From contig CALWHR010000047.1 in the NCBI GenBank assembly GCA_944380455.1, positions 1 to 44,287 on the forward strand: a stretch of 44,287 nt of DNA, written 5' to 3'. Origin of the DNA: an uncultured Clostridia bacterium. Lineage in GTDB: Bacteria > Bacillota > Clostridia > Lachnospirales > Anaerotignaceae. The notes beneath the pieces were generated by a model. That model ran no database searches. It saw nothing but the letters and a program-made list of their open reading frames with translations, and was not told the DNA's origin. The translations under genes were made by a program, and so were the position numbers. Shown here in pieces: positions 1 to 44,287 of the stretch (the stretch's first letter is position 1; every line of letters starts with the position of its first letter).

Positions 1-2
1 AT

Positions 3-698
3 CAGGATATAATGATTGCCGGCGGTGCGGAAGCTTCTATTACACCTATTGGTGTTGCGGGCTTTACTAACCTTACAGCACTTTCTACAAATCCTGACCC
101 TAAAAAGGCAAACAGACCTTTTGATAAAAATCGTGACGGCTTTGTAATGGGTGACGGCGCCGGAATACTTATACTTGAGGAAATGGAGCATGCTATTAAG
201 AGAGGCGCTAAAATATACGGCGAAATAGTAGGCTATGGCTCATCAAGTGATGCTTACCATATAACAGCCCCATGCCCAGACGGAAGCGGTGCTGCAAAAG
301 CCATTAAATATGCTATTGAAGAAGCCGGAATTAAACCGGAAGATGTTGATTATATAAATGCTCACGGAACAAGTACACCTGCCAACGACGGCGGCGAAAC
401 AGCAGCTATTAAGCTTGCTTTTGGAGAGCACGCAAAGAATGTTGCCGTTAGCAGCTCTAAATCAATGACAGGCCATCTTTTAGGCGCAGCCGGAGCTATA
501 GAGGCTATTGTATGTGTTAAAGCTATAGAGGATAACTTTGCTCCGCCTACAATTAATTACGAAACACCGGACGAGGCATGCGACCTTGACTATGTGCCTA
601 ATGTAGGCAGAAGCATGGAAATTAAATATGCCCTTTCAAACTCATTGGGCTTTGGCGGACATAACGCCGTATTATGCTTTAAAAAATGGGAGGGCTGA
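3..698 (+). CDS. fabF: Beta-ketoacyl-ACP synthase II, C-terminal part (5' end outside window)
   Basis: This is the condensing enzyme that elongates acyl-ACP with malonyl-ACP in cytoplasmic type II fatty-acid synthesis. About 231 residues are in the window, open at the left edge (frame begins at base 3). The segment opens with the family stretch [14 protein letters not shown]. It carries both catalytic histidines, in [14 protein letters not shown] and [16 protein letters not shown], and ends with the typical [13 protein letters not shown]. The catalytic cysteine lies upstream, outside the window. It is the first visible gene of a fabF-accB-fabZ-accC-accD-accA operon, with accB starting 6 bases after its stop. 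The family call is very secure. FabF is preferred over FabB because FabF is the usual gene in this operon order in Firmicutes. Confidence 0.96.
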
Positions 699-704
699 TA
701 AAAT

Positions 705-1184
705 ATGAATTTTAATGAGGTAAAAGAACTTATATCAATAGTAGACTCTTCAAGCCTTAAAAACTTTGAGCTTACACTTGATAACTGCAATGTAAAAATG
801 AGCAAAACAGGCGCACCTGCCGCTCCTTCTGTACCGGTTGAAACAATAACTCTTTCATCAGCTCCGGTTCAGAATGTATCTGCACCAGCTGTTATACCTG
901 CTTCTCAGGAAGAAGTAAAGGCAGAAAGTGCTCCTGCTGAAGATAAGAGCGGAAATATAGTAAAGGCACCCCTTGTAGGTACATTTTACGAAAGTCCGGG
1001 CCCAGGCAAGCCTGTTTATGCACCTGTTGGCGCTAAGGTTAAAAAAGGCGATGTACTTTGCATTATCGAAGCAATGAAAATAATGAATGAGGTAGTAAGC
1101 GACTTTGACGGCGAGGTTAAAGAGGTTCTTGTTCAGAACGAGCAGCTTGTGGAATACGGCCAGCCGTTATTCAGAATAGGATAA
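705..1184 (+). CDS. accB: Acetyl-CoA carboxylase biotin carboxyl carrier protein
   Basis: This 159-residue protein carries the biotin that shuttles CO2 between biotin carboxylase and carboxyltransferase. The N-terminal 35 residues are helical. A linker rich in Ala, Pro and Ser follows (about residues 38-85). The C-terminal biotinyl domain contains [19 protein letters not shown] and the biotinylation site EAMKIMNEV. The lysine of that motif, near residue 124, is the biotin attachment point. Ile replaces the usual Leu after the lysine, which is a common variant. The gene sits between fabF and fabZ with short spacers, so it is co-transcribed with the other acc and fab genes. Confidence 0.96.
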
Positions 1185-1201
1185 GGGGGGGGTATTTTAA
1201 T

Positions 1202-1624
1202 ATGATGGATATAAACGAAATTATGAAAATACTTCCTCACAGACCGCCGTTTCTGCTTATAGACAGAGTTGAGGAAATAGTTGAGGGCGAAAAAATAGTT
1301 GCTATTAAAAACGTAACTATGAACGAGCCGTATTTTGTGGGTCACTTCCCTCAGGAACCTGTAATGCCTGGAGTGCTTATTGTAGAGGCTATGGCTCAGG
1401 CCGGAGCTGTTGCAGTGCTTTCAATGGACCAGTTTAAAGGCAAAACAGCGTACTTTGGCGGTATAGACAAGGCTAAATTCAGAAGAAAAGTAGTGCCGGG
1501 TGACACTCTTAGAATAGAAGTTGAAATTATAAAGCTTAAAATGAATGCCGGTATAGGCAAGGGAACAGCTTATGTAGACGGCAAAAAGGCCTGCGAGGCT
1601 GAAATTACATTCCTTATTGGATAA
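1202..1624 (+). CDS. fabZ: 3-hydroxyacyl-ACP dehydratase FabZ
   Basis: This 140-residue hot-dog-fold enzyme dehydrates 3-hydroxyacyl-ACP to trans-2-enoyl-ACP in the cytoplasm. Diagnostic stretches are [13 protein letters not shown] at the N-terminus and [20 protein letters not shown]. In the latter, His of GHFP and Glu of VEAMAQ form the catalytic pair. Two ATG codons are adjacent (1202 and 1205). Either gives a normal protein, and a run of eight G residues about ten bases upstream serves as the ribosome site. The length is normal for the family. It is embedded in the acc/fab operon between accB and accC, an arrangement common in Clostridia and lactic acid bacteria. Confidence 0.97.
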
Positions 1625-1641
1625 TACGAGGTGACTTATAA

Positions 1642-2988
1642 GTGTTTCAAAAAGTATTGATAGCTAACAGGGGAGAAATCGCCGTTAGAATAATAAGAGC
1701 CTGCCGTGAAATGGGAATAAGCACAGTTGCCGTTTTTTCCGAGCCTGACCGTGACGCGCTTCATACACAGCTTGCGGATGAGGCCGTATGTATAGGCCCT
1801 GCTAAAGCTCAGGAGAGCTATCTTAATATGCAGAACATAATAAGCGCTGCTGTAGCCACAAAGGCGCAGGCTATACATCCGGGATTCGGTTTTCTTGCTG
1901 AAAACTCTATATTTGCTGGCATGTGCGCTGAATGCAATATTAAATTTATAGGCCCTGATGCAGAAATTATAGACGCTATGGGCAATAAATCCAACGCCAG
2001 AGAGCTTATGAAAAAAGCTGGTGTACCTGTTATACCGGGAAGCGACGGCGTAATTTCAAATATAGACGAAGCTAAGGCGTGTGCCGCAAAACTGGGCTAT
2101 CCTGTAATGGTTAAGGCCTCAGCCGGCGGCGGCGGAAAGGGCATAAGAATAGTTCGCTCCGAAGAAGAACTGGAAAATGCCTACGAAAGCGCTAAAACAG
2201 AAACAAAAGCCGCTTTTGGCGACGATACCATGTATATGGAAAAAGTAATAGAAAACGCACGTCATATTGAGATACAGATTTTAGGCGATGAGCACGGAAA
2301 TGTTATTCATTTAGGCGAAAGGGACTGCTCACTTCAAAGAAGAAACCAAAAGGTTCTGGAAGAATCTCCTTCTCCTGTGCTTTCGGAAGAAACAAGAAAG
2401 GCTATGGGCGAGGCGGCTGTTAAGGCGGCTAAAGCTGTAGGCTACAAAAGTGCCGGAACAATAGAGTTCCTTTATGACAGAGATGGCAATTTCTATTTTA
2501 TGGAAATGAACACCAGAATACAGGTGGAGCACCCTGTAACTGAAATGGTTACGGGCATAGATATAGTAAAAGAGCAGATAAGAATAGCAGAAGGCGCTGA
2601 GCTTGATATTAAGCAGGAAGATGTTAAAATTACAGGCCATGCTATAGAGTGCAGAATAAATGCCGAAAATCCGGATAAAAACTTTGCGCCGTCACCGGGA
2701 AATGTTGATTACCTTCTTGTACCGGGCGGTACTTTAGGCGTTAGAATAGACAGTGCAGTATATGCCGGCTGTTCTATACTGCCGTATTATGACTCAATGA
2801 TAGCCAAAGTTATAACCTACGGCAATACAAGACAGGAGGCTATAGAAAAAATGCGCCGCTGTCTTTATGAATTTGTAATTGAGGGCGTTGACACAAATAT
2901 TGAGTTCCAGGAAAAAATACTTACAAACGAAAAATATCTGGAGGGTCAGTTCGATACAGGATTTATCGCCCGTGAAATTATTAAATAA
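1642..2988 (+). CDS. accC: Acetyl-CoA carboxylase biotin carboxylase subunit
   Basis: This is the ATP-dependent carboxylase of the biotin on AccB, 448 residues, normal length. It starts with GTG at 1642 behind a GAGGTGA ribosome site. The N-terminus [24 protein letters not shown] is typical. The ATP-grasp domain shows the glycine-rich loop [10 protein letters not shown], the stretch [13 protein letters not shown], and the active-site motif [15 protein letters not shown]. The C-terminal domain includes [12 protein letters not shown]. It is co-directional with fabZ (17-base gap) and accD (11-base gap), so the carboxylase subunits should be made in step. Confidence 0.98.
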
Positions 2989-2999
2989 GGTGATTAAAT

Positions 3000-3905
3000 A
3001 TGAAGCTTTTTAAAAAGAAAAACTATATACCTATCGGCAGAACGGTAATTCCAGATTCAAAGGGAGAAAGCGTAAAGCCTGTAGAGCGTGAAGAGCCTGT
3101 TATTCCAGACGGAATGTGGGTAAAATGCCGGTTCTGCGGTGCTCTTGTTTATAAAAAAGAAATGGACGAGTTTAAAATTTGTCCAAAGTGCGGCGGACAC
3201 TTCCGTATTTCTGCTATGGATAGACTTGCTATTACATGCGATGAAGGCACATTTGAGGAGCTCAATGCCAATATGACATCTAAAAACCCAATGGGCTATC
3301 CTGATTATGACAAGCTTATAGCTAAAATGCAGGAAAAGACCGGCCTTAAAGAAGGTGTTGTAACAGGCATATGCCAAATAGACGGCTATAAAACCGTTGT
3401 TGCTGTAATGGACAGCAACTTTATGATGGCATCAATGGGTTCTGTTGTAGGCGAGAAAATAACAAGAGCTGTTGAAAAATCAACTGAATTAGGTCTGCCT
3501 GTTGTTATATTTACAGCTTCAGGCGGCGCAAGAATGCAGGAAGGCATAATTTCACTTATGCAGATGGCTAAAACAAGCGCGGCTGTAAGATGCCACAGCG
3601 ATGCAGGACTTTTATACATTACTGTAATGACAGACCCGACAACAGGCGGTGTAAGCGCAAGCTTTGCAAATCTTGGCGATGTTATACTTGCCGAGCCTAA
3701 GGCAACCATAGGCTTTGCCGGAAGAAGGGTTATAGAGGGCACTATAAACGAAAAGCTTCCTGATGATTTCCAAAGCGCCGAGTTCCAGCTTAAACATGGC
3801 TTTGTAGATGCTATTGTTGAGCGTAAAGACATGAAAAAAGCTTTAAGCTCTTTGTTTAAGCTTCATGGCATTAAAAAAGAAAAGGAGGCGGCTGAAAATG
3901 AGTAA
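3000..3905 (+). CDS. accD: Acetyl-CoA carboxylase carboxyltransferase beta subunit
   Basis: This subunit pairs with AccA to transfer CO2 from carboxybiotin to acetyl-CoA, giving malonyl-CoA. It has 301 residues. Near residues 41-63 there is a four-cysteine zinc ribbon (CRFCG followed by CPKCGGHF). The crotonase-like carboxyltransferase domain follows, with VAVMDSNFMMASMGSVVGEK, the oxyanion stretch TASGGARMQEG and DPTTGGVSASFA. The last codons contain the start of accA, giving an 8-base overlap that implies translational coupling of the two carboxyltransferase subunits. Confidence 0.98.
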   Translation: MKLFKKKNYIPIGRTVIPDSKGESVKPVEREEPVIPDGMWVKCRFCGALVYKKEMDEFKICPKCGGHFRISAMDRLAITCDEGTFEELNANMTSKNPMGYPDYDKLIAKMQEKTGLKEGVVTGICQIDGYKTVVAVMDSNFMMASMGSVVGEKITRAVEKSTELGLPVVIFTASGGARMQEGIISLMQMAKTSAAVRCHSDAGLLYITVMTDPTTGGVSASFANLGDVILAEPKATIGFAGRRVIEGTINEKLPDDFQSAEFQLKHGFVDAIVERKDMKKALSSLFKLHGIKKEKEAAENE

Positions 3906-4695
3906 TGCTTCTGAGATTTTAGCTAAATCAAGAATGGTTGCAAGGCCGTCATCTCTTGAGTTTATAAACAGCATATTTACCGACTTTTTTGAGCTTCACG
4001 GCGACAGGCATTTTGAAGATGATATGGCTATGGTAGGCGGTTTGGCTATGCTTAACGATATGCCTGTTACTGTAGTGGGCATACAAAAAGGCCATACAGT
4101 AAAGGATAACGTGGAGCGAAGATTCGGCTCACCTAATCCGGACGGCTACAGAAAGGTTATGCGTCTTATGGAACAGGCCGAAAAATTCCACAGACCTGTT
4201 ATTCAGTTTATAAATACATCAGGCGCTTACCCTGGAAAGGGCGCAGAAGAAAGAGGCCAGGGCGAGGCTATAGCAAGATGCCTTTATTTATCAGCAGGTC
4301 TTAAAACACCTGTAATAAGCATATTTATAGGCGAAGGCGGTTCAGGCGGCGCTCTTGCCATGGCGGCTGGTGACAGGGTTTGGATGCTTGAAAACGGAAT
4401 GTATGCCGTGCTTTCTCCGGAGGGCTTTGCCAGCATATTGTGGCGTGACCCTACAAGAAGCGCTGAAGCGGCGGAATTGATGAAAATAACGGCAAAAGAC
4501 CTTCTGCAAAACGGGGTTATAGAAAAAATAATACCTGAGCCAGAAGAGGGCATTGAAAATAACCTTCAGTATACGGCCGATATTATAAAAGAAGAACTCA
4601 CAAAAGAGCTTAAAAATCTCTGCTCCAAAACAACAGATGAGCTTTTGGAAGAAAGATATAAGAGATTTAGAAAATACGGCGAGTTTAACGAATAA
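3898..4695 (+). CDS. accA: Acetyl-CoA carboxylase carboxyltransferase alpha subunit
   Basis: This is the alpha half of the carboxyltransferase, 265 residues. I place the start at ATG 3898 (MSNASEILA) because an AAAGGAGG site sits 9-16 bases upstream. An open frame from 3865 would add only a lysine/arginine-rich tail read from inside accD. Visible family stretches are FELHGDRHFEDDMAMVGG, FINTSGAYPGKGAEERGQGEAIA and FIGEGGSGGALAMAAGD. It is shorter than E. coli AccA (about 319 residues), as is usual for clostridial forms. It is the last gene of the operon and is followed by a clear terminator. Confidence 0.97.
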   Translation: MSNASEILAKSRMVARPSSLEFINSIFTDFFELHGDRHFEDDMAMVGGLAMLNDMPVTVVGIQKGHTVKDNVERRFGSPNPDGYRKVMRLMEQAEKFHRPVIQFINTSGAYPGKGAEERGQGEAIARCLYLSAGLKTPVISIFIGEGGSGGALAMAAGDRVWMLENGMYAVLSPEGFASILWRDPTRSAEAAELMKITAKDLLQNGVIEKIIPEPEEGIENNLQYTADIIKEELTKELKNLCSKTTDELLEERYKRFRKYGEFNE

Positions 4696-4711
4696 TGAAT
4701 ACAAAAATAAA

Positions 4712-4751
4712 AGGCTGGGAAAAGGCTTAAACCTTAATCCCAGCTGTTTTT
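4712..4751. terminator. Intrinsic terminator after accA, probably bidirectional
   Basis: GCTGGGA (4714-4720) pairs with TCCCAGC (4738-4744), with an inner AAGG/CCTT stem, followed by a T run on the plus strand (4746-4751). On the minus strand the same stem is followed by a T-rich tract, so it can also end the HIT transcript that approaches from the right. Confidence 0.85.
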
Positions 4752-4753
4752 TG

Positions 4754-5170
4754 TTAAATATTAATGTTTCCGGCAAGCTTTGCCCTTACTTCCTCAATCT
4801 CTCCGTCTGTAAGGTCAAGCTGTTTCCAGCTTACGTTTACCCCGTCGTTTTCGTAACGCGGTATAAGGTGAAGATGGAAGTGGTTTACTGTCTGTCCGGC
4901 TATAGGGCCATTGTTCTGAACGACATTCATGTTTTCAAAACCGAATGTTTCTTTCATAACAGGCGCTATTTGTGCGGCAAGCTTAAAAAGCCTTCCTGCC
5001 ATATCCGGGTCAATCTCGAAAATATTGGCTACATGTGTTTTAGGCATTATAAGCACATGTCCTTTGTTGGAAGGAAATCTGTCTAATATTGCCTTAAACT
5101 CATCGTTTTCATAAACTGTGGCTGAAGGTATATCACCTGAAATTATTTTGCAGAATATGCAGTCACTCAT
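4754..5170 (-). CDS. HIT-family nucleotide hydrolase
   Basis: This 138-residue cytosolic protein of the histidine-triad superfamily (HINT branch) hydrolyses nucleoside phosphoramidates or AMP conjugates. The N-terminus CIFCKIISGDIPSATVYEN is typical and holds the CxxC of zinc-binding HIT proteins. The catalytic triad is in VNHFHLHLIPRY (HxHxH). The start is ATG at 5170, with AAAAGGAGG eight bases upstream. The upstream region carries its own promoter and a run of hairpins (separate entries), so its leader may be regulated. The substrate cannot be told from sequence. Confidence 0.94.
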   Translation of the reverse strand: MSDCIFCKIISGDIPSATVYENDEFKAILDRFPSNKGHVLIMPKTHVANIFEIDPDMAGRLFKLAAQIAPVMKETFGFENMNVVQNNGPIAGQTVNHFHLHLIPRYENDGVNVSWKQLDLTDGEIEEVRAKLAGNINI

Positions 5171-5263
5171 TTTAAAATGCCTCCTTTTTGCGGTACAAGT
5201 TATTAATTGTATAAAATTACATACTGTAAATTTATTTTTTCAATTTATATATAACTGAAAGGT

Positions 5264-5441
5264 TTGGGAAACAAAGAGTTTCCCAAGTGGAATCCGCAGT
5301 CGGAATTTATTTCCGACGAGGAAAACATGAGTTTCAAGGCACTTGTGCCGATGGAACTCATAGTTTATACTTCTGTCTGTTCGTCAAAGACTTAAATTAA
5401 ATGAGTCTTTGACGAAAGGGTGTCGACTTTTTCGACACCTT
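5264..5441 (-). ncRNA. Five consecutive hairpins in the leader upstream of the HIT gene
   Basis: Almost every base of this interval lies in one of five separate inverted repeats. In plus-strand coordinates they are: 5264-5272/5278-5286 (9 bp); 5299-5305/5311-5317 (7 bp); 5323-5335/5353-5366 (13 bp with one bulge) enclosing 5338-5341/5346-5349; 5380-5392/5404-5416 (13 bp perfect); 5419-5426/5432-5439 (8 bp perfect). A promoter reads into the array from the right on the minus strand, and its expected start lies at the foot of the first helix. I infer a structured RNA or a 5' leader of roughly 265 nt on the HIT mRNA. No known RNA family is recognised. The arms differ in sequence, so it is not a repeat array or CRISPR. 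Confidence 0.55.
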
Positions 5442-5443
5442 CA

Positions 5444-5472
5444 ATTATACCACTGCCTTTTTTTATAATCAA
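5444..5472 (-). promoter_or_regulatory. Sigma-70/A-type promoter driving the hairpin array and HIT gene
   Basis: On the minus strand TTGATT (5472-5467) is followed after 17 bases by a perfect TATAAT (5449-5444). The predicted start, about 5437, falls at the base of the first hairpin stem. This implies a transcript that begins directly with a helix. Confidence 0.65.
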
Positions 5473-5525
5473 GGACACCATTTGAAAGGAAGCGTTATAA
5501 GTGCGTTATAAGTAAGTTAAATGCA

Positions 5526-6083
5526 TCAGTTTTTCTGCTCGCTGAACATGTTTTGGGTGTAAAGCATGGTGTCAAGTACGGCATGGTTTTGGTCATCATT
5601 CATAATGGATAATACTGTGTCTGCATACTCACTGTAATACGGCTCTAAAACAGAAGCCAAATCACGGAAAAACCGCGCACTTTCTATTTCCGCTGTTATC
5701 ATGCCGTTAAATGCGGCAGAAAGAGGGTGTGTGGTTTCCGGCGGGAAAGTTTCGTCTTTTTCGATTTCCGGCCCTGATGTATTTTCGGTATATTCAGCGG
5801 CAGATGCTTCTTCAATTTCGGTTTTTATCTGTTCAAGAAGCTTTTTGCCCCTGAGCTCCTCAAGATATATGCTTCTTGCGGTTTCACGGTCTTTTGGATT
5901 ATCAATGTTATCAAGTATTCCGGCATATTTTTCTGCGGCTTTTTCTTTGGCGTTTATTGCTGTTGCAAGTAAGTATAAAATACGGCTTATGTCGCTGTTA
6001 TCTGCCATGGCGGCATCATTCTGGGCAGAAATAATGCCTTTTTCTTCCTTTACTTCGGCGCTTTGCGGATTATAAGGGTACAT
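5526..6083 (-). CDS. Ferritin-like four-helix protein, function unknown
   Basis: This 185-residue soluble protein is built mostly of predicted helices. The helices AINAKEKAAEKYAGIL, SIYLEELRGKKLLEQI, MITAEIESARFFRDLA and SIMNDDQNHAVLDTML form the pattern of a ferritin/rubrerythrin-like four-helix bundle. They are split by an acidic, Pro/Thr-rich linker at about residues 93-120. Only part of the usual diiron ligand set is obvious: glutamates in helices 1-3 and a DxxxH-type site in helix 4. Metal binding is therefore uncertain. The start is ATG 6083 behind AAAAGGAGG. It is alone on the minus strand between the HIT leader and murG. A diiron oxidase or a spore or stress ferritin-like protein are both possible. 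Confidence 0.65.
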   Translation of the reverse strand: MYPYNPQSAEVKEEKGIISAQNDAAMADNSDISRILYLLATAINAKEKAAEKYAGILDNIDNPKDRETARSIYLEELRGKKLLEQIKTEIEEASAAEYTENTSGPEIEKDETFPPETTHPLSAAFNGMITAEIESARFFRDLASVLEPYYSEYADTVLSIMNDDQNHAVLDTMLYTQNMFSEQKN

Positions 6084-6286
6084 TTAAAATCCTCCTTTTA
6101 TTTGCATTTTTATTAAAACGGTTTTTTAAATTATATTCCCGTTATTTTAAAAAATGAAAAATTACGTTTTTATTTAATACTTGGTGTATATAATAAAAAT
6201 TATGAAAGTGCTTTTTAAATATGGCGCTTAAAGGATATATCTGTTATTATTTACTGTAAAGAATTTACTGACTGGAGATGTTGTTT

Positions 6287-7342
6287 TTGAAAACCATAGT
6301 TTTAACAGGCGGCGGTACGGCGGGCCATGTAACACCGAATCTGGCGCTTATACCGGAGCTGAAAAAAGCCGGGTATAAAATTATATATATAGGCACAGAA
6401 AACGGCATGGAGCGCGGCCTTGTGGAAAAAACAGGAGTAGAGTATCATTATGTTTCAACAGGCAAATTAAGAAGGTATATGTCTAAAGATAACTTTACAG
6501 ATATGTTTAAGGTGGTAAAGGGTATTGCCGAGGCCAAAAAGCTTATAAAACGCTTAAAACCGGATATTGTGTTTTCAAAAGGCGGTTTTGTGGCTGTGCC
6601 TGTTGTTTTAGGTGCTAAATTTAACGGCGTGCCTGTTATAGCCCATGAATCGGACATGACTCCGGGACTTGCCAATAAAATAGCAATGCCTTTTGCAAAA
6701 AAAGTATGCACTACTTTCCCGGAAACAGTTCAATATATAGGCAAAAAGGGTGTTCATACCGGAACGCCTATAAGAAAAGAGCTTTTTGAGGGCAGTGCCG
6801 AAAAAGGCCTTGCGCTTTGCGGCTTTGATAATGAAAAACCGGCTATAATGATGATGGGCGGAAGCCTTGGTTCGCAGAAAATAAATAAGGTGCTTAGATA
6901 TATACTGCCTGAAATAACTAAAGATTTTAACCTGGTGCATATCTGCGGCAAAGGGAATGTGGATAAATCCATAAACTTAAAGGGATATAAGCAGTTTGAA
7001 TATCTTTCTGAGGATTTGCCTGATGTAATGGCCTGCGCAGATTTAATCATATCCCGTGCCGGGTCAAACGCTATTTCCGAATTTCTGGCACTTAAAAAAC
7101 CTGCCCTTTTAATTCCTCTTTCAGCAAAAGCCAGCCGCGGTGACCAGATATTAAATGCCCAAAGCTTTGAAAAACAGGGTTATTCCCTTGTGCTTAAAGA
7201 AGAGGATATGACGCCTGAAAGCCTTTTAAAAGCTGTAAAAGAGCTGTATTTATCAAAAGATAGGCTTATAAACGCCATGGAAAAAAGTCCGGTGTCAAAC
7301 GGTGTTGAAAACGTAATGAATATAATACGCCAATACAGTTAA
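6287..7342 (+). CDS. murG: UDP-GlcNAc:lipid I N-acetylglucosaminyltransferase
   Basis: MurG adds GlcNAc to lipid I at the inner face of the membrane, making lipid II for peptidoglycan. The protein is 351 residues from TTG 6287 ([10 protein letters not shown]). An ATG at 6278 is also in frame, but it touches the GGAG ribosome site, whereas TTG 6287 lies nine bases from it. Motifs are the N-terminal [11 protein letters not shown] loop, [22 protein letters not shown] and the UDP-sugar-binding [23 protein letters not shown] region. It is a lone gene, not inside a dcw cluster, which is frequent in this group of Clostridia. Confidence 0.96.
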
Positions 7343-7360
7343 AAGAAAGCCAAAATTAAT

Positions 7361-7389
7361 TTGACAAATAAGATGTATGTAATTAAAAT
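7361..7389 (+). promoter_or_regulatory. Promoter of the cyclophilin lipoprotein gene
   Basis: TTGACA (7361-7366), a 17-base spacer and TAAAAT (7384-7389) lie 40 bases before the start codon. The match to the vegetative consensus is close, and the site lies directly after the murG stop. Confidence 0.7.
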
Positions 7390-7429
7390 TTATCGGGTGG
7401 ATACAAATTATAACTGGAGTGTGATATAA

Positions 7430-8287
7430 ATGAAAAGATTTATTTGTGCGGCAGCAATAGCCGCAATTATGCTTGGCGGATGTTCTTCGGGTGAAAGTTC
7501 TTCATCTGCATCTGGCTCAACGTCGCAAACATCATCTGCTTCACAGGAGCAGGCTTCTTCTTCAGAGCAGACATCACAAGAAGCGCAGGCAGAGCTTGAC
7601 GCTCTTAAAGAAAAGCTTTTTACAGACGGAACAAGTTTCCCTCAGCTTGAAGAGCCGGAAAAAGGCGAGGAGATAGCTGTTTTTACAACAAACAAAGGCG
7701 TAATTAAAATTAAACTCTGCCCGGAGGAAGCTCCAAAGGCAGTGGAGAATTTTAAAGGTCTTATAAACGAAGGATATTATGACGGCCTTACATTCCACAG
7801 AGTTATAAACGGCTTTATGATTCAGGGCGGAGACCCTAACGGCGACGGAACAGGCGGAGAAAGCATTTGGGGCGGTAAATTTGAGGACGAATATAACGGG
7901 GATATGTACCACTTCAGAGGCGCACTTGCTTATGCCAACAGCGGTATGGATACAAACGGAAGTCAGTTTTATATTGTTCAGTCACCGGCAGTTGAAGACG
8001 GGTATTTTGATTATATAGACCAGGTTGTAAACCAGTATGGTGACAGCGAGATTCTGTATGATTCAACAACCGGAAAAATAGTAAGAGTAAACTACTCAGA
8101 TAAAGCTAAAGAGGAATATAATACTCTTGGCGGAACACCGCACCTTGATTTTGGCTATACAGTTTTTGGCCAGGTAATAGAAGGCATGGAAGTGGTAGAT
8201 GCTATTGCGGCAGTTGAAACAGATGACAGTGACAAGCCTGCGGAAGATGTGGTTATAGAAAAAGCCGAGATAGTTAAATACGAGTAA
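7430..8287 (+). CDS. Cyclophilin-type peptidyl-prolyl isomerase lipoprotein
   Basis: This 285-residue protein is probably exported and anchored by lipid. It has a signal peptide with lipobox LGGC (Cys near residue 18), then a Ser/Gln-rich linker to about residue 52. A cyclophilin domain starts near residue 80 (FTTNKGVIKIKL). Catalytic-core stretches are TFHRVINGFMIQGGDPNGDG and GSQFYIVQS. An insertion of about 35 residues between the QFYI strand and the C-terminal FGQVIEGMEVVDAIA makes it longer than E. coli PpiA. By family knowledge it should assist folding of secreted proteins outside the membrane. It has its own promoter and terminator, so it is probably monocistronic. Confidence 0.92.
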   Translation: MKRFICAAAIAAIMLGGCSSGESSSSASGSTSQTSSASQEQASSSEQTSQEAQAELDALKEKLFTDGTSFPQLEEPEKGEEIAVFTTNKGVIKIKLCPEEAPKAVENFKGLINEGYYDGLTFHRVINGFMIQGGDPNGDGTGGESIWGGKFEDEYNGDMYHFRGALAYANSGMDTNGSQFYIVQSPAVEDGYFDYIDQVVNQYGDSEILYDSTTGKIVRVNYSDKAKEEYNTLGGTPHLDFGYTVFGQVIEGMEVVDAIAAVETDDSDKPAEDVVIEKAEIVKYE

Positions 8288-8301
8288 TAAACATAAACAA
8301 C

Positions 8302-8338
8302 AAGAACCGGCAGATGCTGTTTTAAGCCGGTTCTTTTA
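8302..8338 (+). terminator. Intrinsic terminator after the cyclophilin gene
   Basis: GAACCGGC (8304-8311) pairs with GCCGGTTC (8326-8333), followed by TTTTATATT. No second gene uses it before pyrG. Confidence 0.85.
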
Positions 8339-8468
8339 TATTGACACTGTAACCGCCTTGCGGATAACGCGAAATTGTGTTAATATTATTTAATATATGT
8401 GTTCGTATAAAACAAGTTTTTTAATGTAAATACCGTTATAATATTAAAACCGATTTAGGGGGATTAAG

Positions 8469-10079
8469 ATGCAGAAGACTAAGTATATATTTGTTACCGG
8501 AGGCGTTGTTTCTGGTCTTGGCAAGGGCATTACGGCTGCTTCCCTTGGCAGGCTTTTAAAGGCAAGAGGCTACAAGGTTACAATACAGAAGTTTGACCCG
8601 TATATTAATGTTGACCCGGGCACAATGAGTCCATACCAGCACGGTGAGGTTTTTGTTACCGAAGACGGCGCTGAAACAGACCTTGATTTAGGTCATTACG
8701 AAAGATTTATAGACGAAAACCTTAACATAAACAGCAATACAACTACAGGCAAGGTTTACTGGTCTGTTCTTAACAAAGAAAGAAAAGGCGAGTACCTTGG
8801 CGCTACAGTACAGGTAATCCCTCACATTACAAACGAGATTAAAGAAAGAATTTACAGAGCAAGCAAGCTGAATAACCCTGATATTGTTATCACAGAAGTT
8901 GGCGGCACTGTAGGCGATATTGAAAGCACTCCTTTTATGGAGGCCATAAGACAGGTTTCAAGAGAGATAGGCAAGGAAAACTGTCTTTATATCCATGTAA
9001 CACTTATACCGTATCTTTCAAAGGGCGGCGAGATGAAAACAAAACCTACACAGCATTCTGTAAAAGAGCTTCTTTCAATAGGTATTCAGCCGGATATTAT
9101 TGTTTGCCGTACAGAGCACGAGATAAGTTCAGATATGAAAAACAAGCTTTCGCTTTTCTGCAATGTTGAAAACGACTGCATAATACAGAATATGGATGCC
9201 GACAGCCTTTATGAAATACCGGTTATGCTTGAAAAGGAAGGCCTTGCAAAAGCGGCATGCCGCAAACTGGGTATTGCTGATACAAAGCCTGACCTCAGTG
9301 ACTGGCTTGAAATGCTTGAAATGGAGCGCAATATGAGCGGAAGCGTTAATATTGCACTTGTAGGTAAGTATGTAGAGCTGCACGACGCATATCTTTCAGT
9401 TGTTGAGTCACTGCACCATGCCGGAATACATAACGGTGTTAATGTAGAAATTCAGTGGGTTAATGCTGAGCATCTTACGGAGGAAAATGCCAAAGAGGTT
9501 CTTAAAGATTCAGCCGGTATACTTGTTCCGGGCGGATTCGGCGACAGAGGCCTTGAAGGAAAAATAACTGCCATTAAATATGCAAGAGAAAACAAAGTAC
9601 CGTTCTTCGGTATCTGCCTTGGCATGCAGTGTGCCGTTATAGAGTATGCAAGAAATGTACTTGGTTATGCAGACGCTTTCACAGCAGAGGTTCACCCGGA
9701 TACAACTCACCCTGTTATAGACCTTATGCCTGAGCAGAAGGATATTGAGGACATGGGCGGAACAATGCGTTTAGGAGCATATCCATGTAAGCTTTTAGAG
9801 GATTCATTTGCTTATAAGGCATACGGCCAGGAGCTTATATATGAGCGCCACAGACACAGATATGAGTATAACAACGTATACAGAAAAGAGCTTATAGAAG
9901 CAGGTATGAGTGTAACAGGAATTTCACCAAATGAAAAGCTGGTTGAAATTGTTGAAGTACACGACCACCCTTGGTTTGTTGGTGTGCAGTTCCATCCAGA
10001 GTTTAAATCAAGACCAAACAGACCTCATCCGCTTTTTAAAGACTTTATAGCTTCTGCAATCCAGTACCAGAATAAATAA
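8469..10079 (+). CDS. pyrG: CTP synthase
   Basis: This enzyme aminates UTP to CTP with glutamine and ATP, the last step of pyrimidine nucleotide synthesis. It has 536 residues, full length. The N-terminal synthetase domain begins [26 protein letters not shown] (P-loop) and has [21 protein letters not shown]. The C-terminal glutamine amidotransferase domain shows PGGFGDRG, the nucleophile elbow [11 protein letters not shown], and [13 protein letters not shown] with the catalytic His and Glu. The start is ATG 8469 with a GGGGGA ribosome site. A TATAAT at 8437-8442 may be the -10 element, but no good -35 is visible. I see no attenuator terminator in the 130-base leader. Confidence 0.98.
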
Positions 10080-10088
10080 ATTAAAATT

Positions 10089-10112
10089 AAGGCCGTTTTA
10101 AACGGCCTTTTA
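10089..10112 (+). terminator. Intrinsic terminator after pyrG
   Basis: The near-perfect palindrome AAGGCCGTTT/AAACGGCCTT (10089-10098 and 10100-10109) is followed by TTAAT on the plus strand. Confidence 0.8.
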
Positions 10113-10186
10113 ATATGTTTCAGGCTTTCGGTAAGTTTTATGAGAAATTTTTAATTTTGCCAAATGTTAAATAAAACTTCATAAAA

Positions 10187-10214
10187 TTTACAATTTTATA
10201 TTGTATTATATAGT
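10187..10214 (+). promoter_or_regulatory. Possible promoter of the UspA-like gene
   Basis: TTTACA (10187-10192) and TATAGT (10209-10214) are separated by 16 bases and lie 57 bases before the start codon. Both boxes are one mismatch from consensus. The region is AT-rich, so chance similarity is possible. Confidence 0.4.
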
Positions 10215-10270
10215 CATCAGGCGGAATACCGCAGTGTATATATACAATGTTGATAAAAGGAGGCATGAAA

Positions 10271-10765
10271 ATGTATAATGACGCTGTAAATAGTATAAAA
10301 GAAGATAAATCGGAAAAAGTACTTGTATGTATTACATCACAGCTTAATTCCGAAAGACTTATAGATAAAGCGGCACTTCTTGCCGAAGAAATTGGTGCTG
10401 AGTTCCATATCCTGCATGTTCAGCGCGGTGACAGTATATTTAACAACAGTGACACACCGGCTATGATGAGCAGACTTTGCCAGTACGGCAGCTCAAAAGG
10501 CGGAAGCATCCATTTTTACTGCGATGAGGATATATCACTTTGTGTTGCCAAATTTATAGCTCAAAGGCATATAACAAAAGTAGTAATGGGTCAGCCTCCT
10601 GTTAAGGATGTTAACAACATAAACGAACTAAGAAAAGCTGCCGACAAGGTACTGCATGATATTAAAACACCTGTTGAGGTAATAGTTATACCGCGTGATG
10701 AAAACGTGGAAGACAAACACATTTATATAAACATGCAGGAGGATTTAAAGTTTGTTATTGCATAA
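10271..10765 (+). CDS. Universal stress protein (UspA/KdpD-sensor-like) domain protein
   Basis: This 164-residue protein has a single Usp-type nucleotide-binding alpha/beta fold. The N-terminal part KVLVCITSQLNSERLIDKAALLAEEIGAEFHILHVQ resembles the Usp domain found in the sensor kinase KdpD more than free UspA. IAQRHITKVVMGQPP is the second Usp strand-loop. No kinase or membrane segment is present. The start chosen is ATG 10271, seven bases after AGGAGG. The in-frame ATGs at 10247 and 10265 lie before or touching that site. By analogy it may sense nucleotide or ion stress, but its ligand is unknown. It appears to be a single-gene unit. Confidence 0.7.
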   Translation: MYNDAVNSIKEDKSEKVLVCITSQLNSERLIDKAALLAEEIGAEFHILHVQRGDSIFNNSDTPAMMSRLCQYGSSKGGSIHFYCDEDISLCVAKFIAQRHITKVVMGQPPVKDVNNINELRKAADKVLHDIKTPVEVIVIPRDENVEDKHIYINMQEDLKFVIA

Positions 10766-10852
10766 AACCAAATAATATATTATTATTCTGAGTAAAGCTT
10801 ATTTATAAAACTATATACCATACTTTACAGATTTAAAGGAGAGAATGAACAA

Positions 10853-11353
10853 ATGAGTATTTATGAAGACTGGCTTGCAAAGGCTTTTACTAAGGAAGGA
10901 AGAAGCATAGATGCTGTTTGGGATGTATACCTTCCGGCGGAGCAGAAAGTTTATGAATATATACTTGAAAATAAAGTTACAAATTTAAGCGGTACTGTTA
11001 CCGAGCTTGGCGAAAAATTCAATATGTCTGCCGAGTATGTAATAGCTTTTGTAGACGGAATAAATGATATACTTCCTGAAAAATACGATGTTAAGAAACT
11101 TGATGAGAACTCTCAGATTGATTTAGTAATTGATTTTGAAAAGCTTTACAAAAAAATGGTTGAGTATAAGGCTGAGCATCTTTACACACTTAAACAGTGG
11201 GATAATATATTTGACGAAACAAAACAGAAAGCTCTTTACGCAGAACAGAGAAACAGCCGTACAGTAGTTAAAGGCAAAAAAGTAGGCAGAAACGACCCTT
11301 GTCCTTGCGGAAGCGGCAAGAAGTATAAAAAATGCTGTGGTGCAAATTTATGA
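10853..11353 (+). CDS. SEC-C zinc-motif protein
   Basis: This 166-residue protein has a C-terminal SEC-C zinc-binding tail ([19 protein letters not shown], residues about 144-163), the module found at the end of SecA and in many stand-alone proteins. The first 120 residues are helical and acidic with no recognised domain; [22 protein letters not shown] looks like a winged or plain helix-turn-helix. The start is ATG 10853 behind AAAGGAGA. Its stop overlaps the start of the sua5 gene (ATGA), so the two are translationally coupled. A role in protein handling is possible from the tail alone, but not shown. Confidence 0.75.
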
Positions 11354-12396
11354 TAACTGATTTTGAAAAATTAGATGCCGAAAATATAAATAACGAAATT
11401 ATTGAAAAAGCCGCGGGAATTCTTCAAAAGGGAGGTCTTGTGGCTTTTCCTACAGAAACAGTTTACGGCCTTGGGGCAAACGGCCTTAATGCTGAGGCAT
11501 GCAGAAAGATATATGAGGCAAAAGGCCGCCCTTCTGACAATCCGCTTATACTGCATATAGGCAATATAAGCCAGCTTAACAGCATAGTATCAGAGGTGCC
11601 GGAAAAAGCGCAAAAGGTAATAGACGCTTTTTGGCCGGGACCTGTTACTATTGTGTTTAAAAAAAAGGAAATAGTGCCGGACTCTGTTTCAGGCGGACTT
11701 AAAACAGTGGCTGTCAGATTTCCGTCTAATAAAATTTCTCGCCTTATAATAAATGCGGCAGGTGTGCCTGTGGCGGCGCCCAGCGCCAATACCAGCGGCA
11801 AGCCTTCACCTACAAAGGCGGAGCATGTTTTTCACGACATGAACGGCAAGATAGACATGATTGTAGACGGGGGAAAATGTGATGTAGGTCTTGAGTCCAC
11901 GATAATAGATGTTACAGGGGATATCCCTGCCCTTTTGCGTCCGGGAGCTGTAACAAAGGAAATGCTGGAAAGAGTAATAGGCGAAATTTCAGTTGACCCG
12001 GCCGTTTATAAAATGCTCTCCAAAGACCAGAAGCCAAAGGCGCCGGGGATGAAGTATAAGCATTACTCGCCGGATGCAGAGGTTGCCCTTGTTTCAGGTG
12101 ATGAAAAGAATGTAATAGATAAAATAAATACTCTCTGCGATAGTGACAGCCAAAACGGCTTTAAAACAGGAGTGCTCTGCCGTACCAGAAACGCGGATAA
12201 ATACAGAGCGGATGTTGTTTTAAAAGCCGGTGATGACATACAAACAGTCGGGGCAAGGCTTTTTGACATTTTAAGAGAGTTTGATGAATTAAAGACTGAT
12301 AAAGTATACTCGGAAGTATTTGAAGAGAGCGGAGAGGGTATGGCTGTAATGAACAGACTAAAAAAGGCGGCAGGTCATAAATTCATAGAGGCTTAA
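11350..12396 (+). CDS. sua5: L-threonylcarbamoyladenylate synthase, Sua5 type
   Basis: This enzyme makes threonylcarbamoyl-AMP from Thr, bicarbonate and ATP, the first step of the t6A37 tRNA modification. It has 348 residues with two domains. The YrdC catalytic domain (about residues 10-205) includes [30 protein letters not shown] and [21 protein letters not shown]. The Sua5 C-terminal domain is entered through the linker [16 protein letters not shown]. The start is ATG 11350, whose bases overlap the upstream TGA stop. An earlier in-frame ATG (11332) lies inside the SEC-C coding region and lacks a ribosome site. Confidence 0.95.
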
Positions 12397-12418
12397 TCTG
12401 CTGTTTGGTCTGTTTTAG

Positions 12419-12447
12419 TTGATATTTAACTGAATAAATGGTATATT
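12419..12447 (+). promoter_or_regulatory. Promoter upstream of rpiB-upp
   Basis: TTGATA (12419-12424) and TATATT (12442-12447) are separated by 17 bases and lie 66 bases before the rpiB start, in the 117-base gap after sua5. Confidence 0.6.
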
Positions 12448-12513
12448 GATTGTGTAGAGTTAAAATTATTTAATGAAAATTTAATTATTTTATGCTGCTT
12501 TGGGAGGACAAAT

Positions 12514-12942
12514 ATGATAGCTTTAGGCTGTGACCACGGCGGTTATCCGCTTATGAAGGAGGTAATTAAATACCTTGAAAAAGAAGGTATTGAGTATAAA
12601 AATTTCGGAACTTTCTCTGAAGAAAGCTGTGATTATCCTGTTTACGCAAAGCTTGCGGCTAACGCTGTAGCAAGCGGTGAGTGTGATAAAGGAATACTTA
12701 TTTGCGGTACAGGAATAGGTATTTCAATTACAGCAAACAAAATAAAAGGCATTAGATGTGCACTTTGCCACGACTGCTTTTCAGCTAAGGCAACAAGGGA
12801 GCATAATGATGCAAATATGATGGCTATGGGCGCAAGGGTTGTAGGCCCTGGTCTTGCAGTTGAGATAGTTAAGAATTTCCTTAATACAGAATTTTCTAAT
12901 GATGAAAGGCATATCCGCCGTATTAAACAGATAGAAGACTGA
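12514..12942 (+). CDS. rpiB: Ribose-5-phosphate isomerase B
   Basis: This enzyme interconverts ribose-5-phosphate and ribulose-5-phosphate in the pentose phosphate pathway. It is 142 residues, of RpiB/LacAB type. Typical stretches are the N-terminal ALGCDHGGYPLMKEV, then DYPVYAKLAANAV, the anion-hole loop CGTGIGISITANK (with the catalytic Cys), REHNDANMMAMGARV and a C-terminal RHIRRIKQIE. A GGGAGGA site precedes ATG 12514. The gene is followed after 12 bases by upp, a common Firmicute order (sua5, rpiB, upp, tagO). The low-molecular-weight phosphatase often found between sua5 and rpiB is absent. Confidence 0.96.
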   Translation: MIALGCDHGGYPLMKEVIKYLEKEGIEYKNFGTFSEESCDYPVYAKLAANAVASGECDKGILICGTGIGISITANKIKGIRCALCHDCFSAKATREHNDANMMAMGARVVGPGLAVEIVKNFLNTEFSNDERHIRRIKQIED

Positions 12943-12954
12943 GGAGGCTGTAAA

Positions 12955-13581
12955 ATGGGCAAACTTTTTATATCTGAGCACCCGCTTATGAAGCATAAAA
13001 TAGCAATGCTTAGGGATGAGAACACAAGCACAAAAGAGTTTAAAGAGCTTATAAGTGAGGTGGCGATGCTGCTTACATATGAGGCTACCCGTGAACTTCC
13101 TACTGTGGAAACCACTGTGCAGACACCTATTGCCGAGGCAAAATGCAGTAAAATTAAGCAGGATATAGTAATTGTGCCTATTTTAAGAGCCGGACTTGGT
13201 ATGGTAGACGGTGTTCACAGTATACTTCCTGCGGCAAAGGTAGGGCATATAGGCCTTTACAGAGACCCGGAAACACTTACACCTGTTGAATATTACTGTA
13301 AAGTACCTAAGGATATTGAAAATACTAAGGTTTTTGTTTTAGACCCTATGCTGGCTACAGGCAAAACAGCAGAAGCGGCTGTTGAGTTTTTAAAGGAACG
13401 CGGGGCAAAAGACATAACTGTAATTTGCGTTCTTGCAGCGCCAAACGGAGTTAAAACAGTTCAGTCATCTTTTGATGATGTTGATATATACGCAGCGGCC
13501 TATGACACCATGTTAAACGAAAAAGGGTATATAGTGCCAGGCTTAGGCGATGCCGGTGACAGAATGTTCGGCACTAAATAA
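12955..13581 (+). CDS. upp: Uracil phosphoribosyltransferase
   Basis: This salvage enzyme converts uracil and PRPP to UMP. It has 208 residues, normal length. Motifs are PILRAGLGMVDGV, GLYRDPETLTPVEYY, the PRPP-binding loop DPMLATGKTAEAAV, and the uracil-binding C-terminus GYIVPGLGDAGDRMFGTK. An AGGAGG site sits just before ATG 12955. It is co-transcribed with rpiB. The tagO-like gene follows after about 80 bases that probably encode that gene's missing N-terminus. Confidence 0.97.
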   Translation: MGKLFISEHPLMKHKIAMLRDENTSTKEFKELISEVAMLLTYEATRELPTVETTVQTPIAEAKCSKIKQDIVIVPILRAGLGMVDGVHSILPAAKVGHIGLYRDPETLTPVEYYCKVPKDIENTKVFVLDPMLATGKTAEAAVEFLKERGAKDITVICVLAAPNGVKTVQSSFDDVDIYAAAYDTMLNEKGYIVPGLGDAGDRMFGTK

Positions 13582-13661
13582 TTTGGGAGAGGTTACTTTC
13601 GGTTCACGATTGGGTTTTATATATTGCGGCTTTTTCCACAGCATTTGCTATATCTAATGTT

Positions 13662-14636
13662 ATGACGCCGGTAGCTAAAAAGCTGTCAATAAAGCTTGGG
13701 GCTATTGATATGCCTAAAAAAAGAGGCATGCATAATAAACCTATGCCAAGAATGGGCGGAATAGCCATTGTTGTGGGGTTTATGGCTACAGTGCTTTTGC
13801 TGTATAATTTTGTTGAGTATTCAGATGTAAGAAAGCTTGTAGGCTTTTTTATAGGTGCAACGGTAATAGTTGTACTGGGAATGGTGGATGATGTTAAAAA
13901 CCTTCCTGCTAAGCTAAAGTTTGCTGTACAGATAATAGCGGCGTTAATACCAGTGATATTTGGAGTAAGAATACATGTTGTTTTGTGGCCGGTTACTTAT
14001 GCACTTTTAAAACTCAGCATACCTATTACTGTAATCTGGATTGTAGGCCTTACAAATGCCGTTAACTTAATAGACGGTCTTGACGGCCTTGCAGCTGGTG
14101 TATCGTCTATTGCAGCAATATGCGTTATGGTTTTGTGCATACTTACAGGTGATGAAACGGCAGTTGTGCTAACGGCGGCTCTTGCAGGCTCATGCCTTGG
14201 ATTTTTGCCGAGAAACTTTAATCCGGCAGAGATTTTTATGGGTGATACGGGAGCAACATTTTTAGGCTATACTTTGGCTGTTACAAGTATACTTGGAGTG
14301 TTTAAGGGATATGCTATGATTGCACTTATGGTAAGCGTGCTTTCTGTTGGGTTCCCTATATTCGACACACTTTTTGCTATGACACGCCGTGCAGCTAAAC
14401 ACCAGCCTATAATGCAGGCCGACAGAGGACATCTTCATCATAAATTATTAGACCACGGCTTTTCACAGAAGCAGGCGGTTATAATTCTTTATGGAATAAG
14501 CGTTTTATGCGGTCTTGTGGCTATATTTATAGCACTTAAAGACGCTACTACAGTTGTTGTTGTGCTTTTTGCCGTACTGGTATTAAGCTTATTAGTATAT
14601 TATGTTAATCACAGATGGCGCAACAAAGATGAATAA
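13662..14636 (+). CDS. tagO: Undecaprenyl-phosphate GlcNAc-1-phosphate transferase (WecA/TagO family)
   Basis: This is a polytopic membrane enzyme that starts wall teichoic acid or other surface glycans by moving GlcNAc-1-P onto undecaprenyl-P. From ATG 13662 it has 324 residues. Motifs are MHNKPMPRMGG, the Mg2+-binding MVDDVKNLP, NLIDGLDGLAAGVS, FMGDTGATFLGY, and the histidine motif DRGHLHHKLLDHG. About ten hydrophobic segments are present. The reading frame stays open upstream and encodes a further membrane helix (WVLYIAAFSTAFAISNV) behind a GGAGAGG site. However, the codon at the expected start (13599-13601) is TCG, not TTG or ATG. The true start is therefore uncertain, and 13662 is only the first standard start codon. 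WecA is an equivalent name. Confidence 0.88.
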   Translation: MTPVAKKLSIKLGAIDMPKKRGMHNKPMPRMGGIAIVVGFMATVLLLYNFVEYSDVRKLVGFFIGATVIVVLGMVDDVKNLPAKLKFAVQIIAALIPVIFGVRIHVVLWPVTYALLKLSIPITVIWIVGLTNAVNLIDGLDGLAAGVSSIAAICVMVLCILTGDETAVVLTAALAGSCLGFLPRNFNPAEIFMGDTGATFLGYTLAVTSILGVFKGYAMIALMVSVLSVGFPIFDTLFAMTRRAAKHQPIMQADRGHLHHKLLDHGFSQKQAVIILYGISVLCGLVAIFIALKDATTVVVVLFAVLVLSLLVYYVNHRWRNKDE

Positions 14637-14657
14637 GAATTAAAAGGAGGCTAAAAA

Positions 14658-15197
14658 ATGGAACTTAAAGGATCAAAGACAGAAGCTAATCTTTGGGCAG
14701 CATTTGCTGGGGAATCTCAGGCAAGAAACAAATACTCATACTATGCCAGCAAGGCTAAAAAAGACGGTTATGAGCAGATAGCAGCTTTATTCGAGGAAAC
14801 AGCAAACAACGAAAAAGAGCATGCTAAATTATGGTTCAAGCTTTTATGCGGCGGCGAAATTCAGGACACAGTTACAAACCTTAAAGACGCTGCGGCAGGT
14901 GAGAACTATGAATGGACAGACATGTATAAAAAAATGGCTGAAGAGGCAAGAGAAGAAGGCTTTGACCATATAGCTTTCCTTTTTGATGGTGTAGCTGCCA
15001 TTGAAAAAGAGCATGAGGAAAGATACAGAAAGCTTATTGAAAATATCGAAGGTGGACTTGTATTTTCAAGAGACGGCGACAGAATCTGGAAATGCAGAAA
15101 CTGCGGCCATATCGTTATTGGCAAGCAGGCTCCGGAAGTTTGCCCTGTATGTGCACATCCAAAGGCATTCTTTGAAATTAAAGCTGAAAACTATTAA
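14658..15197 (+). CDS. rbr: Rubrerythrin
   Basis: This cytosolic peroxide-detoxifying diiron protein of anaerobes has 179 residues. The N-terminal ferritin-like domain has paired iron-ligand motifs: [32 protein letters not shown], and later [15 protein letters not shown]. The C-terminal rubredoxin-like domain binds one iron with four cysteines ([10 protein letters not shown] and CPVCAHP). AAAAGGAGG precedes ATG 14658. It follows the tagO-like gene by 21 bases and ends at a strong terminator, so it may be read through from upp-tagO or from an unseen own promoter. Confidence 0.95.
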
Positions 15198-15219
15198 TTG
15201 CAGTATCTATGTTGTTAAG

Positions 15220-15246
15220 GAGCACCTTATAAAGGTGCTCTTTTTT
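15220..15246 (+). terminator. Intrinsic terminator after rubrerythrin
   Basis: GAGCACCTT (15220-15228) and AAGGTGCTC (15232-15240) form a 9-bp stem with a three-base loop, followed by six T residues. Confidence 0.9.
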
Positions 15247-15339
15247 GGTATGTATAAATCTGCCTGTGTTTATAACTATAAAAAACAGTGGAAAACTGAC
15301 GAGAAAAAACTAAAAACAGTGGGTAAATGCTGCTGTGCT

Positions 15340-15368
15340 TTGATTTAGACAGGCATTTATGATAAAAT
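15340..15368 (+). promoter_or_regulatory. Promoter of the dnaD-dnaC-like operon
   Basis: TTGATT (15340-15345) is followed by a 17-base spacer and TAAAAT (15363-15368), with a TG one base before the -10 (extended -10). The coding region starts 42 bases downstream. Confidence 0.6.
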
Positions 15369-15409
15369 AGCTGTAGTTGTTGTTAAACAGGTTTTGAGGT
15401 GGTTAATAA

Positions 15410-16441
15410 ATGGAGTCTGAAAATAATGAGTCTGTTAAACTCAGCAAGGAGTTTGTGAAAAACATAATGCCTAATGCTCCGGCGGTTTATACAGTTATAT
15501 ATATTTATGCTCTGTCTTTGGAAAATCAGTGTGATATTAAAACCGTGTCAGCGGCACTTAATATTTCTCAAAGCGATGTAAGGGCGGCTTTTATGTATTG
15601 GCAGGACAGAGGCCTGGGCGAGCTTAACGAAGAAAGCTTTAAGACTGTAAATAATTTTCAAAACAGTGACGTTTTGATTCAAAGTTCCTGCAAAAATATT
15701 AAAACCCGGAAAAGATATATTGTAAATGACATGCAGCCGCACTATGCTCCGGAGGAGCTGGATATGTACGCCGATAAAAATGCCGATGTAAAGGCTCTTT
15801 TTGAAATGGCACAGTCAAAGCTTAAAAGATTGATGACTTATAGTGATTTGTCATCGGTTTTTTCCCTTTATCACTGGCTGGGACTTAAAATGGAAGTAAT
15901 AGGCCTTCTTCTGGATTTTTGTGTGGAAAGAGGTCACCGCAATATGCGTTATATTGAGCGTGTAGCTATTGACTGGTGCGAAAGCGGAATAAATACCATA
16001 GAGGCGGCAAAAGACCGTATAAACGCTTATAATGGCGATTACCGCCAGATTATGAAGGCTATGGGTCAAAGCAGCCGTGAGCCAGTTGAAAGTGAAATTG
16101 AATATATTAAAAAATGGACTGATGACTATAAAATGCCTCTTGATATTATAGAGCTTGCATGTTCAAGAACAGTTATGGCTATAGGCAAACCGTCGTTTAA
16201 CTATGCCGATAAAATACTTCTTTCATGGCATAAGTCAGGGGCAAAAACATTAAGCGATGTGGAAAAGATTGACAAAATTTTTGCCGAAAGCAAAAAACAG
16301 ACACAAACTATTCCGGATATGCCTAAGCAGAGCACAAACCGCGCCGGAAATAAATTTACAAACTACAGCCAGAGAGAATATGATTATGATGAAATTGAAA
16401 AGCTTGAAATTCAAAGGCTTAAATCAGAAAGGAGCAGCTAA
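15410..16441 (+). CDS. dnaD: DnaD-domain replication protein
   Basis: This 343-residue protein belongs to the DnaD/DnaB primosome family, which remodels the origin and helps load the replicative helicase. The N-terminal 70 residues form a winged-helix-like domain (DIKTVSAALNISQSDVRAAFMYWQDRGL). Two DnaD_2-type domains follow, at about residues 125-205 and 220-290. Each ends with a YIERVAIDWCESGINTIEAA-like or YADKILLSWHKSGAKTL-like helix. The C-terminus is polar and disordered. The stop codon abuts the ATG of the loader gene, so the two are coupled. Confidence 0.85.
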   Translation: MESENNESVKLSKEFVKNIMPNAPAVYTVIYIYALSLENQCDIKTVSAALNISQSDVRAAFMYWQDRGLGELNEESFKTVNNFQNSDVLIQSSCKNIKTRKRYIVNDMQPHYAPEELDMYADKNADVKALFEMAQSKLKRLMTYSDLSSVFSLYHWLGLKMEVIGLLLDFCVERGHRNMRYIERVAIDWCESGINTIEAAKDRINAYNGDYRQIMKAMGQSSREPVESEIEYIKKWTDDYKMPLDIIELACSRTVMAIGKPSFNYADKILLSWHKSGAKTLSDVEKIDKIFAESKKQTQTIPDMPKQSTNRAGNKFTNYSQREYDYDEIEKLEIQRLKSERSS

Positions 16442-17434
16442 ATGCCCGACAGAAGCGAAATTTATAAACAGGTAATTAAATATTTCGATTCACTCAGAAC
16501 GGCGGAGCAGTCTTATATCAGGCAGAAACGTGAAGAAGTATATGCGGCCTGCCCAAGAGTGCGCCAGATAGATAACGAAATATCCATTTTAGGAATAACG
16601 GCGGCTAAAAATGCCGTTGAGTCGGCATCGCCTGCCAAAGATATTCAGGAACTGAAAGCTAAAATGGAAGAGCTTAACGCTGAGAAAAAACAGATAATAA
16701 AAAGCGCAGGCTTTGAACCGGACTGCCTTAATATAGCTTATAAATGTGAGAAATGCCAAGATAGAGGATTTATAGGTCAGAGGGAATGTTCCTGCTTTAC
16801 ACAGAAAGTTGTGGAAATGGCCTACAGCAGCTCAAATATGCGTGAGATAACGGCTAATGAGAATTTTGATAATTTCGATATAAATTATTACAGCAGTCAG
16901 CCGGAACAAAGCGGTGCAATGTCACCAAAGGAAAATATGCAGATTATACTGAGTGTATGCCTTGAGTTTACTAAAAATTTCGCCAAAAAGAAGGATAACC
17001 TGCTTTTTTACGGCGGTCCGGGTCTTGGCAAAACTTTTCTGTGCAGCTGTATAGCAAGGGAAATACTGGATAAGGGCTATACTGTTTTTTATACAACAGC
17101 TCCGCAGCTTTTTAAAACAATAGAAAAAGAGCGTTTTAACCGCTCTCAGGAGGAAGAAAGCCAAACAGGATTTTCCGATGATTTGCAGTCAGTGGATTTG
17201 CTTATAATAGATGATTTGGGAACGGAGTTTAATACATCTTTTACTTCTTCAGAGCTTTTTGATATTTTAAATACAAGGCTGATTAATAAAAAGCCGGTAA
17301 TTATATCAACTAACCTTTCTGTAAAGGAGCTTCAGGATTTGTATTCCGAAAGAATTACGTCAAGAATAATAGGTGAATATAAGGTAATGAAGTTTTTCGG
17401 CAGAGATATCCGTATTATAAAAAAATATTCTTAA
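16442..17434 (+). CDS. DnaC/DnaI-type helicase loader ATPase
   Basis: This 330-residue AAA+ protein is predicted to load the DnaB/DnaC replicative helicase. The N-terminal part (1-95) is a coiled-coil-like helix. A small cysteine motif follows (CEKCQDRGFIGQRECSC, near residue 100-116), as in zinc-binding DnaI-type loaders. The ATPase core has Walker A GGPGLGKTF, Walker B LLIIDDLGTE, sensor 1 VIISTNLS and the arginine-finger region YSERITSRIIG. It begins directly after the dnaD stop with a GGAG site inside dnaD. The gene is called dnaC or dnaI in different species, so I give no symbol. Confidence 0.92.
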   Translation: MPDRSEIYKQVIKYFDSLRTAEQSYIRQKREEVYAACPRVRQIDNEISILGITAAKNAVESASPAKDIQELKAKMEELNAEKKQIIKSAGFEPDCLNIAYKCEKCQDRGFIGQRECSCFTQKVVEMAYSSSNMREITANENFDNFDINYYSSQPEQSGAMSPKENMQIILSVCLEFTKNFAKKKDNLLFYGGPGLGKTFLCSCIAREILDKGYTVFYTTAPQLFKTIEKERFNRSQEEESQTGFSDDLQSVDLLIIDDLGTEFNTSFTSSELFDILNTRLINKKPVIISTNLSVKELQDLYSERITSRIIGEYKVMKFFGRDIRIIKKYS

Positions 17435-17439
17435 AATAA

Positions 17440-17475
17440 AACGGTACGAAATTAACTGAAATTCGTGCCGTTTGT
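17440..17475 (+). terminator. Intrinsic terminator after the helicase-loader gene
   Basis: ACGGTACGAA (17441-17450) pairs with TTCGTGCCGT (17462-17471), with one G-T pair, followed by TTGTTTATT. The HD gene converges from the other side and may share it. Confidence 0.75.
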
Positions 17476-17487
17476 TTATTGTTTGTT

Positions 17488-18021
17488 TCATTTTAAAATT
17501 TTAAAAAGCGCCATAAATTTTTTCTCAGCCTGAGAAAAAGGCACAAATGAAAAATCCGGATTTGATTTAATAATGGGTTCGCTGTCGAATAATTTTTCAC
17601 CGGTAAAATGGAGAAATTCATGATACAAAAGGGCGTCGTCTATTTCTTTAACCTGCTTTAATTCGTTTTCCTTTGGAAGAGAGCCGGAGTACTTTTCATA
17701 AACGGCATTTTGTATGGTTTTTTCAATATCCATGTACTGAGGAATATGCTTTTTAACTGGCCGAATTATATCGGCAATATAGGCTTCACTGCCGTCATGA
17801 AGAAGGCACAAGAGAGCCGTTTTTTTGTCTAAATCCCGGCAGAGGGCTTCTTCACAGCAGTGGATTGAATGCTGGCAAACTGAGTAAAACTCTGGAAAAT
17901 GTCCGTTTGCCCTTACTGAAAGTGATAAAGCATGGGCAATATCTTTAATGTCTATATCCTGAATATCAGGCTTCAGAGGATTTATATGCTTTTTTGAATA
18001 AGTGGTTATATAATCGTTCAT
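17488..18021 (-). CDS. HD-domain phosphohydrolase (YfbR-like)
   Basis: This 177-residue protein has the HD metal-dependent phosphohydrolase signature. QHSIHCCEE supplies the first His, CLLHDGSEAYIADIIRPVKK supplies the HD pair, and KEIDDALLYHEF supplies the last Asp. The insertion after HD (SEAYI.DI..PVK) is typical of the YfbR/5'-nucleotidase branch that acts on deoxynucleoside monophosphates. The start is ATG 18021 with GGAGG upstream. It is probably a single gene that converges on the dnaC-like operon. Confidence 0.82.
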   Translation of the reverse strand: MNDYITTYSKKHINPLKPDIQDIDIKDIAHALSLSVRANGHFPEFYSVCQHSIHCCEEALCRDLDKKTALLCLLHDGSEAYIADIIRPVKKHIPQYMDIEKTIQNAVYEKYSGSLPKENELKQVKEIDDALLYHEFLHFTGEKLFDSEPIIKSNPDFSFVPFSQAEKKFMALFKILK

Positions 18022-18084
18022 TTCGGCCTCCGAAAATCAAGTTGTTTATATAATATGCGCCGCTAAAAGTTTTGTCAACGGTGC

Positions 18085-18116
18085 AAAAAAATAAAGCCTT
18101 AAAAATAGGCTTTATT
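18085..18116 (-). terminator. Intrinsic terminator after purE
   Basis: On the minus strand AATAAAGCCT (18116-18107) pairs with AGGCTTTATT (18099-18090) and runs into a tract of T residues (18091-18085). It lies just after the purE stop. Confidence 0.85.
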
Positions 18117-18129
18117 CTAAGTTATGTAT

Positions 18130-18651
18130 TTATTTTTTCATGCCTTCAATATAAGCGGCATACTTAATTTCCTCAAGCTTTTCAGCTTTTTTAAGCACCA
18201 TATCCTCAAGACCTTTTTTAAAGTCCTGTACTTTGTTGTATATGTTTTCATCTGAAGCGCCTAAAATCTGTGCCGCAAGTATTCCGGCGTTCTGTGCACC
18301 GTTAATGGCAACAGTTGCAACAGGTATTCCCGGCGGCATCTGGCAGATTGAATAAAGTGAATCAACGCCGCTTAATGTTGATGTTTTAACAGGCACGCCT
18401 ATAACAGGTACGCTTGTCATAGCCGCTGTCATGCCTGGAAGATGCGCCGCACCGCCTGCACCGGCTATAATTACTTTAATACCGCGCTCATGCGCTTTGT
18501 GAGCATATTCATACATTCTATCCGGTGTTCTGTGAGCTGAAATAACTGTAAGCTCATAAGGAATTTCCAGCTTGTCAAGGAGTTTTGCCGCCTCACTCAT
18601 AACGGGAAGGTCGGAATCACTGCCCATTATAATACCTACTAATGGTTTCAT
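18130..18651 (-). CDS. purE: N5-carboxyaminoimidazole ribonucleotide mutase
   Basis: PurE converts N5-CAIR to CAIR in purine synthesis. It has 173 residues, class I type. Motifs are the N-terminal [29 protein letters not shown] with the catalytic His, and [25 protein letters not shown] site precedes ATG 18651. No purK or other pur gene is nearby, so it lies outside the main purine operon. The rnr operon diverges from it across a 138-base gap. Confidence 0.96.
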
Positions 18652-18789
18652 ATTTAATCACCTCACTGTAAATTTTATCATTTATACAGCGGTATTTAAA
18701 GGATTATATAACATTTTTTTGTTTTTATTTTATTGGTTATTTGTTATAATAATATTGATTACTTTCGTATCGGAAAGGCGGCGGCGTTT

Positions 18790-20967
18790 ATGGAATTTGA
18801 TGAAAAACTTCTTGAAAGAAAAAAACGTATTAAGGAATTTATAAGCAGTCAGGATTATGTGCCGCTTAAAAGAGGCGAAATGCGCATAATGCTTCAGGTG
18901 CCTAAGGAAGACCAGGACGATTTTGAGGCGGTTATAGACTCTCTTATATCTTCCGGTGAGGTTTACGAAACAAGAAAAGGCAAAATAGTTTCAACAAAAT
19001 CGGTTAATCTTTTCCCTGCAATTTTTATGTCAAATGCCAAAGGCTTTGGCTTTGCTAGGCTTGAAGACAGCAATGATAATGATATATATATTCCGCCAGA
19101 GAGTTCTCTTAATGCCATGAATAAAGATAAGGTTCTTGTGCGTATAACTGAGCCAGCATTTGGCGGCAGACGCCCTGTAGGCGAAGTTGTTAAAATACTT
19201 TCTCAAAAAAGGGAAGGCATTGTAGGTACATTCGACGAAGGCAGAGGCTTTGGCTTTGTTGTATGTGATGATAAAAAAATAAACGATATTTTCATTCCTA
19301 AGGGCTCCACTAAAGGCGCCGTTACAGGAAGCAAGGTAGTTGTAAACATTACAAAACGTCCTTCGCCGAATAAGTGCGCCGAAGGCGAAATTATAGAGAT
19401 ATTAGGCCATAAAGATGACCCAGGTGTTGATATACTTTCGGTTATACGCCAGTTTAACCTGCCTGTTGACTATCCGGAAGATGTTTATGAGCAGACTGAA
19501 AATATGCCTGAGGATATTACAGAGGCGGAAATTGAAGGCAGAGAAGATTTAAGAAAGCTTGTAACTGTTACAATAGACGGAGATGACTCCAAAGACTTTG
19601 ACGACGCCGTAAGCCTTGAAATACTTGAAAACGGGCATTATCAGTTAGGCGTTCATATAGCCGATGTAAGCCACTATGTAACAGAAGGCTCTCCGCTGGA
19701 TAAGGAAGCCTATAAAAGAGGCACAAGCGTTTATCTGGTAGACAGGGTTATACCTATGATACCCCACAGGCTTTCAAACGGTATATGCTCACTTAATCCG
19801 GACTGCGACCGCCTGACTTTAAGCTGTATTATGGAGATAGACCACGACGGAAATGTAGTAAACCATCGCGTTGTAGAGTCGGTTATACATTCATCCTGCC
19901 GTATGACATATACAAAAGTTAATAAAGTAATAGAACATCACGACAAGGAACAAATGGAAGAATACGCAGAATTTGTGCCTATGCTTGAGGACATGAACGA
20001 TTTAAGGCAGATTTTAAACCATAAAAGACAGCGCAGGGGCTCGGTTAACTTCGATTTTCCTGAGTCTAAAATAACACTTGACGAAAACGGAAAGGTTCTG
20101 GCTATAGGTCCTTATGAAAAGAACCTTGCCACAAACCTTATAGAGGAATTTATGCTTGTTTGCAACGAAACAATAGCAGAGGATTACTATTGGCAGGGTG
20201 TGCCTTTTGTTTTCCGTAACCACGACCAGCCTGATGAGGAAAAAATGGAAGGTCTTAAAAAGCTTATTTCTGCTTTCGGCTACAGAATAAAGGGAAAAGG
20301 GGACATACACCCTAAAGAAATTCAAAGACTTATAGAAAAAGTAAGCGGTACACCTCAGGAGCATATTATAAGCCGTATGGTTTTAAGAAGCATGAAGCAG
20401 GCAAAGTATCAGGCAGAAAATATAGGCCATTTTGGCTTGGCGGCGCAGTATTACTGCCATTTCACATCGCCTATAAGGCGTTATCCTGATTTACAGATAC
20501 ACAGGATTATAAAAGAGATTATAGAAGGCCAGCTTTCATCTGAGAGAATACATCATTATGAAAGCTTCCTTTCAGAGGCGGCTTATCACTGTTCTGTTGC
20601 TGAAAGAACAGCCGATGATGCTGAAAGAGAAACAGATAAGCTTAAAATGGCTGAATATATGGCTGAGCGTATTGGAGAGGAATACGACGGCATTATATCT
20701 GGCGTTACAAGCTGGGGAGTTTATGTAGAGCTTAACAACACTGTTGAGGGTATGGTGCCTTTAAACGAGCTTGAAGACGATTTTTATGAGTACGAAGAAG
20801 ATAAAATGCGTGTTGTAGGAAAGAAAACAGGCAGAATTTACCGCTTAGGCGATGAAGTAAGGGTTCAGGTGCTTAGGGCAGACACTCAGGCAAGAACGGT
20901 TGACTTTTTGTTTGTAGATAAAGACGATGCGGAATGTGAAAACGGAGGGGAAATAAATGGAGATTAA
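18790..20967 (+). CDS. rnr: Ribonuclease R
   Basis: This 3'-to-5' exoribonuclease degrades structured and defective mRNA and works with tmRNA-SmpB. It has 725 residues from ATG 18790 (MEFDEKLLERKK); an in-frame ATG at 18733 has no ribosome site and lies near the probable promoter. Domains in order are an N-terminal helix-turn-helix, two cold-shock domains (FGFARLEDSNDNDIYIP, FGFVVCDDKKINDIFIP), the RNB catalytic domain with GDDSKDFDDAVSLE (metal-binding aspartates), and a C-terminal S1 domain (ISGVTSWGVYVEL). An acidic tail replaces the usual basic one. Its last 11 bases overlap the next gene. Confidence 0.96.
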   Translation: MEFDEKLLERKKRIKEFISSQDYVPLKRGEMRIMLQVPKEDQDDFEAVIDSLISSGEVYETRKGKIVSTKSVNLFPAIFMSNAKGFGFARLEDSNDNDIYIPPESSLNAMNKDKVLVRITEPAFGGRRPVGEVVKILSQKREGIVGTFDEGRGFGFVVCDDKKINDIFIPKGSTKGAVTGSKVVVNITKRPSPNKCAEGEIIEILGHKDDPGVDILSVIRQFNLPVDYPEDVYEQTENMPEDITEAEIEGREDLRKLVTVTIDGDDSKDFDDAVSLEILENGHYQLGVHIADVSHYVTEGSPLDKEAYKRGTSVYLVDRVIPMIPHRLSNGICSLNPDCDRLTLSCIMEIDHDGNVVNHRVVESVIHSSCRMTYTKVNKVIEHHDKEQMEEYAEFVPMLEDMNDLRQILNHKRQRRGSVNFDFPESKITLDENGKVLAIGPYEKNLATNLIEEFMLVCNETIAEDYYWQGVPFVFRNHDQPDEEKMEGLKKLISAFGYRIKGKGDIHPKEIQRLIEKVSGTPQEHIISRMVLRSMKQAKYQAENIGHFGLAAQYYCHFTSPIRRYPDLQIHRIIKEIIEGQLSSERIHHYESFLSEAAYHCSVAERTADDAERETDKLKMAEYMAERIGEEYDGIISGVTSWGVYVELNNTVEGMVPLNELEDDFYEYEEDKMRVVGKKTGRIYRLGDEVRVQVLRADTQARTVDFLFVDKDDAECENGGEINGD

Positions 20968-21871
20968 AAATGCGGCTCTTGTGGGCTTTGGTGCTATAGG
21001 CTGTGTATATGCTAAAAATCTTATAAAAAGCATAGGCGATGATTTTGTAGTTATAGCCGGCGGAAGCAGAGCCGAAAGAATACGCTCCAAAGGAGTTATA
21101 GTAAACGGCGAGGAAGTTAAACCAAGAGTTGCAGAGCCTGAAAGCACTGACTATAAGGCGGATTTGATTATATTTACAGTAAAAAACTATCATTTACAGC
21201 AAGCCCTTAAAGATGTAAAAAATATAGTTACAGAAAACACAATTTTTTTAACAGTTCTTAATGGCGTAACTGCAAGAGACGAAATTAAAGAGGCTTACCC
21301 AAACAATACCGTTCTTTATGGAATAGGCATGGGTATAGACGCCGTTAGAAACGATGAAGGCATAAAATGTAAGTGCGAAGGCACAATACAGTTCGGCGAG
21401 GCTGACAACACTGTTATAAGCCCTCAGGTTAAGGCTGTAAAAGACCTTTTTGATAAGGCAGGAATAGGAAACGAAGTATTCCCGGATATGATAAGAACAA
21501 TTTGGAATAAATTTATGATAAACGTAAGCACAAACCAGCTTTCAGCTATAACAGGCTGCGGCTACGGAAGCTTTCTTACAGTGCCAGAGCTTAATAATGC
21601 CATGCATCAGGTAATGACTGAGGTTATAACGCTTGCCAATAAAAAAGGCATTAATTTAACGGAAGAAGATGCCTATGCTTACGAAAAGAAACTTGCTACA
21701 TTTGACCCGGCAGGCAAAACTTCAATGCTTCAGGATGTTGAGGCAAAACGCCATACTGAGGTTGACTATTTTGCCGGAACAGTTATTAAATTCGGCAAAG
21801 AAGCAGGCGTTCCTACACCATGGAATGATAGAATGTATTTACTTATTAAAACTATAGAGAGCCTTTATTAA
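20957..21871 (+). CDS. Ketopantoate reductase family protein, copy 1
   Basis: This 304-residue NAD(P)H-dependent reductase belongs to the ApbA/PanE family. The Rossmann motif is VGFGAIGCVYAKNL. The C-terminal 6-phosphogluconate dehydrogenase-like domain has the catalytic lysine in WNKFMINVSTNQLSA and the substrate loop TSMLQDVEAKRHTEVDYFAG. The gene overlaps rnr by 11 bases. It is followed 28 bases later by a close paralogue. Pantothenate synthesis is possible but not certain, because the family also contains reductases of other 2-keto acids and no other pan gene is in the window. Confidence 0.82.
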   Translation: MEIKNAALVGFGAIGCVYAKNLIKSIGDDFVVIAGGSRAERIRSKGVIVNGEEVKPRVAEPESTDYKADLIIFTVKNYHLQQALKDVKNIVTENTIFLTVLNGVTARDEIKEAYPNNTVLYGIGMGIDAVRNDEGIKCKCEGTIQFGEADNTVISPQVKAVKDLFDKAGIGNEVFPDMIRTIWNKFMINVSTNQLSAITGCGYGSFLTVPELNNAMHQVMTEVITLANKKGINLTEEDAYAYEKKLATFDPAGKTSMLQDVEAKRHTEVDYFAGTVIKFGKEAGVPTPWNDRMYLLIKTIESLY

Positions 21872-21899
21872 AACAAAAAGCCGAAAGGGGGCAGGCACT

Positions 21900-22820
21900 G
21901 TGGAAATTAAAAATGTGGCAATGGTAGGCTTAGGCGCAATAGGCACTGTTTTTGCAAGACACCTGATTAAAACAACCGAAAGCTTTGCCGTTGTAGCCGG
22001 CGGCAGCAGGGGCGAAAAACTGCGCCAAAACGGCCAAATGATAAACGGTGAGCATATAACGCCAAATGTAATAGACCCTAATGACAATAACTGGAAAGCC
22101 GATTTAGTTATATTTACTGTAAAGAATTATCAGCTGGAACAGGCTATAAAAGACGTAAAAAATATTGTATATAAAGATACAATATTACTTACAATAATAA
22201 ACGGCGTATCAGCAAGGGACAGAATAAAAGCTTTTTATCCGGAAAATACAGTGCTTTATGGTCTTTGTAAGACTGATGCCGAAAGAGACAAAACCGGCGG
22301 CATATACTGCTCATATGAAGGCCAGATACAATTCGGCAATGCCGATAATACCGTTATAAGCCCCGAGGTTAAGGCAGTAAAAGATATTTTTGATAAAGCC
22401 GGAATTGACAGCGAAGTGCCGCAGGATATGATGAGAGCGCTGTGGTATAAATTTATGGTAAATGTAGGTGTAAACCAGCTTTCAGCAGTAACCCGCTCAG
22501 GCTATGGTGGATTTGTTAAAATACCGGAGCTTAACAATGCTTTGCGTCAGGTAATGGGTGAAGTTATAACACTTGCAAATAAAATGGGCATAAACATTAC
22601 CACATCTGACGCCAATGAGCATATAACCGGTATGGCAGACTCCGACCCGGACGGCATGACATCAATGCTTCAGGATGTTGTATCAAAACGCAGAACGGAA
22701 GTTGACTATTTTGCCGGTACTATGATAGAGCTTGGCAAAAAATATAACGTTCCTACACCGTGGAACGATAGGCTTTATTTACTTATTAAAACAATAGAAA
22801 AACTTTACGAAGTAGAATAA
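21900..22820 (+). CDS. Ketopantoate reductase family protein, copy 2
   Basis: This is a tandem paralogue of the preceding gene, 306 residues, aligning along its whole length. It has the same VGLGAIGTVFARHL nucleotide loop, WYKFMVNVGVNQLSA lysine region and SMLQDVVSKRRTEVDYFAG loop. It starts with GTG at 21900 behind GAAAGGGGG. The two copies differ most near residues 115-140. Both keep the catalytic residues, so they may act on different keto acids or as a hetero-oligomer. The unit ends at a GC-rich terminator. Confidence 0.82.
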   Translation: MEIKNVAMVGLGAIGTVFARHLIKTTESFAVVAGGSRGEKLRQNGQMINGEHITPNVIDPNDNNWKADLVIFTVKNYQLEQAIKDVKNIVYKDTILLTIINGVSARDRIKAFYPENTVLYGLCKTDAERDKTGGIYCSYEGQIQFGNADNTVISPEVKAVKDIFDKAGIDSEVPQDMMRALWYKFMVNVGVNQLSAVTRSGYGGFVKIPELNNALRQVMGEVITLANKMGINITTSDANEHITGMADSDPDGMTSMLQDVVSKRRTEVDYFAGTMIELGKKYNVPTPWNDRLYLLIKTIEKLYEVE

Positions 22821-22828
22821 AAAGTATT

Positions 22829-22858
22829 CCTCCGGCGCTTTGGCGGCGCCGGAATTTT
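22829..22858 (+). terminator. Intrinsic terminator after the reductase pair
   Basis: TCCGGCGC (22831-22838) pairs with GCGCCGGA (22846-22853), followed by ATTTTGTT. It ends the rnr-reductase-reductase transcript before smpB. Confidence 0.8.
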
Positions 22859-22922
22859 GTTAAAAAGATTAATTTTGCCGGATTTTAATTTGATTTGCAA
22901 TAAATTGTAATCTAATCGTAAC

Positions 22923-22950
22923 TTGATTTTTTTATTAATTATGATACACT
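22923..22950 (+). promoter_or_regulatory. Promoter of smpB
   Basis: TTGATT (22923-22928) is followed by a 16-base spacer and TACACT (22945-22950), with an extended -10 TG at 22942-22943. It lies 21 bases before the GTG start. Confidence 0.5.
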
Positions 22951-22971
22951 GTAATAACTGGAGGTGGTATT

Positions 22972-23445
22972 GTGGCTAAAGAAAACAGCGGTAAACTGAT
23001 AGCCCAAAATAAAAAGGCATATCACGATTACTTTATTGAAGAAACTTACCAAGCCGGAATATCCCTTTCCGGTACAGAGGTTAAAAGTATGCGTGCCGGT
23101 AAATGCTCACTTAAAGAAAGCTTTATACGCATTGAAAACGGCGAGGCGCTTATTTACAGCATGCATATAAGCCCATATGAGCAGGGCAATATATTTAATA
23201 AAGACCCTTTAAGGACAAGGCGGCTTCTTCTGCATAAAAAGGAGATAGCTAAAATAGCCAATGCCGTTTCCCAGGCTGGCTATACAGTAGTGCCTTTAAA
23301 GGTTTACTTTTATAAAAGTCTGGTTAAGGTTGACATAGGTATTGCAAAAGGTAAAAAGCTCTATGATAAGCGTGAAACAATAGCTAAAAACGACCAAAGA
23401 CGTCAGGCAGAAAAGGAGTTTAAGGTAAGAAACCTTACTCTGTAA
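22972..23445 (+). CDS. smpB: tmRNA-binding protein SmpB
   Basis: SmpB carries tmRNA into stalled ribosomes for trans-translation. It has 157 residues, normal length. The N-terminus [35 protein letters not shown] is the oligonucleotide-binding fold. The basic C-terminal tail ([22 protein letters not shown]) enters the decoding site. The start is GTG 22972 behind GGAGGTGG. The tmRNA gene follows 3 bases after its stop, so both partners of the rescue system may be co-transcribed. Confidence 0.97.
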
Positions 23446-23448
23446 TAA

Positions 23449-23800
23449 GGGGATGTAATGGTTTCGACGGGAGTTCCAAAAACAGGGATAGCCATCCGCA
23501 GAACCGATGAGCTGCGTTAAAATCATGGGAATTTTAAAAAATAAACGACAAAGATTATACTTTACAGGCAGCCTAAGCGCTGCCCGTCGGCCTTTAATCT
23601 ACCGCAGTTGAAGTAACCGGCGTCATGCATGCGGCCAACTTTTTCGCCAAAGCTTTGAGGCGGAAAAAGATTTATGAAGCTACCAAGGTTTGCAGCCTGC
23701 CTTTGGGCGGTAAAACGAGGGAATGTTAAAACACAGGATGTGATGGGAGAAGTCCTTGCGGCGGGGTTTTCGGACAGGGGTTCGATTCCCCTCATCTCCA
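23449..23800 (+). ncRNA. ssrA: Transfer-messenger RNA (tmRNA)
   Basis: This is the 10Sa RNA that rescues stalled ribosomes and tags the nascent protein. The 5' end GGGGATG pairs with the 3' CATCTCC, followed by the discriminator A (23800). The conserved GTAATGGTTTCGACGG start and the GGGGTTCGATTCCCC T-arm (from 23778) are present. CCA is not encoded. The tag frame lies at about 23541-23576 and reads N-D-K-D-Y-T-L-Q-A-A-stop. The codon before Asn is ATA, not the usual GCA, and an in-frame TAA sits two codons further up (23535-23537). The tag is thus unusual at both its first residue and its LQAA ending. Confidence 0.95.
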
Positions 23801-23803
23801 TTA

Positions 23804-23839
23804 AAAAGCCTTTGATAAATCAAAGGCTTTTATTTTTTG
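23804..23839 (+). terminator. Intrinsic terminator after ssrA
   Basis: AAAAGCCTTTGAT (23804-23816) pairs with ATCAAAGGCTTTT (23819-23831) across a two-base loop, followed by ATTTTTT. It lies immediately after the tmRNA 3' end. Confidence 0.9.
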
Positions 23840-23890
23840 TTTTTGATTATATGCAGTACTGTTTAAAATATTGTTAGATAAAATAAAAGG

Positions 23891-23914
23891 ACCGGGGAAA
23901 ATCCCCGGTTTTTG
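23891..23914. terminator. Second hairpin terminator, probably bidirectional
   Basis: ACCGGGGA (23891-23898) pairs with TCCCCGGT (23902-23909), with TTTTG on the plus side and CCTTTTATTTT on the minus side. A partial copy of its right arm (AAATCCCCGGTT) recurs at about 23949-23960. It probably ends the LysR transcript coming from the right. Confidence 0.7.
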
Positions 23915-24008
23915 TTTATGAGCAAATTTATTTAATATATTAACGGGAAATCCCCGGTTGTGATTGTTAAAATCCGGATTAGAAATTAAACTGCCTAAGC
24001 AAAGAATT

Positions 24009-24911
24009 TTATTTAGTACTGATGTTTTTACATAAAGATAAAAACTGTGATATTAAAAGCGGCGGATTTTCTCTGCTTACAATGCTAATAGACTGTTTCT
24101 CTTTTAAATTAAAATACTGTATGTCTTTATTGTTCAATATTCTTTCGTGGTTATCCGATATTGTGTAGCCTTCTCCCATTTGAAGTGCCATAGTTATGGC
24201 ATCTAAACTGGATAAAAACTGGATTTTTGGATTGATTTTATACTGCGCAAGTAAATCGCTGTGGGTAAGAACTTTTTGCGGTACATGTTCTTTTTTAAGA
24301 CAGTATAGGGTTTGATTTCCGAAATCAGAAAGGCTTAGTTTTTTATTTCCGCTTAAAGGGTTGTTTTTTGAAAATACAACACATTTATTAGCCTCAATAA
24401 ATTCATTTATGTTTATTTTGCTTATTACACCATTGGCTTTATAAAACTCAATTGTATTTGAGAATATTAATATAATGCTGTAATAGCCCTGCTTAAACTT
24501 GTCAATAAGTATGTCAACAGGTACGGAGTCAAACTCCAATTCAGCTGTTGGATTGATTTTTTTAAATTCTGTGCATATTTTAGTTAAATATAAAGACAAA
24601 TCAAGGCCTTCGCACATACCTATACTTATTTTTCTGTTTAAAATATGGCTGTCGCGCTCTATATCTTTCATAACTTCTTTAAACTGTGAATTTACAGAGC
24701 TAAAGAAAGTATACAGCTTGACGCCTTCATTTGTCAGTTTAAGAACTCTCTGGCTCCTGTCAAATAAAGGAACACCTATTTCGAACTCAAGTTTTGAAAT
24801 CCGTCTGCTTAAAACAGGTTGCGTAATATATAGTTCAGCGGCAGCCTTTGAAAAATTCATGTATTTTGCAGCCGTTAAAAAACATTCTATTTGAATACTG
24901 TCTATGTTCAT
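24009..24911 (-). CDS. LysR-family transcriptional regulator
   Basis: This 300-residue regulator has an N-terminal winged helix-turn-helix (FLTAAKYMNFSKAAAELYITQPVLSRRISKLEFEIGVPLFDR, residues 11-53). A linker helix and a periplasmic-binding-protein-like effector domain follow (from about residue 90). The start is ATG 24911 behind GGGAGG. It lies downstream of, and in the same direction as, the dehydrogenase and dehydratase genes, with a 130-base gap holding AT-rich sequence. By family habit it should control that neighbouring pair in response to a small acid, but the ligand is unknown. Confidence 0.9.
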   Translation of the reverse strand: MNIDSIQIECFLTAAKYMNFSKAAAELYITQPVLSRRISKLEFEIGVPLFDRSQRVLKLTNEGVKLYTFFSSVNSQFKEVMKDIERDSHILNRKISIGMCEGLDLSLYLTKICTEFKKINPTAELEFDSVPVDILIDKFKQGYYSIILIFSNTIEFYKANGVISKININEFIEANKCVVFSKNNPLSGNKKLSLSDFGNQTLYCLKKEHVPQKVLTHSDLLAQYKINPKIQFLSSLDAITMALQMGEGYTISDNHERILNNKDIQYFNLKEKQSISIVSRENPPLLISQFLSLCKNISTK

Positions 24912-25041
24912 ATTTTCCTCCCGTAAACATACAAATTTCAGTAATAGAAATAAACAATATTATTTACTATTATAATTAGAGTTGAAAAAAACATAAACCT
25001 ATTCTATATAAATATTTTTATATACAGCAAAAAAATTTATA

Positions 25042-25998
25042 TTAATATCCTCGGTGCAAGTCCACAATATTAGGTATCTGCTTACCGTTTCGGTATAAAG
25101 TAAGGCTGTCTGCAAAAAGCTTCATGGCTCTTTGTAAAACCATAGGACTGTCACCGGCACAGTGCGGAGTTATAATTACATTATCCATATCCCACAAAGG
25201 ATTTTCCTCATTAAGCGGCTCTGTGTGGAATACGTCAAGGCCGGCACCGGCTATTTTGTTTTCTTTAAGTGCGGAAATTAAAGCATTTTCATCTACTACA
25301 TCACCTCTTGAATAGTTCATGAAAATACAGGAATCTTTCATGGCATCAAATTCTTTTTCTCCTATAAGGTGATATGTTTCCTTTGTAAGAGGTGTCATTG
25401 TAATGCAGTAATCAGCAGTGCCTAAAACCTGATGAAGGCTGTCCATTGGGTATACTTTATCAAAATTAGGTACTTCCCTTGGGAATAAATCAACACCTAC
25501 AATATTCATATCAAATGCTTTGGCTCTTTTTGCTATATCACTGCCAATGCTTCCTGTTCCAACAATGCAAAGAGTTTTGCCTGTAAGCTCGTTTACTTCA
25601 AGAGGTTTCTGCCAGTATTTATTTTTCTGGTTTATTAGTGATTTTTTTAAATTTCTGCTGAATGAAATCATAACACCCAGCGCCTGCTCAGCTATGTTTG
25701 AGTTAAGCACGCCCTTGATGTTTGAAACAGTAGTGCCTTTTGAAATAAGCCTGTCAAAGGGCATTTTATCAACCCCTACGCTGAGTGAAAAAAGCCATTT
25801 GAAATTAAAATCATCTATTTCGTTAAATAACCCGTTGTTTACCGGTGCACCCCATGTAATAAGTATTTCAGCTTGCGGTATAAGCTTTAAAGCTTCTGCT
25901 TTATTTGTATTATAATCGCATACAGTAATTTCCTCGTTGGTCTTTTGATTTATCATATGTAAAAGCTCATCAGGAATTGAAGCTATTGAAAGAATCAT
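25042..25998 (-). CDS. D-isomer-specific 2-hydroxyacid dehydrogenase family protein
   Basis: This 318-residue NAD(P)-dependent oxidoreductase shows GTGSIGSDIAKRAKAF as the nucleotide loop. The catalytic residues are Arg in NYSRGDVVDE, Glu in DVFHTEPLNEE and His in ITPHCAGD. I place the start at ATG 25998 (MILSIASIPDEL), nine bases from a GGAGG. A longer frame from 26031 would overlap the upstream gene and has no ribosome site. It lies 29 bases after the dehydratase gene in one transcript. The pair suggests reduction of a 2-keto acid produced by dehydration of an aldonic or similar acid. Confidence 0.88.
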   Translation of the reverse strand: MILSIASIPDELLHMINQKTNEEITVCDYNTNKAEALKLIPQAEILITWGAPVNNGLFNEIDDFNFKWLFSLSVGVDKMPFDRLISKGTTVSNIKGVLNSNIAEQALGVMISFSRNLKKSLINQKNKYWQKPLEVNELTGKTLCIVGTGSIGSDIAKRAKAFDMNIVGVDLFPREVPNFDKVYPMDSLHQVLGTADYCITMTPLTKETYHLIGEKEFDAMKDSCIFMNYSRGDVVDENALISALKENKIAGAGLDVFHTEPLNEENPLWDMDNVIITPHCAGDSPMVLQRAMKLFADSLTLYRNGKQIPNIVDLHRGY

Positions 25999-26027
25999 AA
26001 TTATATACCTCCTTAAACTTAGAAATT

Positions 26028-27740
26028 TCAAATTTTATCAGTGCTAAGTACAGCGCCTTTTCCTGCGCTTGATGCCAGTTTTCTGTACCTTGCCATGTAG
26101 CCTGAAACTTTTTTAGGTGTATATGACCACTGCTTTTTGCGGCGCTGAATTTCTTCATCATCAACAAGCAAGTCTATTGTTCTGTTGTCAACATCAATTC
26201 GTATCTGGTCGCCGTCTTTTACAAAGGCCAAAGGTCCGCCTTCTGCCGCTTCAGGAGAAATATGGCCTACAAAACAGCCGTTATTTGTGCCGGAAAAGCG
26301 CCCGTCGGTAATTAATGCCACAGAATCGCCCAGACCCTGGCCTATCATAAATTTAAGCACGTTGCACATTTCTCTCATTCCTGGCTCGCCTTTAGGTCCG
26401 CCGTAGCGAATAATAACAACACTTCCGGGCTTGATTTTAAGCTCTGATACAGCTGCTGCGGCGTCTTCTTCACAGTCAAAGCATACGGCTGTGCCCGTAA
26501 AGCACCGCATATGCTCCGGAATCCCTGCCGGTTTGCATACAGCTGAATCCGGTGCAAGATTACCGTATAATATAGCCAACGAATCCTTTTGGAACGGTCT
26601 TGAAAGAGGGCGTATTATTTCGTCATTTACTTCTTTTGACTGCCAGTAAATATGGTTTTCTATATTTTCTCTAAGTGAATTGCCGGTGCATGTAAGTACG
26701 TCTAAATTTAATATGTCTTTTAAATATTCCATTACCCTTGGAACGCCGCCGGAAGCATGAAAATCTTCCATTAAATAATCCTCTGTTCCCGCAGGATAAA
26801 TGCGTACTATTTGGGGAACTTCACGGCTGAGCCTGTCAAATTCGGCCATAATTTTATCAGAAGAAATGCCCAGCTCATTGGCAAGGGCTGTTAAATGAAG
26901 TACAGCGTTTGTGCTTCCGCCAGTTGCCATTAAAAAGGTTATGGCATTTTGCAGTGACTCAAATGTGAGTATGTCTCTTGCCTTAATATTTTCTTTTACC
27001 ATTTCCACTATACGAACACCAGATGCTTTGGCTATACGCAGCCTATCGGCAAAAACTGCCGGTGTAGCGCCGCCGTCAGGCATCTGAAGGCCTAAAGCCT
27101 CGCTTATACAGCTCATTGTGTTTGCTGTGCCGTAATATGAGCAGGAGCCTATTGTAGGCATAACGGTTTTTGTAACACGCAGTACGTCTTCTAATGAAAG
27201 TTTTGCGGCCTGATACATGCCCCATGCCTCGTATGCCGCCGTATTCTCTGTTTTAGGCCGTCCATTAAATGCCGGTCCGCCTAATGAAGGCCCGCCTGTA
27301 ACCATAATTGCAGGTATGTTGCATCTTGCGGCGGCCATAAGCATACCCGGAACTATTTTGTCGCATGAACCTAAAAGCACTAAGCCGTCAAATTCATGAG
27401 CACCTGCCATCAGCTCTATGCTGTCGCAGATAACATCTCTTGTTGGAAGAACATATCCGTTTTGTGATACATCGCAAACACCTATTGTTCCAAATTCAGC
27501 AGGAATACCGCCTGCTTGGATAATACCGCTTTTTACCGCATCGGCTACCTGCCTTAAATTTACATGTCCCGGACATATGTCACTGCATGTATTGGCTATG
27601 GCAATTACAGGTTTATCAGCAATATCATCAACACTCCAGCCAAGGAGAGTGAGCATCTGCCATTTTCCGTTTAAGGCCTTAATGGCTTTAAGCATTTCTG
27701 CCGGCGGCATGTTTTTTGTTAAATACTTATAATCCTCCAC
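26028..27740 (-). CDS. IlvD/Edd-family dehydratase (sugar-acid or dihydroxy-acid)
   Basis: This 570-residue iron-sulfur dehydratase has three candidate cluster cysteines: C52 in [10 protein letters not shown]126 in [10 protein letters not shown] and C200 in [13 protein letters not shown]. That spacing is shared by dihydroxyacid, phosphogluconate and aldonate dehydratases. The C-terminal stretch [12 protein letters not shown] and [22 protein letters not shown] is also typical. The start is GTG 27740 with an AGGAGG site. It is next to a 2-hydroxyacid dehydrogenase and a LysR gene, with no ilvC, ilvB or leu genes. I therefore favour sugar-acid catabolism over branched-chain amino acid synthesis and do not use ilvD. 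Confidence 0.85.
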
Positions 27741-27947
27741 AATATCAACCTCCTGTTTTTGAAGTAAATATATATAACGGTGTTGTTTAAATACTTAAAA
27801 CAGCTGATTTTTAGTATGTTTAAAGCTTAGCATATGCTATTTAATATGTCTAATGTTTAAAATACATAACAGCTATACATATATTACATATTACATGTGA
27901 CATTGCATATGTAAATTTTAAACAATATTTCTTGTTCACTTGTTATA

Positions 27948-27976
27948 TTGACACTAATTGGTAAATATGTTAAAAT
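27948..27976 (+). promoter_or_regulatory. Promoter of the methyltransferase/ABC transporter operon
   Basis: TTGACA (27948-27953), a 17-base spacer and TAAAAT (27971-27976) give a near-consensus vegetative promoter. Transcription should start at about 27983, some 127 bases before the first start codon and directly ahead of the attenuator-like leader. Confidence 0.75.
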
Positions 27977-27982
27977 TTTCGA

Positions 27983-28090
27983 CAGATAATTAATTTCCGT
28001 ACGAAGCGGATGAATATAACACAGAATTTTAAAGTGCCACGAAGGCAAGATATAGTTTGTACGACTATGTTTTGTTTTCGTGGTTTTTTG
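27983..28090 (+). promoter_or_regulatory. Attenuator leader with two ACGAA-loop hairpins (riboswitch or antiterminator target)
   Basis: Hairpin 1 is TCCGT-ACGAA-GCGGA (27996-28010). Hairpin 2 is TGCC-ACGAA-GGCA (28035-28047). Both display the same five-base loop. The bases of hairpin 2 (28037-28046) are also the 5' arm of a 20-bp terminator helix, 28037-28056 with 28064-28083, closed by a seven-base loop and followed by six T residues (28084-28089). The two structures exclude each other, the layout of an ON-switch in which stabilising hairpin 2 allows read-through. Paired hairpins with ACGR-type loops recall the mini-ykkC/guanidine-II riboswitch, but that class has four-base ACGR loops, so membership is only a suggestion. 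An RNA-binding antiterminator is the alternative. Confidence 0.7.
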
Positions 28091-28109
28091 TTTAGGGAGG
28101 AATTTATTT

Positions 28110-28832
28110 ATGAATAGTGTAGATAATTACTGGGATGAACGTGCCGAAAGCTACAGTGAGCAGAATATAAGCCAGCTTGACAGAAAAGAAAAATGGAAAA
28201 GTGTATTAAACAAATATATGCCGGAAGGTAAAAACGCCAAAATTCTTGATATAGGCACAGGTCCGGGATTTCTTGCAATTTTAATGGCAAAAGAGGGGTA
28301 TAATGTAAGTGCTGTTGACAGAAGCGGCCAAATGATTTATCATGCTGTACAAAACGCTCAGCATGAAAATGTAGATGTTGACTTTAAAGTAGTGGGCGAC
28401 GAAATGCCTTTTGAGGAAAACAGCTTTGATATGATACTTTCAAGAGATGTTGTTTGGATGCAGAAAGAGCCGGAAAAAACACTTGAATCATGGTATAAAC
28501 TCCTTAAAAAAGGCGGTAAAATGGTATATTTCGATGCCGACTGGTATGGTTATTTAAGAGACGATGAGTCTATAAAAGGTTACAAAGAGCACAGAAAAAA
28601 CGTAGAGAAAAACAACGGTTTTGTTTATACAAAGGCTAACGAAATGGAAGAGATGGCGCATGATTTTCCTCTTACTTATCAGGCAAGGCCTCAGTGGGAT
28701 GTGGAGTTCTGGAATAAACAAAATACCGACGGCGTTTTATGCGAAACTGAGCTCAACAGCAGTATTTACTCCAATCTGGAGCAATTACAGTACGAGAAAA
28801 ATCAGGAATTTTTAATTTGCGTAAAAAAATAA
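28110..28832 (+). CDS. Class I SAM-dependent methyltransferase
   Basis: This 240-residue protein is of Methyltransf_11 type. The SAM-binding motif I is AKILDIGTGPGFLAILMAKEG. The acidic motif II is VSAVDRSGQM. FDMILSRDVVWMQKEPEKTLESWYKLLKKGGKMVYFD matches motifs III-IV. The start is ATG 28110, nine bases after GGGAGG; an in-frame GTG at 28080 lies inside the terminator hairpin of the leader. It is the first gene of an operon with a complete Opp/Dpp/Nik-type ABC importer, so its substrate is probably the imported compound or a metal-binding ligand made for import. That link is inference. Confidence 0.85.
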   Translation: MNSVDNYWDERAESYSEQNISQLDRKEKWKSVLNKYMPEGKNAKILDIGTGPGFLAILMAKEGYNVSAVDRSGQMIYHAVQNAQHENVDVDFKVVGDEMPFEENSFDMILSRDVVWMQKEPEKTLESWYKLLKKGGKMVYFDADWYGYLRDDESIKGYKEHRKNVEKNNGFVYTKANEMEEMAHDFPLTYQARPQWDVEFWNKQNTDGVLCETELNSSIYSNLEQLQYEKNQEFLICVKK

Positions 28833-28841
28833 GGCGGTAAA

Positions 28842-29804
28842 ATGAGACATTTAGGCACTGTATGTAAAAAAATAGCCATAAGCGCTGTTCAAACAGCTGT
28901 TATACTAATTGGCATAACTTTAGTTACATTTTTTATACTGCATATTTCACCTGTTAATCCGGCTGAAATTTACCTTATGGGAAACAGCGGTAATGTGGGT
29001 CAGGTTTCTCAGGAGGCAATAGAAGAACAGGAAAAGAAAATGGGTCTTGATAAGCCCTTTATAGTGCAGTATGCTTCATGGCTTAATAATGTTGCTCATG
29101 GCGATTTAGGAAAGTCCATGACTACATCTAAGCCTGTAAAAGATGAAATAGCGGAACATGCCGTGCCTACAGCAGTCTTAACCGCTGTGTCTTTATTAAT
29201 TACAGTGCTGATATCAGTACCGCTGGGGATTTACTGTGCCGTTAAAAAAGACAGAGCTTTGGATAATATTGTGCGGATATTTTCGTTTTTGGGAATATCA
29301 ATGCCGTCGTTTTTTATATCGCTGGTACTGCTTTGGATATTTTGCTTAAAGCTTCAGGTATTGCCGGTTATTGCCCAAAGAAGTCCAAAGGGCATGATAC
29401 TTCCGGCAGCAGTGCTTATTATTCAGTGCTCGTCAAAGTATATACGCCAGGTGCGTGCTGTGGTTTTGGAACAGCTTAATCAGGAGTATGTAATGGGTGC
29501 AGCAGCAAGAGGTGTAAGCGAAAGGGATATTTTGTTTAAGCATGTGCTTAAAAACTCAGCCGTTCCTATTTTAACATGGTGCGGAATGTATTTCGGTATA
29601 ATGCTTGGAGGAGCTTCTGTTATAGAAACAATTTTCTCATGGGACGGTTTAGGCAAACTGGCGGTAGAGTCGGTTACAACACTGGATTATTATATGATAC
29701 AGGGCTTTGTACTGTGGACAGCAGTTGTGTTTTTAATTGTTAACTTTGCCGTTGATGTTGCAGGGGATATTATAGACCCAAGAGTTAAAAGGGGGCGGAT
29801 ATAA
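28842..29804 (+). CDS. ABC transporter permease, Opp/Dpp/Nik type, first subunit
   Basis: This 320-residue inner-membrane permease belongs to the DppB/OppB/NikB group. It has an N-terminal helix and periplasmic segment (residues 40-105), then about five more membrane helices. The EAA loop is AAARGVSERDILFKHVLKNS, which contacts the ATPase. The conserved GGASVIETIFSWDGLGKLAVESV follows. Its stop codon shares one base with the next start (TAATG), so translation is coupled. The imported compound could be a peptide, nickel complex or another small solute. Confidence 0.92.
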   Translation: MRHLGTVCKKIAISAVQTAVILIGITLVTFFILHISPVNPAEIYLMGNSGNVGQVSQEAIEEQEKKMGLDKPFIVQYASWLNNVAHGDLGKSMTTSKPVKDEIAEHAVPTAVLTAVSLLITVLISVPLGIYCAVKKDRALDNIVRIFSFLGISMPSFFISLVLLWIFCLKLQVLPVIAQRSPKGMILPAAVLIIQCSSKYIRQVRAVVLEQLNQEYVMGAAARGVSERDILFKHVLKNSAVPILTWCGMYFGIMLGGASVIETIFSWDGLGKLAVESVTTLDYYMIQGFVLWTAVVFLIVNFAVDVAGDIIDPRVKRGRI

Positions 29805-30619
29805 TGGAAAAAAGGAGATATCCTGCTTCATTTTGGGTTTTATTGATACTTATTACGGCTTTATTTGCTGTTGCTGTATCAGCGCCGGTTTTAGCTCCTA
29901 ACGACCCTAATAAATCAAGCCTTATGGACGCACTTAAAGGGCCAAGCGCGCAGTTTCCTTTAGGCACAGACCCATTAGGCAGATGCCTTTTGTCAAGAAT
30001 GCTTTACGGCGCAAGGGTGTCGATATTCAGCAGTTTAATAATTATAGCCATAGTATTTGCTTTTGGCACTGCCGTAGGTGTTTTTTCCGGGTATACAGGA
30101 GGTGCGGCAGATATGATTTTAACTAAAGTAATATCTATTACTCAGGCATTTCCTAAAATAATACTGGCTATAGCCATAGCCGGAGTTTTGGGAATAGGCA
30201 TTAAAAATACCATTATTGCCCTTTGTATTGTGGAATGGGCGGAGTATGCCAGAATGGCCAGAAGCCTTACAGTTGGCATTAAAGAGCGGACATTTATTAA
30301 AGCCGCCAGAATTTGCGGCAAAAGCAGGATAGATATTATGTTTGAGCATATACTGCCCAATATTATGCCGCCTTTAATTGTTAATGCCTCTTTGGGTATA
30401 GCTTCTATGATTATGGAAGTGGCAGCTCTTTCATACTTGGGTGTTGGAGTGCAGTCACCTATGGCTGAATGGGGCGCAATGATGAATACTGGAAAGGATT
30501 ACGTTCAGACAAATATATCTCTTGTTATTGTTCCGGGAGCGGCCATATTTATAACTGCGGTTATTTTTAATCTTTTTGGAGAAAAAATAAGAGATGTTTT
30601 AGAGACAAAGACTAATTGA
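29804..30619 (+). CDS. ABC transporter permease, Opp/Dpp/Nik type, second subunit
   Basis: This 271-residue permease belongs to the DppC/OppC/NikC group and forms a heterodimer with the previous subunit. The N-terminal helix is followed by the family stretch FPLGTDPLGRCLLSRMLYGARVS. The EAA loop is AARICGKSRIDIMFEHILPN, and SYLGVGVQSPMAEWGAMM is typical near the C-terminus. About six membrane helices are visible. The coding start overlaps the preceding stop by one base. Confidence 0.92.
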   Translation: MEKRRYPASFWVLLILITALFAVAVSAPVLAPNDPNKSSLMDALKGPSAQFPLGTDPLGRCLLSRMLYGARVSIFSSLIIIAIVFAFGTAVGVFSGYTGGAADMILTKVISITQAFPKIILAIAIAGVLGIGIKNTIIALCIVEWAEYARMARSLTVGIKERTFIKAARICGKSRIDIMFEHILPNIMPPLIVNASLGIASMIMEVAALSYLGVGVQSPMAEWGAMMNTGKDYVQTNISLVIVPGAAIFITAVIFNLFGEKIRDVLETKTN

Positions 30620-30643
30620 TTATAAATTTATAAGGAGTATTTT

Positions 30644-32209
30644 ATGAATATAAAGCTTTTAAAAACAGCGGTGTTTGCTTTGTGTGCCGTTTTTCTTACA
30701 TCCTGCGGCTCATCGGGTGCGGCTACTTCACAGATGTCTTCAGGTGAAAGCACAGGCACTGATAATTCATCTGACACGGCAGTATTTGCCGATACCCAGT
30801 GTCCTACAAATCTTGACCCGGCTGAAAGCTGGAACAGCTGGTATACATCAAGATACGGTATAACGGAAACACTTTATAAACTTGATGACAGCCTTGCGGC
30901 TCAGCCGTTTTTGGCTCTTTCATGCGAAATGACTGATGAAACAACATGGGTAATTACATTAAGAGATGATGTTACATTCCAAAACGGTGAAAAAATGACA
31001 GCCGAAAGTGTTAAATCCTGCTGGGAAAGAACTCTTGAGAAAAATCCAAGATTAGGTGAGCTTTTATTTATTAGCCAGATGGAGGCTTCTGGCCAGCAGC
31101 TTACAGTTAAAACTTCAGAACCTGTTCCGGCGTTTATAAATGGTCTTTCTGAGCCTTTGTCAGGGATATATTATGTAACGGATGATGAATCAATTGCACA
31201 AAATCCTATAGGCACAGGACCGTTTAAAGCTGTAAGCTACGAGATTAACAAGCAGGCAGTTGTTGAAAGATATGACGGCTATTGGGGCGGCACTCCGAAA
31301 CTTAAATCAGCGGTGTTTAATGTAATTTCCGATACAAATGCCCTTGTAATGGCGCAGCAGACAGGTGAAAGTGACCTTTCAGTAAGCATACCGGGAAGCA
31401 GTCTTGAGCTTTTTTCTGACACATCGAAGTATAATACAGACGGTGTTGCAGGCTCAAGAGGTCAGGTTATATTTATGAACTATGACAACGAGTTTATACA
31501 GGATATAAACATACGCAAAGCCATAAGCATGTGTATTAACAAACAGGGTTATGCCGAAATTTTAAATAAAGGCGCGTCTGTGCCGGCTAACGGATTATAT
31601 CCGGATTTTATGGACTTTGGAGCAAAAGAGGATTTAACAGGCGGATATGACATTGAAGGTGCAAAGAAAATATTGGCTGATGCCGGATATACAGACACAG
31701 ACGGCGACGGAATAGTGGAAAAAAATGGAAAGCCGGTTTCTCTGAGAATTGTAACTTACAGCACAAAGGCTGAACTTTCAATGTTCTGCGAGGAAATGGC
31801 ATCAAGCTTAAAGGAAGCAGGTATAGACCTTAAAGTTGAAGTTTATAAGTCTGTAACTGAGCATGAAAAAACAGGCGATTTTGATTTGCTGATGATAAGC
31901 TTTACAATGTGTCCTACAGGCGACCCGCTGTATTTTGCTAATATAGCATTTAAAACTAACGGCAGCAGCAATTACGGACATTATTCCAATCCTGAAGCCG
32001 ACAGCATTATAGATAAAATGAACCGAGAGTTTGATACGGAAAAAAGAAATGAACTGGCGGAAGAACTTCAGAAGGTAATTTGTGAGGATGCAGGGTATAT
32101 TGTAATAGGTCATTCAAAATATATATATGTAATGAGCTCAAATGTTAAAGGCCTTAAAACAAACCCTTCGGAGTACTATTTGTTAGACGCCCAGACATAT
32201 ATTCAGTAA
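30644..32209 (+). CDS. Solute-binding lipoprotein of the ABC importer (SBP_bac_5 family)
   Basis: This 521-residue extracellular receptor is lipid-anchored. The signal peptide ends in a lipobox LTSC (Cys near residue 21), followed by a Ser/Gly/Thr-rich linker. The SBP_bac_5 fold shows NLDPAESWNSWYTSRYGITETLYKL, the WVITLRDDVTFQNGEKMTA motif, NPIGTGPFK and a VVERYDGYWGG region. NikA-like proteins share this fold with peptide-binding OppA and DppA. I see no decisive ligand residue. AAGGAG precedes ATG 30644. Its position between permeases and ATPases is like nikBCADE-type operons rather than classical oppABCDF order. Confidence 0.9.
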   Translation: MNIKLLKTAVFALCAVFLTSCGSSGAATSQMSSGESTGTDNSSDTAVFADTQCPTNLDPAESWNSWYTSRYGITETLYKLDDSLAAQPFLALSCEMTDETTWVITLRDDVTFQNGEKMTAESVKSCWERTLEKNPRLGELLFISQMEASGQQLTVKTSEPVPAFINGLSEPLSGIYYVTDDESIAQNPIGTGPFKAVSYEINKQAVVERYDGYWGGTPKLKSAVFNVISDTNALVMAQQTGESDLSVSIPGSSLELFSDTSKYNTDGVAGSRGQVIFMNYDNEFIQDINIRKAISMCINKQGYAEILNKGASVPANGLYPDFMDFGAKEDLTGGYDIEGAKKILADAGYTDTDGDGIVEKNGKPVSLRIVTYSTKAELSMFCEEMASSLKEAGIDLKVEVYKSVTEHEKTGDFDLLMISFTMCPTGDPLYFANIAFKTNGSSNYGHYSNPEADSIIDKMNREFDTEKRNELAEELQKVICEDAGYIVIGHSKYIYVMSSNVKGLKTNPSEYYLLDAQTYIQ

Positions 32210-32220
32210 CAGGTGATAAT

Positions 32221-33153
32221 ATGCTTGATATAAAAAATTTAAGCGTTTCTTACGGCAAAACACGTGTTGTACGTAATTTAAGCTTAAAAGTTAATACCGG
32301 CGAAATAGTTTGTATTGTAGGAGAGAGCGGCTGCGGTAAAAGCACCGCTCTTAAATCCGTTTTAATGCTGGATAAAAATGCTTCCATTTCAGGCGGAGAG
32401 ATTTTATTTGACAATAAGGATATTACAAAGCTTAAAACTGAGGAAATACGGCATTTAAGAGGCTCTGAAATAGCCATGATATTTCAGAATTCCTATCTGT
32501 CAATGAATCCAACAAAAACCATAGGGCACTTGTTTTATGAAACTGTTAAGGTACATAATAAAAAGGCGAAAAAAAATCAGTGCCTTGAAAAAGCCGAAGA
32601 AATTATGAAAAAACTGCGGCTTTGGGAAACAGAGCGTATTTTCAGCTCCTATCCATTTGAGCTTTCCGGGGGAATGTGCCAAAGAATAGCTATAGCGGCG
32701 GCTATGATGAATGACCCGAAACTTATACTGGCAGATGAGCCTACAAGCGCACTTGATGTAACAGCACAGGCAGAGGTTATACGCCTTTTAAAGTATGTAA
32801 AAGACAATTATAATACTTCAATGCTTATTGTAACCCATAATATGGGAGTTGTAGCTAATCTTTCTGACAAAGCCGCTGTAATGTACGGCGGAAGCATTGC
32901 GGAGTTTGGCGATACATGGGATATAATAAATAATCCTGCTCATCCATATACAAAAGCATTAATAAAAGCCGTTCCCGAGATGAACGGTAAAGTGCCGGAA
33001 GGTATAGAAGGCCTTCCGCCGGAATTTAGTGATGAAAAAGGCGGATGTCCTTTTGCCCCAAGATGCTATAGTGCAAAAGATATATGCTATAAAAATTCAC
33101 CTGAAAAACATGTTGTTTCAAAAGAGCATATTGTTTATTGTAATTTTTGTTGA
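32221..33153 (+). CDS. ABC transporter ATPase, Opp/Dpp/Nik type (D-like)
   Basis: This 310-residue ATPase powers the importer. Walker A is GESGCGKST, the signature is LSGGMCQRIAIAAAM, and Walker B with its neighbour is LILADEPTSALD, followed by the switch His in VTHNM. The C-terminal oligopeptide-transport extension has cysteine-rich GGCPFAPRCYSAKDICY. Family members use such cysteines to hold an iron-sulfur cluster or structure. It follows the binding-protein gene by 11 bases. Confidence 0.93.
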   Translation: MLDIKNLSVSYGKTRVVRNLSLKVNTGEIVCIVGESGCGKSTALKSVLMLDKNASISGGEILFDNKDITKLKTEEIRHLRGSEIAMIFQNSYLSMNPTKTIGHLFYETVKVHNKKAKKNQCLEKAEEIMKKLRLWETERIFSSYPFELSGGMCQRIAIAAAMMNDPKLILADEPTSALDVTAQAEVIRLLKYVKDNYNTSMLIVTHNMGVVANLSDKAAVMYGGSIAEFGDTWDIINNPAHPYTKALIKAVPEMNGKVPEGIEGLPPEFSDEKGGCPFAPRCYSAKDICYKNSPEKHVVSKEHIVYCNFC

Positions 33154-33175
33154 ATTTAGAAAAGAGAATGTTCTT

Positions 33176-34111
33176 ATGTGTCTGCTTAAAGTTACAGGAT
33201 TAACTAAAACTTACAAAAATAAAAAAACAAATATACGTGCTGTTAAGGGGATAGATTTAAGTATAAACGAAGGGGAGTGTCTTGGCCTTGTAGGAGAAAG
33301 CGGATGTGGAAAAAGCACTACAGCCGAGATTATAGCAAGGCTTATAAAAGAGGACTCAGGCACAATAGTATTTAACGGTACAGAAATAACAGATGACAAA
33401 AGGCTTAAATGCGTGGGAAAAGATTTGCAAATGGTTTTTCAAAATCCAAAGGATTCATTTGACCCTAAATACAGCCTTTTAGAATCTGTTATGATGGGAG
33501 CTTGTTCTTATAATATATATTCAAAAAGCCAGTTAAGACAAAAAGCTCTGGAGCTTATCAGATACGTGGGTTTAAAAGAATCTTATTCCAATAGAAATAT
33601 ATATAATTTAAGCGGCGGTGAATGTCAGAAGGCTTCTATAGCAAGGGCACTTATATGTTCTCCAAAGCTTATAATATTTGATGAAGCTACAAGCGCGCTG
33701 GACGTTTCTGTTCAGGCGCAGATAATAGAGCTTATGCTGAGGCTTAAAAAAGAAAATAAAATGTCATTTCTTTTTATTACTCATGACTTGGCTTTGGCTT
33801 CTTCTGTATGCGACAATATTGCTGTTATGTATTCCGGAAGGATAGTAGAATACGGGCCGTGCCGGGATGTGCTTTCATTGCCTAAGCATCCCTATACAAA
33901 ACAGCTTATTTTATCTGTTTTGCCTGTAAAAACTCAGGGAGAATTTAAAACTCCGGAATTTAAAGCAGTACGCAAAGAAAAAGGCGGCGGGTGCGATTAT
34001 TTTCCTTTCTGTCCAAAAGCTGATGACAAATGCGCAGCACTTATGCCGGAATTTGTAAAACACAATAAAACAAAGGTGCTATGCTGGCTTAACGAAAATA
34101 ACGAAGTTTAA
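33176..34111 (+). CDS. ABC transporter ATPase, Opp/Dpp/Nik type (E/F-like)
   Basis: This is the second ATPase of the importer, 311 residues from ATG 33176 (MCLLKVTGLTKTYK). The open frame continues up to 33029 inside the previous gene, but no ribosome site supports that. Walker A is GESGCGKSTT, the signature is LSGGECQKASIARAL, Walker B is LIIFDEATSALD, and the switch His is in ITHDL. EAT replaces the usual EPT, a common variant. The C-terminal extension has CDYFPFCPKADDKC. It is the last gene of the attenuator-controlled operon, and no clear terminator follows it directly. Confidence 0.92.
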   Translation: MCLLKVTGLTKTYKNKKTNIRAVKGIDLSINEGECLGLVGESGCGKSTTAEIIARLIKEDSGTIVFNGTEITDDKRLKCVGKDLQMVFQNPKDSFDPKYSLLESVMMGACSYNIYSKSQLRQKALELIRYVGLKESYSNRNIYNLSGGECQKASIARALICSPKLIIFDEATSALDVSVQAQIIELMLRLKKENKMSFLFITHDLALASSVCDNIAVMYSGRIVEYGPCRDVLSLPKHPYTKQLILSVLPVKTQGEFKTPEFKAVRKEKGGGCDYFPFCPKADDKCAALMPEFVKHNKTKVLCWLNENNEV

Positions 34112-34213
34112 AATACTAAAATACTTTTTACTGCTTTAAAGAATTTGATTTTTTATATAAATTTTGTGTGTATTGGAACCTAAACTAAATGTTGTAAAAT
34201 ATTTAGGGTAATA

Positions 34214-34242
34214 TTGACATATGTAGTTATTGAGGATATAAT
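34214..34242 (+). promoter_or_regulatory. Perfect consensus promoter of a non-coding RNA
   Basis: TTGACA (34214-34219), exactly 17 bases, then TATAAT (34237-34242). It is the only perfect consensus promoter I found in the window. No coding frame with a ribosome site follows before the terminator at 34451-34480, so it should drive a strongly expressed RNA. Confidence 0.8.
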
Positions 34243-34248
34243 ATTATT

Positions 34249-34480
34249 TAGTGACAGATATATACTCAATTTCATGCCTTTAAAAGCCTTATGAAAAGTA
34301 TTTTAGCTTTTAGTATTAATAGTTTTTATAAGGTGCGTTTTCTCCCAAGCTGCATAGGCTTGTAGCTTAATTGGGAAAGCGCTGCGTTTAATACGCGGAG
34401 AAAAGGGTTCAAACCCCATCAGGCCATTAATTTTCAATCTGTTTAAAACACGGGCGTGCTGTAAGGCACGCTTTTGTTTT
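34249..34480 (+). ncRNA. Structured non-coding RNA containing a degenerate tRNA-like domain
   Basis: The predicted RNA is about 230 nt, bounded by a perfect promoter and a terminator. A 12-bp hairpin (34286-34297 with 34323-34334) comes first. Positions 34357-34426 then fold as a tRNA: a 6-bp acceptor GGCTTG/CAGGCC, TA, D-stem GCTT/AAGC with loop AATTGGGA, anticodon stem CTGCG/CGCGG with loop TTTAATA, and T-loop TTCAAAC. Faults are no seventh acceptor pair, an A-A mismatch in the T-stem, a four-base variable loop and U at position 37. The formal anticodon is UAA, yet a leucine tRNA would have a long variable arm. An alternative helix (34338-34345 with 34397-34404) competes with this fold. It may be a decayed tRNA or a tRNA mimic. 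No RNA family is recognised. Confidence 0.6.
34451..34480 (+). terminator. Intrinsic terminator of the tRNA-like RNA
   Basis: GCGTGC (34454-34459) pairs with GCACGC (34466-34471) around a six-base loop, followed by TTTTGTTTT. Confidence 0.85.
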
Positions 34481-34566
34481 ATATTTAAATAATAATTTTT
34501 TAAATATATAAACTTCTTTATTTTTTATGGACTTTAATTTGAATTTATTAAAAAGGAGTGTTTGAT

Positions 34567-35442
34567 ATGAAAAAGCTTCTGATGACGATTTTGTTTTCTC
34601 TTTTAATTACCGTAAACTTATTTGCTCAGGAAACAGAAAGCAGCAACTTAGACGGTATAATGATTACTCCTATATTTGATACCAGTGACGGCATTGAAAC
34701 TAAAATAAAATATAAAGATGGCTTTGAAGAAAGTATAAGCACTGACTATGTGGCGCTTTTTGTTAATGGCAGCATTATTAGGGAAGCAAATATCATTACA
34801 AAAGAAAACAGGACTTTACTTCCTGTAAGAAAGATTTGTGAGTGCTTAGGCTGTGAGGTTAAATGGTTGGAAGAAACAGGCGAGATTGAGATAAATAACG
34901 ACAAAAACACCGTAAAGCTGAAAGCAGGCAGCAGAAAAGCCGTTGTTAATGGTGAAGAAATAATGCTTGATGCTGTACCTGAAATACATAACGGCTTTAC
35001 TTATGTGCCGGTCAGATTTTTAGCCGAAGTGTTTAATTATAAAGTAGATTACTGTGACGGTGTAAATTTGGAAACAACACATATTTTTCCGAGAATTCCT
35101 CAGGTTATTATAAGCAGTTATGATAATTACAGAGCTATATCAAAAGATGAAGCCGTTGAAACAGTTAAGGAGCAGCTTATAAAGGCTTATGAGCTTACAT
35201 ATGGGGAATATAAACCGTGGACTGGAAATGAAGTGTATGAAAACAACGGTGATGATATAAGAAAGGCTGTTTTTAACCTTGAAGTTACAGATGAAAACGA
35301 CAGATTTTATACTATTCCGGTAGTGTTTGATTTTTGGGTAGACAAATACACAGGCGAGGTATATGTTTTTTATAACGGTATGACTATGACAGTGTATAAA
35401 TTTGACCCTGAAAGCAAAGGAGCTTTATCTTTTGCCGGATAA
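34567..35442 (+). CDS. Secreted protein with copper-amine-oxidase-N-like (stalk) domain
   Basis: This 291-residue protein starts at ATG 34567, eight bases after AGGAG; GTG 34558 overlaps that site. A signal peptide (MKKLLMTILFSLLITVNLFA) has no lipobox cysteine, so the protein is secreted. Residues about 60-160 form a Cu_amine_oxidN1 domain: VALFVNGSIIREANIITKENRTLLPVRKICECLG, then FTYVPVRFLAEVFNYKVDY. Despite the name, this domain in Clostridia is a wall- or surface-associated module without oxidase activity. The C-terminal 110 residues hold a PepSY-like pattern (ISKDEAVETVKEQLIKA and FDFWVDKYTGEVYVFY). The function is unknown. Confidence 0.75.
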   Translation: MKKLLMTILFSLLITVNLFAQETESSNLDGIMITPIFDTSDGIETKIKYKDGFEESISTDYVALFVNGSIIREANIITKENRTLLPVRKICECLGCEVKWLEETGEIEINNDKNTVKLKAGSRKAVVNGEEIMLDAVPEIHNGFTYVPVRFLAEVFNYKVDYCDGVNLETTHIFPRIPQVIISSYDNYRAISKDEAVETVKEQLIKAYELTYGEYKPWTGNEVYENNGDDIRKAVFNLEVTDENDRFYTIPVVFDFWVDKYTGEVYVFYNGMTMTVYKFDPESKGALSFAG

Positions 35443-35562
35443 AGTATTAAATTTTAAAGCTCCGGTTAAGTTAATTCTTTTCCCGAATTTTTATTAGTAA
35501 ATTTTTTTAATATAAATTATGCCTTTTAAAACAGTGATGTTTAAATTAAATTGCTAAAAAGA

Positions 35563-35597
35563 AAGGATAAGACTTTAGTCTTATCCTTCTTTTTTGG
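35563..35597. terminator. Bidirectional intrinsic terminator between convergent genes
   Basis: AAGGATAAGACT (35563-35574) and AGTCTTATCCTT (35577-35588) form a 12-bp perfect stem with a two-base loop, followed by CTTTTTT on the plus strand. On the minus strand the stem is followed by TCTTTTTAG. It separates the stalk-domain gene from the convergent LarA-like operon. Confidence 0.9.
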
Positions 35598-35656
35598 TTT
35601 AATGGTTTAGTGGTGTGTATGTAAAAGTAACGGGGTTTTATATGGTTAAAACTTAA

Positions 35657-36934
35657 TTAAATCTGTGTAACCAAGTTCCCTTCACTGTTAAACTCAAGCT
35701 CAAAAGGCTCGCTTGTTATAGTAAGCTGCTCTCTTGTTTTAGCTTCTGGAATAAGTGCTTCGGAAATAAGCATATCTTCAATTTCCAGTGAGTTTTTAAG
35801 TATAATAATTCTTGGATTATTTACATCCATATTAAGGCATATAGCCATTGATGTCTGGATACATTCCTTTTCGTTTTCAGCTATAAGAGGAATTTTATAT
35901 ACTGAGCTGTCGTGGTCTGTTACGGCATTAGGATATGTATCATCAAATGAAATCTGGTGGAAGAACTTCATTGTGCCTACATCGGCTCTTCCCATACCAG
36001 TTGCGTTGCCGTGAGACTCTTCGCTTAACTCAAAAATACCCATTCTTTCGGATTTAATTCCTATAGGAAGTCTTGAACGGCCTACTACGTTAGGGTCCAT
36101 ACCGCCGCCGCTGTAGTTTTTGCCTATTTTTTCAAGTATAAGTACATCGCAGGCATCAAGGAAAATTTTACCCATAGCAGCTTTTGCTTCGTTAAGAAGC
36201 TCAGGCTCTTTTTCTGGTATTTCTTCAGGCTGAAGGAAAGCGATTTTATATGTTTTGTCAAAAGCGTTTTCCATTAAGCCTACACCCATAATAATGTTTG
36301 CTTTGCGTATTATTTCGCTTCCTATAGAGAATAAACGCTCAGGCATTGCGTCATCTCCAGCTGAGTGTGCCACATAAGCTCCAGCCTGTTTGCCAAGACC
36401 TACTGTCATCATTTTCATAAGGCCGCTTTCGTACTTGCCTTTAAAGCCAGTATGTGCTTTAATTCGATTAACAACTATAATGCCGTCTGCTTCATAAGCG
36501 TTTTTGTCTATCTGAACATCTACGTCTATTTCGTCAGCATGGCCTATTTTAACTGTTTCCATAGAAGAAATAATAGGGCATCCCATAGTTTCTTCTGTAA
36601 TTCCATAGCCAGTTAAAATTCCTCTCTGGCCTTCTGCTGTAGCACCGCCGTGGCTTCCCATAGCCGGTATAATGAAAGGCTCTGCACCAAGAGCTTTAAC
36701 CTGTTTAACGATTTCTCTTGTAATAACAACAATATTTGAAACACCGCGGCTTCCGCTTGTTATACAGATTCTCTGACCTGGTTTTATTTTGTCTTTAAAT
36801 TCTGGTTTGGCAAAGTTTTCGGATATTAAAGAAATTATATCTTCCTCGGAAAGCTCGTTATGCGGAAAATATTGTTTTACCCTTACGAAACGAGGTATTT
36901 TCATTTGTTCTACTAAGTGAGTTATTCCTGACAT
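35657..36934 (-). CDS. LarA-like protein (nickel-pincer racemase/epimerase family)
   Basis: This 425-residue protein starts at ATG 36934 (MSGITHLV), seven bases from GGAGG; ATG 36940 is only one base from it. It resembles lactate racemase LarA, which uses a nickel-pincer nucleotide. Candidate residues are R63 (SGSRG), H95 (GSHGG), H161 (IKAHTG), K174 (GLMKM) and H190 (YVAHSAG). The H95-H161 and K174-H190 spacings equal those I recall for LarA His108-His174 and Lys184-His200, with three extra residues between. Lactate itself is unlikely because the locus is different. A racemase or epimerase of another hydroxy acid is the best guess. No larB, larC or larE lies in the window. It is the last gene of the minus-strand operon. 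Confidence 0.7.
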   Translation of the reverse strand: MSGITHLVEQMKIPRFVRVKQYFPHNELSEEDIISLISENFAKPEFKDKIKPGQRICITSGSRGVSNIVVITREIVKQVKALGAEPFIIPAMGSHGGATAEGQRGILTGYGITEETMGCPIISSMETVKIGHADEIDVDVQIDKNAYEADGIIVVNRIKAHTGFKGKYESGLMKMMTVGLGKQAGAYVAHSAGDDAMPERLFSIGSEIIRKANIIMGVGLMENAFDKTYKIAFLQPEEIPEKEPELLNEAKAAMGKIFLDACDVLILEKIGKNYSGGGMDPNVVGRSRLPIGIKSERMGIFELSEESHGNATGMGRADVGTMKFFHQISFDDTYPNAVTDHDSSVYKIPLIAENEKECIQTSMAICLNMDVNNPRIIILKNSLEIEDMLISEALIPEAKTREQLTITSEPFELEFNSEGNLVTQI

Positions 36935-36964
36935 TGCCATTCCTCCTCAAGAAATACTTTAATA

Positions 36965-37327
36965 TTATCCACGCTTAATCCATCTTTCCATAGCACAGTC
37001 CGAAATGGGTTTATCTGGTATATCATCATATTTAACAGGTATTATTTTTTCACTGCATGAAAGCTTTGTGAGTTCTGTTACTGTTATACCTTCTGTTAAT
37101 ACAATGCTTTCTATAAGACCTTTTTCGTTTTTACGCACCTGTTCAGGCTCTATGTCATAAACATCCATTTCTATATTGCTGCCTGTTACGCCTATTACAC
37201 GTACAAACGTATGAAGTTTATCCCCAAGAATTTTTTCCAGCTGCTGTGTATTTAATCCTTTAACCTCAAGACCGGAAATTTTTAATACAGATTTATCAGC
37301 ATGTGCTATTATATATTCGTGCTCCAT
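36965..37327 (-). CDS. Uncharacterised 120-residue protein in the LarA-like/M20 locus
   Basis: I do not recognise a family. The start chosen is ATG 37327 (MEHEYIIAHADKS), ten bases after GAAAGG. A longer frame to 37372 would overlap the upstream peptidase gene. The protein is soluble, mixed alpha/beta, without membrane segments or signal. Residues 18-60 (VKGLNTQQLEKILGDKLHTFVRVIGVTG) look like a small alpha/beta subdomain. The C-terminus has one Cys in a conserved-looking SDCAMERWIKRG. It lies 30 bases before the LarA-like gene and is co-directional, so it is probably an auxiliary subunit or enzyme of the same pathway. Confidence 0.6.
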   Translation of the reverse strand: MEHEYIIAHADKSVLKISGLEVKGLNTQQLEKILGDKLHTFVRVIGVTGSNIEMDVYDIEPEQVRKNEKGLIESIVLTEGITVTELTKLSCSEKIIPVKYDDIPDKPISDCAMERWIKRG

Positions 37328-37355
37328 AAAAACATAACCTTTCAGAGTGGTTTTA

Positions 37356-38555
37356 TTAATCCTGGCATACACTTAAAGCAGTAAGTGCATAAATTTTAGC
37401 TGCGTTTACAAGGTCATCGATTTTAACCCACTCATTTGCTTTGTGTATGCAGTCAAGTGTTCCAGGGCCGAACATTAATGCCGGAATACCGTTTTTATTG
37501 AAGAAATAGTTATCTCCCTGTGCTATAAAGCCGCTTAAACCTGCCTGCTCGCCTGTAGCTGTTTTTGAGTTTTCGAGAAGTGCTTTAACAAGCTGATTGT
37601 CTTCGGAAATATGTACTGCATTTGATGTACGTGCACAGAACTCTACTTCAGCATCAAATGTAGGGTCTTGCGCTTTAAGGTCTGATATCATATCTCTGAT
37701 TGCGCCTATAACCCCATCGTATGTCTGACCAGGAACAAGTCTGCCGTCAATTTTAAATGTACATTCATCAGGAACTATATTAATTCCCATACCGCCTTCT
37801 ATTGTACCTATATTAAGGGAGCCGTTTCCAAGAAGTGGGTCAGGAGTATATTCAACACCTTTTTTATCTATCATGTATATAAGTTTGGCAGCATTTACAA
37901 CAGCATTTACTCCAAGATGAGGCTTGCTGCCGTGGGCTGTTACACCTTTAACTTTTACTTCCATCCATGCACAGCCCTTATAAGCTACAACAACTTTCAT
38001 CTCTGTCTGCTCTGCGTTTATAAAAAAGTCAGGTGCAACAATTTTATTTTCTGCAAGATAGTTCATTCCGTAAGGACTGCCTATTTCCTCATCTACAGTT
38101 GCCACAAACTGCACATTACCTTTAAGCTTAATATCACATTCTTTAAGTGCCTTTAATGCCATAAAGCAGCATGCAAGTCCGCCTTTCATATCGGCTGCGC
38201 CGCGGCCGATAAGGTTACCGTCTTTTACTGTAGGGCAGAAGCCGCCTTCTGTTTCCCATGTTGCTTCATCTGCTGCTACTACATCGTAATGTCCGCCCAT
38301 AGCAAGAGTTTTTCCGCCGCCTGTACCTTTGTATTCAGCAACAAGATTAGAGCCGCCTGGAGCCTGTGAATATTTTTTTGCCTCAATACCAAATTTTGCA
38401 AACTCTCCGATAAGATAGTCTGCTTCTTTGTCATACATTTCATTGGAGTTTTCTCTGCCTGATATTGAAGGTACACTTATAAGTCCAGAAGCTATTTTTA
38501 CAAGCTCATCTCGGTTTTTGTCTATATAATCTATTATTTTTTCTGCGTTTGTCAT
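37356..38555 (-). CDS. M20-family metallopeptidase (ArgE/DapE-like amidohydrolase)
   Basis: This 399-residue zinc amidohydrolase resembles acetylornithine deacetylase or succinyl-diaminopimelate desuccinylase. Zinc-binding and catalytic stretches are MGGHYDVVAADE (His, Asp), GRGAADMKGGLACCFMAL (bridging Asp), ATVDEEIGSPYG (catalytic and zinc Glu) and INAEQTEM (Glu). The dimerisation domain begins at VKGVTAHGSKPHLGVNA. ATG 38555 has GGAAA upstream. It lies in the LarA-like/unknown-gene operon with no arg or lysine genes, so it probably removes an N-acyl or amide group from the catabolic substrate. The exact substrate is unknown. Confidence 0.88.
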   Translation of the reverse strand: MTNAEKIIDYIDKNRDELVKIASGLISVPSISGRENSNEMYDKEADYLIGEFAKFGIEAKKYSQAPGGSNLVAEYKGTGGGKTLAMGGHYDVVAADEATWETEGGFCPTVKDGNLIGRGAADMKGGLACCFMALKALKECDIKLKGNVQFVATVDEEIGSPYGMNYLAENKIVAPDFFINAEQTEMKVVVAYKGCAWMEVKVKGVTAHGSKPHLGVNAVVNAAKLIYMIDKKGVEYTPDPLLGNGSLNIGTIEGGMGINIVPDECTFKIDGRLVPGQTYDGVIGAIRDMISDLKAQDPTFDAEVEFCARTSNAVHISEDNQLVKALLENSKTATGEQAGLSGFIAQGDNYFFNKNGIPALMFGPGTLDCIHKANEWVKIDDLVNAAKIYALTALSVCQD

Positions 38556-38616
38556 ACTATTAATTTTCCTTGATAGAATAATAAGAAACTTATGTCATCA
38601 GTTTTTAATAGTTAAT

Positions 38617-38641
38617 CAGGCTCTTGGATAGCAAGAGCCTG
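38617..38641. repeat. Perfect inverted repeat between two operon genes
   Basis: CAGGCTCTTG (38617-38626) and CAAGAGCCTG (38632-38641) form a 10-bp perfect hairpin with a five-base loop in the 122-base gap before the M20 gene. No T tract follows on the minus strand, so it looks like an mRNA processing or stabilising element, or a leaky terminator, rather than a full terminator. Confidence 0.6.
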
Positions 38642-38677
38642 AAAAGAAAGAGAGTAAAACGGTTTTGAGTTTTGTTT

Positions 38678-39718
38678 TTAAATCTCTACGTATCTTATTT
38701 CACAAATATCTGATACAGCGTATTTTTTAGCGCCTTCCATACCAGGGATGATTTCGTCTGCATGAGCAATTACTTCTTCTCTGCTCATTACTTTTGAAGG
38801 AGCTTCAAGTTTTTCACGTGTAATACCAACACTTTCAAGCTCTATCCATGCGCGCTGAGCAATATTGTCAAGGTCAATAGGCTTGCCGTATGCCTTTGCA
38901 AGGCTAAGTACGGCAGGGGAGCAGCCTATATCGCGTCCAGCTACAAGGCCGATATCAAAGGCGCGAAGGGTATGCTCTGCTAAAACGCTCTTTGGTGCGG
39001 CGATTGCTGGATAATCCTGTTTTACTGTTTTTGCATATTTTCCGGAGTTATGAGCTGACATTCCGGCACGGTAAGCACCTAAGTTTTTGCCGCCGAAAAT
39101 TCTGCCGTGTCTTTCGCTTACAACCATACCGATACCAACAGATACAACAGGTCCGGCTATACCTATAATAACTTCGCCGTCTGTCATAATCTGATGCATG
39201 CCAAAGTAAGGAGCTAAAATTTCTGTCATTTCAACCATGTTCATAACTTCTGAACCGCAGTTGTTGTTTGCAATACGACCAGACATAGTCATATTTTCGT
39301 TGTTAGGTCCTCTGTTTCCTCTGTCTTCAGCGCTTGGTCCTCTATGTAAAGGTCTGCCCTTATATTCGTCCATAAGCCACTGTTTCATATGAGGTTCTTC
39401 CTTAATCATCTGGTCTGAATAAGGGAGAGGGCTTATATTAAGATATCCATAGTTCTGGTTAATAAGTCCATGGTCAACAGATGCTACGCCTACAACAGCG
39501 CCAGGAGCCATAATACCATCACTTGTAACTGTTACAGCATCTAAATCAATTATATCTACGGCAGCACAGTCATCACCAAGAGCTTTTCCAACTGCATAGC
39601 AAGCCTCGAGGTCTGTAATGCCACATTCTTTAACGTCTTTTTTATCAATAAATACCCAGTTTAATGGCACCATTCCGTCTGCGGCACCCTGAGGAATAAT
39701 ACGATATTTAAGTTTCAC
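38678..39718 (-). CDS. Uncharacterised 346-residue protein of the LarA-like/M20 locus
   Basis: I do not recognise the family. It starts with GTG 39718, eight bases after GGAGG. The protein is soluble and without signal. Notable segments are the N-terminal IPQGAADGMVPLNWVFIDKKDV, a central polar stretch (RPLHRGPSAEDRGNRGPNNENM, residues about 123-144), then a Gly-rich IIGIAGPVVSVGIGMVVSERHGRIFGGKN and GLVAGRDIGCSPAVLSLAKAYG. The two Gly-rich stretches and conserved-looking Cys and His residues suggest an enzyme. It pairs with the 125-residue gene 17 bases upstream and is probably the second gene of a catabolic operon. Confidence 0.7.
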   Translation of the reverse strand: MKLKYRIIPQGAADGMVPLNWVFIDKKDVKECGITDLEACYAVGKALGDDCAAVDIIDLDAVTVTSDGIMAPGAVVGVASVDHGLINQNYGYLNISPLPYSDQMIKEEPHMKQWLMDEYKGRPLHRGPSAEDRGNRGPNNENMTMSGRIANNNCGSEVMNMVEMTEILAPYFGMHQIMTDGEVIIGIAGPVVSVGIGMVVSERHGRIFGGKNLGAYRAGMSAHNSGKYAKTVKQDYPAIAAPKSVLAEHTLRAFDIGLVAGRDIGCSPAVLSLAKAYGKPIDLDNIAQRAWIELESVGITREKLEAPSKVMSREEVIAHADEIIPGMEGAKKYAVSDICEIRYVEI

Positions 39719-39735
39719 AGTGATTTCCTCCTTTA

Positions 39736-40113
39736 TTATTTCTTGATATTAGCGCGGCGGTCAATGATTTCTTTTGCACCGAAAAGATGAGTTTCAACAG
39801 TAGGTGCTGAAAGCATCATATTTTCAAGAATAACTTTTTTGCATGAACCGTCTGCTTCGATACCTTTAATAACAACTGTGTAAAGTGTCTCAGGATTATC
39901 TGTAGTAAGCACTACTTCAACTTTTTTGATATCGCTATCCTCTATAATCTCTGTGATTTCATCTTCAACACGGCCTACTCTTAAAGAAGCAAGCTTTGCT
40001 GTTTTTACATTCTCAAGGCCGCTTACTGAAAAGCCCATATCAGGGTTGTTCTGCTTAGCAGCAGCCTCAATTTTTGTATAGAAATCCGGTAATCTTGTAT
40101 GCATTAATTTCAT
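39736..40113 (-). CDS. Uncharacterised 125-residue protein, first gene of the operon
   Basis: No family is recognised. The start is ATG 40113 with AGGAG ten bases upstream; a second ATG three codons later is also possible. It is a small alpha/beta protein with RLPDFYTKIEAAAKQ at the N-terminus, a strand-rich middle (KKVEVVLTTDNPETLYTVVIKGI) and a basic C-terminus. No cysteine-rich or membrane segment is present apart from a single Cys near residue 91. Immediate co-direction with the 346-residue gene suggests the two proteins act together. A 533-base spacer separates it from the upstream DUF819-type gene. Confidence 0.65.
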   Translation of the reverse strand: MKLMHTRLPDFYTKIEAAAKQNNPDMGFSVSGLENVKTAKLASLRVGRVEDEITEIIEDSDIKKVEVVLTTDNPETLYTVVIKGIEADGSCKKVILENMMLSAPTVETHLFGAKEIIDRRANIKK

Positions 40114-40646
40114 TAATTAGACACTCCTTTCAAAAGTGAGTTTTATTTTTCCAACAGTTTTTAAAACTGTTTAGTAACGGTTTTAATTCGTTTCTGCAGC
40201 CTGTATTAAACTGTAAAATTACATCATCAGGCTGTTATCAGCTTATTTACTGCTTGATTTAAGTATTAGGTGATAGTTTTAGTAAATAGCTGTTTTCCGG
40301 CTGAGTTTAAAATATATTGTGTTTACCAACACTGATATTCTGTTTTAAGAGGGACACTGTTTGAGAGTATTGTGCCGGTTTCACATGATGATAAAATAAC
40401 ATATCAATATTTATTGTTCTTTTGTCATTGTACCTGAATATATGTATTTGTGATTAAACTAAGAAGATATGTTAACAGATTTTCCAGGTTGTTATTATGC
40501 TATATTATATGAATACATACATATTTAATAATATTAATAAGTTATTAACTCAAACAGTATAAAATACCTCCCTCTTTAATTAGCTCTGTAATATTTAAAG
40601 TGCAGCATCTACAATGCGGCTTACAACTACATTTGGTTTTGTTTTA
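40114..40646. other. 533-base intergenic region with no gene
   Basis: There is no coding frame with a ribosome site in any of six frames. Small inverted repeats are visible (AACAGTTTT/AAACTGTT at about 40154-40172 and GCAT/ATGC near 40604-40616), but no clear terminator or promoter. A weak TACAAT on the minus strand near 40430 lacks a good -35. The region should hold the operon's promoter and perhaps sites for the PucR-type regulator, but I cannot locate them. Confidence 0.5.
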
Positions 40647-41812
40647 TTATGCCAAAAAGTGTAGGAAGTGACCAAATAGAATTGCTAAACCTGTTCCCAC
40701 AATATCGCCGAAAAATCCTAAAAGAATACCGAAAGAAATCCAGTTAGGATTATGTGTTGCTGCGATAAGAGGCGCAGAAGATGTACCGCCTATGTTAGCT
40801 GTAATTGCGACTTCTGCTGTAAATAAATCAAACTTAAATATTTTAGAGAATAATGTCCACATGGCAAACATAACAATTAACATTATTACGCATAATACAA
40901 GGAATCCAGGAGCCTGTGTGCACTGCTTTAAGTCAGAATACGATGCTGTTACGCACATACAAGCATAAAGAAAAACATTAGCACATTCTGTAGCACCTTT
41001 TAATTTTCTTGCCGGTGTTACGCCAAGAATTATACCGAGTATTGATGAAAAAACAACTCTCCAGCCTGTAGCATTAAGGAATGTAACAGGAGGAAGATGA
41101 GGTATAATAGAATTTATTGCCCATGTACCGCAAAGAGCTACGCCGAAAAGTTTTAAGTAGTCAAGCATTGTGCATGTGTTTATGTCAGGGTCTGTGTCTT
41201 CGGCAATACGCTTTGCTATTTCATCAAGACCGTCGGTATTGGCTTTCATAAATTTATTCCACTGCTGCTTTTTCTGTATGAGGGCCATTATTACTGTCAT
41301 AAATATTGTGAATGCAAATGTAACCATCATAACGCTGTAGGCGTAATCAACGCCTTCAACACCAAATACACCCGCAACAGCAACCATGTTTATGGTTTCA
41401 CCAATAAATGATCCTGTTGTAGCGGCAATAATCGCCCATGCGTTTTCAGGAAGAAAACCTTTGCATATAAGGAAAGCTACTGTAAAGCCTGTCATAATTG
41501 ATAAAGATGAAAGAAGGCCATAATCATTCTTGACCCAAGCTTTATAACTTTTCTTATATCACAGGTAAGCATGAACATAATAAGCATCATAGGAAGGAAA
41601 TTGGCATACATAAAGTTCTGAGCGTCTATAACGCCTTGGGCTGTAATGTCGTATACGCCGAATGTAGAACAAATAGCCATAAAAAGGAATATCCATATAA
41701 TAGCGGGTAAAATTTCTATAACCTTAGTATGTTCAAACTTTTTGCAAATTGAGAAAATTACTGCCATTGAAGCGAATATAAAAGCGTAAAATCCCAAAGA
41801 TGATGTGATCGT
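40647..41812 (-). pseudogene. DUF819-family membrane protein, frameshifted and without a normal start codon
   Basis: Two frames together make one polytopic protein of about 388 residues like B. subtilis YjcL (DUF819, a putative transporter). The upstream frame (to about 41510) ends LPMMLIMFMLTCDIRKVIKLGSRMIMAFF. The downstream frame continues SSLSIMTGFTVAFLICKGF, then ATTGSFIGETINMVAV and NIGGTSSAPLIAATH. The join needs one extra T in the run at 41508-41514, so one base is missing there. At the 5' end the frame opens behind GGAGG (41820-41824) at ACG 41812, not ATG; the first standard start is TTG 41797. It may be a decaying gene or a sequencing error. Position next to the PucR gene suggests it carried the pathway substrate. 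Confidence 0.8.
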
Positions 41813-42007
41813 TAAACAACCTCCTTATAAAAATTTAGGACAGACGCTTTTGTATACTGCTCAACACTTCAATTTGTATTTTATGATTAAATTTTAATAC
41901 ATAAAGATTTAAAATGATACAGCAAAGTGTCACTATTATATTGTGCATATGAACAAATAAATTTTTTAAAAACAATATAATATTTTATTTATTTAACAAA
42001 TAATAAA

Positions 42008-42016
42008 TGATATAAT
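42008..42016 (+). promoter_or_regulatory. Extended -10 promoter of the PucR-type regulator
   Basis: TGATATAAT (42008-42016) is a perfect extended -10 element, 49 bases before the TTG start. The -35 region is only a run of A and T (TTTATT at 41988-41993), which extended -10 promoters tolerate. Confidence 0.5.
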
Positions 42017-42064
42017 ACTATATATATGAAATTTTTTTTATAATTAAGGAAGAAGGTAATGTAA

Positions 42065-43231
42065 TTGACTATTAGTATTGAACAATTAGTAAACAATCTT
42101 CCGCCTTATTACAGAATTCGTTTGGTAGCGGGCAAAAAAGGTATTTCAAATACGGATATCGGCTGGGTTTCAGTTGTTGAAGACTACGATACCGAAAAGT
42201 TTAAAAATACAAACCGCATAGTTCTTACCTCGGGAATGCATATAAAAAGTATGGATGAAGTTTTGAATTTTGCCCAAAACCTTCATAAAGTTAAGGCGCC
42301 GGCACTTTTTATAAATACAGGAAAATATATAAAAGAAGTTCCCGAAGAAGTTAAGGAATACTGTGATAAAGTAGATATGCCTCTTTACACTATTCCATGG
42401 GATGTGCTTATGAGCGATGTGGCAAAAGACATTGTTCATGCTCTTGTGCAGGAAGAAACTAAAAATTTAAGTGTGGCAGAGCTTATGCAGAGTATTATAT
42501 TTAATACGGAAAATCTTTCTAACCAGCTTAACAAACTGTCTTTTTACGGATTTTCCGACGAAGAAACATACTGCCCTATTATTATTAAAGTAGATGATAT
42601 TCATGATTATGACCATCATACTTTTTTAAAAAGTGTTAAAATGTGCTGTGAAAGAACGGCTGAGGAAACGGAAAGCGTATTAATAGCTTTTTTGTATAAC
42701 AGAATTGTAACGGCAATACTTGTAAATGCGCCTAAAAACAAAGAGGAAGATTTTATTAAGGCGCTTGACGCAAATTTGTCTGTAAGATTTTATAACTGCA
42801 AGTCATACATATGCGTTGGACGAAACGAAAGTATATATAATCTTTCGGTTAATTTTAAAAGACTTCTGCCTATTATGAATGTAGCCATTAAAAACAGTAA
42901 CCGCATTTTGTATTATGACAAAATGGGAATGTACAAAATTCTTTCTGAAGTAAATGATATGTCCATTTTAAAGGATATGTATAATGAAACTATAGGCAGG
43001 CTTATTCAGTACGACAATGAGAACAATGGTGATTTAACAGATTACATAAAAAATTATATACAATGCGATGGTAATGTTCAGACGGTGGCAAATAATTTTT
43101 TTGTTCACAGAAATACTGTAAATAATAAGCTAAATAAAATTAAAGAAATAACACAAATAAATCCGCTTACTCTCGACGGAAAAATAGTTTTTTCAGCAGC
43201 CATAAAAATCTCTGAGCTCTATAATTTATAA
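42065..43231 (+). CDS. PucR-family transcriptional regulator
   Basis: This 388-residue regulator has an N-terminal PucR domain (residues 5-125; GKKGISNTDIGWVSVVEDYDTEKF and ALFINTGKYIKEVPEEVKEYCDKVDMPLYTIPWD). A central GGDEF-like or CdaR-type region follows. The C-terminal helix-turn-helix (IKNYIQCDGNVQTVANNFFVHRNTVNNKLNKIKEI, about 325-360) is of HTH_30 type. The start is TTG 42065, eight bases after AGAAGG; the nearby ATG 42059 is followed at once by a stop codon. It is divergent from the DUF819 and LarA-like locus. Family members activate purine, amino-acid or hydroxy-acid catabolic genes, so it is the likely activator here. Confidence 0.88.
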   Translation: MTISIEQLVNNLPPYYRIRLVAGKKGISNTDIGWVSVVEDYDTEKFKNTNRIVLTSGMHIKSMDEVLNFAQNLHKVKAPALFINTGKYIKEVPEEVKEYCDKVDMPLYTIPWDVLMSDVAKDIVHALVQEETKNLSVAELMQSIIFNTENLSNQLNKLSFYGFSDEETYCPIIIKVDDIHDYDHHTFLKSVKMCCERTAEETESVLIAFLYNRIVTAILVNAPKNKEEDFIKALDANLSVRFYNCKSYICVGRNESIYNLSVNFKRLLPIMNVAIKNSNRILYYDKMGMYKILSEVNDMSILKDMYNETIGRLIQYDNENNGDLTDYIKNYIQCDGNVQTVANNFFVHRNTVNNKLNKIKEITQINPLTLDGKIVFSAAIKISELYNL

Positions 43232-43282
43232 ACAGTTTTCCAAATGTACCAAAATTTTTTATAATACTCCCCAGAAATTGCC

Positions 43283-43312
43283 GGGATAATAAAAAATGAC
43301 ATACGCATACTA
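43283..43312 (+). promoter_or_regulatory. Sigma-G/F-type sporulation promoter of the spore-protein gene
   Basis: GGGATA (43283-43288) and CATACTA (43306-43312) are separated by 17 bases. The -10 equals the forespore sigma-G consensus, and the -35 is close to TGAATA. It lies 52 bases before the SASP start codon, so forespore expression is expected. Confidence 0.65.
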
Positions 43313-43363
43313 TTCCTGTAACACCGATTAAATAATTTTTATTTAAAAAGGAGGGCATTTAAA

Positions 43364-43633
43364 ATGTCACAGAGTTCAAAAACAGGAAACAAAGTAAACG
43401 TACCGGAAGCTAAGGGAGCTATGAACAGATTTAAATATGAAGTTGCTAACGAAATTGGTGTACCTCTTAAAGAAGGTTATAACGGTGACCTCACATCAGC
43501 GCAGAATGGTTATGTAGGCGGATATATGGTAAAAAACATATATCCCGAACGGAACAAAGAGTTTTTAAGGAATTTGCGTAGCTGTGATGGTCATACATAT
43601 GCAGTTACATATAGTTATTGTGTGGTTATATAA
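43364..43633 (+). CDS. Alpha/beta-type small acid-soluble spore protein with replaced C-terminus
   Basis: SASPs coat and protect DNA in the forespore. Residues 10-57 are typical: KVNVPEAKGAMNRFKYEVANEIGVPL with the germination-protease site region (YEVANEIGV), then YNGDLTSAQNGYVGGYMVK. The normal ending after MVK would be a short helix of 10-15 residues. Here the sequence changes at about base 43536 and reads a 32-residue foreign tail (from NIYPERNKEF) rich in Cys, Tyr and Arg. AAAGGAGG precedes ATG 43364. The DNA-binding helix 2 is truncated, so this copy may be less active. I interpret the change as insertion of the mobile element that follows. Confidence 0.85.
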   Translation: MSQSSKTGNKVNVPEAKGAMNRFKYEVANEIGVPLKEGYNGDLTSAQNGYVGGYMVKNIYPERNKEFLRNLRSCDGHTYAVTYSYCVVI

Positions 43634-43662
43634 TTTTTATAATGTCTGATTTTGTATACACT

Positions 43663-43698
43663 AAAGGATTACAGGATATTTCTTGTAGTCCTTTTTTA
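43663..43698 (+). terminator. Intrinsic terminator between the SASP/junction and parA
   Basis: AAAGGATTACA (43663-43673) pairs with TGTAGTCCTTT (43684-43694), with one T-G pair, followed by a T tract. It isolates parA from transcription of the spore-protein gene. Confidence 0.75.
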
Positions 43699-43728
43699 TG
43701 TGAAATTTAATGATAAAGGAGGAACGCA

Positions 43729-44287
43729 ATGAAAGTAATAGCCTTGGCAAATCAAAAAGGCGGTGTTGGCAAATCAACAACAGCCATTAACTTAGGTGTT
43801 GGACTTGCTAAACTTGGGAAAAAGGTTTTGCTTATAGATGCAGATTCACAAGGCAATTTAACAACAATGTTGGGAATAAGTCAGCCGGACGAGCTTACAT
43901 CAACACTTGCGTCAAATTTAGAAAAAACTATATTGGATATACCCATTGAAAATTTAGTCGGAATATTGCATTGTGATGAGGGTGTTGACTTGCTGCCATC
44001 AAATATAGAGCTTTCAGCAACAGAAATAACATTGGTTAATACTATGAGCAGGGAAACTGTTTTAAGAACATATCTAAATGATGTAAAGAAAAACTATGAT
44101 TATGTCATTATTGACTGTATGCCGTCATTGGGAATGATTACATTAAATGCATTAACAGCAGCAGATAGTGTTATTATTCCTGTTCAGGCACAGTATCTTT
44201 CGGCAAAAGGTTTAGAACATCTTTTAAAAACAATAAAAAAGGTACAGCGACAGCTCAATCCTAAGTTAAGCATTGACGGAATACTAA
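43729..44287 (+). CDS. parA: ParA-family partition ATPase (3' end outside window)
   Basis: This is a Walker-type ATPase that, with a ParB-type protein, segregates plasmids or element circles. There are 186 codons in the window; the frame is open at the right edge. The deviant Walker A motif is NQKGGVGKSTTAINLG. Walker A' is LLIDADSQGNLTTMLG. Walker B is DYVIIDCMPSLG, and IIPVQAQYLSAKGLEHLLKTI follows. The start is ATG 43729 behind AAAGGAGG. Chromosomal Soj would normally sit near the origin next to ParB and rRNA methyltransferase genes. Here the context is an insertion junction, so an element-encoded ParA is more likely. Confidence 0.95.
   Translation, partial: MKVIALANQKGGVGKSTTAINLGVGLAKLGKKVLLIDADSQGNLTTMLGISQPDELTSTLASNLEKTILDIPIENLVGILHCDEGVDLLPSNIELSATEITLVNTMSRETVLRTYLNDVKKNYDYVIIDCMPSLGMITLNALTAADSVIIPVQAQYLSAKGLEHLLKTIKKVQRQLNPKLSIDGIL

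Follow-up and report, generated by a model that had tools for sequence, protein, structure and literature searches.

The window, which is the whole analysed stretch of 44,287 nucleotides from an uncultured Clostridia bacterium of the family Anaerotignaceae, contains an operon leader with two tiny hairpins, P1 and P2. Comparison with related leaders indicates that this leader is a real and conserved element beyond chance. With a rough probability of 55%, we read it as the antitermination element of a nickel (or cobalt) uptake regulon, which would be held in its read-through form by a loop-binding protein when nickel is scarce. Gut and acetogenic clostridia need nickel for their hydrogenases, CO dehydrogenase, urease and nickel-pincer enzymes. 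The data point to a form of RNA-based control over metal uptake, so far undescribed, in many clostridia. The genes behind the leader appear to form a new RNA regulon whose type of mechanism is known, with a putative partner and a putative signal.

The leader elements lie on the forward strand. A sigma-70-type promoter (27948..27976) was located by sequence inspection: the -35 box TTGACA starts at 27948, the spacer is 17 nt, and the -10 box TAAAAT, preceded by TG, ends at 27976. With 11 of 12 consensus positions, it is near consensus, in line with the good promoter that the sequence-only reading had described. Hairpin P1, UCCGU[ACGAA]GCGGA (27996..28010, -5.7 kcal/mol), and hairpin P2, UGCC[ACGAA]GGCA (28035..28047, -4.9 kcal/mol), were both recovered exactly where that reading had placed them, and both are supported by folding and covariation. 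The intrinsic terminator (28037..28089) consists of a perfect 20-bp helix (28037-28056/28064-28083) and six T (28084-28089), and its energy alone is -29.1 kcal/mol. P1 is outside the terminator, and both strands of P2 are shared with the terminator 5' arm. The full leader folds at -36.7 kcal/mol compared with a shuffle mean of -17.9 (z = -6.0). When folding was followed against transcript length, P1 and P2 had a probability of about 1 until the polymerase reached about 28073, and the terminator displaced P2 from 28076-28079 onward. The terminator thus replaces P2 once its 3' arm is transcribed. This indicates that P2 and the terminator are mutually exclusive, as had been claimed, and that the default state is OFF and the P2 state is ON.

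The operon behind the leader is encoded on the forward strand. Its first gene is a class I SAM-dependent methyltransferase (28110..28832; PF08241, 1.2e-18), whose relatives precede nik importers. It is followed by a NikB/Opp2B-type permease (28842..29804; Opp2B nickel permease, E 3.9e-100, just below the cut-off), a NikC-type permease (29804..30619; TIGR02790, E 2.1e-87, below the cut-off) and a NikA-type substrate-binding lipoprotein (30644..32209; Opp5A_nikA, E 1.3e-118, below the cut-off). The last two genes are, by profile matches, a NikD/OppD-type ATPase (32221..33153) and a NikE/OppF-type ATPase (33176..34111; the start codon is a probable one within an open frame from 33029). The importer proteins therefore score near but under the curated nickel cut-offs, and nickel is the probable cargo as judged by gene content. 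Outside the operon, on the reverse strand, is a nickel-requiring neighbour, a nickel pincer cofactor-dependent isomerase of group 22 (LarA family; 35657..36940; NF052515, 486 bits, cut-off 400). The earlier assignment to an Opp/Nik-type importer can thus be narrowed to nickel, since CbiM, cooT and nikABCDE-larEBC stand under homologous leaders elsewhere and the nickel-pincer isomerase lies next to the window operon. Beside the isomerase, an M20 peptidase, a DUF819 membrane protein and a PucR-type regulator are encoded at 37356-43231, perhaps as a catabolic cluster for the isomerase substrate.

Two other genomes of the window's genus carry the same leader in front of their orthologous operon, with methyltransferase identities of 96% and 87%. 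Within the family, related operons at 42-46% and 27-35% methyltransferase identity are also preceded by the leader. Named relatives with the leader are Geosporobacter ferrireducens, Clostridium puniceum, Alkalibacter mobilis and one Lachnospiraceae MAG. The covariance search proposed by the sequence-only reading was performed in clostridia, and copies were found at related operons and in distant families. The covariance model R2, built from 12 unedited leaders, picked up the copies in distant families and those in front of other genes; only the earlier model R1 used a seed (A4) in which the flanks or the linker of three leaders had been slightly altered. For every copy that was accepted, the presence of a terminator of its own and the gene behind it were checked. 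Weak model matches (L157-L166, L187, L188, L192) were rejected, being mostly within reading frames and without a terminator. Similarly, two weak matches (C72, C45) in the genome that the window belongs to have no terminator to partner with.

The leader alignment was then analysed for covarying stems. Among the 12 leaders, 94.8% of the cells are paired, versus 70.2% after shuffling, and 6 of the 8 pairs are changed on both sides; the score was reached by 0/500 shuffles. Pairing and covariation are also well above slid controls. In 32 curated leaders, pairs 1-4 of P1 hold in 126/128 cells and each occur as four to six pair types, although these leaders were partly picked by their stems, and the 12-leader covariation and the twin-P1 test are the cleaner evidence. 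In the latter test, a strict ANGRA P1 was found at most 90 nt upstream in 24 of 33 leaders with P2 and a terminator, taken from outside the Acetobacterium/Eubacterium group, whereas 0.16 are expected from shuffles. Among 20 leaders found without a P1-based search, 12 have a strict P1 versus about 0.1 expected. The relatives' leaders and the stem covariation support the earlier view of a conserved ON-type transcription attenuator made from two hairpins.

The loops are conserved in a relaxed form. Both window loops are ACGAA as first described, but this sequence is not strict in the relatives, where the consensus is A-N-G-(A, rarely G)-A, mostly ANGAA. Of 64 curated loops, 57 have five bases, six have four bases and one is a hexaloop (Alkalibacter P1, AAAGAA); the P1 loop is sometimes of four or six bases. 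A leader-peptide reading, with ATG AAG in the loop, was ruled out because the loop elsewhere is ACGAA or AAGAA. The linker between P1 and P2 is 4-100 nt long, with a median of about 32 and mostly 20-100. The second loop base can be A, C, G or U/T across leaders, and it is identical between P1 and P2 in 21 of 31 leaders, compared with 9.7 expected. This matching looks as if a single partner reads both hairpins.

P1 is not universal. In Acetobacterium species, Eubacterium callanderi and Alkalibaculum, P2 is found alone, with P1 in 0/17 leaders. The sequence-only reading had counted homologous operons without the paired hairpins as evidence against a conserved switch, and such operons occur in part: many methyltransferase-nik operons of Lachnospiraceae and several of Clostridium are without the leader. 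The genomes with these leaderless operons are also without DUF3842, a protein discussed below. Some methyltransferase operons without twin hairpins, from Lachnospiraceae and Oscillospiraceae (L105, L144, L125, L127, L090, L093, L129), have a DNA-like element, ATCCCCCCNNGGGGCTTGT, near the promoter. This element is probably the site of another, DNA-level regulator of the methyltransferase operon.

The genes behind the leader share a metal theme. The leader precedes methyltransferase-nikBCADE, nikABCDE-larE-larB-larC (Lar proteins above curated cut-offs), and nikABCDE or nikBCADE without further partner genes. The larEBC genes are nickel-pincer cofactor genes. Similarly, the leader precedes methyltransferase-FmdE-FecBDE, FecB-FecD-FecE-methyltransferase, CbiM, and an ECF S-component (PF12822), the last of these in Acetobacterium and in five genomes from one distant family. 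In Desulfosporosinus a leader of the twin type precedes cooT (PF10133, 8.8e-24; solved relative PDB 6fan). This gene content suggests that the leader regulates nickel/cobalt genes and that nickel is the likely signal. The regulator NikR (PF08753) was found in 0/58 genomes of the window's family, while 5/14 control genomes were positive, and control of the nickel operon by NikR was ruled out by its absence from all 58. A conserved RNA element on nearly every type of nickel importer offers a handle on the regulation that is missing in this NikR-less family. The covariance model and the loop consensus could join RNA family libraries. Members of this methyltransferase family are also linked to LarC and to importers of the FecBCD type (L062, L063, L064, L058). 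The Desulfosporosinus nickel island (L142) holds three ANGGA-loop leaders within 10 kb (867, 7866-7930 and 10130-10190), together with nikA, cooT and a second methyltransferase; DUF3842 is at 13081-13515.

The following mechanism is proposed. Without help, the terminator would win and the operon would be off. A protein that recognises A-N-G-R-A loops would bind P1 and then P2, and the bound protein would hold P2 and allow polymerase read-through. Binding would take place under a shortage of nickel or of a nickel cofactor; the nickel-loaded protein would release the RNA, and uptake would stop.

DUF3842 is the leading candidate for this protein because of its co-occurrence with the motif and its position upstream of the leader; RNA binding by DUF3842 is conjectural. 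In the window's family, DUF3842 is present in 19/20 motif genomes versus 7/38 others (p 1e-8), and in methyltransferase-bearing genomes outside the family it is present in 14/14 motif-bearing versus 0/10 motif-free ones; both statistics are inflated by shared ancestry, and motif absence was judged at the methyltransferase locus only. The 10 motif-free genomes include four Clostridium species related to the motif-positive C. puniceum. The exceptions are seven family genomes in which DUF3842 is present and the motif was not found, and one genome (G037, 92% complete) in which the motif is present and DUF3842 was not found. In two lineages (family f31 and G295) the DUF3842 gene immediately precedes the leader, and it is also inside the Desulfosporosinus nickel island. 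It lies near larE-larB-larC in one genome (L224, G007:C36, 3860-8023) and near two LarA-like genes in another (L221, G045:C1). This proximity to lar genes suggests that DUF3842 is tied to nickel-pincer cofactor use. Elsewhere the gene is often among unrelated genes, and its synteny is mostly unrelated in the window's family. The protein carries a Rossmann-type motif rich in glycine, as well as a Cys that hardly varies. No solved relative was found in the PDB by sequence, and the single-sequence fold was poor (pLDDT 47). The near-perfect co-occurrence with the motif gives DUF3842 a testable function. The full proposal, in which the twin A-N-G-R-A antiterminators serve as the nickel-uptake regulon of many NikR-less clostridia and DUF3842 represents a new nickel-state-sensing family of RNA-binding antitermination proteins, is tentative and less likely than not. 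Compared with DUF3842, a partner of the CooT, CsrA-like or ANTAR type is less likely.

The leader was compared with known RNA elements. A scan of Rfam (release 15) at the gathering score gave no match, low-threshold scans gave chance matches only, and a literature search found no description of the element. The mechanism is of a known kind, and the element, its regulon and its probable partner appear to be new. The NiCo (czcD) riboswitch (RF02683) shares the nickel/cobalt theme and clostridial transcription attenuation. It is, however, a large junction aptamer that turns exporters on, it shares no sequence or structure with the leader, and it gave no Rfam match. The guanidine-II (mini-ykkC) riboswitch resembles the leader in its pair of tiny, similar hairpins, its short conserved loops and its unconstrained linker, and the sequence-only reading had considered a variant of it. 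This idea was rejected on the loop sequence and the Rfam model. The RF01068 model did not match the leader even at E<=10; its tetraloop is ACGR with a fixed C, whereas here the pentaloop is ANGRA with a free second base, and the P1 and P2 loop bases tend to be identical rather than complementary. The ACGR tetraloops can kiss through C-G, which the free second base here does not match. The SMR exporter and guanidine genes that form its context are also absent here.

A small riboswitch of another class is unlikely, though worth weighing. The two A-N-G-R-A hairpins would pack round a metal ion (nickel or cobalt) or a nickel cofactor, and this packing would protect P2 from the terminator with no protein involved. 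The guanidine-II-like layout with the second hairpin in the expression platform, the conserved loops on variable stems and the nickel-related genes downstream all agree with this. However, several lineages (Acetobacterium and relatives) keep P2 alone, and a ligand-bound P2 would let the metal switch its own importer ON, opposite to what homeostasis requires; for these two reasons a switch driven by a ligand alone is less likely. The linker of 4-100 nt and the conserved core of about 9 nt per hairpin also speak against it.

ANTAR targets (eut, nas, ami) have the nearest known architecture; the sequence-only reading had raised an ANTAR-like antiterminator as one option. ANTAR proteins read dual hairpins with A1/G4 hexaloops by successive binding (PMC3369931, PMC8934654). 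Like the leader, these targets have two small hairpins with variable stems and a conserved loop A and G, and P2 is embedded in an intrinsic terminator so that its formation gives read-through. A pentaloop variant of these targets, read by a glnA-linked ANTAR response regulator, would have the same layout, and 18/20 motif genomes of the family encode an ANTAR domain. However, ANTAR loops have six bases and the loops here have five; the absence of A1/G4 hexaloops seen earlier in the window extends to the relatives, where one of 64 curated loops (AAAGAA) fits. Most linkers here are 20-100 nt, while ANTAR linkers are 5-12 nt in eut, where 14 nt abolished EutV control, or 2-25 nt in Actinobacteria (PMC3369931, PMC8164766). 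The ANTAR regulon concerns nitrogen rather than nickel/cobalt uptake. A 100% complete genome of the window's genus (G051) has the leader and no ANTAR domain. The domain is found in all 18 named genomes tested, equally whether motif-bearing or motif-free, and its genes were seen mostly beside glutamine synthetase, not nickel genes. The co-occurrence, loop and linker tests weaken the ANTAR reading, and we consider it improbable: the resemblance holds for the layout and fails for loop size and linker.

A dimer of the CsrA or CooT family, reading the loops as CsrA-like ANGGA sites, is at least as improbable. CooT is a nickel-binding protein family that may bind RNA, as an old family name would suggest, and cooT itself is under a twin leader in Desulfosporosinus. 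We know of no CsrA that acts through such an antiterminator. A dimer could bridge two sites, and CsrA/RsmE sites are often paired. ANGGA loops occur in Desulfosporosinus and Desulfallas (including single-P2 Peptococcia sites) and in one P1 of the window's own genus, and they match the loop core ANGGA(N) of CsrA/RsmE sites (PMC7652899). CsrA requires GGA, yet most loops are ANGAA: GGA is in 3/64 curated loops, and the window loops are ACGAA.

Finally, a constitutive or position-effect terminator with the hairpins as mere by-products is very improbable. In its favour, the P2 loop of window-type leaders is also paired inside the terminator, which constrains part of its sequence. The comparative data contradict this reading: P1 is outside the terminator and covarying, the element is confined to one gene class, and the loop and 5' strand of P2 are still conserved in leaders of the L006 and f31 types, whose terminator arm begins only at the P2 3' strand.

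Two further observations were made. One copy (L193; G045:C1, about 86080-86180; 1530-1720) has a promoter, twin hairpins (GCAGTC[AAGAA]GATTGT and TTTAACC[ACGAA]GGTTAGA) and a terminator, with no same-direction gene for about 900 nt. It is possibly a small RNA that titrates the regulator, or a stranded leader. The window also carries a tmRNA gene at 23449-23803 with the tag peptide DKDYTLQAA.
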